Positions 1-34,716 of a DNA stretch of 34,716 nucleotides are shown here, piece by piece. The notes beneath the pieces are model-generated. The model saw nothing but the letters and a program-made list of their open reading frames with translations. It did no database searches and had not been told where the DNA came from. This DNA is from a virus, in the IMG/VR virus record IMGVR_UViG_3300005826_000039, positions 1-34,716 of that record; one strand, written 5' to 3'. The position numbers and the translations under genes were made by a program. Numbering within the stretch: the stretch's first letter is position 1; each line of letters begins with the position of its first letter.

Positions 1-12
1 CCCCCCAGGCTG
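1..12. other. Left cohesive end (cosN), 12-nt terminal repeat
   Basis: CCCCCCAGGCTG at the left end is repeated at 34687-34698. Joined, the site reads GCG, then the 12-mer, then CGC, so the bases outside both nick positions are two-fold symmetric, as expected where a terminase makes staggered nicks. A filled-in 12-nt 5' overhang gives exactly such a direct repeat; lambda also has a 12-nt 5' overhang. The terminase genes begin 44 bases downstream, as in lambda. Overhang polarity is inferred. Confidence 0.8.
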
Positions 13-55
13 CGCATAAAACGTGTAGCGCCTCTACGCTTCCATACGCATATCA

Positions 56-604
56 ATGGCTTACGTAGGACCCAGCGAGCCAGGCGTATTAACTCTCACA
101 GAATATTCGCGGTCTCGCGGTATTTCCTACGCTAGCCTTCGCCGTGCAGTAGACGATGGGCGGCTATCTCTTCAAGCAATTCGAACGAGTAACAGCGGCC
201 GGCTTGTCGGCATTGTTGCGGATCTGGCCGACGCAGAGCTAGCCGGCAACACTGACCCAGGCCGGCGCGAAGTCGGCCTACGTGAACGTGTCGAGCTTGA
301 AGAAACCCCAGCCGATCAGCCCAAGACTTACGCCGAACACAGAGCGGCGCGCGAGCGCTACAACGCCGAGCTAACCCGCCTTGAGCTGCTGGAGAAGCTC
401 GGCATGGTCACGGCGACAGAGGACGTTATGGCTGCCGCTGATAGGACGGCTCGAGCTGTCAAGGAATCCTTGCTAGTTATTCCAGATCGCGTCTGTTCGC
501 TAGTAGCCGCAGAAACCGATCCAGGGCGCGTCCACGCTATCCTAATGAACGAAATCCGCCAAGCTCTACATGCTCTTAGCCGACCTGCCACCGAGTCTTC
601 CTGA
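56..604 (+). CDS. Terminase small subunit, Nu1-like
   Basis: A 182-residue protein, the length of lambda Nu1. It should bind cos and recruit the large subunit to start packaging. The N-terminal part (residues 10-60) has a winged-helix look (LTEYSRSRGISYASLRRAVDDG), followed by a charged linker and an amphipathic helical stretch (about 90-165, with RLELLEKLGMV and VIPDRV) typical of Nu1-type proteins, the latter probably for self-association. It is the first gene after cos. Its end overlaps the large-subunit start at 570 by 35 bases. No strong ribosome binding site precedes ATG 56, so the exact start is less certain than the identity. Confidence 0.85.
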   Translation: MAYVGPSEPGVLTLTEYSRSRGISYASLRRAVDDGRLSLQAIRTSNSGRLVGIVADLADAELAGNTDPGRREVGLRERVELEETPADQPKTYAEHRAARERYNAELTRLELLEKLGMVTATEDVMAAADRTARAVKESLLVIPDRVCSLVAAETDPGRVHAILMNEIRQALHALSRPATESS

Positions 605-2657
605 AGGACTAGCCGATGCCTACTCCATCTATGCGGACGCCTTCGCCAAGGCTATCGAGCCGGATAGGGAACTTACGGTGTCGCAATGGGCGGATGAGCG
701 GCGCGTCATCTCGAATAAAGGTGCTGCGGAGTCTGGGCGCTACCGTACCTCTCGCGTCCCTTATATGCGGGAGATCATGGACACGCTCTCGCCGAGTCAC
801 CCTGCTACAGAGGTGGTGTTATGTAAAGGTACGCAGATGGGAGCCTCAGAGGCGGGATTTAACTGGCTGGGCGCGATCATCGACTTGTGGCCCGCGCCTA
901 CCCTGCTAGTAAACCCTACCATGGCCATGGGCAAGCTAACCAGCAAGCAGCGTATACAGCCCATGATCGACGAGACGCCATGCTTATCTGCCAAGGTGGC
1001 TGACGCCCGCAGCCGGGATAGCGGCAATACAACGATGCTTAAGGAGTTCCCAGGCGGCGTGCTCCGGATCGTAGGGGCAAACAGCGGCCCAGGCCTTCGT
1101 AGTATGCCTGTTCGTTTCCTGATGATGGATGAGGTGGACGCCTACCCAGACGACGTACAGGGCGAGGGCGATCCCTGCAAGCTGGCCGAGAAGCGGACGG
1201 AGACGTTCGCGCGCCGCAAGATCTACAGGCTTTCGACACCGATCAATAAGGGCGGCAGGATTGAGCGCTATTACGAAGCATCGGATCAGCGCCGCTATCA
1301 CGTCCCCTGCCCGCATTGCGATCATACGCAGTGGCTGCAGTGGGATCGCGTCAGGTGGAAGCAGCGGGAAGTCAGAGAGCTTGCCTGTATCGGCTGCGGG
1401 GCAATCCATGAGATCGAGACCGATGCAAGCCAGCCTTGCCCGATGTGCCATGCAGGGCCTGAGCAGCAGCGCCTAACTACTCGAGAGACAGACTACGTAG
1501 AGCGGGCATGGTACGAATGCGAGGCGTGCCAGCAGGACATAGACGAATGGCACAAGACGACTATGCTAGAGCGGGGTCACTGGGTGAGCCACAGGCCAGG
1601 CCCCGGCCGCCAGCCAGGCTTTCACCTCTCTGCGCTCTATAGCCCGCTCGGATGGTTTAGCTGGCGGCAGGCCGTCGAGCAGTATCTGGAGGCCAAGCAA
1701 GACACCAGCGGCGAGCTAGAAAAGACGTGGACTAATACGGTTCTAGGGATTGGCTGGGAGCAGCCCGGAACGACAATTGAGCCGGCTCTGCTCCGTGGGC
1801 GTATTGACGACTACAGGCTTGGCACTGTGCCGGACGGCCCACTGATCCTTACCGCGTCAGTGGACACCCAGGACACCCGTTTAGAGTATCTGGTCAAAGG
1901 CTGGGGGCCAGGCGAGGAATCATGGGTTATAGACTTTGGCGCGATCTTTGGCGATCCGGCCGAGCCGTATGTATGGGCCGAGGTCGAGGCGCTGCTGAGT
2001 AAAGTTTATAAACGTGCAGATGGTACCGAGTTCAGAATCTCTGCAACCGCCATCGATTCAGGCGGGCACTTTACCCAGGCAGTCTATCTATTCGCTCGGA
2101 AGTGGCAGCGCCGCCATGTGCTGGCCGTCAAGGGAGCCAGCACGCCTGGCCGCCCGATCCTTGGTCGCCCTAGTTTTGTGGATATTACCCACCAGGGCAA
2201 GAAGCTGACGAACGGCGCAAAGCTCTGGATTATCGGGACCGATACAGCCAAGGCCGCCATTTACAACCGGCTACGGCTGGATAAGCCTGGCCCTGGCTTC
2301 CTCCACTTTCCGGACGGGTTGCCGGATACCTACTACGAGCAGCTGACAGCCGAAAAGATGGTGCAGCGCTTCGTTCGAGGATTTACCCGCTATGAGTGGG
2401 TGAAGAATCCAAAGACCAGAAACGAAGCTCTAGACTTAGAGGTTTATGCTTTGGCAGCTGCTTATTATGCCGGAATATCCCGTGTAAATTGGGACAAATT
2501 GGCGCATAATTCGCGGAAATTAGAGGAAAATAGAGCGAAAAGCGATGAAATAAAGGATGATCTAAAAGAGGTTCAGGAGCAGAAAACGCAGGAGCCGAGG
2601 CCGAGATTGCCCGTCCCAAAGCGGGCCAATTGGGTGACAGACATTTATGGCGACTAA
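570..2657 (+). CDS. Terminase large subunit, lambda GpA family
   Basis: A 695-residue packaging ATPase/nuclease. The N-terminus carries the GpA-type signature LTVSQWADERRVI. Residues about 85-96 (CKGTQMGASEAG) lie where the Walker A-like loop is expected, and FLMMDEVD near 184-191 is the Walker B. A cysteine-rich zinc region follows: CPHC (247), CIGC (273), CPMC (about 290) and CEAC (about 317), longer than the usual pair of CxxC motifs. The C-terminal half begins with LTASVDTQDTRLEY and is the nuclease domain. It packages DNA into proheads and cuts cos. The final part (residues 620-660) is Lys/Asn-rich with lower GC than the rest. It overlaps the next gene by 11 bases. Confidence 0.95.
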   Translation: MLLADLPPSLPEGLADAYSIYADAFAKAIEPDRELTVSQWADERRVISNKGAAESGRYRTSRVPYMREIMDTLSPSHPATEVVLCKGTQMGASEAGFNWLGAIIDLWPAPTLLVNPTMAMGKLTSKQRIQPMIDETPCLSAKVADARSRDSGNTTMLKEFPGGVLRIVGANSGPGLRSMPVRFLMMDEVDAYPDDVQGEGDPCKLAEKRTETFARRKIYRLSTPINKGGRIERYYEASDQRRYHVPCPHCDHTQWLQWDRVRWKQREVRELACIGCGAIHEIETDASQPCPMCHAGPEQQRLTTRETDYVERAWYECEACQQDIDEWHKTTMLERGHWVSHRPGPGRQPGFHLSALYSPLGWFSWRQAVEQYLEAKQDTSGELEKTWTNTVLGIGWEQPGTTIEPALLRGRIDDYRLGTVPDGPLILTASVDTQDTRLEYLVKGWGPGEESWVIDFGAIFGDPAEPYVWAEVEALLSKVYKRADGTEFRISATAIDSGGHFTQAVYLFARKWQRRHVLAVKGASTPGRPILGRPSFVDITHQGKKLTNGAKLWIIGTDTAKAAIYNRLRLDKPGPGFLHFPDGLPDTYYEQLTAEKMVQRFVRGFTRYEWVKNPKTRNEALDLEVYALAAAYYAGISRVNWDKLAHNSRKLEENRAKSDEIKDDLKEVQEQKTQEPRPRLPVPKRANWVTDIYGD

Positions 2658-3213
2658 TGTGCCGACGAAAGAGCCGGCAGAACTACGTGCCGGGACTAAC
2701 TGGAAATGGCGGCGCGAGGACTTGACGGCAGACTATCCTGCGAGTTCTTGGGTGCTGACCTACTTCTTTAAGCGGCTAGCTGCCAATGGCAATTATCTAT
2801 CAGTTGTGGCTTCTGCTGATGGTGATGTATTCGAGGTCAATGTTGTAGCAGCGAATACGCAAGCCTATGTGGCCGGTGAGTATAGCTGGTCAGCTTTAGT
2901 TGCCTTCGGATCTGACACCTATGAAGTTGGCAGAGGAACGATCCGCATTCTGCCAAGGTACGATACCGCCAACGCCTACGATGATCGCTCGCACGCGCGA
3001 AAAGCATTAGATGCTATCGAGGCAGTGCTAGAGGGTAGAGCAAGTCTAGACCAGGAGTCGTACTCTATCCAGGGTCGTAGCCTCGTACGAACGCCCATAG
3101 CTCAGTTGCTGAAGTTTCGCGATGTCTACAGGCAAGAGGTAAGGCGAGAAGAGATCGCTGCGCAGTTGGCCTCTGGAATCAATGCAGGTAAACGGGTATT
3201 GATACGCGGATGA
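2647..3213 (+). CDS. Head-tail connector, gpW-like domain with extra N-terminal domain
   Basis: 188 residues between terminase and portal, the position of lambda W. The C-terminal segment (about 115-175: ARKALDAIEAVLEGRAS, then a beta-hairpin and RTPIAQLLKFRDVYRQEV) has the gpW pattern of helix, short hairpin, helix. The N-terminal 110 residues look like a beta-sandwich (alternating strands, WVLTYFFKR, AGEYSWSALVAF) absent from the 68-residue lambda gpW. It would stabilise packaged DNA and form the tail docking surface. The stop overlaps the portal start (ATGA). The gpW assignment rests on position and secondary-structure pattern. Confidence 0.7.
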   Translation: MATNVPTKEPAELRAGTNWKWRREDLTADYPASSWVLTYFFKRLAANGNYLSVVASADGDVFEVNVVAANTQAYVAGEYSWSALVAFGSDTYEVGRGTIRILPRYDTANAYDDRSHARKALDAIEAVLEGRASLDQESYSIQGRSLVRTPIAQLLKFRDVYRQEVRREEIAAQLASGINAGKRVLIRG

Positions 3214-4736
3214 GCTGGCTAGATTTTTTTCGATCCAAGAAGGCGAAACCTTCGGCCAAACGTACTGCGTTCAGCGCAGCTAACCTCAACCGCCTCACTG
3301 TAGATTGGACGACAGATCTAGGAACCGTAAACAGGTGGCTGCGGTGGGAGTTGCGTACGCTGCGTCTGCGTTCGCGGGCGCTGGTGCGGTCAGACAGCTA
3401 CGCGAACAAGTATATCAACGCCTGCGTAGACAACATTGCCGGCCCATATCCTTTCATCCTTGAAGGCAAGATTAAATTCGACACAACTGGCTTGCCGAAC
3501 GATGCCGCAAACGATCAAATAGAGGACGGATGGGAAGAATGGAGCAAGCCAGGTAATTGTGATGTGACAGGCAAGCTGAGCTTGCCAGAGATTCATCGCT
3601 CGATTATTCGCGGGCTGGCTCGTGATGGCGAAGTGCTTATCCGCAAGTACATCGGACCACAATATGGGCCGTATGGAATTCAGCTTCAGCTTCTAGACAT
3701 CGAAAGGCTTGATGAGCAGAAGAATGATCTGCTGACTGATGGCGCGATCAAGATGGGTGTCGAAGTGGATATGTTTTCGCGCCCACGCGCCTATCATATT
3801 CTGCGCGACAATCCAGGAGAACTAGGCGAATGGTCGCGCGGCAGTATGCGTGATTATGAGCGCGTGCCAGCTAATCAGGTTACGCACTTATTTATCGCGG
3901 ATTGGCCGGAGCAGGTGCGCGGCGTCCCTTGGCTGAATGCGTCCATGACGCGGCTGTACCAGTTAGGCAAATTCGAGGAAGCAGCATTGATTGCTGCTCG
4001 AGTAGGCGCGAGCCAGATGGGCGTCATCTATTCAGAGAGCGGAGACGCGCCGCCGATTGGCCAGGAGATATTGACAAGCGAGGGGCAGGCCGCAAGTGAT
4101 GGCACCCCGCTATTGCACGCGGAACCGGGCGCGTTCCCAGTGCTTGGTCCGGGGTATCGCCTAGAAAGCTGGAACCCTCGTTACCCAGATGCGCAGGTTG
4201 AGCCATTCATCCGCGCATGCCTGCGCGGTGCGTCTGCAGGCGTGCGGATGGCCTACCATTCTTTTGCGAACGATTCTGGCTCGGTCAATTACTCAACTGC
4301 GCGTGTAGCCTTGTTAGAAGAGCGCGATATGTGGTCTTCTATCCAGCGCTGGTATGTAGAGCATTTCTGTGACCAGTTGTTTCTTTCTTGGCTCGGCGCC
4401 GCGTCTCTATCACAAGCATTGCCTGGTATCGATAGGCCGCGCAATCGCAAAGTTAAGTTTATCGCTCGCACATGGGACTGGATCGACCCGCAGAAAGAAA
4501 TGGATGCGAAGGTAACGGCCCTTGATGCGCAGCTAACGTCGCGGACTCGCATTGCCGCTCAATCTGGCCAGGACTTCGAGGACATCGTAGAGGAGTTGGC
4601 ACAGGAGCAAGCATTGATGGCTGCGAAAGGCTTGGAGCCTTCGAATCAACAGCCCGCGCCAAATGCACAAGAAGTAATGCAACCACAAGAAGATGCGACA
4701 GATACAGAGGAAGCAGTAGATGAATCTAACAGTTAG
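3210..4736 (+). CDS. Portal protein, lambda gpB family
   Basis: 508 residues, close to lambda gpB. It forms the dodecameric vertex through which DNA enters the head. Family signs: an N-terminal basic stretch, LRLRSRALVRSDSYANKYI (about 50-68), conserved IIRGLARDGEVLIRK (about 130-144), HLFIADWPEQVRGVPWL (about 223-239), and AYHSFANDSGSVNYSTARVALLEE (about 348-371), the gpB-type clip/stem signature. The C-terminal 45 residues are acidic, Gln-rich and low in complexity. ATG lies in ATGA with the upstream stop; the end overlaps the protease-capsid gene by 17 bases. Confidence 0.95.
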   Translation: MSWLDFFRSKKAKPSAKRTAFSAANLNRLTVDWTTDLGTVNRWLRWELRTLRLRSRALVRSDSYANKYINACVDNIAGPYPFILEGKIKFDTTGLPNDAANDQIEDGWEEWSKPGNCDVTGKLSLPEIHRSIIRGLARDGEVLIRKYIGPQYGPYGIQLQLLDIERLDEQKNDLLTDGAIKMGVEVDMFSRPRAYHILRDNPGELGEWSRGSMRDYERVPANQVTHLFIADWPEQVRGVPWLNASMTRLYQLGKFEEAALIAARVGASQMGVIYSESGDAPPIGQEILTSEGQAASDGTPLLHAEPGAFPVLGPGYRLESWNPRYPDAQVEPFIRACLRGASAGVRMAYHSFANDSGSVNYSTARVALLEERDMWSSIQRWYVEHFCDQLFLSWLGAASLSQALPGIDRPRNRKVKFIARTWDWIDPQKEMDAKVTALDAQLTSRTRIAAQSGQDFEDIVEELAQEQALMAAKGLEPSNQQPAPNAQEVMQPQEDATDTEEAVDESNS

Positions 4737-6774
4737 CGAGCGTCAAAGACGTTTCTCAGCGTTACCGATTAAGCAACAACTGCGCGAGATTAGCGGATCG
4801 AAGCAGGAGCGGCTGTTCACTGTAGAGCGAGCTACTGCAGACGACGAAGAGCGCACTGTATGGATGAGCATTGCCAGTGACAGAGCGTACGAACGTTATT
4901 GGGGCATTGAAGTTTTAGATCTGTCAACGAAGGCCATTAGGGTCGAGCGTCTAACCAACGGTGCGCCGATCCTCGTTAATCACGACGCAACTGACCAAGT
5001 AGGTGTAATCGACGCCTATAAGATCGAAGAGAAAAAGCTGAAGGTATTGGCTAGATTTTCACGCTCAGCGCGTGGCGAGGAAATCTGGCGCGACATCATG
5101 GACGGAATCAGGCGCAATACGTCTGTTGGGTACATCATTCATAAGGCAGTGTTGGCGGAGAAAGGCAAGGAGCTAAATACTTATCGAGTCACAGACTGGG
5201 AACCATTGGAAGGTTCAACGGTATCTGTGCCAGCTGATCCGTCGGTTGGACCGGGCCGGTCTTTCGAGATTCCCCAAAATGGAGCGGTGAAAGTGGAAGA
5301 CGAAATGCAAGATAAAGAGCAGTCACAAAGCACTCCGGCGGAGCGCGTTGCGGAGAAAGTTTCTCGCAATGATTCTTCCGCTCGGTCCGATGAGCGCAAG
5401 CGCATCGCTGAGCGTACCAGCAGAATCCTCGAGATCGGCGCGCGGTGGAAAGAATACGGCGGCGAGGAAGTGGCTCGCACTGCTATTGCTGAACCAGATA
5501 TGACTGTAGAGGCTTTTGAGTCTCTCATGCTCAAGCGTATCGGCGAACAGCAAGTTATTACTCGCACCGGAGAGGTAACGCCTCAAGACCGCAAATACGC
5601 TGGCCAGGATCAGGGCGCAGGGTCATATGGCATGAGTCCCCGCGAAATCGTTTACTCCGGTACGCTGCGCGCATTCAAGGGCGTTGGTAAGGCGTTCGGC
5701 CGCGACGATATGGAAATCGCCTACCGTGCAGGCATGTGGGCGCGTGCGATTCTCGCAGATGATCCCAGAGCGCAGCGGTGGTGCCGGGATTCTGGAGTCG
5801 CGCTGGCAAAAGGTTTGCCGGATCAGTTCGGAATAAATGAATCGCGCGTGATGACCGAAGGCACGTTCACCTCGGCCGGCTGGCTTGTGCCCACTGAGAT
5901 GGAAGCGGGCATCATCAGCAATCGCGAGCAGTATGGGATTGCACGCCGCGTTTGTAATGTGGTTCCGATGTCTACAGCGACGCATACGATGCCGCGCGTC
6001 ACTAGCGACATTACCGCCTATTTCGTGGGCGAGAATAGCACCGGTACTGAATCCGATAGCTCAGGCGATCAAGTGAATCTGACGTTAAAGGATTTGATGG
6101 CTTACACGCGGATCGGTAAATCGTCTGCGATGGATGCGGTAGTCTCTCTCGCAGAGTATGTAGCCAGAGAGCAGGGACGCGCGTTTGCTATTAAAGAGGA
6201 TTCCTGCTTGATCTCAGGCGATGGCACGTCCACCTACGGCGGCATTCAAGGCATTAAGACGTTGCTAGATACTGCGGCCTATGCGGGCGGTAAATATGCT
6301 GCGGCATCTGGTCACGATACATTCGCGGAGGTCGATATTGCGGATATCACTGGCCTGATCGGTATTCTCCCAGTCTATGCAAGGCCGGGCGCGAGATTTG
6401 TTTGCTCCGGTGTATTCGATGCGGTGGTGTTCGGTAGGCTGAAGCTAACGGCTGGCGGTAACACGATCCAAACTAGCCAGGGCGCGATTGTAGAAGGCGA
6501 CTATGCCGGGTTCCCGATCTCTGTGGCGCATCCGATGCCATCGGCTCCTGCAGGTCCATATAACGGCTCGAGCGTCTGTATCTTCGGCAATCTGCAGCTT
6601 GGTGTTGCGCTAGGTAGCGGTAGCGGAATGATGATGACCGTCGATCCATACACGGATGCGCACAAGAATTTAACGCGCATCATTACCGTGGAACGTATCG
6701 ACATCAATTGCCATGGCTGCAATAAATCGACCACGGTGGCCGGGCCTATCGTTGCGCTGCACGGCACGACTTGA
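4720..6774 (+). CDS. Fused prohead protease, scaffold and HK97-type major capsid protein
   Basis: 684 residues combining functions that are separate genes in HK97. Residues 1-180 resemble the prohead protease: VNHDATD gives His89 and RNTSVGY gives Ser135 as likely catalytic residues, and GSTVSVPADPSVG matches the conserved end of this domain. Residues about 185-290 are charged and helical (DEMQDKEQSQS..., SDERKRIAERTSRILE), a scaffold/delta-like region. Residues from about 300 form the HK97-fold capsid, with GWLVPTEMEAGIISNREQ and an E-loop-like segment. The protease presumably cuts itself and the scaffold off after prohead assembly. Such fusions are known in some siphophages; the domain order is clear, the cleavage site is not. 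Confidence 0.88.
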   Translation: MNLTVSERQRRFSALPIKQQLREISGSKQERLFTVERATADDEERTVWMSIASDRAYERYWGIEVLDLSTKAIRVERLTNGAPILVNHDATDQVGVIDAYKIEEKKLKVLARFSRSARGEEIWRDIMDGIRRNTSVGYIIHKAVLAEKGKELNTYRVTDWEPLEGSTVSVPADPSVGPGRSFEIPQNGAVKVEDEMQDKEQSQSTPAERVAEKVSRNDSSARSDERKRIAERTSRILEIGARWKEYGGEEVARTAIAEPDMTVEAFESLMLKRIGEQQVITRTGEVTPQDRKYAGQDQGAGSYGMSPREIVYSGTLRAFKGVGKAFGRDDMEIAYRAGMWARAILADDPRAQRWCRDSGVALAKGLPDQFGINESRVMTEGTFTSAGWLVPTEMEAGIISNREQYGIARRVCNVVPMSTATHTMPRVTSDITAYFVGENSTGTESDSSGDQVNLTLKDLMAYTRIGKSSAMDAVVSLAEYVAREQGRAFAIKEDSCLISGDGTSTYGGIQGIKTLLDTAAYAGGKYAAASGHDTFAEVDIADITGLIGILPVYARPGARFVCSGVFDAVVFGRLKLTAGGNTIQTSQGAIVEGDYAGFPISVAHPMPSAPAGPYNGSSVCIFGNLQLGVALGSGSGMMMTVDPYTDAHKNLTRIITVERIDINCHGCNKSTTVAGPIVALHGTT

Positions 6775-6790
6775 TAATCATCGATGCAAT

Positions 6791-6816
6791 AGAGGGCCGA
6801 TGTTAATCGGTCCTCT
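6791..6816 (+). other. Intergenic hairpin after the capsid gene
   Basis: AGAGGGCCGAT, loop GTTA, ATCGGTCCTCT gives an 11-bp stem with one G-T pair in the 59-base gap between the capsid gene and the next structural gene. There is no U-tract, so it is more likely an mRNA-stabilising or processing hairpin, or a weak attenuator, than a full terminator. Confidence 0.6.
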
Positions 6817-6833
6817 CTGATATAGGAGCAAAA

Positions 6834-7259
6834 ATGTATCCTCCAATGAAACAACAATTCCTGGCGACCAGTTCCCCGACTTCTGCGCAGTCGCACACCG
6901 CAGTCATCGATACGCTAGGCTATGACCGTCTCGTGCTCGGAATTACGTTCGGCACGGTAGCGAACACGAATCCGGAGATCACCATCAAGCTAGGCGAAGG
7001 TGACACCACATCGGCGTTTACTGACGTTGATGCATTTACTTCCGGAACCGGCTTCACTGCACCTAATGCGCCGACTAACACGAGTGTGGCGAATACGTTG
7101 CAGATGAATGTAGATACGCGCCACCGGAAGCGCTACTTGCTTTTGACTGTGACGCCATTTACTACGAAGTCAGTAACGAGTTATGTAGCGTACGGCCAGC
7201 CTACCTCTGGCCCTCCTGCTGCTAGTGCTGATAATCTTCTCGCGCGCGTGTCTGGTTAA
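6834..7259 (+). CDS. Probable head decoration or capsid-stabilising protein
   Basis: 141 residues directly after the capsid gene, where lambda has its decoration protein gpD. The sequence is rich in Thr, Ala, Val and Gly, with alternating beta-strand patterns (DRLVLGITFGTV, KRYLLLTVTPF) and no charged helices, signal peptide or cysteines. A strong binding site (TAGGAG, 6 bases before ATG) suggests high expression, as for an abundant virion protein. I do not recognise a named family; role by position only. Some other small head or tail completion protein is the alternative. Confidence 0.6.
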   Translation: MYPPMKQQFLATSSPTSAQSHTAVIDTLGYDRLVLGITFGTVANTNPEITIKLGEGDTTSAFTDVDAFTSGTGFTAPNAPTNTSVANTLQMNVDTRHRKRYLLLTVTPFTTKSVTSYVAYGQPTSGPPAASADNLLARVSG

Positions 7260-7273
7260 TTTGACAAGGATTA

Positions 7274-7291
7274 GGGCGGCTTCGGCCGCCC
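7274..7291 (+). other. UUCG tetraloop hairpin before the glycosyltransferase gene
   Basis: GGGCGGC, TTCG, GCCGCCC is a perfect 7-bp GC stem with a stabilising tetraloop. It lies 6 bases before ATG 7298 and has no following U-run. It would block or slow ribosome access to that ATG, or mark a transcript boundary. Confidence 0.7.
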
Positions 7292-7297
7292 ATCCAT

Positions 7298-8509
7298 ATG
7301 GGGAAAAGAGAATTCGAAGACGCAACGCCATTTCTCCTAGACTCTAGGAGTAATGATCTGCGCCTAAATTTAGGCGCGGGCAGCGCTCCTATAGATGGCT
7401 ACGAAAATGGTTTCGATCGGAAAAATGGGAAGTCTGCGTTCCCGCTAGATCTTGCAGACAACACATGCTCGGAAATTCGGGCTAGCCATTTATTCGAGCA
7501 CTTCTCGCACAGGCAAGGCTTAGATGTACTGCGCGAATGGGTGCGATGTCTTAAGCCTGGTGGCCTCCTAAAACTGGCGGTTCCAGATTTTGAGTTTATC
7601 GCGGCTGGATATCTGAATGGAATAGAGGACAACTGGCAGGGGTATCTCTGCGGCGGTCACATAGACGTTAACGACATTCACCTTGCGCAGTATGATGAGC
7701 CAGCACTATCGCAATTGATGCGTGATGCTGGTCTAGTAGGAATCCATAAATGGAAAGGTAACGATGGCGATTGCTCCTCCCTGCCTGTCAGCTTGAATCT
7801 TGCTGGATGGAAACCTTTATTGAATTGGCCAAGTGTTCACGCTGTCATGTCGGTTCCGCGGCTTGGTTTCATGGATAACTTCTTCTGTGTCACTGAGCTT
7901 GTCGCGAAGTTGCGGTGTCCGGTGCGCAAATTCACTGGAGCATATTGGGGGCAATGCATTACACGCAGCATCGAAGAAGCGATCCAACAGGATGCAGAGT
8001 ACATTCTGACTATTGATTACGACAGCGTGTTCCACGTTGATACAGTTTTATCGCTGCTCGCTACAGCAATTGCGTATCCACAAGTTGACGCATTAGTACC
8101 AATTCAGATGTCGAGGCGCGGCAAGACTCCGCTCATGACTGTTATCGGAGAAAATGGAGAAGTGCTTTCTGGAGCAGATCGAAGCGTATTAGAGCAGACC
8201 ATATTGCCGATCAAGACAGGACACTTTGGACTGACGTTGCTAAGGACAGAGAAGTTTGCACGCATGTCTCGCCCTTGGTTTGTCGGTGTTCCTGATAATG
8301 ATGGAAGGTGGGGCGATGGACGTATTGATGACGACATCCATTTTTGGAATGTCTGGCGAGACGCAGGTAATACGGTTTATGCCGCACCTAGATGTGTTAT
8401 CGGTCATACTGAGGTGCAAGTGATCTGGCCAGATGTCAACCTGCAACCGATGTTCCAGCACGTTTCAGATTTTTGGGCCGGCGGTGAACCGAGGAATACT
8501 TGGCGATGA
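7298..8509 (+). CDS. Fused SAM methyltransferase and GT-A glycosyltransferase
   Basis: 403 residues from ATG 7298. Residues about 21-150 look like a class I methyltransferase: LRLNLGAGS is the SAM-binding motif I, followed by ASHLFEHF and LREWVRCLKPGGLLKLAVPDFE, typical of the methyltransferase 11/predicted-sugar group. Residues about 180-400 look like a GT-A glycosyltransferase: TRSIEEAIQQDAEYILTIDYDSVF contains the DxD metal motif, and the C-terminal half has WGDGRIDDDIHFW. It could modify virion glycans or host surface polysaccharide. It sits inside the head operon, so it looks like an inserted cargo gene. No binding site precedes ATG 7298; CTG 7358 (giving MRLNLGAGS) has AGGAG 7 bases upstream, but inside a hairpin. 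The stop overlaps the next gene. Confidence 0.8.
   Translation: MGKREFEDATPFLLDSRSNDLRLNLGAGSAPIDGYENGFDRKNGKSAFPLDLADNTCSEIRASHLFEHFSHRQGLDVLREWVRCLKPGGLLKLAVPDFEFIAAGYLNGIEDNWQGYLCGGHIDVNDIHLAQYDEPALSQLMRDAGLVGIHKWKGNDGDCSSLPVSLNLAGWKPLLNWPSVHAVMSVPRLGFMDNFFCVTELVAKLRCPVRKFTGAYWGQCITRSIEEAIQQDAEYILTIDYDSVFHVDTVLSLLATAIAYPQVDALVPIQMSRRGKTPLMTVIGENGEVLSGADRSVLEQTILPIKTGHFGLTLLRTEKFARMSRPWFVGVPDNDGRWGDGRIDDDIHFWNVWRDAGNTVYAAPRCVIGHTEVQVIWPDVNLQPMFQHVSDFWAGGEPRNTWR
7334..7350 (+). promoter_or_regulatory. Hairpin containing a ribosome binding site
   Basis: CTCCTAG, loop ACT, CTAGGAG is a perfect 7-bp stem whose 3' arm holds AGGAG, 7 bases before a possible CTG start at 7358. A further perfect 18-bp palindrome, GCGCCTAAATTTAGGCGC, follows at 7360-7377. 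If translation starts at CTG, these hairpins would control it; if it starts at ATG 7298 they are internal. Function is inference. Confidence 0.45.
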
Positions 8510-8712
8510 TTAAACGATTACGCCCAGTGAAGGAATTTAGAGTGCTCAAAGCATATGGGCCATTCCTGAAAGACGATGTTATACAGCCGACTGGGATTTA
8601 CCGTGATCGTCTGCTAGCTCTTGGTCTCATTGAAGAGATCAAGGAAAACAAAATTACAACGCGAGGCGGGAAAATCAAGGTTAAGCTCGACGAATCTTTG
8701 AGCGATAGCTGA
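8506..8712 (+). CDS. Small basic protein of the head-tail module, unknown function
   Basis: 68 residues from ATG 8506, which overlaps the upstream stop as ATGA and has GAGGA upstream. It is Lys/Arg-rich with a compact pattern (RPVKEFRVLKAYGPFLKDDVIQP, then YRDRLLALGLIEEI), resembling small SH3-like or winged proteins found between capsid and head-tail joining genes in siphophages. No signal peptide or membrane segment. Role is unknown beyond position. Confidence 0.65.
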   Translation: MIKRLRPVKEFRVLKAYGPFLKDDVIQPTGIYRDRLLALGLIEEIKENKITTRGGKIKVKLDESLSDS

Positions 8713-8985
8713 ATGTTCGCGGAGAATCTAGACGTATTCCTACGCACTGACGACTTCGGTGTAGATGCAGTCTTCGACGCAGATAGCGATGTCAAGGTGA
8801 TCTTTGATCGAGAATACGTTGATGTTCTGGATATTGCTTCACGCTATCCTGTAGCGCTGGGCAAGGAATCCGACTTTTCTGCAGCATTAGGCAAGACGTT
8901 AGAAGTTGATTCAGTGACGTATACGATCGTAAACGTAGAGCCTGATGGAACTGGAATGATTATGCTTAGGTTGCGGGCGCCCTGA
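8713..8985 (+). CDS. Head-tail joining protein, lambda FII-like
   Basis: 90 residues. The pattern VDAVFDADSDVKVIFDREYVDV and LGKTLEVDSVTYTIVNVEPDGTGMIMLRL matches the compact beta-fold of FII/Gifsy-2 gp-type connectors, where a final strand block ends in a conserved DGxGxxxLxL-like turn. It should sit on the filled head and receive the tail. It abuts the previous stop directly and overlaps the next start by one base, so it is translated as part of the structural operon. Confidence 0.7.
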   Translation: MFAENLDVFLRTDDFGVDAVFDADSDVKVIFDREYVDVLDIASRYPVALGKESDFSAALGKTLEVDSVTYTIVNVEPDGTGMIMLRLRAP

Positions 8986-9428
8986 TGGCTAACCACGTAA
9001 GACAACAATTGCGCGACGCTGTGGCAACGGCATTGACTGGTCTCACTACGACCGGCAGCAGAGTCTTTAAGAGCGCAGTCTATCCAGTCCAGCAGAATCA
9101 ATGCCCGGCACTGCGCATATACGTTACGAGTGAATCGGTGGAACTGCTGACGATACACGCACCGTCAATGCAAGACAGAAGCGTAACGGTCAATGTCGAG
9201 GCGTGCGTAGCAGATGCCGCAACCGCTGACGATCTTATTGATACGGTCAGCAAAGAGGTAGAGATAGCGATAGATGGCGGAATCACTATTGGCAGCCAGC
9301 TTATCGAGATCGACTATACAGGAATCGAAATAGAGTGGGATTCTGGCGACATGCCAATAGGCGTCGGTAGAATGACATTCACCGCAGCCGTCCGGACGCT
9401 AAGCAACGCTCCAGACGTGGCAATTTAA
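8985..9428 (+). CDS. Tail terminator protein, lambda gpU-like
   Basis: 147 residues. The N-terminal helix (RQQLRDAVATALTGL), strand CPALRIYVTSESVE, and RSVTVNVEACVADAATADDLIDTVSKEVEIAI give the alpha/beta pattern of gpU-type tail terminators, which cap tail-tube growth and attach tail to head. Position between the FII-like gene and the tail-tube gene agrees. Length is near lambda gpU (131 residues). Confidence 0.75.
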   Translation: MANHVRQQLRDAVATALTGLTTTGSRVFKSAVYPVQQNQCPALRIYVTSESVELLTIHAPSMQDRSVTVNVEACVADAATADDLIDTVSKEVEIAIDGGITIGSQLIEIDYTGIEIEWDSGDMPIGVGRMTFTAAVRTLSNAPDVAI

Positions 9429-9439
9429 GGAGAGCATCA

Positions 9440-10087
9440 ATGGCAAGTCCTGTCGTATGGTCTGGCGTGTCGTTCACTATCGAGTCTGTGCGTGGTTCAG
9501 CATTACCTATTAGTACGCCATTTATCAGTAAAGCTAGTCCGGGAGTGGTTACTAGCACATCACATACGCTGACGAACGGCAAGTATGTGCTGATTCTTGG
9601 CTCTGGTATGACGCAAGTTGATAACCGAGTGTTTCGTGTGCAAAACATAGCTACGAATACCTTCGAGCTTGAAGGTGAAGACACTACGCTATACGACACG
9701 GCGAGCGGTGGAAATGCTTACGAAATCACGCTCGGCACAACTATCTCTACAGTTACGGACGTATCGCCGAGCGGCGGCGAAATTAACTACGCGGACACCA
9801 CGACTATTCATCAGACAGTACAGACTCAGGCGGCGACTACTATTAGCCCTGTAGCGTTCGCCATGACCAATCTCTACGATCCGAGCGATGCTGGCCTCAA
9901 AGCCTTCAAGACGTTTCTGCTCTCGCGCTCGAAGAAGTGCTTTATGTTCGCATGGCCAGAAGGTCGCAGGATGCTGGGTTATGGGCAGCCTTCGACCATC
10001 ATTTCGCCTGGCGGTTCAGCGCAAAACCTGGTTACTACACCGTCTGCGATTACCGCTGACAACATTCCGACAAGCTACTCCACCTAA
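9440..10087 (+). CDS. Major tail tube protein with inserted FCCH-like module
   Basis: 215 residues with an AAGGAGAG-type binding site before ATG. Core tube features are the N-terminal strand SPVVWSGVSFTIES and the C-terminal half, with DPSDAGLKAFKTFLLSRSKKCFMFAWPEGRRMLGYG. Residues about 33-95 (SPGVVTSTSHTLTNG ... VDNRVFRVQNIATNTFEL ... GGNAYEITLG) look like a separate beta-module of the E1-FCCH type, common in phage tail proteins. The subunits stack into the hollow tail tube. The same module type recurs in two later tail genes. Stop and next start overlap by one base. Confidence 0.8.
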   Translation: MASPVVWSGVSFTIESVRGSALPISTPFISKASPGVVTSTSHTLTNGKYVLILGSGMTQVDNRVFRVQNIATNTFELEGEDTTLYDTASGGNAYEITLGTTISTVTDVSPSGGEINYADTTTIHQTVQTQAATTISPVAFAMTNLYDPSDAGLKAFKTFLLSRSKKCFMFAWPEGRRMLGYGQPSTIISPGGSAQNLVTTPSAITADNIPTSYST

Positions 10088-10413
10088 TGAACAAACTGCT
10101 AGAGCTGCGCAGGAAAGGCCGCGAACAATGGTACGACGTAGGCAGCTATAAGGTTTTGCTGCGTCGTCCCACTGGCGGCGAGATCATCCAACACCCATAT
10201 GGCGAGGAACTAATCCGCATTGCCTTCGTGGGCTGGAACTTGACAGAGCTGGATTTAGTACCTGGCGGCACCGATAAGCCTGCGGAGTTCGATATTGATC
10301 TTGCTTTAGATTGGCTTATGGATGAGCCAGAGATCTATGGGAAGGTTCTGGATGCAGTCATCGGAATGATTAACGCATACAACAGCAGACTGAAGGAGGC
10401 GGGAAAAAACTAG
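10087..10413 (+). CDS. Tail assembly chaperone, G-type
   Basis: 108 residues; unshifted product of the chaperone pair that coats the tape measure during tail assembly. It is acidic in the second half (TDKPAEFDIDLALDWLMDEPEIYGKVLDAVIGM) and lies between tail tube and tape measure, as lambda G does. Its last codons run through A AAA AAC before TAG 10411, a slippery site leading to the longer product. Confidence 0.8.
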   Translation: MNKLLELRRKGREQWYDVGSYKVLLRRPTGGEIIQHPYGEELIRIAFVGWNLTELDLVPGGTDKPAEFDIDLALDWLMDEPEIYGKVLDAVIGMINAYNSRLKEAGKN

Positions 10414-10637
10414 CACTTGCCATTGAGGCGGCTCAATGGACAGGCTTTGGCAAGCCGCCATCAGTACCATACAGCGCAGACACCGACACAGTTATCCAGG
10501 CGTGGAATATCATGGGCGGCGAGATCAAGTGGGAAGCCTTGGAGCTTTTGGCGGATATCATCGGCGTGCAGCGCGTCGATGTCTGGCTTGATGGGCTGAT
10601 CGAGCTGCAGCGTCAGATGCGGGCGAAGAACAAATGA
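10087..10637 (+). CDS. Frameshifted tail assembly chaperone, GT-type fusion
   Basis: A -1 shift at AAAAAAC (10404-10410) moves ribosomes into a frame open to TGA 10635, adding 75 residues (LALAIEAAQWTGFGKPPSVP..., ending LQRQMRAKNK) to the 108-residue product, 183 in all. The extension has no good start of its own and reads like a real protein. In lambda, the GT extension binds the tail tube while the G part binds the tape measure. TGA overlaps the next ATG (ATGA), giving tight coupling. The sequence shows the slip site and open frame; the efficiency is unknown. Confidence 0.82.
10404..10410 (+). promoter_or_regulatory. Programmed -1 frameshift site
   Basis: The heptamer A AAA AAC is in the correct zero-frame phase (GGA AAA AAC TAG). 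AGGAGG at 10394-10399 is only 4 bases upstream of the heptamer, closer than the usual stimulator spacing for -1 shifts, so its role is uncertain. A stop codon follows the slip site immediately, which may add a pause. Confidence 0.82.
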
Positions 10638-11260
10638 GAATCACGGCGGACGTTGACGTTAGGGGCGCGATAGCAGAGGTTAGGCGGGTTCGTGGCGAGT
10701 TCCCGGATAAGGCTATTGCGCAGGCCTTGAACCGCACAGCGACGACCGTGAGAGCTAGAGCAGCGCGCGAAATCTCCAAGCGCATGGGGCCTCCTTTCGC
10801 AATCAATAAGGTGCGCAGGTTCATCCATATCGAAAAAGCCAGGAAGACATCTTTAATTGTTACGATCCGTGGACGTGGCAGGGCTGAAATAAACCTGGCC
10901 TGGTATCAATCGAGACAGACGTCAACAGGTATGGCTGTTAGGGTGGGCGGTAGGACGTTGACTATAGAACACGCCTTCTTCCCTCGTGCCGGTGGTAAAT
11001 TCTTGCGAGGCGCGAACGCTGGAGAACTGTTCACGAAAAAAATATTCATTCGCGGCACCACAAACAAGAAGACACTCTACACTAAAGCAGTGTATAGGCC
11101 AGGCGGTAAGCGGTTTCCCATCCAGAGCTTGACAGCGCCAGGCATTCCTACCGTCTTTCAAGAAAGGGTAGTCGATCAGATCTTGCGCGGTGTGGTAGCA
11201 GAGCGGTTCCCAATTGAACTTGATAAGGCGGCAGTCAACGCCCTGCGGAGGCTGCAATAA
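10634..11260 (+). CDS. Minor tail protein Z-like
   Basis: 208 basic residues. The N-terminal part (DKAIAQALNRTATTVRARAAREISKRMG, 25-52) matches the conserved start of the lambda gpZ family, followed by a beta-rich body with IRGRGRAEINLAWY and a C-terminal helix ending in AVNALRRLQ. gpZ completes tails so that they can join heads. In lambda Z lies before the tube gene; here it lies between chaperones and tape measure. The start overlaps the frameshift product's stop. Confidence 0.75.
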   Translation: MRITADVDVRGAIAEVRRVRGEFPDKAIAQALNRTATTVRARAAREISKRMGPPFAINKVRRFIHIEKARKTSLIVTIRGRGRAEINLAWYQSRQTSTGMAVRVGGRTLTIEHAFFPRAGGKFLRGANAGELFTKKIFIRGTTNKKTLYTKAVYRPGGKRFPIQSLTAPGIPTVFQERVVDQILRGVVAERFPIELDKAAVNALRRLQ

Positions 11261-13161
11261 TGGCCGACGCGAAGGTAAGAGTACGCGCAGTCGATGAGAC
11301 GCAGGCGGCGTTTAAGTCTGTCGAAAGGGGTCTTCTTGGTCTGCGCACTTCAGCAGCATCGATTACTAGAGCGCTTGGAGGTGTAACAGCAGCATTTACA
11401 AGTCTAGGAGCAATTGTCGGCGTAGGTGTATTTTCGCGCATGGCGAAAGATGCCATCGATACGGCGGACAATTTGGGAAAGCTATCCCAGAAAGTAGGGG
11501 TAAGCGTTGAGTCTCTATCCGCCTTGCAATATGCTGCGCAGCTCAGCGGTGTGGAAAGCGAGCAGTTACAGCAGGCATTAACCAGGCTCAATGTCACGCT
11601 AGGTGAAGCACAGCGCGGTAGCGCTGAGACTGCATCAGCCTTTGCTGCTTTAAATCTCGATCCAAGACAATTTCGCGATACGGAAAGCGCACTGCTTGCA
11701 ATTGCAGACGCATTCGCGCAGAGCGAGGATTCAGCAGGAAAGACGGCCGTAGCGGTCAAGCTGTTCGGGCGAGCTGGAGCCGAGCTTATACCGTTCTTAA
11801 ATCAAGGCAAAGCTGGCTTCGAGGAGTTAAGGAAGGAAGCAGAACGGCTTGGCTTAATTATCGATACAAAGACAGCCCAAGCCGCTGAGAAATTCAATGA
11901 TGATATAACGCGGCTCACATCGGCACTTACAGGCTTGGTGCGCGTACTGACTGCTGATATCGTTGGTCCGCTCAGTAACTTTACGCAAAAGCTTATCTCT
12001 GGACGTGAAGCTTTCGGCGGTTGGACTGCCTTTCTAACTCAATGGCCGACGCTGACATCTAATGCAGCAGATGGATTAAGGGAGGCAAACAAACAACTAA
12101 AGGTGCTGGAAGAAAGCAGAGGGACGGTTGCTTTTAAGCTCCTTGGTGATGGCGAAGTAAGGATCAAAGCCCTACAGAAAGAGATTAAATACTACGAGGA
12201 TTTACTTAAGGTACAGAGAGACATTGCCTTAAGTGGCAGGCAAGATGTCCGTGATCCCATAGATAGACGTCTAGAACAACAGCGGCAGGTTCAGCCGAAA
12301 CGGAAGATTGAATTCCAGGACGAGAAAGCCGCTAAAGCTGCGGCCGATGCCATCAAGAAAGCAAACGATGCTGCGCTCAAAGAGCAACAACGGCAACAGG
12401 AACTGAGGGGGCGCAATGCTGAGGAGTATTCTCAATACCTTCTAGATATTGAGTTAAAGCGCATTGATGAGACGACAAAAGCAGAAGCACAGGCAGCTGA
12501 AGATCTGCAGAAATTAAGGGCACAAAGCGCGGAAGAGTATTCTCAATATTTGCTCGATATCGAGCTAAAGCGAATCGCAGACACAACAGCAGCAGAAAAG
12601 AAGGCTATTGAAGATCGCGACAAGGAAGCCAAGGACAGCCTAGAGAAGCAAAAGGATCTAGTGAGAGATCTCGGCTTGGCGTTTACAAGCGCGTTCGAGG
12701 ACGCGGTCGTTAACTTCAAGTCTCTGCAGGACGTGCTAGACGGTATCGTGAAAGACATCACGCGAATCGCGGTGCGCAAAGGCTTTACTGAACCTATCCT
12801 TGGAGCAATTGGGGGATCAATCGGAGAAAGTGGCGGCTTTGACTTCAAGAAACTGCTTGGCAGTTTAGGCGGCTTCCTCGGCTTCCAGCATGGCGGAGTG
12901 GTACGTGGCTTGCAGCCGTTCGCAGCCGGCGGTATCGTGAACACGCCTACGCCTGCGCTTATTGGTGAAGGCAGAACAGCCGAGGCGATTGTGCCGCTAC
13001 CAGACGGGAAATCTATCCCAGCAAAAATTACAGGCATGCAGCCAGCGCAGGTGTCAGTGAACGTCTATGGCGTAACGGATACGCGTGACTTCCTGCGGGC
13101 TAGCGATCAAATCGCCTTCGCGACACAGCGGGCATTAAGTAAGGCGGCACAACGCAGATGA
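11260..13161 (+). CDS. Tail tape-measure protein
   Basis: 633 residues, mostly helical and Ala/Glu/Lys-rich, which sets tail length and is ejected ahead of DNA. The first 70 residues are typical (VRVRAVDETQAAFKSVERGL, then the hydrophobic VTAAFTSLGAIVGVGVF). Residues about 350-470 are coiled coil with a 37-residue tandem repeat: AEEYSQYLLDIELKRI begins at residue 387 and again at 424. The C-terminal part has the LGFQHGGVVRG, FAAGGIVNTPTPALIGEGRTAEAIVPLPDG motif conserved at tape-measure ends. At 633 residues a tail of roughly 95 nm is expected from the usual 0.15 nm per residue. Confidence 0.93.
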   Translation: MADAKVRVRAVDETQAAFKSVERGLLGLRTSAASITRALGGVTAAFTSLGAIVGVGVFSRMAKDAIDTADNLGKLSQKVGVSVESLSALQYAAQLSGVESEQLQQALTRLNVTLGEAQRGSAETASAFAALNLDPRQFRDTESALLAIADAFAQSEDSAGKTAVAVKLFGRAGAELIPFLNQGKAGFEELRKEAERLGLIIDTKTAQAAEKFNDDITRLTSALTGLVRVLTADIVGPLSNFTQKLISGREAFGGWTAFLTQWPTLTSNAADGLREANKQLKVLEESRGTVAFKLLGDGEVRIKALQKEIKYYEDLLKVQRDIALSGRQDVRDPIDRRLEQQRQVQPKRKIEFQDEKAAKAAADAIKKANDAALKEQQRQQELRGRNAEEYSQYLLDIELKRIDETTKAEAQAAEDLQKLRAQSAEEYSQYLLDIELKRIADTTAAEKKAIEDRDKEAKDSLEKQKDLVRDLGLAFTSAFEDAVVNFKSLQDVLDGIVKDITRIAVRKGFTEPILGAIGGSIGESGGFDFKKLLGSLGGFLGFQHGGVVRGLQPFAAGGIVNTPTPALIGEGRTAEAIVPLPDGKSIPAKITGMQPAQVSVNVYGVTDTRDFLRASDQIAFATQRALSKAAQRR

Positions 13162-14021
13162 GCTTCATAGAGACGCCACGCTTTCCTGATTACATCTCAT
13201 ACGGAGCGCGCATCGGTCCAGAGTATCGGACCGAGATTGTCACGCTCGCGAGCGGGTATGAATATAGGAATGTTTCCTGGTCGCAAGGCCGGTCCAACTG
13301 CACTATTGAAATGCCTCTCGAGGATACGGCAAAGCGTGATGAATTGATAAAATGGCTGCGGGCAATGAAGGGCAGAGGTCACGGGTTCCGGCTCAAGGAC
13401 TGGACTGACTACCAGGTCACTCGCACGACTGGCAGGCTAGGGACTTCGACCAACGGGACCGGCTATCCTACCTATCAGCTCGTGAAGCATTATCCTATAG
13501 GCGGGCTCGCGGAGAACCGCAATATACGCAAGCCAGTTGTAGGCACGGTCAAGATATACCGCGATAGCGTGCTCCAGACTGCAGGAGCTGGCGCAGGTAA
13601 TTATGCGTTGGATACCACTACAGGCGTGGTTACATGGGTCGCTAATGCGACCTCGACAGTTGCCAATATCACGCCAGGCACAACAACGTCCGTTGTGCTG
13701 AATGCAAGCATAGGGGTTGCAATCGGTGGCGAGCTATACCTTGCCAACCTGACAGGAACGATTGCGGCAACGCTCAACAACAAGGCCCACCAGGTCCAGA
13801 GCGGAACGCCGCCGACTTACGTACTCAGCACGAATACAACTGGCCTCACGTGGGGCGGCGGTGGCAGCGGATACCGCTATCCTCAAGAGACAGAGGTGCT
13901 TGACTGGGAAGGTGACTTCGACTTGCCTATGCGGTTTGCGCAGGATTACACCGCGCTCACGATCCAGGGGCCGACTGTATACCGCATCGATGAGATTCAA
14001 TTGATCGAAACGCGCGAATGA
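13158..14021 (+). CDS. Tail-tip protein, DUF2460/TIGR02217 type (GTA gp12-like)
   Basis: 287 residues. The start (FIETPRFPDYISYGARIGPEYRTEIV, SGYEYRNVSWSQGR, MKGRGHGFRLKDWTDYQ) is the signature of TIGR02217, a distal tail component in gene transfer agents and siphophages. The end also fits (EVLDWEGDFDLPMRFAQDY). Between them, residues about 164-241 form an extra beta-rich module (TTSVVLNASIGVAIGGELYL ... GGGGSGYRY) like the FCCH insert in the tail-tube protein. Start and stop overlap the neighbours by 4 bases. Confidence 0.88.
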   Translation: MSFIETPRFPDYISYGARIGPEYRTEIVTLASGYEYRNVSWSQGRSNCTIEMPLEDTAKRDELIKWLRAMKGRGHGFRLKDWTDYQVTRTTGRLGTSTNGTGYPTYQLVKHYPIGGLAENRNIRKPVVGTVKIYRDSVLQTAGAGAGNYALDTTTGVVTWVANATSTVANITPGTTTSVVLNASIGVAIGGELYLANLTGTIAATLNNKAHQVQSGTPPTYVLSTNTTGLTWGGGGSGYRYPQETEVLDWEGDFDLPMRFAQDYTALTIQGPTVYRIDEIQLIETRE

Positions 14022-14863
14022 AGACTATCAGCGCAAATCTGAATACGCATCTACAGGGAGAAACGACTACCGTTGCGACATGCTGGTATGTGACACGGAG
14101 AGACGGGCAAAGCTTTGGGTTCACGTCGCACGATCAAGATCTGGTAATAGATGGCGTTACCTATCTATCTACAGAAGGCTATACGCCAACCTCGCTCAAC
14201 ACTACATCAAACCTAGATGTTGATGAGGGCAACGTACTGGGTTATCTAGGCGGTTCGGTAGTTACGGCAGAGGACTTGCGCGCGGGTGTATGGGATTATT
14301 CAGACGTTGAGATCTTCCTGGTGAACTATGCCAGCCTGGGCGATGGCAAGCTCTACTTGCGCAAGGGCTCGCTGGGAGAATGCCGCTGGGGTCGTACTCG
14401 CTTCGAGACAGAGTTGCGCGGCTTAGGCCAGAAGCTCACGCAGCGCATAGGTAGAGTTATCACGCCACTGTGCGATGCTGATCTAGGCGACTTGCGCTGC
14501 GGCATTAATCTGGCTGTGTTCACGGATGGCACGCGCACCGGAAGCATTACAGGGCGCACGAACAATGCTCTATTCGCAGACGCGACGATCAGCCAGCCCG
14601 TAGGATGGTTTGACGGTGGGCTCCTAGAGTGGACATCAGGCCTCAACGATGGCTACGGGATGGAGGTAAAGAGCAATACATCTGGCGGCGTGATTACATT
14701 GCAGCAGCCAATGCCGCGCACTGTGGCAATTGGCGATACCTACACCATGACTGCAGGCTGTGATAAATCGGCGGGCACATGCCAAGGAAAATTCGCGAAC
14801 ATCATCAACTTCCGGGGCTTTCCGTTCGTTCCTGGGATGGACAAACTAATACGCGGAAAATGA
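14018..14863 (+). CDS. Tail-tip protein, DUF2163/TIGR02218 type (GTA gp13-like)
   Basis: 281 residues. Conserved features: GFTSHDQDLVIDGVTYLS near the start, an acidic central part, LRCGINLAVF, and the C-terminal AGCDKSAGTCQGKFANIINFRGFPFVPGMD with two cysteines, all characteristic of TIGR02218, which follows TIGR02217 in GTA-like tail blocks and forms part of the hub. Its stop overlaps the peptidase start (ATGA at 14860). Confidence 0.9.
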   Translation: MKTISANLNTHLQGETTTVATCWYVTRRDGQSFGFTSHDQDLVIDGVTYLSTEGYTPTSLNTTSNLDVDEGNVLGYLGGSVVTAEDLRAGVWDYSDVEIFLVNYASLGDGKLYLRKGSLGECRWGRTRFETELRGLGQKLTQRIGRVITPLCDADLGDLRCGINLAVFTDGTRTGSITGRTNNALFADATISQPVGWFDGGLLEWTSGLNDGYGMEVKSNTSGGVITLQQPMPRTVAIGDTYTMTAGCDKSAGTCQGKFANIINFRGFPFVPGMDKLIRGK

Positions 14864-15261
14864 TAGACGCCGCGCGCAGATATTGCGGAACGCCATTCCG
14901 ACATCAGGCAAGGCTTCCCGGTGTAGGCCTGGATTGTGTAGGGCTGATTGTTTGCGCAGCTGAAGAGGCGGGAATAAGCATAGCAGCTCCAATCGACTAC
15001 GCAGCTATTCCTGATCCAGTCTTGCTGCTCGAGTCTCTGATAGATCGCTGTGACAGGATAGACAGATCAGAGTTACAGCTAGGTGACATAGTTTGCTTTC
15101 GGATCTATTGCAGCAAACCAAGACATCTGGCTATCGTTAGCAATGTCGATCCGCTGATGATCGTCCACGCCTATGCACGCGCAGAAAAGGTAGCAGAACA
15201 CTTCCTTGATGATCGCTGGGAAGCGCTGATGCACTCGTGCTGGAGGTTGCGCAGTGAGTGA
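14860..15261 (+). CDS. Tail-associated NlpC/P60 cysteine peptidase (TIGR02219-like)
   Basis: 133 residues from ATG 14860, chosen because it overlaps the previous stop as ATGA and begins at the usual family start; longer forms from 14779 lie inside the upstream gene. GLDCVGLI gives catalytic Cys26 and PRHLAIVSN gives His89, with His103 a possible third residue. It probably cuts peptide bridges in peptidoglycan so that the tail can cross the cell wall. It is part of the conserved DUF2460-DUF2163-NlpC-hub order. It is the only recognisable wall-degrading enzyme in this genome. Confidence 0.88.
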   Translation: MIDAARRYCGTPFRHQARLPGVGLDCVGLIVCAAEEAGISIAAPIDYAAIPDPVLLLESLIDRCDRIDRSELQLGDIVCFRIYCSKPRHLAIVSNVDPLMIVHAYARAEKVAEHFLDDRWEALMHSCWRLRSE

Positions 15262-18200
15262 TGTCGGCCAATCGGTACTAGGGGTAGTCGGTGCCGGAGT
15301 CGGCGCGATCTTCGGTTTACCGCTCCAGGGCTGGGTTGTTGGTTCGACCATTGGCGGCTTGCTGTTCCCTCCAGAGCAGCAGACACAACGTTTTGATGGG
15401 CCTCGCCTTAGTGACCTGAAGGTACAGATCTCGACATATGGGCGAGTCTTACCTATTGCCTATGGTACTGTCCGCATTGCTGGGAACGTTATCTGGTCAT
15501 CTGACCTCATTCAAGTCACAACTGTCACGAGCCAAGAGGTCGGAGAGGGGAAAGCAAGCCAGGAGGTGCAGACAACAAATTATTCATACTTTATAAATAT
15601 GGCTGTGTCTTTATGCGAGGGAGAAATTAATGCCGTACAGAGGATCTGGGCGAATAATCAGCTTATCTATGATTTATCGGCGTCCGCTAACTATGAGACG
15701 TATGTAGCTAGCAAAGGTGCCGCACGCAGCGTGCGCGTCTATAAAGGTACGGAGACGCAACTACCAGACTCATTGATAACTGCTGCACATGGCGCGGCCA
15801 ATACTCCTGCGTTTCGCGGAACGTCCTATGTTGTTTTCGAGCGGCTCGCTCTCGCAAAATTCGGCAATCGCCCACCCAATCTAGAATTTGAGGTGCTTCG
15901 TAATGCATCGCTCGGCACCAGCATCGGATACATAGATGCGCAGAGCACACTCGGCCAGAAATGTGCAGGCAGCATCGCTAGAAATAGCGGCAACATCATT
16001 GCCGTATATCAGGACTTGGCAAATAACTATCACCTTGCGTACCTAAACCCATACACAGGCGCACCGATCCAAGAACTACCAGTGACGCCTTACATGGGAT
16101 CTAATAAACCGTTCAGTTTCTTCGCTCCTGCAGCAAATAAGTTCGGGGATATTGTCTATTGGGATGATGGGCAAAATCTCTGGATCTTGCCATCTGGAGG
16201 AGTTCCTAGCGGTCCGTTCGGCATCGCCCAATGGACCAACATAGTTCAAGACGGCAACGGATATTTCTATACATCGATGCTGTGGGGCTCGTCTGACTAT
16301 AGGCTGTTACGCATCGCGCCTGGAGCTACAGCGCCGACTACGCTGTTGATGCTCACTACGAGCCAATCGGCGACATGCCTGTTTAAAGGATCAGGCGTCA
16401 ATCTATATATGGGCACCGTATCAGGTGGCACCTATCGCATTTATGAGATCGATGTAAACGGCGGCGGTATCACGCGCACATATGTGCCTAGCTTTCCTCC
16501 ATCTTCGCTAGCAGTAGCCGGTGATGGATCTACGTGGTACACCCGAGATAATTCTCTGTATAGGGTCAATCCTGCTTGGAGTTCCGAAGTAAACATCATT
16601 ACCGGCAGCCCTCACACAGGCTCAACACAGGTAAGGATTGCGAGAGACTGGGCAACAGGCGATATTATCTTCGCTGACCTTGGTGTATTCCGGCGCTATG
16701 CTGCGGACGGTACGCTGATCCATTCGCTTTCTGGTATTGATTCATTCCTAGCGGTATCGGATTCAGTATATACGGATCGCCTCTACGTGATGAACAACGT
16801 ACAGCCTTTTGGCTTTCCGGCAGTCAACAGGCTAATCGGAGCGGAACGGCTGAACGACATCACAGAGGGATCGCAGACAGTCGCATCAGTAGTCACTGAT
16901 ATATGCGGCAAGGTTGGCCTCGATGCCAGCATGATTGACGTTACTGCGCTGACGCAACCCATTAAAGGCTTTGTCGTTGCAACGCGCATGCCTGCTAGAT
17001 CTGCTCTATCTCCTCTGGCGAGTGCTTACTTCTTCGATGCGGTCGAGAGCGATACCAAGTTAAAGTTTGTGCTGCGCTCAGGTGCGTCTGCAATGACGAT
17101 TCCAGAATCTGACATGGGCGCAGAGCTGGGCGAGCCGTCAGAGAATCCCTCAACTCTAGAGGAATCGAGAACCCAAGAACCAGAGCTACCGCGAGAGATC
17201 AGTATAAACTTTTCGGACAAGACATCCGACTACCAGCAGAATGCCCAATACGCTCGACGCATCACACCAACGAGCGAGAACGATATATCGATGGACTTGC
17301 CGCTAGTCCTGGATGTCGATCAAGCTCGGCAGATGGCAGAGACGCTATTACACGAAAGCTGGGCGAATCGGTCGCAGAAGCGATTTAGTGTGAGCCGCAA
17401 ATATGCCAAGCTGGAACCGACGGATATCGTAACCATAGATCTAGACTCTGGCGACACGATCACAGCTCGCATCGTGAAGGAAGAGCGCGATGTGAACCGT
17501 ATTGTCTTCGATGCGGTCGAGCATTACCAAGGTGTCTATACGCAGGCCGTCGGCGGCGTCGAAGCGCCAGCCTCGACGGCTACCGTAGGCGTACCAGTGC
17601 AGAGCGAACTCTTCTTGATCGATAACGCACTGCTTGATGATCTAACTGATAGCTATGGCTTCTACGCTGCTGCAGGCGGTCCGACATCTAGCTGGCCAGG
17701 GGCTAAGCTGTTCAAGTCTGCCGATCTATCGACGTATGGTGATACAGGGCTCGGATGGCTTAACGGCGGCAGCCGGGTTGGCTTTGCGGCCACGAGCTTG
17801 GCTAGCTTTGGTGGCGGCAATGTATTCGACGATGTTCACAGCGTCGAGGTGCAGCTACTTGACGGCGCATTAAGCTCTACCACGGAACAGAATGTTCTGG
17901 CAGGAAACAATTGGGCCGTCTTAGGCTCTGAGGTAATCGGCTTCCAGACAGCCACGCTCATCGGGACCAATAAGTACCGCCTGCAAAAGATCCTGCGTGC
18001 TCGCAGATCGACGGAGTGGGCGATGGGGCTGCACTTTGCAGGCGAGGGCTTTGCTGTTCTTGATACTGCATCCATTATATCGGTTGATCAGACTAGCGCA
18101 GATCTAGGCATTACCCGAGGCTACAAGGCCGTGACCTTCGGCGCGTCGCTGGATGCTGCAGTGCCTAAGACCATAGCCATGACTTCGGCACGGATCAAGC

Positions 18201-18763
18201 CAGCCTCGCCAAGCCAATTGGGGGGCGGGCGGAATACAGCAGGGGATGTAATCATCAAATGGAACCGCAGAGCGAGGCTTAACTTCGCCTGGGTCGATGG
18301 CATGGATGTCCCACTAGAGGAGCCCACAGAGGCTTACGAGATAGAGACATATGCTGGCAGTACCGTGTCCATTACAGCGGTAACACGGGCCGCTGATGCA
18401 GTCTTTACGACGTCTGGAGCCCATGGCCTGGCAGTCGGCAACCGTATCTTGATTACTGGCGCTGGCGGTATGGGACAAATTAACAATCGCACCTATACGG
18501 TAACGGCACTGCCCAGCGCTGCGCCTACAACTACGTTTCAGGTTGGCCTGAACACTGTTGCTTATACGGCTTATACATCCGGAGGCGTATTCAGAAAACA
18601 CCCAACCGGGCGAGGTCCGTTGACTGCCAGCACGCCGACCGTAACCTATACTGGCACGCAGCAGACTACAGATTATTTAGGCCTCCAGAATCCTGTTTTC
18701 GTTGCGGTTTTCCAGATTTCATCTAGAATAGGCAGGGGGTTCGAGGCCGTGGGATCGATCTAA
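15254..18763 (+). CDS. Central tail hub / host-specificity protein with inserted propeller-like domain
   Basis: 1169 residues. The N-terminus (Gly/Val-rich stretch, FFP-like LLFPPEQQ, then LSDLKVQISTYGRVLPIAYGTVRIAGNVIW) is typical of the GTA gp15/phage tail hub group. Residues about 222-530 interrupt it with repeated GDIVYWDDGQNLWILPSGG-, RLLRIAPG-, YRIYEIDVNGGG- and SLYRVNPAW-type blades, resembling a beta-propeller. The hub resumes at LNDITEGSQTVASVVTDIC and continues with SINFSDKTSDYQQN. Residues about 1040-1114 are an FCCH-like module (VFTTSGAHGLAVGNRILITG). It would form the distal tail and contact the receptor; the propeller may give binding specificity. Confidence 0.85.
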   Translation: MSDVGQSVLGVVGAGVGAIFGLPLQGWVVGSTIGGLLFPPEQQTQRFDGPRLSDLKVQISTYGRVLPIAYGTVRIAGNVIWSSDLIQVTTVTSQEVGEGKASQEVQTTNYSYFINMAVSLCEGEINAVQRIWANNQLIYDLSASANYETYVASKGAARSVRVYKGTETQLPDSLITAAHGAANTPAFRGTSYVVFERLALAKFGNRPPNLEFEVLRNASLGTSIGYIDAQSTLGQKCAGSIARNSGNIIAVYQDLANNYHLAYLNPYTGAPIQELPVTPYMGSNKPFSFFAPAANKFGDIVYWDDGQNLWILPSGGVPSGPFGIAQWTNIVQDGNGYFYTSMLWGSSDYRLLRIAPGATAPTTLLMLTTSQSATCLFKGSGVNLYMGTVSGGTYRIYEIDVNGGGITRTYVPSFPPSSLAVAGDGSTWYTRDNSLYRVNPAWSSEVNIITGSPHTGSTQVRIARDWATGDIIFADLGVFRRYAADGTLIHSLSGIDSFLAVSDSVYTDRLYVMNNVQPFGFPAVNRLIGAERLNDITEGSQTVASVVTDICGKVGLDASMIDVTALTQPIKGFVVATRMPARSALSPLASAYFFDAVESDTKLKFVLRSGASAMTIPESDMGAELGEPSENPSTLEESRTQEPELPREISINFSDKTSDYQQNAQYARRITPTSENDISMDLPLVLDVDQARQMAETLLHESWANRSQKRFSVSRKYAKLEPTDIVTIDLDSGDTITARIVKEERDVNRIVFDAVEHYQGVYTQAVGGVEAPASTATVGVPVQSELFLIDNALLDDLTDSYGFYAAAGGPTSSWPGAKLFKSADLSTYGDTGLGWLNGGSRVGFAATSLASFGGGNVFDDVHSVEVQLLDGALSSTTEQNVLAGNNWAVLGSEVIGFQTATLIGTNKYRLQKILRARRSTEWAMGLHFAGEGFAVLDTASIISVDQTSADLGITRGYKAVTFGASLDAAVPKTIAMTSARIKPASPSQLGGGRNTAGDVIIKWNRRARLNFAWVDGMDVPLEEPTEAYEIETYAGSTVSITAVTRAADAVFTTSGAHGLAVGNRILITGAGGMGQINNRTYTVTALPSAAPTTTFQVGLNTVAYTAYTSGGVFRKHPTGRGPLTASTPTVTYTGTQQTTDYLGLQNPVFVAVFQISSRIGRGFEAVGSI

Positions 18764-19453
18764 ATGGCAAATTCGACTACCAATCTAAACACGATCAGCG
18801 CGTCTGATTCCGGCAAGGAAACGCTGGTCAACCAGCTTCTCGACGCGGCTTCTCCTGCCACGGCGTTCGGCCGCCGTCCGCAAAGTTCAGGCCTTACATG
18901 GCATTTCTACGGCGCGACCATCCTAGTCAATGGCACGCCTACGCAAGTCGCGAATAACAGTATCGCGTTGACTGGCGGGACGGTAACTAACTTCGTCGAG
19001 CGAGATCTTGCCGGCACGGTAACAACGAACACGGCGGGGTTTACTTTTGGCCGTATTCCGCTGTATCAGATCACAGTTGTGTCAGGGGCTGTTACAGCCT
19101 GGACTGATTTTCGCTCGACCGAAATTCCACCAGCCGTTGACGGGCGCGCTACCGTTACGGTCACAACTGGTGATGTAAATCTTAGCCATGCTCAAGCGCG
19201 CTGCAGAATTATCGAGGTGAGCGGCGCGAAGAATGCCGCGCGCAATCTCATCGTGCCGACGCAGCCAGGGTTCTGGATCATAGCGAACTATGGCACGAGC
19301 AGCGGCGGGCCATTCACGCTAACCGTCAAGACGCTGGCTGGGACTGGCATTGCGTTTAACGATGCATCAGGTGGTATCGCGAAGGTGGCAATGGTGGCGT
19401 GCGATAACACGAACGTTATCCGCGTAACTGCAGAGTCTGTTGGGTCACCGTAA
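18764..19453 (+). CDS. Tail-tip or fibre-associated structural protein
   Basis: 229 residues starting immediately after the hub stop. Ser/Thr/Asn/Val-rich and beta-structured; the first 30 residues (TISASDSGKETLVNQLLDAASPATAFGRR) resemble an attachment region for short fibre proteins, and the C-terminal part (IIEVSGAKNAARNLIVPTQPGFWIIANY) looks like a virion beta-sandwich domain. No signal peptide or membrane segment. Its place right after the hub suggests a distal-tail appendage; the family was not named with confidence. Confidence 0.6.
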   Translation: MANSTTNLNTISASDSGKETLVNQLLDAASPATAFGRRPQSSGLTWHFYGATILVNGTPTQVANNSIALTGGTVTNFVERDLAGTVTTNTAGFTFGRIPLYQITVVSGAVTAWTDFRSTEIPPAVDGRATVTVTTGDVNLSHAQARCRIIEVSGAKNAARNLIVPTQPGFWIIANYGTSSGGPFTLTVKTLAGTGIAFNDASGGIAKVAMVACDNTNVIRVTAESVGSP

Positions 19454-19454
19454 A

Positions 19455-19649
19455 ATGGCTAACTGGGTATGGACGAAAAACGGGCTGATGCTACGCGAGC
19501 TGCTCGAGCTTCGCGAGGTGTTCACGGACAGCGAAGACTCATGCTCGCATTGTATCGAATGGTGGCACGGTGACGAATTAGTAAAGCGTTCCGTTGCCGT
19601 ACACATGAAGAAGGGACTACAGCTTAAAGGAGCGGTTAACGATGGCTAA
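19455..19649 (+). CDS. Small acidic protein of the tail module, unknown
   Basis: 64 residues from ATG 19455, one base after the previous stop. Sequence has MANWVWTKNGLMLRELLELREVF, a CSHC pair, and many charged residues. It overlaps the next gene by 8 bases, suggesting coupled translation. The CxxC pair is single, so a zinc site would need dimerisation. No family recognised; it may be a small virion or assembly protein. Confidence 0.6.
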   Translation: MANWVWTKNGLMLRELLELREVFTDSEDSCSHCIEWWHGDELVKRSVAVHMKKGLQLKGAVNDG

Positions 19650-20082
19650 TACAGCCGGAATCTGCACGAGTTTTCTTGCCGAGCTAGGAGCAGGAACGCA
19701 TAACATGACTGGCGGCGGCGACACGCTGAATATGGCGCTTTTCCTCGCCAGTGCCTCGAGGTCATACACCGATACGGTATACAACACTACTGGTGAGCTT
19801 GCCGCTAGCGGCAACTACACGCAAGGCGGGAAAGTAGTCACCAATAACTCCTGGGGCACGACAACCAAAACAGCATACTGGACGCCTGCCGCTAACATCA
19901 CTTGGACTGCTCTCACCGCGTCAGGTGCATTTGATTGCGCAGTGCTCTACAACGTCACAGATGCCAATAAGGAAATCGCTGTATTTACCTTTGCCTCGCA
20001 GTCTCCGGTGGCGGCTGACTTTACGCTGACGATGCCAACTAATGATGCGACGACTGGGTTGCTACGTCTGACGGGGCCGTAA
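19642..20082 (+). CDS. Probable virion protein, tail appendage region
   Basis: 146 residues, with AAAGGAG upstream of ATG. Beta-rich, with many Thr, Ala and Asn; ends LTMPTNDATTGLLRLTGP. The pattern GAGTHNMTGGGDTLNMALFLASASRSYTDTVYNTTGELA resembles small structural proteins found near tail fibres in many phages and prophages, whose exact role is not established. No membrane or signal sequence. Confidence 0.6.
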   Translation: MANTAGICTSFLAELGAGTHNMTGGGDTLNMALFLASASRSYTDTVYNTTGELAASGNYTQGGKVVTNNSWGTTTKTAYWTPAANITWTALTASGAFDCAVLYNVTDANKEIAVFTFASQSPVAADFTLTMPTNDATTGLLRLTGP

Positions 20083-20086
20083 TGAA

Positions 20087-20341
20087 ATGGCACTTGTATT
20101 GCGCTATGTCACGAAGACGCAGTTAGGCAATGCGTTTCGCGAGCTATATAGGGCGAGCCGTGGAAGGGAAACTTTCCGGCTCGCTACCTGGCTAGTTAAT
20201 CGCATTAATGATGGAACCTTCACGCAGACCGAGGTGCGCAACTTCTTTGGCCTGACGCCTCAGCAGGCGTCTGCACTCTATGCGCAGTGGCAGGACTGGA
20301 AGGCCAAGTACGACGAAATGAACGGCGCGGTAGGTGAATAA
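20087..20341 (+). CDS. Small helical protein, unknown
   Basis: 84 residues beginning 4 bases after the previous stop. Helical and basic at the start (VLRYVTKTQLGNAFRELYRASRGRETFRLATWLVNRI), then FTQTEVRNFFGLTPQQASALYAQWQDW, a possible helix-turn-helix. The last base of its TAA is the first of the next ATG. It may be a tail-module accessory protein; no family was recognised. Confidence 0.6.
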   Translation: MALVLRYVTKTQLGNAFRELYRASRGRETFRLATWLVNRINDGTFTQTEVRNFFGLTPQQASALYAQWQDWKAKYDEMNGAVGE

Positions 20342-20568
20342 TGGCAACAGTAACGGTAGCAGAGATAGCGGAAAATGTTGTGCAATTCAACGGGCGCAAA
20401 CACGTTAGATTCCGCTATGTGCTCGACGATGCTACGGAACACTTCCGTTATGGTCAATATGCTGCAGGCGATGATCTGCAGGCTATCCTAGCCGCGAAAT
20501 CTAGCGAGGTATTGCAGGAGCTTGCTAGCGAAGAAGCGACGCAGCTGCTAGGCCTAAACGGGACATGA
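20341..20568 (+). CDS. Small protein of the tail appendage operon, unknown
   Basis: 75 residues. Starts with a beta-hairpin-like part (ATVTVAEIAENVVQFNGRKHVRFRYVLDDATEHFRYG) and ends helical and acidic. TAATG overlap with the previous gene and a single base before the next gene show it belongs to the same transcript. No family recognised. Confidence 0.6.
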   Translation: MATVTVAEIAENVVQFNGRKHVRFRYVLDDATEHFRYGQYAAGDDLQAILAAKSSEVLQELASEEATQLLGLNGT

Positions 20569-20569
20569 C

Positions 20570-21952
20570 ATGGCGCTCTACTACGTAGACTCTAATGCTG
20601 TCGGCAGTGGCACTGGGCTGAGCTGGGCTAATGCTGCGGCCAATATCGGTGCGCTCATCACGGCTCAATCGCTGGTGAATGGCGATATCGTCTATCTCGC
20701 GCATAACCATGACGGCCAATATTCGGCGAATACAACCCTAATTCTCAACGATAACCTGGCCGTCGGCAACATCGTCTATTACCTATCGGTAACGAGCGGA
20801 ACGACGACTCTACAAGCCGGCGCGAAAGAGCGGGTCATCACAAACAATTCGCTAACGCTGCAGAATTCGGCTTATGTCTATGGCGTCGAGTTCAATGTAG
20901 GTACTGGAACCAGTGCTACGGCTGCGGTCATCAACATCAACTCCAATGCCGGGCACACGCAATCATACGATACTTGCATTTTCTATTGCCTGAGCACTTA
21001 TACCGTATCGGCTCGCATAGGAATTGGCCCAAGCGGTGCGACAAACCAGCAGCTAGTCAGGTTCCGAAGCTGCGTCTTCAAGTCGGCGGGCGCTGGCGCA
21101 ACTATCCAGTCCTCCCGCTGTGATTTCGCTGGCTGCTCTTTCGACGCTACCTATTCAGCGACTGGCTTCTTGTTTACTAGCTCGCAGAAATGCTCGGTTT
21201 TCATGTCTGGCTGCGACTGGACGAATACAACTAACTTATTCAACGTATCGGCAACGAGTCCGCACGACGTCTTCATCATCAATAGCAAGGTGCCGTCCAG
21301 CCTGGTAACTGGTACTCACCAAGGGCTAGGCGCAATGATTGTCGAGGCGCACTCGTGCAGCTCTAGCACGACCGCAGGAGCGGTCGAAATCTACAACTAC
21401 TACAGGCAGACTGGCTCTGATGTGGTAGTACATGACACAGCATACTACCTGACTTCCGGTGGCTCAACGACACAAGATGGCGATGGCACATCGATCCCAT
21501 ACAGTTTGAAGTTGACGCCTACTACTACGGCTACCAGATACTTTCCGGCCTATAGCGGATGGATCACGCAATTTAATTCTTCCACCGGCGCTGGAAAGAC
21601 TGTATCAATTCAGGTGGCTTACGATTCTGCTTCAACAAAAACGAATTCTGGTCTATGGCTAGAAGTTGAGTTTCTGGGCGAAGACGCAGTAGCCAACACG
21701 ACGCAGTCATGGTCGAAGGTGAGCGCGCCGACCATCGGAGCCACCGATACGCGAGATCCGACTAATGCTGGCTCGGCATTGACTGATACTGGAGACGCCT
21801 GGACAGGTACGTTTTCGAGCGGCCAAAAGAATCACACGCTGTCCGTGACTTGCGATATAGACCACCAAGGCTATATCCGCGCGCGCATAGGTGCTAGCTA
21901 TAACGCTGCGGTTCCGTCCATCTACATCGACAGAAAGCTTACCGTAGCATAA
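20570..21952 (+). CDS. Beta-helix tail appendage or tailspike-like protein
   Basis: 460 residues. The start (ALYYVDSNAVGSGTGLSWANAAANIGALI) is the signature that opens many right-handed parallel beta-helix proteins. Repeated short strands follow to about residue 270 (CIFYCLSTY, VRFRSCVFKSAG, CDFAGCSFDATY, SVFMSGCDW, DVFIINSKV), each turn ending in Cys, Phe or Val. Residues from about 300 look like a beta-sandwich. Such proteins often bind or depolymerise surface polysaccharide; I see no defined catalytic motif, so enzymatic activity is not claimed. Confidence 0.72.
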   Translation: MALYYVDSNAVGSGTGLSWANAAANIGALITAQSLVNGDIVYLAHNHDGQYSANTTLILNDNLAVGNIVYYLSVTSGTTTLQAGAKERVITNNSLTLQNSAYVYGVEFNVGTGTSATAAVININSNAGHTQSYDTCIFYCLSTYTVSARIGIGPSGATNQQLVRFRSCVFKSAGAGATIQSSRCDFAGCSFDATYSATGFLFTSSQKCSVFMSGCDWTNTTNLFNVSATSPHDVFIINSKVPSSLVTGTHQGLGAMIVEAHSCSSSTTAGAVEIYNYYRQTGSDVVVHDTAYYLTSGGSTTQDGDGTSIPYSLKLTPTTTATRYFPAYSGWITQFNSSTGAGKTVSIQVAYDSASTKTNSGLWLEVEFLGEDAVANTTQSWSKVSAPTIGATDTRDPTNAGSALTDTGDAWTGTFSSGQKNHTLSVTCDIDHQGYIRARIGASYNAAVPSIYIDRKLTVA

Positions 21953-21955
21953 GCC

Positions 21956-22837
21956 ATGGCGGTGCAGCATCTCATACCAGGCGCGGGGCTAGTCAACGAG
22001 ACAGTCACCGCGCAGCATTTAGTCCCTGGTCACGGGCTAGTTAATGAGACTGTTGCTGCCGGCGGGCTATCGGTAAATCTCACTGGGTTAGCCGCAACCG
22101 GCGCAGTCGGAACGCTAGCTATAAGCCAGTCCATTGTACTGACTGGCCTTGCTGCGACTGGTGCAGTCGGCAGCCTTACACCGACAAGCGGCATAGCCGT
22201 TACGCTCAGCGGGCAGGCTGGCACGGGAGCGGTAGGCAGCCTACAGCCATTACTTGCTGTCAACCTGACTGGCCTAGAGGCTGCCGGTGCAGTAGGCATT
22301 CTGAGCCCGCAGCTAGCCGGTGCGGTGGAGCTAACCGGTCTCGAGGCAGATGGAGCGGTCGGCCTACTGAGTCCAGCACTAGCAATAAGCCTTACAGGCC
22401 TTGCTGTAACGGGCGCGGTCGGCTCGCTCACACCGCAGACAGGCGCAGGCGTTTTACTGACTGGCCTAGCTGCCAGCGGAGATGTAGGCAGCTTAGGGAC
22501 GACGTATGAGCTAGCGCTGACAGGCCTCGAGGCAACCGGCGCGCTCGGCACGATCACGCCAGCCATCACAGCAGAAGCTAGCCTTACCGGCCTGGAAGCG
22601 ACCGGCGCGATAGGTACGCTGTCGCTAGAGATAGCGGTCGATCTGACGGGCCTAGAGGTGAGCGCAGCCAGCGGCACGCTAGGCATTAGCACGCCAAGTG
22701 CGGTAGCGCTGACCGGGCTGCAAACTCTAGCAGCATTCGGTCAGATGTCTGTTACCGGTATCCCTGAGCCTTGGCAAGTCAGCCTTGCCGAGTCGCTATA
22801 TGCTCGCTGCGCAATATCCGAGAGGCCACTACATTGA
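21956..22837 (+). CDS. Repeat protein with 11 LTGLxATGAVGxL units, probable tail appendage
   Basis: 293 residues, almost no aromatic or charged residues in the body. Two 17-residue N-terminal repeats (QHLIPGAGLVNETV and QHLVPGHGLVNETV) precede 11 tandem units of 20-22 residues built on (N/V/A)LTGLxATGAVGxL, the last two degenerate, then a short Trp-containing tail. The regular hydrophobic/Gly pattern suggests a stacked beta-structure such as a fibre shaft. Related units occur in other phage virion proteins. The leftward frame is also long and open, probably from the repetitive codons rather than a gene. The stop overlaps a TTG start (TTGA at 22834). Confidence 0.72.
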   Translation: MAVQHLIPGAGLVNETVTAQHLVPGHGLVNETVAAGGLSVNLTGLAATGAVGTLAISQSIVLTGLAATGAVGSLTPTSGIAVTLSGQAGTGAVGSLQPLLAVNLTGLEAAGAVGILSPQLAGAVELTGLEADGAVGLLSPALAISLTGLAVTGAVGSLTPQTGAGVLLTGLAASGDVGSLGTTYELALTGLEATGALGTITPAITAEASLTGLEATGAIGTLSLEIAVDLTGLEVSAASGTLGISTPSAVALTGLQTLAAFGQMSVTGIPEPWQVSLAESLYARCAISERPLH

Positions 22838-23127
22838 ACACGTACGACATCGGCGACAAGATCAGGATAACAGGCACCTGGACGGATACGCTAGACGCGG
22901 CGGTTGATCCGAGCACTATCGTCTTCAGTTTCAAGACGCCAGGCGCAGTGGTGGATAGCTATACCTTCGGCATAGATCCTGAAGTAGTTAGAGTAGACAC
23001 AGGCGTTTACTACGTAGACCTAGCAGTTGATGAGGCTGGCAAGTGGTCCTATAGATTTGCTGGCACCGGTAGCGGAGCTGCAGCCGCCGAGAATACGCTG
23101 AGCGTCCGTCAGAGCGAAATCTTGTGA
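22834..23127 (+). CDS. Ig-like/beta-sandwich virion protein, TTG start
   Basis: 97 residues from TTG 22834, chosen over an upstream ATG inside the repeat gene because AGAGG lies 8 bases before it, TTGA overlaps the upstream stop, and NTYDIGDKIRITGTWTD is a natural beginning. The protein has an Ig-like pattern: DKIRITGTW, PSTIVFSFKTPG, VDTGVYYVDLAVDEAGKWSYRFAGTG, as in small phage proteins placed after tail fibres. Likely a virion surface or appendage component. Confidence 0.65.
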   Translation: MNTYDIGDKIRITGTWTDTLDAAVDPSTIVFSFKTPGAVVDSYTFGIDPEVVRVDTGVYYVDLAVDEAGKWSYRFAGTGSGAAAAENTLSVRQSEIL

Positions 23128-23143
23128 GAGAGGCGACCATGCA

Positions 23144-23455
23144 ATGCCAACAGACACTTACATCATCAGCCAGAAACTTGTCAATGCGCTCATCATCTCT
23201 ATCTTCGGGAGTTTACTAGGCATAGCTGGCTATATGGTCATATGGGCACAGACAGATTCAGCATTTAAGGCTGACCTGATGGCTAGGATCGTGTTCATCG
23301 AGCGAGATGTAGGCTCAGTCAAGGCGAAAGTCGATGGCGGAATTCTTCCTCTAGCGCACGAGCGAATCGAGAACATAAGCGGCAGGCTTCGGGAAGTGGA
23401 GAAGAAAGTTAACCTGTTGGAACACGATAGGAGGAAGTATGGCGACACAGACTAG
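23144..23455 (+). CDS. Membrane-anchored coiled-coil protein, possible lysis protein
   Basis: 103 residues. Residues about 13-35 (ALIISIFGSLLGIAGYMVIW) form one membrane segment; the rest is a charged coiled coil (ARIVFIERDVGSVKAKVDG, ERIENISGRLREVEKKVNLLEHDRR). This layout resembles phage holin-associated or inner-membrane spanin proteins. ATG 23144 gives this frame; a nearer ATG at 23139 gives only a 26-codon frame. It starts the small cassette that ends the rightward operon, where lysis genes usually lie. The lysis role is inferred. Confidence 0.6.
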   Translation: MPTDTYIISQKLVNALIISIFGSLLGIAGYMVIWAQTDSAFKADLMARIVFIERDVGSVKAKVDGGILPLAHERIENISGRLREVEKKVNLLEHDRRKYGDTD

Positions 23456-23669
23456 CAGGTATCAGATGTCCATGAACATCGAATTATTGGAGCAAGGAAA
23501 AGAAGCAGAGGGGCCGATGTGGAAACTGTCTAACAGTTATTACGGCCTCGATTATGAAGGCGTAATCAATCTGCAAAAACTCATCGGTGGCGTAGCGGAT
23601 CAGATTACGAATATCGGAGTCAGTGCAGCAGAAAGCCTAAAGGGCGGCACTGGCAGCGGCAAGAAGTAG
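23439..23669 (+). CDS. Small protein next to the R-body-like gene, unknown
   Basis: 76 residues with a strong AGGAGG before ATG; overlaps the previous gene by 17 bases. N-terminal half polar (MNIELLEQGKEAEGPMWKLSNSYYGLDYEG), second half amphipathic (VINLQKLIGGVADQITNIGVSAAESLKGG) with a Gly/Lys end. No signal peptide. It might be a partner of the following R-body-like protein; this is based only on position and size. Confidence 0.6.
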   Translation: MATQTSRYQMSMNIELLEQGKEAEGPMWKLSNSYYGLDYEGVINLQKLIGGVADQITNIGVSAAESLKGGTGSGKK

Positions 23670-23711
23670 TCCGTCCTAGCATCCGTTAGGGCGTAACCAG
23701 TAGGAGGCCAT

Positions 23712-23990
23712 ATGGCAGATGATACCGGCGAAATCGGACGGGAAGCAGCAGAGAGCGTAGGGTTCGCAAACATCAAGACGGTTGGCGAGGGTCCCGCGTT
23801 CTATCAGAACATGGCATACGCGAATGCCATCAGCCACCAGCAAGGCATGAACACTATCTTTTCCGCCATTGTTGGCAAGGTCGCAGAGGCTATTATTAGC
23901 GTATCGCCTAGTGAGGGCGGTGCTGATGTCGCAGCGCTCCAACAGCTGATGAAAGGCGCGCAGACGACGCCACCGGTTACCGCGCCGTAA
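23712..23990 (+). CDS. RebB (R-body) family-like protein
   Basis: 92 residues with AGGAGG before ATG. The stretch NIKTVGEGPAFYQNMAYANAISHQQGMNTIF (about 20-50) fits the family pattern N-x-K-x-x-G-E/D-x-P-A followed by a helix and paired glutamines. RebB-family proteins polymerise into R-bodies, coiled protein ribbons that extend and break membranes, in Caedibacter and other proteobacteria. Here it lies between a membrane coiled-coil protein and two small membrane proteins. A role in lysis or killing is possible but unproved. The match is short and by eye; a generic helical virion protein is the alternative. Confidence 0.55.
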   Translation: MADDTGEIGREAAESVGFANIKTVGEGPAFYQNMAYANAISHQQGMNTIFSAIVGKVAEAIISVSPSEGGADVAALQQLMKGAQTTPPVTAP

Positions 23991-24215
23991 TTGGGCGAGC
24001 TAGAATACGCGGCAGGGTGGACGCTGTGGACGCTGCTAATGTGGTGGCTCAGCGGCAGCGCTACCCTGCTCGCTATTCTCATGCTTATAGCGATCTGGAT
24101 GGATAACAGGCCAATATCGCAAGCTCGCATACTAATAGACTGGCGGCGGATGATTACCAAGCCGCGCTTGTTGTTCGCGTTGTGGAAGATGCGGCACTTG
24201 ATGAAAGGACACTGA
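23991..24215 (+). CDS. Small membrane protein, TTG start
   Basis: 74 residues from TTG 23991, directly after the previous stop. Residues about 10-37 (WTLWTLLMWWLSGSATLLAILMLIAIWM) are strongly hydrophobic, probably one or two membrane passes, followed by a basic cytoplasmic tail (RILIDWRRMITKPRLLFALWKMRHLMKGH). No good binding site is seen; coupling to the previous gene or an internal ATG at 24039 are options. Possible holin or antiholin partner of the next gene. Confidence 0.55.
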   Translation: MGELEYAAGWTLWTLLMWWLSGSATLLAILMLIAIWMDNRPISQARILIDWRRMITKPRLLFALWKMRHLMKGH

Positions 24216-24216
24216 A

Positions 24217-24411
24217 ATGCTTGCAGGTTATAGGACGATCATCGCAGCTGCAGTTGCTCTTATCGCAGAGGTCCTGCAGCTGCTGGGTGTAGATATCGCA
24301 GGCGATCAAACTGCCATCGTTAACGGTGTGCTAGTTATCGGCGGCGCGGTCGGCGCTATCGTGTTTCGATTCAAGGCAACGCAGACTGTGGGCGGTAAGC
24401 CGCTTAAGTAA
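24217..24411 (+). CDS. Putative holin, two membrane segments
   Basis: 64 residues with AAAGGA before ATG. MLAGYRTIIAAAVALIAEVLQLLGV is the first membrane helix and a second (IVNGVLVIGGAVGAIVFRF) follows; the end is Lys-rich. This short MLxGYRT start with two helices is typical of small phage holin-like proteins. It is the last gene of the rightward operon; only 4 bases separate it from the end of the leftward operon. Confidence 0.65.
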   Translation: MLAGYRTIIAAAVALIAEVLQLLGVDIAGDQTAIVNGVLVIGGAVGAIVFRFKATQTVGGKPLK

Positions 24412-24415
24412 CTTG

Positions 24416-25054
24416 TCACTCATATACGCCTAGATATCCAGGAACCGTCAACACATCGACGCCATACAGCAGATTAGTCTGCGTGGCATTCGCATAGCCG
24501 CCGAGCGCGTCAAGGTACTCAAGGCGCTTAGGCAGCACGCCTGCAGTCTGATAGAACGAAACGCCTTGCTGTGTCGTGGATACGCGCAGCAAGTATTGCT
24601 TGCCCACCTCTAGGTGAACGCGATCACTTAGGACGGCAGTATGCCAGCCAGTCGCGCTGCCGATGGGCACGCTAGCAGAAGCCAGCACGGTCCCGCTAGC
24701 GAAGTCCAACACCTGTACGCTTACACTACCAGCCGAGCCCGTGCTGCTGCCTGGCGGCACGCATACATAGCCAATTTTTACTGCTTGGCTTGTACACATT
24801 TTGTAATAGATTTCTTGCGCAACAGTGAAGCTGCTCGTATCGACTGGCGCTGTCGTAGTAGATCCGCCAGCCATACCAGCAAGATACACGCGCACGCCCG
24901 TTGCCCATGCTGGCGTGCGGCTCAAGAAGCTGACGCTATACGCCACTCCTGGCTGCATTGTAGCCTTGGTGCTCGGCGTGTCTTGGTGGATGGATTGCCA
25001 CGCTCCGAAAGCAGGCAGCGCGATAAACCAGGCAAGAACGATTAGCTTTTTCAT
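24416..25054 (-). CDS. Secreted beta-sandwich protein, unknown
   Basis: 212 residues. A clear signal peptide (MKKLIVLAWFIALPAFGAW, cleavage near 18-19) is followed by a Ser/Thr/Gly/Val-rich beta-structured mature part with two cysteines (YKMCTSQ, GYVCVPP) that could form a disulfide. It is preceded by AAAGGAG and is the last gene of the leftward operon, after the RHS-like gene. Not a normal lytic-phage gene; possibly expressed in the lysogen to alter the cell surface, or a partner of the RHS-like protein. No family recognised. Confidence 0.65.
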   Translation of the reverse strand: MKKLIVLAWFIALPAFGAWQSIHQDTPSTKATMQPGVAYSVSFLSRTPAWATGVRVYLAGMAGGSTTTAPVDTSSFTVAQEIYYKMCTSQAVKIGYVCVPPGSSTGSAGSVSVQVLDFASGTVLASASVPIGSATGWHTAVLSDRVHLEVGKQYLLRVSTTQQGVSFYQTAGVLPKRLEYLDALGGYANATQTNLLYGVDVLTVPGYLGVYE

Positions 25055-25080
25055 GTTACTTTCTCCTTTGCTGTTTCAAG

Positions 25081-26361
25081 CTAGCGAGGATTCGGGCGGA
25101 GGAATTTCGGCTCTGCTTGGCCATTCTTGCATCGGCCATTCTCAAGCTCGGCCTGTTTGAGACAACTGCGCATACCAGCATCGCTGATCATGTGCTCCCA
25201 ACACCATGCTTGATTCTCTTCTTCATATGCGTCGCAAAGCTTATCGCGCTCAGGAGTGCCTGGCTTCGGTATCGGCTTCGGCTTAAATTCATCGTCATCA
25301 GGAATACATACCGCAGCCAGCGGCGCTAACTTGCCGAGCGGCAAAGCTCCAGGGATGGGAATCATCGGAACGATAGCCTGCACGACGTTGAGCAGCTGGC
25401 TGCTCGGTAGCGTGGTGAGCTTCTGTTGGATCAAGGCCGCACCAGCTAGAGGCCACAGCCGATAGATGATCGGCAGCGCCACTGTAGCCTGGTTGCTCGC
25501 ACCCTTGGCGGCGATCATTGGGTAAGGCCTGGCACTAACCACATCCCGAGAACCGATAGGCCGTAGCGTCGTTACAGGCTGACCAGAAGGCCCGCCTAGC
25601 GCGGTCTTGACCTTTACGCGGATCGGCAGATTGCTTTCATTGCCGTATTCATACGTCCAGGTCGTCCCGTCTGGCGTCACGATCTTGCGCGGCTGCGTCG
25701 GGCTGGCCCATTCGTAGCTCGTGGTCAGGCTCTGGCCTACGCTCGAGACTTGCGTATACGTCTTGACCTGCGTGGTCTCTGCGTAATAGGCGAAACGCTC
25801 CTGCGTGCCATCCTGGCGCGTCATCTCAGCCACGCGGCCCAGCGTATCGTAGCTCTCTACTGTTACCCGTTCGCCTTCAGGGTCCTGCAGTTCTCGCAGC
25901 CTGCCCTGCGGATCGCGCGTCGGCGTATAGCCATAGCTGCGCCATAGCGCATCGTTCGCGACGATCTCATTATTTCGGCAGGTCGCACCGTCCGATGTCC
26001 AACCGTCCGGGCAGCCATAGGCCGGAAACACCGGATTGTTCTGTGCCACGATGGCGGGGCCGGCGGCAGGACCGATGCGGTACACGTTGCAAAGCCAATG
26101 ACCAGGCGCATCCTGCGTGCAGACGGAATACTTGGGGTACGCCGTACCGTTAAACGTGCTGGTCTTCTCGCCGCAGCGGCCCGCTTCCTCGACGCTAGCG
26201 AACGGACCGGATAGCGGGCAGTATTGCATGATGTAGCCGCGGATGGTGCTGGCCTGCGGAGAGTACAGCGGCGTAGCAGGCGTGGGCGTGCAGGCCTCCT
26301 GCGCCCAGGAGAGCGCAGGGGCTAGCAGTAAAAACAAGAGCATTTTCCTAAGCATTATCAT
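25081..26361 (-). CDS. Secreted RHS/YD-repeat protein with cysteine-rich ends
   Basis: 426 residues from ATG 26361, chosen because it overlaps the upstream stop (ATGA) and starts a signal peptide (LRKMLLFLLLAPALSWAQ). Residues about 22-130 are cysteine-rich, including WLCNVYRIG and FPAYGCPDGWTSDGATC. Residues about 145-250 contain RHS/YD repeats: RDPQGRLRELQDPEGERVTV, YDTLGRVAEMTRQDG, IVTPDGTTWTYEY. Then hydrophobic stretches near 295-355 and a cysteine-rich end (LCDAYEEENQAWCWEHM, RSCLKQAELENGRC). Full RHS toxins are far longer and carry a conserved core-end motif, absent here. It may act at the cell surface as an accessory (cargo) factor. Confidence 0.75.
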   Translation of the reverse strand: MIMLRKMLLFLLLAPALSWAQEACTPTPATPLYSPQASTIRGYIMQYCPLSGPFASVEEAGRCGEKTSTFNGTAYPKYSVCTQDAPGHWLCNVYRIGPAAGPAIVAQNNPVFPAYGCPDGWTSDGATCRNNEIVANDALWRSYGYTPTRDPQGRLRELQDPEGERVTVESYDTLGRVAEMTRQDGTQERFAYYAETTQVKTYTQVSSVGQSLTTSYEWASPTQPRKIVTPDGTTWTYEYGNESNLPIRVKVKTALGGPSGQPVTTLRPIGSRDVVSARPYPMIAAKGASNQATVALPIIYRLWPLAGAALIQQKLTTLPSSQLLNVVQAIVPMIPIPGALPLGKLAPLAAVCIPDDDEFKPKPIPKPGTPERDKLCDAYEEENQAWCWEHMISDAGMRSCLKQAELENGRCKNGQAEPKFLRPNPR

Positions 26362-26531
26362 ATCCCCATCGTTGTAAGATAGCCAATTGCCGCCTTGGCT
26401 TCTGCAATTTCGGCCTTGGCTTCTTCCAGGCGTTCCGGATGCTCGGCTTCGCATTCGGCTTGCGAGTCGTACTGGCACTCGCCAGTCTCGCCCCACTTCC
26501 ATTTCCCGTTTTCACATTGTTGGCATGGCAT
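26358..26531 (-). CDS. 57-residue CxxC protein, unknown
   Basis: A small gene with a strong binding site (GAAGGAGG then TTTAA before ATG). It begins MPCQQCENGKWKWGETGECQYDSQAECE, with a CxxC and two further cysteines, then an acidic Ala/Glu helix (ERLEEAKAEIAEAKAAIGYL). The cysteine pattern suggests a small zinc-binding head. Its stop overlaps the RHS-like gene start. Similar short CxxC-GKWKWG proteins occur in phage genomes, with no role that I know. Confidence 0.7.
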   Translation of the reverse strand: MPCQQCENGKWKWGETGECQYDSQAECEAEHPERLEEAKAEIAEAKAAIGYLTTMGI

Positions 26532-26561
26532 TTAAACCTCCTTCGTTGTAATACGTGGCCA

Positions 26562-27368
26562 CTATTTAGCCCGTTTCGCGAGTTGCTTTGATAGATCGTA
26601 CGCGGCTCGGTAGAGATAGAACAGCGCCCTGGCGTCCTCTAGCTGGTCGTAATGGCGGTGCTCGAGGTCCGCGTATTCTTTCGAGAAGCGTACGACGTGA
26701 AAGCCCTTAACCTCTATGCCTCTGCATTCCTGCAACAGCATCGAATATGCTGCGACTTGCATCAACACCTCTGGGTAAATCCCGCCGCTAGTCTTCCAGT
26801 CCAGCAGGACGACGTTTCCTGTCTTGCTCTCAATACCTAATGCATCGAACGTGCCACCGATTTGTAAATGTTCTGAAACTAGCGGCACCTCTACTGCAAT
26901 GAAGCGCTCTATCCAGCGATCACGCCACTTCAGCCAAGCCTCTACGCCTGAGCGGATCTTAGGATCTTCCGGCAGCCGCAGCGGATCGTCGCATATGTCG
27001 TGCTCGATCCAGTCATGGACGGATGCACCTATACTGCCCGCTTCTTTAACCTGCTCGTGTAGCTGCTTGCCCTCGAGGCCTTGCTGATAAGCCCACTGGA
27101 TCAGCCCGCCGGAATCCTTGTATCTGCTGCAGATCGTCGTGACGCTTGGAACGATCTTGCCGTCTTTGTTTTTGTAGCGGGCAGGTCGCCCGCCTCCGCG
27201 TTCAATCTTTAAAGTTGGCATTTCACCCTTACCGAGACAAGCCCAACAAATAACATTTCTAGTTCCATGACACTTCGCACATGCTCCATTGTGTTTAGTA
27301 TCTGAGCAGCCTTGGCAGACGACTGATCCTAAGCCATTACAGTAAGAGCATGAAGTTAAATTCACCAT
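26562..27368 (-). CDS. RecB/Cas4-type PD-(D/E)XK nuclease with DnaJ-like zinc domain
   Basis: 268 residues. Residues 1-49 hold four CxxC pairs (C7/C10, C18/C21, C30/C33, C41/C44), several as CxxCxG, spaced like the DnaJ cysteine-rich zinc domain. Residues 50-268 are a nuclease: GGTFDALG provides an acidic residue near 173, VLLDWKTSGG (about 184-193) is the D...D/ExK core, and YPEVLMQVAAYSMLL is the QxxxY motif. Such enzymes resect DNA ends for recombination or replication. A second start, ATG 27221, preceded by AAGGG, would give the nuclease alone. It follows the OB-like gene in the leftward operon. Confidence 0.82.
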   Translation of the reverse strand: MVNLTSCSYCNGLGSVVCQGCSDTKHNGACAKCHGTRNVICWACLGKGEMPTLKIERGGGRPARYKNKDGKIVPSVTTICSRYKDSGGLIQWAYQQGLEGKQLHEQVKEAGSIGASVHDWIEHDICDDPLRLPEDPKIRSGVEAWLKWRDRWIERFIAVEVPLVSEHLQIGGTFDALGIESKTGNVVLLDWKTSGGIYPEVLMQVAAYSMLLQECRGIEVKGFHVVRFSKEYADLEHRHYDQLEDARALFYLYRAAYDLSKQLAKRAK

Positions 27369-27538
27369 TGGATGTCATCTTGCATGTTAAGAATTGCTTC
27401 ATCGGCAGCATCGCCATCTGGCGTCACAGTTTCATTCGCCATATTCCTTAAGCCAATCCGAATAAGAGACCACCCAACATCATTTGCAGCATCGTAGGCC
27501 TCCACGAAAGACTGGATCTCCTTCGCGGACGTTATCAA
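27362..27538 (-). CDS. Small acidic protein containing a duplicated segment
   Basis: 58 residues from TTG 27538, whose TTGA overlaps the previous stop; it ends ILNMQDDIQW and overlaps the nuclease start by 7 bases. An alternative is a 26-residue protein from ATG 27436 (MANETVTPDGDAADEAILNM). The middle of the gene (27406-27476) is nearly identical to 28349-28427, where the same DNA is read in another frame. Start and even coding status are moderately uncertain; coupling on both sides favours a gene. Confidence 0.5.
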   Translation of the reverse strand: MITSAKEIQSFVEAYDAANDVGWSLIRIGLRNMANETVTPDGDAADEAILNMQDDIQW

Positions 27539-27924
27539 AAATCCGGCTCGCCAATGGTCATGTCTTCAGCGGCGGCCCTTACTGCAGCGCTCCACTGTTT
27601 GAGGTCTTCCGGAGACTTTACAAGCCCGCTCTGGATCGCATGCGCCCACACGTTAGACACGCTAGGCCACCACCATGGCGCGGCGTCCGTTTGCTGCTGT
27701 GAGGCAACGGCGCGCGGCTGCTCGACGATGGTAAAGCTCTCGATGGTCGGAATCTGCTTGCCTTGGCGCGTCGTGAAGGAGCCGACGACAGCGTCGATAG
27801 ATTTGCCTGTTGTCTGCTCGATGCCAGGCGCGTTGGTCGAATACCTCTCGCCATTCGTGGCGCTGACGCTATAGTTGCGCCCGCCAGGCTTAGGCGGCGC
27901 GATGCTTTGTACTGTCAGTATCAT
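27535..27924 (-). CDS. OB-fold-like, possible single-stranded DNA-binding protein
   Basis: 129 residues with AAAGGA before ATG. The first 70 residues show a five-strand pattern (ILTVQSIAPP, NYSVSATNGERYS, SIDAVVGSFTTRQGKQIPTIESFTIVEQ) as in OB domains. The rest has DAAPWWWPSVSNVW, a helix, and the tail MTIGEPDF, a short acidic end finishing in Phe like the SSB C-terminal tip. It precedes the RecB-type nuclease, a common pairing in phage recombination modules. Function is inferred from pattern and context. Confidence 0.5.
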   Translation of the reverse strand: MILTVQSIAPPKPGGRNYSVSATNGERYSTNAPGIEQTTGKSIDAVVGSFTTRQGKQIPTIESFTIVEQPRAVASQQQTDAAPWWWPSVSNVWAHAIQSGLVKSPEDLKQWSAAVRAAAEDMTIGEPDF

Positions 27925-28130
27925 TTTGACATTTCCTTTGCACGTAGTTGGCTTTTCAGTTCCTGAAATTCTTTTTCGTAATATGAGATAACCTCAGACG
28001 CTCCGACAGCAAAATTGGCAATGTAAAACAGAGCGCTGCTTATGTCTTTGTTCTGAGTATGTTGGTATCCCAGCTCTTTGACCACATCGACGCAGCGATC
28101 GAAATAACCTGACGATGTCTTTTCGCTCAT
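27921..28130 (-). CDS. Small early protein, unknown
   Basis: 69 residues from ATG 28130 (ATGA overlap with the previous stop); an upstream in-frame GTG would add 5 residues. Helical and charged: SEKTSSGYFDRCVDVVKELGYQHTQ, then ISSALFYIANFAVGASEVISYYEKEFQELKSQLRAKE, an amphipathic/coiled-coil end. Part of the leftward operon, with ATGA overlap to the OB-like gene. No family recognised. Confidence 0.65.
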   Translation of the reverse strand: MSEKTSSGYFDRCVDVVKELGYQHTQNKDISSALFYIANFAVGASEVISYYEKEFQELKSQLRAKEMSK

Positions 28131-28303
28131 CGATTCGCCCCCCACATCGTCGAGACCGGCACGAAGGCGCGACGGCTGCCTAGCCGCTTGTCAAGCTCTG
28201 CCCGCTTCCAGGCCCATTCGATACGCTTCTTGCGGGACCATGCCGGAAAGAGGCGGTGTGCCTGGTGTAGGCAGGCAATCACGTGTTTTATATCGTCGTT
28301 CAT
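28127..28303 (-). CDS. Small basic early protein, unknown
   Basis: 58 residues from ATG 28303, preferred over ATG 28315 because GGAG sits 7 bases upstream of it. Rich in Arg, Lys and Trp: DDIKHVIACLHQAHRLFPAWSRKKRIEWAWKRAELDKRLGSRR. It could bind nucleic acid, but no motif is diagnostic. The gap upstream (28304-28382) holds the end of a duplicated segment. Confidence 0.6.
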   Translation of the reverse strand: MNDDIKHVIACLHQAHRLFPAWSRKKRIEWAWKRAELDKRLGSRRAFVPVSTMWGANR

Positions 28304-28382
28304 TTTGCGCTCCATGTCAGGCAGCCATAAAATCTTTCATTATTACCTCAGCATCGCCATCTGGCGTCAACTCAACACAGTT

Positions 28383-28616
28383 TCATTCGCCATATTCCTT
28401 AACCCAATCCAAATAAGAGACCACCCATTCAATATCGTTTTGCTTTTTCTCCGCAAACATGCCTCTGTGGTGCCGCAAATACCAGGCTTTGAATTCTTCT
28501 AGACGATCCTTTTCTCGTAAAAATCGTTTTCCCTCCTTGTTGATATCAACAATCCAATCGTTTATCTTTGATTTTATTAGATAGCGCATAAAGCGCTCAT
28601 CCAAAAGTGGATTCAT
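28383..28616 (-). CDS. Small charged early protein, unknown
   Basis: 77 residues from ATG 28616, preferred over ATG 28634 because GGAG lies 8 bases upstream, in the same context as the gene start at 28917. Helical, with many charged residues (FMRYLIKSKINDWIVDINKEGKRFLREKDRLEEFKAWYLRHH) and ending VVSYLDWVKEYGE. Its last 14 codons are duplicated at 27434-27475. After its TGA the same frame stays open for another 22 codons, probably a remnant. Confidence 0.65.
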   Translation of the reverse strand: MNPLLDERFMRYLIKSKINDWIVDINKEGKRFLREKDRLEEFKAWYLRHHRGMFAEKKQNDIEWVVSYLDWVKEYGE

Positions 28617-28630
28617 TCGTAAGTCTCCAG

Positions 28631-28825
28631 TCACTCGACGTGCACGTATTCAGCGAACAGTCGCAGCGCCTCTTCGTAGCTATCGCACTGAAACAACCGG
28701 CCCACCATTTCGTTCGCGAGGTCTGCATGCCCATGCACCTTGAGTGCTTTGCTGACGGTGCCGCTGAGAAAAAAGACGTTGCCATTTATTCCCACGAGTT
28801 CCACAACTACATCGGTTTTCGGTTC
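28631..28825 (-). CDS. Small early protein, unknown
   Basis: 64 residues from ATG 28825, with GGGAGG 6 bases upstream. The first half is beta-like (EPKTDVVVELVGINGNVFFLSGTVSKAL), the second helical (HADLANEMVGRLFQCDSYEEALRLFAEYVHVE). The stop is followed closely by the ribosome binding site of the next gene, inside a 27-base repeat. No family recognised. Confidence 0.65.
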   Translation of the reverse strand, partial: EPKTDVVVELVGINGNVFFLSGTVSKALKVHGHADLANEMVGRLFQCDSYEEALRLFAEYVHVE

Positions 28826-28845
28826 CATCGCTTCCTCCCTTTTGA

Positions 28846-28917
28846 TTAAACAATCCGGCCAACCAGCCGCGCATCCTCGGCGTATTCGCTGAGCGTCTTG
28901 CTTGTATTCCAATTCAT
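28846..28917 (-). CDS. Possible 23-residue peptide gene
   Basis: MNWNTSKTLSEYAEDARLVGRIV starts at ATG 28917 in an ATGA overlap with the previous gene's stop, with CTGGAG upstream. It ends at TAA 28846, just before the GGGAGG of the next gene. Length is too short for certainty, but the start context is repeated exactly at 28616, where a longer gene begins. Confidence 0.4.
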   Translation of the reverse strand: MNWNTSKTLSEYAEDARLVGRIV

Positions 28918-29138
28918 TCGTAAGTCTCCAGCCACTCGCAGTAAGCCTCGTCCCAGCCAGCCGCTTCGCGGCGGTCGTCATCGCCAAATGTAGTCCAGTA
29001 GTACCTGTAGAAATTAGCTAGCTGGGCGGTCTGCTCGTCTAGCCATTCCTCGATGGTCATCGTCTCGGCGAACGGGCCGTCAAGCTTACCTTCGCCGCCG
29101 TCGTACATCAGCTCATCACGCTCAACGCTGCTTGCCAT
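28914..29138 (-). CDS. Acidic first gene of the leftward operon, unknown
   Basis: 74 residues with AAGGA 6 bases before ATG. Very acidic: VERDELMYDGGEGKLDGPFAETMTIEEWLDEQ, then QLANFYRYYWTTFGDDDRREAAGWDEAYCEWLETYE. Net charge and small size recall phage proteins that mimic DNA or inhibit host enzymes, but that is only analogy. As the first gene from the leftward promoter it is made earliest. The parS-like site lies in its untranslated leader. Confidence 0.65.
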   Translation of the reverse strand: MASSVERDELMYDGGEGKLDGPFAETMTIEEWLDEQTAQLANFYRYYWTTFGDDDRREAAGWDEAYCEWLETYE

Positions 29139-29150
29139 GCTAGATCCTTA

Positions 29151-29166
29151 TGTTCCACGTGAAACA
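29151..29166. promoter_or_regulatory. Chromosomal-type parS site
   Basis: TGTTCCACGTGAAACA matches the ParB-binding consensus TGTTNCACGTGAAACA at all defined positions. It lies in the divergent control region, between the leftward -10 and the first leftward gene. An exact match by chance in 35 kb is very unlikely. It could load host or phage ParB, or could simply be an operator of similar sequence. Confidence 0.8.
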
Positions 29167-29178
29167 ATCCATAGACGC

Positions 29179-29207
29179 AGCATAAGCCTCTATCATAGGC
29201 ATGTCAA
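29179..29207 (-). promoter_or_regulatory. Leftward early promoter
   Basis: On the minus strand: TTGACA (29207-29202), 17-base spacer, TATGCT (29184-29179). Consensus -35 and good -10 predict a start near 29172, giving a 34-base leader that contains most of the parS-like site. It would transcribe the operon from 29138 to 24416. Confidence 0.75.
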
Positions 29208-29225
29208 GCTCTATTTTTATAGGTC

Positions 29226-29254
29226 TTGACAATCGCAACGTCTATGTCTATCAT
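29226..29254 (+). promoter_or_regulatory. Rightward promoter of the repressor gene
   Basis: TTGACA (29226-29231), 17-base spacer, TATCAT (29249-29254). The predicted transcription start is about 29261, the A of the repressor ATG, so the mRNA should be leaderless, as is the lambda cI mRNA from PRM. Confidence 0.75.
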
Positions 29255-29260
29255 TACGCC

Positions 29261-29449
29261 ATGAAGACTGATGAAATAGTCCAGCGTATCGCCAGCCTAG
29301 AGCAACCTCAGCTCCGATATATCGCTGCTGCTACAGGCATATCGCATGCCACGCTTTGCGCGATGAAGTACGGGCGCACGACTAACCCGACTGGCAAGAC
29401 GTGTGATACGCTGCGCGAATACTTCGAGGCGCACGACTTTAAAGACTGA
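29261..29449 (+). CDS. Small Cro/CI-like repressor, probably leaderless
   Basis: 62 residues from ATG 29261, chosen because the in-frame ATG at 29201 lies upstream of the promoter elements. The helix-turn-helix is LRYIAAATGISHATLCAMKYGRTTNPTGKTCDTLREYF (about 18-55). Length is near lambda Cro (66), with no cleavable C-terminal domain as in CI. It probably binds the TCTAT sites on both sides and decides between leftward and rightward transcription. No other repressor-like gene is seen. Two hairpins, one a strong terminator, follow it directly. Confidence 0.78.
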   Translation: MKTDEIVQRIASLEQPQLRYIAAATGISHATLCAMKYGRTTNPTGKTCDTLREYFEAHDFKD

Positions 29450-29464
29450 AGGAGTCTCCTCCCA

Positions 29465-29494
29465 CCTGGCACGCCCCCCCCTTTGGGTGCCAGG
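29465..29494 (+). other. Hairpin after the repressor gene
   Basis: CCTGGCAC (29465-29472) pairs with GTGCCAGG (29487-29494) around a 14-base loop with a C-run. No U-tract; it stands just before a strong terminator and may protect the 3' end. Confidence 0.6.
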
Positions 29495-29498
29495 CTTC

Positions 29499-29530
29499 GC
29501 CATCAGGCTTCGGCCTGGTGGCTTTTTTTT
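29499..29530 (+). terminator. Rho-independent terminator after the repressor
   Basis: GCCATCAGGC, TTCG, GCCTGGTGGC, followed by eight T. The 10-bp stem has one G-T pair and a UUCG tetraloop. It should end the repressor transcript, so the next rightward genes need readthrough or their own promoters. Confidence 0.92.
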
Positions 29531-29540
29531 CGCCAGGCCC

Positions 29541-29727
29541 TTGACGGCTCGCTCGAGCTGCGCGAAGATAGAGCTGCACTGACTGGCAGGCGGTGTGGCA
29601 AAGCGAAATAACGAAAGGCCCCAGTGTGTCAAGTAGGGCTGCAACGCAACGCGTGCGCTTTCGTTATTTCGAGCACGCTTGCCGCGCTGCCAGCGCCAGC
29701 CCTACTTAGCATGACTGGGGCTTTTTT
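29541..29727 (+). ncRNA. Candidate structured RNA between two terminators
   Basis: This stretch has no gene but several perfect complementary blocks. A, CGAAATAACGAAAG (29604-29617), pairs with A' (29658-29671). B, GCCCCAGT (29618-29625), pairs with B' (29714-29721). C, AAGTAGGGCTG (29631-29641), pairs with C' (29697-29707). A' lies in the loop of a GCGTGC/GCACGC hairpin (29651-29656, 29673-29678), and GCGCT/AGCGC (29684-29696) forms another. A-A' crosses B-B', so they form a pseudoknot or alternative folds. Six T follow B'. A weak promoter, TTGACG (29541-29546), would start an RNA of about 150 bases. Function unknown: regulatory RNA, put-like antiterminator or origin RNA are options. Confidence 0.6.
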
Positions 29728-29759
29728 ATGCAATATCTTCAAATCATCAAGAACACGCA

Positions 29760-29790
29760 GCCGCTAGCGAGCGATCCTAGCGGCTTTTTT
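29760..29790 (+). terminator. Rho-independent terminator
   Basis: GCCGCTAG (29760-29767) pairs with CTAGCGGC (29777-29784), loop of 9 bases, then six T. It is the third terminator-like structure between the repressor and the zinc-finger gene. Confidence 0.88.
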
Positions 29791-29808
29791 GCGGGATAAA
29801 AATATATC

Positions 29809-30147
29809 ATGGCAATGAATCAAATTACTTGGGCGCTAACTGATCACCTATGTAGAGGATGCGGTGGACGGGTGCTAAAAAGTGTTAGCGGTGCTGGTGC
29901 AACTCCTGGAGGGAATCCCATTTGGAAATGTGCCGATTGCGGAAAATCTAACTGTGGGATTGGGCCAGAAATATTGTGTTGGTGCGGTTCTAGCCACAAG
30001 TTGAACCACAATATGACGGCATACATTTGCAAGCCGTTTGCTCTGCTCGAAAGTAGGCCAGAACTACTTGCAGCATTTCTGGCGTGCGGATGTGATCCGA
30101 AACGTGGTGGCGAAGTAGGGATTATGTTAGAGCGTGATTTTAGGTAA
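29809..30147 (+). CDS. Small zinc-finger protein, unknown
   Basis: 112 residues. Cysteine pairs CRGC (15-18), CADC and the near CNCG-type groups (WKCADCGKSNCG, ILCWCGSSHKLNH, ACGCDP) suggest two zinc ribbons or a treble clef, with His in the second. The C-terminal part is helical (ALLESRPELLAAFLACG). No good ribosome binding site precedes ATG, and the gene follows a terminator by 18 bases, so it may be leaderless or start at the second ATG (29815). No family recognised; DNA or RNA binding is plausible. Confidence 0.65.
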   Translation: MAMNQITWALTDHLCRGCGGRVLKSVSGAGATPGGNPIWKCADCGKSNCGIGPEILCWCGSSHKLNHNMTAYICKPFALLESRPELLAAFLACGCDPKRGGEVGIMLERDFR

Positions 30148-30470
30148 TGGCTGAGAAGGTCGTCATCGGCTTTAGGTAATACGTCAGGGCGCGTTAGCTA
30201 ACACCCGTGCTCCGGGGGTACCCAGGACAGGAGCGGCGCCTTGCAGCCACCGGCCAGCGCCAGCGGAACTCGGTGTAGGTATCCGCGAGAACAGGGATGC
30301 AGCGACGAAGCGACTAGGCCGCGTAAGGTCCCCTGGAAATCGAATACACCTGGGAAAGCAAAGCAGCCTGAGGAAGATCTAGCTGCTGGTGGGTGTTATT
30401 GTCTTTAGGTTTTGCTGGAGATATTGCGGCCCAGAAAATAGAGCTTGACAAGCGCAGGATAGACGTATAG
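30148..30470 (+). ncRNA. Non-coding stretch with nested RNA-like fold
   Basis: No convincing gene lies here. Complementary blocks are all compatible with one fold: TAACACCC (30199-30206) with GGGTGTTA (30391-30398) encloses CCCAGG/CCTGGG (30221-30226/30349-30354), which encloses CCTTGC/GTAAGG (30239-30244/30323-30328) and then GCGGA/TCCGC (30263-30267/30282-30286). A side hairpin, AGCAGC/GCTGCT (30362-30387), sits inside the outer stem. The 8-base repeat CTTTAGGT lies on both sides (30170-30177, 30403-30410). No U-tract follows. It does not match tmRNA, RNase P or tRNA by eye. Strand is assumed from the neighbouring genes. Confidence 0.5.
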
Positions 30471-30499
30471 CTTGATATGCTGCTGCTGCCATTTATATT
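30445..30499 (+). promoter_or_regulatory. Promoter candidates of the ParB-like gene
   Basis: TTGATA (30472-30477), 16-base spacer, TATATT (30494-30499) predicts a start near 30506, only about 8 bases before ATG 30514. An upstream TTGACA (30445-30450) has a poorer -10 (TATAGC or TAGCTT). CCTATAGG (30500-30507) overlaps the predicted start and resembles the immunity-region operators. Confidence 0.55.
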
Positions 30500-30513
30500 C
30501 CTATAGGTCAATC

Positions 30514-31338
30514 ATGAAATCAATTTTCGAATGGGAGGTTCACCCGGCCGCTGCTGTATTTCCAATGCTGCCGGATGATGAGCTAGACGAGTTGGCAGAG
30601 GACATTAAAGCCAATGGCCTTGTGCATCCGCTCGTGGTGAAAGACGGCGTGTTGATCGATGGACGCAACCGCCGGGAGGCATGCAAGCGGGCTGGTGTAG
30701 AGCCTGCGACTGTAGAGCTAGATGGGCAAGATGCAGTGGCCTACATCGCAAGCTCGAACATCAACCGCCGTCATATGACCAAAGGGCAGCGGGCGATGGC
30801 TTTGGCAATGCTGTATCCGGAACCACAGGAACACGGGCGCGGGAGAAAATGTTTAATTTTTAAACATTTTAACCGAGCGGCAATCAGTTGGTCCCGCACC
30901 GTCATACGCCACTTACCAGACGCGGCCGCCCTGGTCCTCTCTGGTGGCTTGGCGCTTGACAAGGCGTACCAGCGAGCCTGCGAGGTTCGCGACTCGATGC
31001 TGAGCGATAGTCAGAAGCTCGAGAGGCTGCAAAAGGCGGCGCCGCACATTGCAGAGAAGGTAAAGGAAGGGGAGCTAGACGTTACAGCGGCATTGATTGC
31101 GCACGAGGAGGAACAGAAAAAGCAAAAGATGGATCGCCTCGGGCTGTGGGCGGTGTATAGGAATCTGGAAATGACGTTACCTCTGTTGAAGAACCCTAGA
31201 GATCAGGTCAATATGTGGGTGGCGTGGAAACAAGAATCTGGAGTTGATCTACGGGTTTTGGCGCGGGAATATGTTCAAGCCTTTGAGGCGTTCATAAAGG
31301 AACTGGAAAATGCCGAAGAAAGAATTACCGAAATATGA
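30514..31338 (+). CDS. ParB-like protein (ParB/Spo0J N-terminal domain and HTH)
   Basis: 274 residues from ATG 30514; upstream TTG 30472 lies in the promoter. Residues 8-75 are a ParB N-terminal domain: LPDDELDELAEDIKANGLVHPLVV and LIDGRNRREACKRAG (the GxRR-type motif as DGRNRRE, 49-55). SSNINRRHMTKGQRAMALAM (about 80-99) fits the ParB nucleotide-binding region. A helix-turn-helix follows (AISWSRTVIRHLPDAAALVLSGGLALDKAY). The C-terminus is a helical domain. It may bind parS or other sites and act in partition or gene control; no ParA gene is present. The DNA contains an 11-base AT-rich inverted repeat at 30846-30870. Confidence 0.82.
   Translation: MKSIFEWEVHPAAAVFPMLPDDELDELAEDIKANGLVHPLVVKDGVLIDGRNRREACKRAGVEPATVELDGQDAVAYIASSNINRRHMTKGQRAMALAMLYPEPQEHGRGRKCLIFKHFNRAAISWSRTVIRHLPDAAALVLSGGLALDKAYQRACEVRDSMLSDSQKLERLQKAAPHIAEKVKEGELDVTAALIAHEEEQKKQKMDRLGLWAVYRNLEMTLPLLKNPRDQVNMWVAWKQESGVDLRVLAREYVQAFEAFIKELENAEERITEI
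30846..30870. repeat. AT-rich inverted repeat inside the ParB-like gene
   Basis: AAAATGTTTAA (30846-30856) and TTAAACATTTT (30860-30870) are perfect 11-base arms with a TTT spacer. The local composition is far more AT-rich than the surrounding gene and changes the protein there to KCLIFKHFN. It could be a protein-binding site or a melting site. Confidence 0.7.
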
Positions 31339-31915
31339 TAGACCAGCACGGTTAATGCAAGTGATAGACAGCCAACTGAAGATGGCGTCTGGCATTGGTC
31401 TGTCAGATATTGAGCGCGACGTGCAGGCAGAAATAGCCAAATCAAAAGATCCTGTCAGTGATACGTTGATTGCGGATTTGTATAAAGACAAACTAACCAG
31501 CGTAGATTTAAGCGCTGAAAACGTTCTAATTGGCCTTTCCGTTCATCTTGCGAAAACACACAAAACAAAGCACGCAAAATCCCCTCCAGGGAAGGGCCGT
31601 GAGTTAGACATTATGGGACTTACGCCTGATTACTTGGAAAACCTTATCATTCCATTGCAGGAAAAGGACGGTGTTGACTCTGGTTATGCGATTGCAGGAA
31701 ATCAGGCTAATGCCACACATTGGTTTCAGTATTTGTCAATGAGACAGAAAAACGCAACAGATGCAGTCCAGGCTGCAGATAGGGCGCGACAGGTATATGA
31801 ACTAGCGCTTGAGCCTGGTGGGCTTATACCAGAATTAAAAAGACGTAACGTTCCAGGATGGGTAGATACTGGAAAAGGCGGAAGTGATGGTATTGACCCC
31901 GAAACGAGCCATTAA
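31310..31915 (+). CDS. Unknown early protein following the ParB-like gene
   Basis: 201 residues overlapping the ParB-like gene by 29 bases. Basic N-terminus (PKKELPKYDRPARLMQVI), helical middle (LSDIERDVQAEIAKSK, LSAENVLIGLSVHLAKTHKTKH), conserved-looking LDIMGLTPDYLENLIIPLQEKDGVDSGYAIAG and a helix before a Gly-rich end. No cysteines, signal peptide or enzyme motif. Codons are somewhat AT-richer than in the head genes. It may work with the ParB-like protein in replication or partition; this is inference from the operon. Confidence 0.7.
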   Translation: MPKKELPKYDRPARLMQVIDSQLKMASGIGLSDIERDVQAEIAKSKDPVSDTLIADLYKDKLTSVDLSAENVLIGLSVHLAKTHKTKHAKSPPGKGRELDIMGLTPDYLENLIIPLQEKDGVDSGYAIAGNQANATHWFQYLSMRQKNATDAVQAADRARQVYELALEPGGLIPELKRRNVPGWVDTGKGGSDGIDPETSH

Positions 31916-31938
31916 GGCGAAGTGTAAGGACTGCATAC

Positions 31939-32085
31939 ATGCCGCATAAGATCCCAGCAAAGGCCCTGCTGCGAGCGTTAAAGCGCGTGTGTGTAGCGAT
32001 CTGCATAGATCGCCTGCAACAGCAGCAGGGCAAGCAACAGCAGCCGCAGAAGCGAGGGCGGGGGAGACCGAGGAAGCTAAGATGA
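31939..32085 (+). CDS. 48-residue AT-hook mini-protein
   Basis: A short gene starting at ATG 31939 and ending in an ATGA overlap with the next start (32082). The N-terminal half is basic-amphipathic (PHKIPAKALLRALKRVCVAICID), the middle Gln-rich, and the end KRGRGRPRKLR is an AT-hook (core R-G-R-P), which binds the minor groove of AT-rich DNA. No enzyme domain. It may organise AT-rich sites such as the repeat at 30846. The clean overlap with the next gene supports coding. Confidence 0.6.
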   Translation: MPHKIPAKALLRALKRVCVAICIDRLQQQQGKQQQPQKRGRGRPRKLR

Positions 32086-32411
32086 GAATATACCTATCTG
32101 GGCAGGATGATCCGTGGGAGATCCCACAGGATCTAGTCGAGAAGCTGAATGAGGCTTACTATGATGTGGCGGAGCACGTTAAGAGGCTCGAGTTGTGGAC
32201 ATTAGTCAATCCGCAGAGACGGCCCAAAGCCGGGAAGGGGGCCAAGCGTTTTTTGGTCAACTGTCTGAACAGTAGAGCGAAGCTAAAGCCAATGATTGAG
32301 TCGTCGGTATCAGTCTCGTTTACTACAGGCTGGGAGACCAAGAGGACGCCGGAGAGCATAGAGCAAGGCAGGCAGGCCGTCGATCGGCTTAAACAGATGG
32401 TGAGGAGGTGA
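32082..32411 (+). CDS. Basic early protein, possible DNA-binding or replication accessory
   Basis: 109 residues from ATG 32082 (ATGA overlap). Begins MRIYLSGQDDPWEIPQDLVEKLNEAYYDVAEHVKRLELW, then the basic PQRRPKAGKGAKRFLVNCLNSRAKLKP, a pattern reminiscent of the WKRFLxxWLxRA segment at the end of phage replication proteins, and a helical C-terminus (ESIEQGRQAVDRLKQMVRR). The next gene's GTG overlaps its stop. Assignment is tentative. Confidence 0.65.
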   Translation: MRIYLSGQDDPWEIPQDLVEKLNEAYYDVAEHVKRLELWTLVNPQRRPKAGKGAKRFLVNCLNSRAKLKPMIESSVSVSFTTGWETKRTPESIEQGRQAVDRLKQMVRR

Positions 32412-32890
32412 GATACGTAGAGAACCCAGACAGGCCTAAGACGCCTCGATGCTGCGGGCAGGATATGCGTTTTCGCACTGCCAACACCACGCGCGAAGGC
32501 GACAAGTTGTGGCACTACCGCTGCAATGATTGCCTAGGAGCAAAAACGATTCAGTCTGGCACCGGTAGGCCGCCACTAGCAAAGACGTATGAAGGCAGGC
32601 CACCTCGAGGGCCTGGTAAGCCAAAGGCGGAAAGCGAGGCGGCAGTAATCAGTTATGTGCAGCGGATCGATGTGCCGAGCCTCGATGATATTGGCGAGCT
32701 GTTGGCTAGGAGGTGGTCAAATGCGTGGAGCCCCGAAGAAGCCGGACGCGCTAGAAGCTATCCAGAGGCGCGCGATGGAAGCGCGGCAAAGAGCGGAGCA
32801 AAGGCGCGAACACCTGGCTGGATGTCATCCCCATCTGTACGCGCAGGTGTGCGAGGTATTAGCAGCCTTGGGTGGATCTCATGTGGCTAG
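32408..32890 (+). CDS. Zinc-ribbon protein with AT-hook-like linker
   Basis: 160 residues from GTG 32408; no other start is open in this frame upstream, and GTGA overlaps the previous stop. Residues 13-45 (RCCGQDMRFRTAN ... LWHYRCNDCLG) form a CC/CxxC zinc ribbon. Residues about 50-75 hold GTGRPPLAKT and GRPPRGPGKPK, AT-hook-like. VISYVQRIDVPSLDDIGELLARRW may be a helix-turn-helix. The last 55 residues are low-complexity and share 170 bases with the next gene in another frame, so the real protein may be effectively shorter, or the extension may be a frame accident. Confidence 0.6.
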   Translation: MRYVENPDRPKTPRCCGQDMRFRTANTTREGDKLWHYRCNDCLGAKTIQSGTGRPPLAKTYEGRPPRGPGKPKAESEAAVISYVQRIDVPSLDDIGELLARRWSNAWSPEEAGRARSYPEARDGSAAKSGAKARTPGWMSSPSVRAGVRGISSLGWISCG

Positions 32891-33029
32891 GCTGAAATGC
32901 GAGCATATCGACTATGTGAGGGACAATGAAAAGGAGCAGCTATGGCAGACAGAGGGAGTCAAGGCGAGTTCGGGGTTATGGCAGCTCAACAGCGACGCAA
33001 TGACGTTGAAATCGAAACGGCGGTCATAG
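32721..33029 (+). CDS. Helical basic early protein, unknown
   Basis: 102 residues from ATG 32721, chosen because AGGAGG lies 7-8 bases upstream; longer forms start inside the previous gene. Begins MRGAPKKPDALEAIQRRAMEARQRAEQRREHLAGCHPHLYAQVCEVLAALGGSHVARLKCEHIDYVR, a charged helix then a small globular part with Cys and His that might hold zinc. It overlaps genes on both sides (170 and 88 bases), which is unusual; the strong binding site argues it is real. Confidence 0.55.
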   Translation: MRGAPKKPDALEAIQRRAMEARQRAEQRREHLAGCHPHLYAQVCEVLAALGGSHVARLKCEHIDYVRDNEKEQLWQTEGVKASSGLWQLNSDAMTLKSKRRS

Positions 33030-33100
33030 GCGTCGTGCTGATGACATTCGCGGTAGGCCTGATTTATGCGGTTGTATCCTTCTGGTGGATAGTCCTATGA
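32942..33100 (+). CDS. Small single-pass membrane protein
   Basis: 52 residues: MADRGSQGEFGVMAAQQRRNDVE, then a membrane segment VIGVVLMTFAVGLIYAVVSFWWIVL. AAGGAG precedes ATG by 5-6 bases, and TGA overlaps the next ATG at 33097. The gene lies mostly inside the end of the previous one in another frame. It could be an early membrane protein such as a superinfection-exclusion factor, but nothing specific shows this. Confidence 0.6.
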   Translation: MADRGSQGEFGVMAAQQRRNDVEIETAVIGVVLMTFAVGLIYAVVSFWWIVL

Positions 33101-33345
33101 TTACGAGCGAAGAAATCGACTACAGCGGAATCATTATCCGCATTCAGTTGGAAATAAGGCGCATACAGGACTTGGCGCGTCAAAGAGAGTTCGGCGCAGC
33201 TATTGATCGTGCCCAACATATCACCCAGCTAGCCTGGGATCTGAAGCTCGCTGTAGCCCACGAGGCCTTGAAGCAAGAGGAAGCAGCTCGCAATGCCAGC
33301 AAAGCAGACACTCCAGCGTTACGGGCTTTCAGCGGCAGAGTTTGA
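33097..33345 (+). CDS. Small helical early protein, unknown
   Basis: 82 residues from ATG 33097 (ATGA overlap with the membrane protein). Helical and charged: ITSEEIDYSGIIIRIQLEIRRIQDLARQREFGAAIDRAQHITQLAWDLKLAVAHEALKQEEAARN. Looks like a helical-bundle adaptor. Its end overlaps the nuclease gene by 53 bases. No family recognised. Confidence 0.65.
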   Translation: MITSEEIDYSGIIIRIQLEIRRIQDLARQREFGAAIDRAQHITQLAWDLKLAVAHEALKQEEAARNASKADTPALRAFSGRV

Positions 33346-33592
33346 CGCAATGCTAGAGGCCCAGAGCGGCCTCTGCGCTATCTGCGAGCGGGTGCCATCA
33401 ACGGGCCGGTGGGTAATCGACCACGAACACGTAAAGGGCTGGAAGGGTTGGAAGCCGGAACGCCGTAAGCAGTACGTTCGCGGCGTCCTATGCTGGTGGT
33501 GCAATCATGCTTATTTAGCTCGCGGCATGACTGCGAAGAAGGCTAGGCGTATCGCCGCCTATCTCGAGGCGTACGATAGCCGGGCGGCTTGA
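33293..33592 (+). CDS. HNH nuclease, recombination endonuclease VII-like
   Basis: 99 residues. C28-x2-C31, then WVIDHEHVKGWKG (D43, H44, H46) and VRGVLCWWCNHAYL (C67-x2-C70, N71) form the endonuclease VII/HNH pattern: two CxxC zinc pairs around a DHxH catalytic block with Asn. Such enzymes resolve branched DNA before packaging, or act with terminase; in some phages an HNH gene lies next to cos. It ends the rightward early block. Confidence 0.85.
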   Translation: MPAKQTLQRYGLSAAEFDAMLEAQSGLCAICERVPSTGRWVIDHEHVKGWKGWKPERRKQYVRGVLCWWCNHAYLARGMTAKKARRIAAYLEAYDSRAA

Positions 33593-33654
33593 TGAGGCGA
33601 GGGTAGCCCTGCGGCCGCCCATATCGCACGGCCTGCGGGTCGTCTTGGTCGAGG

Positions 33655-33852
33655 TCAGGAGCTAGCATATGGGTCTGCTTCTAGCTGATCGACCATTTCT
33701 TTAATATGAGACAGAAACGGATCAATCACGGGACCAAACTGATTCGAGACTAAATCCGACCAGTATGAGCGCAGCGCTTGGCCCATGATTATCCTCTCCA
33801 TCGTTGAAAGCTCCAATATACATGTGGCGTTTTTATCGTGATAGATGTCCAT
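33655..33852 (-). CDS. Small early protein, unknown
   Basis: 65 residues, with GAGGG 6-7 bases before ATG 33852. MDIYHDKNATCILELSTMERIIMGQALRSYWSDLVSNQFGPVIDPFLSHIKEMVDQLEADPYASS, helical after residue 12. One base separates it from the stop of the upstream gene, so the two form an operon. It is convergent with the HNH gene, and the 62-base gap holds GC-rich sequence with no clear terminator. Confidence 0.6.
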   Translation of the reverse strand: MDIYHDKNATCILELSTMERIIMGQALRSYWSDLVSNQFGPVIDPFLSHIKEMVDQLEADPYASS

Positions 33853-33853
33853 G

Positions 33854-33985
33854 CTATGCCCTCATCGTTTGCAGCATCGCCCGCGCGTCCTCAAGGATGC
33901 GATGCACCTGGCTTTCCGAGAGCCCGCACGCTTTGCCTAGTTCCAGCATGTCGGCGACCCACTTCTGTTCAATAATGTCTTGCAT
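33854..33985 (-). CDS. 43-residue helix-turn-helix protein
   Basis: MQDIIEQKWVADMLELGKACGLSESQVHRILEDARAMLQTMRA. Residues about 12-36 (MLELGKACGLSESQVHRILEDAR) have the spacing and GLS turn of a helix-turn-helix. CGGAG lies upstream of ATG 33985. Followed immediately by the next leftward gene. Short, but both the HTH and the tight spacing support it. It may regulate from the repeated elements at 34003-34034 and 34266-34283. Confidence 0.55.
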   Translation of the reverse strand: MQDIIEQKWVADMLELGKACGLSESQVHRILEDARAMLQTMRA

Positions 33986-34002
33986 GGCTAGCTCCGTTTA
34001 GT

Positions 34003-34034
34003 TGGCACGCTTACCACATGCAGCAAGCGTGCCA
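34003..34034. repeat. Inverted repeat and repeated operator-like element
   Basis: TGGCACGCTT (34003-34012) and AAGCGTGCCA (34025-34034) are perfect 10-base arms around 12 bases. The core GCACGCTTAC(N4)TGCA recurs at 34266-34283, upstream of another leftward gene. Lying between leftward genes, it may be an operator or an attenuating hairpin. Confidence 0.65.
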
Positions 34035-34043
34035 GGTATCATG

Positions 34044-34235
34044 TTAGGCAATAGTAGGTTGGCCGCGCTTAACACGAGCAGCATTGATTGCATCTAATGT
34101 CAGGATATGGCAAATGGTGTATGCACTAGCGACATCATCCCACACCCGGACTGTGCCTTTTTTGTCAATTGCTATCTCCTGCATTGTTGCTGGCTCAGCG
34201 CTGAAAGCTTTGATTTTCATTTGCAAGTAGATCAT
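34044..34235 (-). CDS. Small leftward protein, unknown
   Basis: 63 residues from ATG 34235, which has AGGAG 7 bases upstream; the earlier ATG 34241 lies only one base from the AGGAG. IYLQMKIKAFSAEPATMQEIAIDKKGTVRVWDDVASAYTICHILTLDAINAARVKRGQPTIA shows strands then a helix. A possible -10, TATAGT (minus strand, 34279-34274), lies upstream within a repeated element. No family recognised. Confidence 0.6.
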   Translation of the reverse strand: MIYLQMKIKAFSAEPATMQEIAIDKKGTVRVWDDVASAYTICHILTLDAINAARVKRGQPTIA

Positions 34236-34265
34236 TTTCATTCTCCTGATTTGTGTATTTGCCCT

Positions 34266-34283
34266 GCACGCTTACTATATGCA
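34266..34283. repeat. Second copy of the GCACGCTTAC element
   Basis: GCACGCTTACTATATGCA shares GCACGCTTAC and TGCA with 34005-34022; only the 4 bases between differ. It covers a possible leftward -10 (TATAGT on the minus strand), as an operator would. Confidence 0.55.
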
Positions 34284-34309
34284 CTTCCCGTGCCAGCCTG
34301 ATATACGCC

Positions 34310-34375
34310 TATAATCCTACATCCTAGCGCTAGAAGTGACGCAGAGCGTCACATTGTGACGGCGCTGGGCGTCAC
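34310..34375 (+). promoter_or_regulatory. Rightward -10 and paired GTGACG hairpins before gene 34391
   Basis: TATAAT (34310-34315) is a perfect -10, with only a poor -35 (TTCCCG, 19 bases upstream). Downstream are two inverted repeats: GTGACGC/GCGTCAC (34336-34342/34346-34352, loop AGA) and GTGACG/CGTCAC (34356-34361/34370-34375, loop of 8). Four GTGACG half-sites in alternating orientation suggest a dimeric DNA-binding protein, or leader RNA hairpins. Confidence 0.6.
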
Positions 34376-34390
34376 ATCCTAAAGGACGAT

Positions 34391-34609
34391 ATGGACATAA
34401 CCTTCAGTCTGATGCGGATACACAACACAGGGATGGCGCAAGTACACCTAGATGCACCAGGCTATGCCCGTAATTTCTGGCTGCGGCCCGGTGAGGTTGT
34501 GACTGTTATCGTGCCGGAAACAGAACCGCTTGAGCTAGAGCAGGCCGAGGGCGTCTATGCGATAGCCGACGAGCTGCTGGCCCGATGCGCTAAGCCTAAG
34601 CTCGATTGA
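34391..34609 (+). CDS. Small beta-structured protein next to cos, unknown
   Basis: 72 residues, AAAGGA before ATG. DITFSLMRIHNTGMAQVHLDAPGYARNFWLRPGEVVTVIVPETEPLELEQAEGVYAIADELLARCAKPKLD has a compact beta-barrel-like N-terminal part and an acidic helical end. It is the last gene before the right end; the late promoter's -35 overlaps its stop. No family recognised. Confidence 0.6.
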   Translation: MDITFSLMRIHNTGMAQVHLDAPGYARNFWLRPGEVVTVIVPETEPLELEQAEGVYAIADELLARCAKPKLD

Positions 34610-34634
34610 CATGGCTAGCCGACTGTGCTATATG
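34606..34634 (+). promoter_or_regulatory. Probable late promoter facing cos
   Basis: TTGACA (34606-34611), 17-base spacer, TATATG (34629-34634); the start is predicted near 34641, about 46 bases before the cos 12-mer. In a circle or concatemer it would read across cos into the terminase gene and the whole structural operon. No other strong promoter is seen upstream of the head genes. Confidence 0.72.
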
Positions 34635-34686
34635 CGTGGCATGTTGAGAAAATTTGAGCGGGTCCTTCCTGTGGATAACTCAAGCG

Positions 34687-34698
34687 CCCCCCAGGCTG
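34687..34698. other. Right copy of the 12-nt terminal repeat
   Basis: CCCCCCAGGCTG, identical to 1-12. It is preceded by GCG, matching the CGC that follows position 12 on the complementary strand. The phage sequence ends here, and a foreign oligonucleotide follows at once, which marks the physical end of the molecule. Confidence 0.8.
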
Positions 34699-34716
34699 CA
34701 AGCAGAAGACGGCATA
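34699..34716. other. Illumina P7 adapter remnant, not phage DNA
   Basis: CAAGCAGAAGACGGCATA is the first 18 bases of the Illumina P7 primer. Base 34699 (C) also fits phage position 13, so the junction is ambiguous by one base. It should be trimmed from the genome. Confidence 0.93.

What the first reader, a model, noticed from the sequence alone, without database searches (positions are those of the whole stretch)
23144..24411. R-body (RebB)-like protein in the phage lysis position
Seen: NIKTVGEGPAF and a paired-Gln helix like RebB proteins, between a membrane coiled-coil gene and two membrane genes, at the end of the late operon. Known: RebB-family proteins build R-bodies, ribbons that unroll and break membranes. 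Inference: this phage may use an R-body-like polymer for lysis, killing of competitors or delivery. This would be a new kind of phage lysis or effector cassette.
Basis: partly seen in the sequence, partly recalled or inferred. Interest (0 to 1): 0.75.

Follow-up and report, generated by a model that had tools for sequence, protein, structure and literature searches.

The report
Phage relatives of R-body proteins
A small late gene of this uncultured phage is a distant relative of the proteins that build bacterial R-body ribbons, and belongs to a phage-only family ending in a nearly unchanging short tail; it is probably not an R-body itself, but it links phages to R-bodies.

Summary
The gene is real (23712-23990, 92 aa, good ribosome site) and the RebB resemblance is real homology, though below Pfam's cut-off (19.7 of 24 bits). 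It belongs to an uncharacterised phage family: 22 IMG/VR contigs besides this window. 20 of 23 proteins end in MKGAQ[T/S]T-x-P, conserved as protein, not as DNA. Reciprocal test: the phage profile, run over 398 Pseudomonadota genomes, hit 10: one phage-type copy, 7 at true reb genes, 2 unrelated frames. Phage and cell proteins fall on two sides of one well-supported branch. But marks of R-body subunits fail: no QITD (0 of 23), twice the charge, one copy per phage record instead of a cluster. The "lysis position" is not conserved: relatives sit beside terminase, capsid or tail genes. So: homologous to Reb yes; R-body lysis cassette not supported. Best guess: a late, self-associating helical accessory protein whose C-terminal peptide docks on a conserved partner. 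A 2013 survey found no Reb in phages; the papers I searched report none. New variant of a known kind, interest 0.58.

The parts
23712..23990 (+). Reb-superfamily phage protein, 92 aa (the feature itself)
   Evidence: ORF and ribosome site; PF11747 sub-threshold; family alignment A1; reciprocal profile searches
23769..23789 (+). NIKTVGE: the N-x-K-x-x-x-[D/E] motif shared with cell Reb proteins
   Evidence: 17 of 23 phage members; KXXXD/E is one of the diagnostic Reb motifs of PMC13430693
23823..23843 (+). NAISHQQ: counterpart of the NAV...QQ(Q) motif of Reb proteins
   Evidence: hhalign A1/A2; counts
23940..23981 (+). QQLMKGAQTTPPVT: phage-specific, nearly invariant C-terminal peptide
   Evidence: 20 of 23 members; synonymous codons vary; all 18 IMG/VR stretches with the coding pattern are Reb-like
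23439..23669 (+). 76-aa protein X, probable partner; similar small genes beside the Reb-like gene in L004 and L006
   Evidence: three loci; 21% and 29% identity to the window's copy; weak
23144..23455 (+). 103-aa protein with one membrane segment and a coiled coil
   Evidence: phrog_1863 (unknown function) E 0.0017
23991..24215 (+). membrane protein, start uncertain (TTG 23991 or later)
24217..24411 (+). 64-aa membrane protein, weak holin match
   Evidence: phrog_13404 E 0.0014

Best explanation
Shown: a late phage gene encodes a distant member of the Reb superfamily (the family of R-body subunits), in a phage-specific branch with a strongly conserved C-terminal peptide. Inferred: the helical core self-associates into a modest, soluble oligomer or short filament (not a giant insoluble ribbon), and the C-terminal peptide docks on a conserved partner, so that the protein acts as an accessory assembly or adaptor protein late in infection, often beside a small coiled-coil or membrane protein. 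It is an old relative of R-body subunits rather than a phage R-body. Split: homology about 0.93; self-association plus docking as described about 0.4.
For: PF11747 is the only recurrent Pfam match (9 of 21). hhalign phage vs cell: probability 92.3%, E 5.6e-7, 60 columns in register. The phage profile hits 4 of 369 and 10 of 398 genomes; apart from G001 (phage-type copy), 3 of 3 and 7 of 9 of these hits are at reb genes found independently by PF11747. Phage/cell split 99/96. Tag codons vary at synonymous positions; window vs L001 codon-position differences 18/10/53, so the protein is under selection. AlphaFold gives three helices with a break at residue 26, next to GEGPA, but at low confidence (pLDDT 63.5). 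Neighbours: coiled-coil partner Y at 8 of 21 loci, six of them by construction of the profile.
Against: No structure, no experiment. The model is poor. The core carries about twice the charge of cell Reb proteins, so polymerisation is not assured. No single partner is shared by all loci. Three of 23 members lack the full tag, so it is not needed everywhere. Most members were found with patterns that include the tag, which inflates its frequency.
Confidence: 0.42

Rival explanations
1. Virion protein: the Reb-like protein is an accessory part of head or tail, or an internal protein packaged through its C-terminal peptide (compare cargo peptides of HK97-fold encapsulins, recalled).
For: In L038 it lies directly between a tail protein (phrog_290) and a gene matching phrog_569 (tail); in L036 just behind capsid/protease and head decoration (phrog_122); in L005, L004, L042 and L047 within about 1.5 kb of the large terminase.
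Against: Position differs from phage to phage, whereas virion genes mostly keep their order; the tag is invariant while these phages have unlike terminases.
Confidence: 0.2
2. Adaptor for a conserved host protein (takeover or superinfection exclusion): the invariant peptide docks on a host factor.
For: A peptide kept nearly letter for letter in unlike phages fits a binding partner that does not change.
Against: No host partner known; late-region location is less usual for takeover genes; tag missing in L004 and L006 and broken in L005.
Confidence: 0.18
3. One reading: R-body-like ribbon used for lysis, killing or delivery.
For: Homology to Reb; membrane genes around it in the window, and more membrane ORFs near the gene than far from it (27 in 93 kb near, 23 in 170 kb far, crude).
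Against: QITD absent (0 of 23), doubled charge, single copy, no conserved lysis position, no named endolysin nearby in the window.
Confidence: 0.1
4. Chance likeness of an Ala/Gln-rich helix to Reb, no common descent.
For: The PF11747 matches of the window whose scores were printed are under Pfam's cut-off; low-complexity helices can imitate each other.
Against: Reciprocal genome searches land on reb genes; 13 of 21 members exceed 10 bits against 6 of 4200 shuffles; same motif order NxKxxx[DE], NA, QQ.
Confidence: 0.06

Closest known systems
RebB / R-body structural proteins (PF11747; RebA/RebB of Caedibacter taeniospiralis, RebP1/RebP2 of Pseudomonas aeruginosa PA14)
   Same: Size about 90-110 aa, helical, same order of N-x-K-x-x-x-[D/E], NA and QQ motifs; profile-profile match over 60 columns
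   Different: No QITD, more charge, one copy per record, phage late region, phage-only C-terminal peptide
Secondary Reb proteins (groups S1-S4 of PMC13430693; HP1.3/HP1.4 of PMC3583457)
   Same: Distant Reb relatives lacking some of the signature motifs
   Different: They lie in bacterial reb clusters; the phage family does not, and none of the 9 cell Reb proteins of alignment A2 carries the tag
pKAP298/pKAP51, the R-body plasmid of Caedibacter, suspected to derive from a phage
   Same: A proposed link of Reb and phage genes on one element
   Different: There bona fide reb genes on a plasmid; here a Reb-like gene inside a tailed phage's late region

Membership tests
RebB family (PF11747) | Profile match over the curated cut-off (24 bits) | tested here: not met
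   19.7 bits, E 9e-4; 14.1 bits in the six-frame search
RebB family (PF11747) | Homology by profile-profile and reciprocal search | tested here: met
   hhalign 92.3%, E 5.6e-7
Primary Reb (motifs of PMC13430693) | QITD(N) signature | tested here: not met
   0 of 23 phage proteins; 15 of 23 cell Reb domains
Primary Reb (motifs of PMC13430693) | KXXXD/E | tested here: met
   window KTVGE; 17 of 23 phage, 16 of 23 cell
Primary Reb (motifs of PMC13430693) | NAV and QQ(Q) | tested here: inconclusive
   window NAI and HQQ; phage NAV 3, NA[VILAT] 13, QQ 12 of 23; cell NAV 13, NA[VILAT] 21, QQ 20 of 23
Primary Reb (motifs of PMC13430693) | Very few charged residues in the core | tested here: not met
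   15.7% (window 13.8%) against 7.0% in cells
R-body system | Cluster of several reb genes | tested here: not met
   1 copy in the window and in 21 of 22 other records, 2 in G379; records may be incomplete
R-body system | SDS-insoluble coiled ribbon that extends | not testable with these tools
   needs expression and electron microscopy
Phage lysis cassette | Holin and endolysin neighbours | tested here: inconclusive
   weak holin match at 24217-24411; no endolysin named; position not conserved

The most novel reading that the evidence does not exclude
Tailed phages carry their own Reb branch: a phage-specific, Reb-fold assembly device with a dedicated C-terminal docking peptide. Phages would then be a second home, perhaps the source, of the R-body building block, which would bear on the old unproven idea that R-bodies come from phages.
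Probability: 0.25. Interest if true: 0.82.

Novelty: new variant of a known kind. Interest (0 to 1): 0.58.

Why it matters
A phage origin of R-bodies has been suggested since phage-like particles were seen with them (passages of PMC3583457 and PMC7297999). [quoted passage not shown] A phage family with a Reb core makes the question testable, and the near-invariant peptide gives a handle for finding its partner.

Tried and rejected
Named phages: tblastn of five family members against 50,697 phage records gave nothing beyond one E=7 match; partner proteins gave nothing; a cell RebB gave no phage match, but 17 plasmid records. One family member against plasmids: nothing. Solved structures: no match below E 0.2 for the phage profile and none up to E 1 for the cell Reb profile. 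A DNA-level explanation of the tag is rejected: synonymous codons vary. The genome contigs pattern scan gave 3 stretches: L033 is true, L034 and L035 lie in unrelated frames. The structure model is too poor for fold searches, so none was run. Two further viral scans gave no new records. My first gene selection lost the Reb-like gene at 9 of 24 loci and was replaced; L004 is still miscalled there. The cell domains were read on the wrong strand for eight loci and redone; one search is not used. The phrog_10775 tail match at L049 is weak (E 2.9e-5).

Full report
Observation. The ORF at 23712-23990 is a well-formed small gene: ATG with AGGAGG just upstream, 92 aa. Pfam's RebB (PF11747) is its only match, E 9e-4, 19.7 bits, under the 24-bit cut-off; a six-frame search of the record gives the same single place at 14.1 bits.

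Family. The window is an IMG/VR virus record and its large terminase matches phrog_15; the best tblastn matches are Wolbachia phage WO at about 44% identity. Scans of IMG/VR gave 13, then 18, then 19 loci, 22 distinct contigs in all besides the window, some of them near-copies. The pattern for MKGAQTT-x-P found 18 stretches and all 18 encode small Reb-like proteins. In the collection of 84,980 species genomes the pattern occurs in three stretches; only L033, a 3.2-kb contig of a gammaproteobacterial MAG, is a true member. Of 23 proteins 20 carry the tag; L004 and L006 lack it and L005 has a broken form. Since most were found with patterns that contain the tag, its frequency is biased upward; its conservation is not a DNA effect, because codons of the 18 members printed differ at synonymous positions.

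Homology to Reb. (a) 9 of 21 members match PF11747, best E 8.5e-5; no other Pfam family matches more than one. (b) A profile of 9 cell Reb proteins scores the window at 17.7 bits and 13 of 21 members above 10 bits; 6 of 4200 shuffles exceed 10 bits, maximum 16.3. (c) hhalign: 92.3%, E 5.6e-7, 60 columns. (d) Reciprocal search: in 369 gammaproteobacterial genomes the phage profile hits four, G001 (its own type) and three that carry reb genes, at those genes. In 398 Pseudomonadota genomes it hits ten: G001, seven at reb genes, and two at long frames without a RebB match (G434, G744); PF11747 is over its cut-off in nine genomes, so seven of nine are found. The two samples share some genomes. (e) Tree of 23 phage and 9 cell proteins: one branch, 99/96, divides them; the cell sample comes from three genomes, and several rows are long branches.

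Not an R-body subunit by published marks. PMC13430693 (abstract, passages, section 7, part 1 of sections 15 and 20 seen) names QITDN, KXXXD/E, NAV and QQ(Q), and a core with very few charges. Phage proteins: QITD 0 of 23, KXXXD/E 17 of 23, NAV 3, NA[VILAT] 13, QQ 12; charge 15.7% against 7.0% in 23 cell domains. One copy per record in 21 of 22, while reb-bearing cell genomes that I saw usually have several. PA14 R-bodies depend on rebP1P2, a pair (PMC8322103, passages).

Surroundings. In the window the gene follows tail and tail fibre genes and precedes two membrane genes, one with a weak holin match. Elsewhere it lies behind capsid and head decoration (L036), between two tail-matched genes (L038), within about 1.5 kb of the large terminase (L004, L005, L042, L047), or near a weakly matched tail gene (L049). 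I named neighbours by profile in only part of the 21 loci. Membrane ORFs are denser within 2.5 kb of the gene (27 in 93 kb) than further away (23 in 170 kb), by a crude ORF test that includes doubtful ORFs. A coiled-coil neighbour Y was found at 8 of 21 loci, six of which built its profile. The window's neighbour X (23439-23669) resembles proteins next to the gene in L004 and L006 only, the three that built its profile.

Mechanism. Shown: homology, late-region location, selection on the protein (codon-position differences 18/10/53 against L001), a near-invariant C-terminal peptide. Inferred: helical self-association and docking of that peptide on a partner. A ribbon for lysis is possible but has no positive evidence beyond kinship and membrane neighbours. 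The AlphaFold model (three helices, pLDDT 63.5) cannot decide.

Literature. PMC3583457 (passages and section 11) reports no Reb homologue in phages and no sign of reb loci in prophages; PMC7297999 (passages) reviews the phage suspicion; PMC10688885 (passages) was not relevant. Searches for a phage-borne Reb and for the tag peptide listed no report of one; most listed papers I saw only in the listing, and preprints and most subscription papers are not held.

Noticed in passing
window 25081-26502 (-) and 24416-25054 (-): Two genes convergent to the late operon: a 473-aa protein with a signal-like N-terminal stretch and RHS repeats (PF05593, E 5.7e-10), and a 212-aa DUF4082 protein with a signal-like start; possible secreted cargo genes.
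   Followed up: no
window 26562-27368 (-): Exonuclease (phrog_298, E 7.8e-34) with an N-terminal Cys-rich stretch that resembles the DnaJ zinc domain (Pfam E 0.78).
   Followed up: no
window 21956-22837 (+): 293-aa protein made of many imperfect LTGLxATGAVGxL repeats, no family match.
   Followed up: no
window 13158-14021 (+): Gene in the tail operon matching a glycoside hydrolase family (phrog_2913, E 1e-40); perhaps a tail-borne lysin.
   Followed up: no
L048 7698-8078 and 8135-8446: Two tandem tagged Reb-like genes, the only record of 22 with two copies.
   Followed up: partly
L043, L044, L045 around 7908-8240: Tagged Reb-like gene beside genes that look like a radical-SAM enzyme and glycosyl- or methyltransferases (by eye from the translations), with a 62-aa coiled-coil gene just upstream.
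   Followed up: no

What the first reader, a model, noticed from the sequence alone, without database searches (positions are those of the whole stretch)
29541..29727. Knotted RNA-like element between terminators
Three perfect complementary block pairs (14, 8 and 11 bases) cross: A pairs with the loop of a GCGTGC/GCACGC hairpin that lies within the B-C stem, and the B-C stem ends in a U-tract. The whole is flanked by two good terminators. Long, perfect and crossing pairings in so short a stretch are unlikely by chance. It could be a trans-acting RNA, a switch between two folds controlling termination, or a DNA-level origin.
Basis: partly seen in the sequence, partly recalled or inferred. Interest (0 to 1): 0.75.

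Follow-up and report, generated by a model that had tools for sequence, protein, structure and literature searches.

The report
Bistable terminator RNA in orphan phage
Just downstream of a phage's early regulator gene lies a short RNA-coding stretch that can fold in two competing ways, one of which is a stop signal for transcription; it is probably a built-in switch or small RNA, but no relative is known in which to test this.

Summary
A/A' (14 bp), B/B' (8 bp) and C/C' (11 bp) are at the stated places. A/A' is the longest closely spaced perfect inverted repeat in the window. Dinucleotide shuffles give no comparable crossing pairs; real phage DNA gives about one per 90 kb, none with a U-tract. 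The element is the most structured + strand stretch of the window for its GC.

It reads best not as a stable knot but as two long hairpins that cross. Fold I is a 28-bp terminator stem ending in U6. In nested prefix folding, fold II holds the transcript (P=1.00) until about 29716; fold I then wins by about 9 kcal/mol. The best-supported mechanism is therefore a + strand terminator with a pre-emptive, antiterminator-like fold (confidence 0.4). It lies between an early HTH regulator gene and the next + strand genes.

Main rivals are a structured terminator with an incidental template-switch repeat (0.3) and a trans-acting sRNA (0.2). No relative of the element turned up in Rfam, phages, plasmids or IMG/VR, and the phage has no close kin, so covariation could not be tested.

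The parts
29261..29449 (+). small HTH (Cro-like) regulator gene upstream; promoter TTGACA-17-TATCAT at 29226-29254, possibly leaderless
   Evidence: PHROG transcriptional regulator, E 2e-5; promoter scan 11/12
29499..29530 (+). terminator T1, which ends the HTH gene's transcript
   Evidence: 10-bp stem, 4-nt loop, T8
29541..29569 (+). weak promoter-like site (TTGACG-17-GAAGAT, 8/12), possible own promoter of the element; unproven
   Evidence: read from sequence; below the scanner's threshold
29585..29601 (+). 5' arm of the outer helix of fold II (16 bp with 29679-29697, 3 G-U)
   Evidence: constrained fold; duplex better than 97-98% of shuffles
29604..29617 (+). block A, pairs with A' (pre-emptive or antiterminator-like helix)
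   Evidence: 14/14 complementary
29618..29625 (+). block B, basal 5' arm of the terminator stem (fold I)
29631..29641 (+). block C, upper 5' arm of the terminator stem
29651..29678 (+). inner hairpin GCGTGC/GCACGC that displays A' in a 16-nt loop when fold I is formed
29658..29671 (+). block A'
29679..29697 (+). 3' arm of the outer helix of fold II
29697..29707 (+). block C', upper 3' arm of the terminator stem
29714..29727 (+). block B' and U-tract TTTTTT: 3' end of terminator T2
29759..29790 (+). terminator T3
   Evidence: 9-bp stem, loop 9, T6; -17.1 kcal/mol

Best explanation
The element is a + strand intrinsic terminator with a built-in pre-emptive fold, acting as a cis-acting termination switch between the early HTH gene and the next genes (Zn-ribbon-like ORF, ParB-like ORF). 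Shown by computation: during transcription the nascent RNA can first form a 30-bp hairpin (outer helix plus A/A'), complete at 29697. The 28-bp terminator hairpin can form only once C' and B' are out (29707-29721), and it is then the more stable fold by about 9 kcal/mol. Inferred: because the two stems cross and share almost no bases (AAAG of A, one base of C'), an early A/A' hairpin slows the terminator stem at the moment the U-tract is made. Part of the polymerases would then read through. Whatever holds A or A' (a ribosome, a protein, a second RNA carrying A') would restore termination.
For: The blocks are perfect and non-random. A/A' has probability 1.00 in prefixes ending 29672-29716 from three different 5' starts, and the terminator takes over at 29718-29722. 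With flank and loop shuffled, only 3.8% of controls keep C/C' closed out at 29714. Fold II is extended by a 16-bp outer helix to 30 bp; full-length energies are -74.0 for fold I and -64.8 for fold II. G-U pairs in both stems and the T6 tract point to the + strand; on the minus strand the two folds are equal, -63.6 and -63.2. It is the most structured + strand window for its GC of 3460 windows on both strands. It sits just downstream of the early regulator gene, among tandem terminators.
Against: No transcript data, no relatives and no covariation. The pre-terminator fold as a whole is not unusually stable (z -1.1, 145 of 1000 shuffles as good). The outer helix is only 2-3% by shuffling. The antiterminator does not capture a terminator arm as in classical attenuators, so the exclusion rests on geometry and kinetics that nested folding cannot model. 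From a shorter start (29595), which lacks most of the outer helix, the terminator stem begins to win already at about 29706. With T1 upstream and T3 downstream it is unclear which transcript would be regulated. No sensor or ligand site was recognised.
Confidence: 0.4

Rival explanations
1. A long structured terminator (the 3' end of an ordinary transcript or one of three tandem terminators) in which A/A' is an incidental inverted copy left by a replication template switch, with no regulatory role.
For: Template switching makes perfect reverse-complement copies in one step (PMC8794818). The A block looks like the A-rich flank of ordinary bidirectional terminators: an unrelated contig carries AATAACGAAAGG...CCTTTCGTTATT as a plain palindromic terminator. 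Crossing repeats occur about once per 90 kb in other phage DNA. Pre-terminator stability is ordinary.
Against: A' lies inside the terminator loop and A directly against its base, the arrangement that gives a late takeover; the extra 16-bp outer helix is not explained by one 14-nt copy.
Confidence: 0.3
2. A trans-acting small RNA of about 150 nt (29576-29727) with its own weak promoter and T2 as its 3' end. A' in the 16-nt loop is the seed, and A masks it or pairs between two copies, somewhat like phage P4 CI RNA with seqA.
For: It is isolated by T1 and T3; TTGACG-17-GAAGAT lies at 29541-29569. In the finished fold, most of the A' loop and 8-9 bases of A are unpaired. In P4, the CI RNA pairs with seqA upstream and seqC downstream (PMC4825925).
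Against: No second target: the next best A-like site in the window has 3 mismatches, at chance level. The promoter is poor. No Rfam match. No host is known in which to seek targets.
Confidence: 0.2
3. A DNA-level element: inverted protein-binding sites (A and A', 40 bp apart) or a replication or packaging site that extrudes or is bound as DNA.
For: The GC-skew turning point lies near 29 kb; the strongest comparable crossing repeat in lambda lies in its left, cos-proximal end.
Against: G-U pairs and a U-tract on one strand fit RNA. No iterons nearby. The skew turn coincides with divergent transcription. The terminase genes lie at the other end of the window.
Confidence: 0.08

Closest known systems
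Terminator/antiterminator attenuators (trp-type leaders; antisense-controlled pT181/pIP501-type attenuators)
   Same: Two alternative hairpins in one transcript; the earlier one blocks an intrinsic terminator; order of synthesis decides.
   Different: The early helix here crosses the terminator stem instead of sharing one of its arms (overlap AAAG plus one base); no leader peptide, ligand or antisense RNA was found. Comparison with named systems is from general knowledge.
Phage P4 CI RNA with seqA/seqC (and P1/P7 c4 RNA)
   Same: A block displayed in a structured RNA is complementary to a block just upstream in the same transcript, in a phage regulatory region (PMC4825925; PMC12197685).
   Different: No downstream seqC-like copy; an intrinsic terminator with U6 is part of the element, whereas CI RNA is processed out of a longer transcript; no sequence or Rfam match.
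Salmonella Gifsy-1 IsrK
   Same: A prophage small RNA of two lengths, also compared by its authors with P4 seqA RNA (PMC4825925).
   Different: No sequence similarity was seen (Rfam, which holds known prophage sRNAs, gave no match); two RNA lengths are not shown here.
rrnB T1-like bidirectional terminators
   Same: AAATAA(A)CGAAAGGCCC 5' flank and stem (resemblance from general knowledge; similar plain terminator in L035).
   Different: Here the complement of the A-rich flank lies inside the loop, not after the stem, and the loop is 55 nt and branched.

Membership tests
Terminator/antiterminator attenuator | Intrinsic terminator: GC-rich stem followed by a U-tract | tested here: met
   28-bp stem, U6
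Terminator/antiterminator attenuator | An alternative hairpin that forms earlier and excludes the terminator | tested here: met
   prefix folding, control 3.8%; nested model only
Terminator/antiterminator attenuator | Antiterminator captures an arm of the terminator | tested here: not met
   stems cross; overlap only AAAG 29614-29617 and base 29697
Terminator/antiterminator attenuator | Read-through changes with a signal | not testable with these tools
   needs transcription assays
P4 CI / P1 c4 immunity RNA | seqA-like complement upstream of the displayed block | tested here: met
   A/A' 14/14
P4 CI / P1 c4 immunity RNA | second complementary target downstream (seqC) or at a target gene | tested here: not met
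   no further copy above chance
P4 CI / P1 c4 immunity RNA | match to a known RNA family model | tested here: not met
   no Rfam match
P4 CI / P1 c4 immunity RNA | RNA processed from a longer transcript | not testable with these tools
   no RNA data
Conserved phage sRNA | conservation or covariation in relatives | tested here: inconclusive
   no relative of the element in phages, plasmids or IMG/VR; closest portal protein 35%

The most novel reading that the evidence does not exclude
A topological termination switch: a long hairpin made early in transcription blocks a later terminator not by taking one of its arms but by closing the loop through which the terminator strand would have to wind, and it is released by a phage or host factor, perhaps by the A' loop of another copy of the same RNA.
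Probability: 0.12. Interest if true: 0.7.

Novelty: new variant of a known kind. Interest (0 to 1): 0.37.

Why it matters
If the crossing fold really controls termination, it would be an RNA switch in which the order of folding and topology, rather than competition for one arm, decide read-through in a phage early region. If not, it is a clear example of how long perfect repeats can decorate an ordinary terminator.

Tried and rejected
Rfam at gathering and permissive thresholds: nothing on the element, only sub-threshold chance hits on T1. Blastn in phages gave one 44-nt match to Streptomyces phage Issmi at 29529-29572, outside the blocks; it lies in a GC-rich coding stretch and its relatives match at E about 3, so taken as chance. 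Plasmids: none for the element. IMG/VR patterns: 0, 0 and 1 (the last a plain terminator in an unrelated contig). Relatives of the HTH, ParB-like, exonuclease, Zn-ribbon and portal proteins are distant, and none of the early-region loci held a counterpart. A small ORF through the element (29572-29709) has no relatives. A shuffle-based structure scan timed out and was replaced by a GC regression. The genome search could not be used for relatives of a virus record. tRNA, tmRNA: none.

Full report
Setting. The window is a whole IMG/VR virus record of 34,716 bases with lambda-like head and tail genes on the + strand; the terminase large subunit is about 41-45% identical to those of Wolbachia phage WO, Pseudomonas and Rhodobacter phages. 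The best portal match in IMG/VR is 35%, so it is an orphan. The early region is divergent: a leftward operon starts at 29138; a small HTH gene (29261-29449, PHROG transcriptional regulator) starts rightward from a strong promoter (TTGACA-17-TATCAT). After the HTH gene come terminator T1 (29499-29530), the element with its own terminator T2 (29722-29727), terminator T3 (29759-29790), a Zn-ribbon-like ORF (29809-30147) and a ParB-like ORF (from 30514).

Observation. All three block pairs are exact. A/A' is the longest closely spaced perfect inverted repeat of the window, and no shuffle produced its like. With the terminator arms kept fixed, 600 shuffles never gave a flank-to-loop helix of 14; the largest was 12. 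Against 362 kb of other phage and bacterial DNA the figure is more modest: four crossing pairs of comparable total length, mostly in GC-rich sequence and one at lambda's left end, none followed by a U-tract. A GC-corrected scan puts the element first of 3460 windows on the two strands, on the + strand; the dinucleotide z-score is -3.8 on the + strand and -2.9 on the minus strand.

Anatomy. Fold I is a 28-bp stem (29613-29641 with 29697-29726) with a branched top, in which A' sits in a 16-nt loop, followed by U6. Full length from 29576, fold I is -74.0 and fold II -64.8 kcal/mol. G-U pairs in both stems are standard pairs only on the + strand; on the minus strand the two folds are equal in energy. 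With the U6 tract this points to a + strand RNA.

Order of folding. Nested prefix folding from three starts gives A/A' probability 1.00 for transcripts ending anywhere from 29672 to 29716, and then a switch to the terminator between 29718 and 29722 (from a shorter start at 29595 the switch comes at about 29706). In shuffled controls only 3.8% keep C/C' closed out at 29714. On the other side, the total stability of the pre-terminator transcript is not unusual (z -1.1), and the outer helix is only at the 2-3% level.

Knot or switch. A full knot would need A, which lies directly against the base of a stem of about 28 bp, to reach A' at the far end, or the inner hairpin to melt and 16 and 25 nt of loop to span the stem; winding the terminator strand through a closed A/A' loop is hindered while the RNA's end is held by polymerase. 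These are geometric inferences, not computed. I therefore prefer two alternative folds in time to one persistent knot.

Reading. The best-supported mechanism is a terminator with a pre-emptive fold (0.4). An incidental template-switch repeat beside or within a structured terminator is a serious rival (0.3): such events make perfect stems in one step (PMC8794818), and the A block resembles the flank of common bidirectional terminators. A trans-acting sRNA (0.2) fits the isolation between terminators and the displayed loop, and resembles the P4 CI/seqA layout described in PMC4825925, but lacks a second target and a convincing promoter. A DNA-level role is least likely (0.08).

Limits. Nested folding does not model pseudoknots or kinetics.

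Noticed in passing
29189-29217 (minus) and 30435-30463 (plus): The same 29-nt promoter/operator-like module (AAAATAGAGCTTGACA..GATAGA, 86% alike) lies at the leftward early promoter and before the ParB-like gene; a 15-nt exact piece of it also lies at 28185-28199. Probably a shared operator.
   Followed up: partly
29254-29261: The HTH gene's ATG lies about 7 nt after its -10 hexamer, so its mRNA may be leaderless.
   Followed up: no
L009 about 1290-1350 and L010 about 3940-4000: In two other viral contigs, relatives (77% and 72%) of the Zn-ribbon-like ORF 29809-30147 are preceded by palindromes ending GTTAGGGC that look like integron attC sites, as if the gene travels as a cassette.
   Followed up: no
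28611-28637 and 28912-28938: 27-nt direct repeat (96%) spaced 301 nt in the leftward early operon.
   Followed up: no
30150-30510: About 360 bases without an assigned gene between the Zn-ribbon-like and ParB-like ORFs; not unusually structured (z 0.6).
   Followed up: partly
29572-29709: An open frame of 45 codons runs through the element and stops next to C'; no start with a good ribosome site and no relatives.
   Followed up: yes
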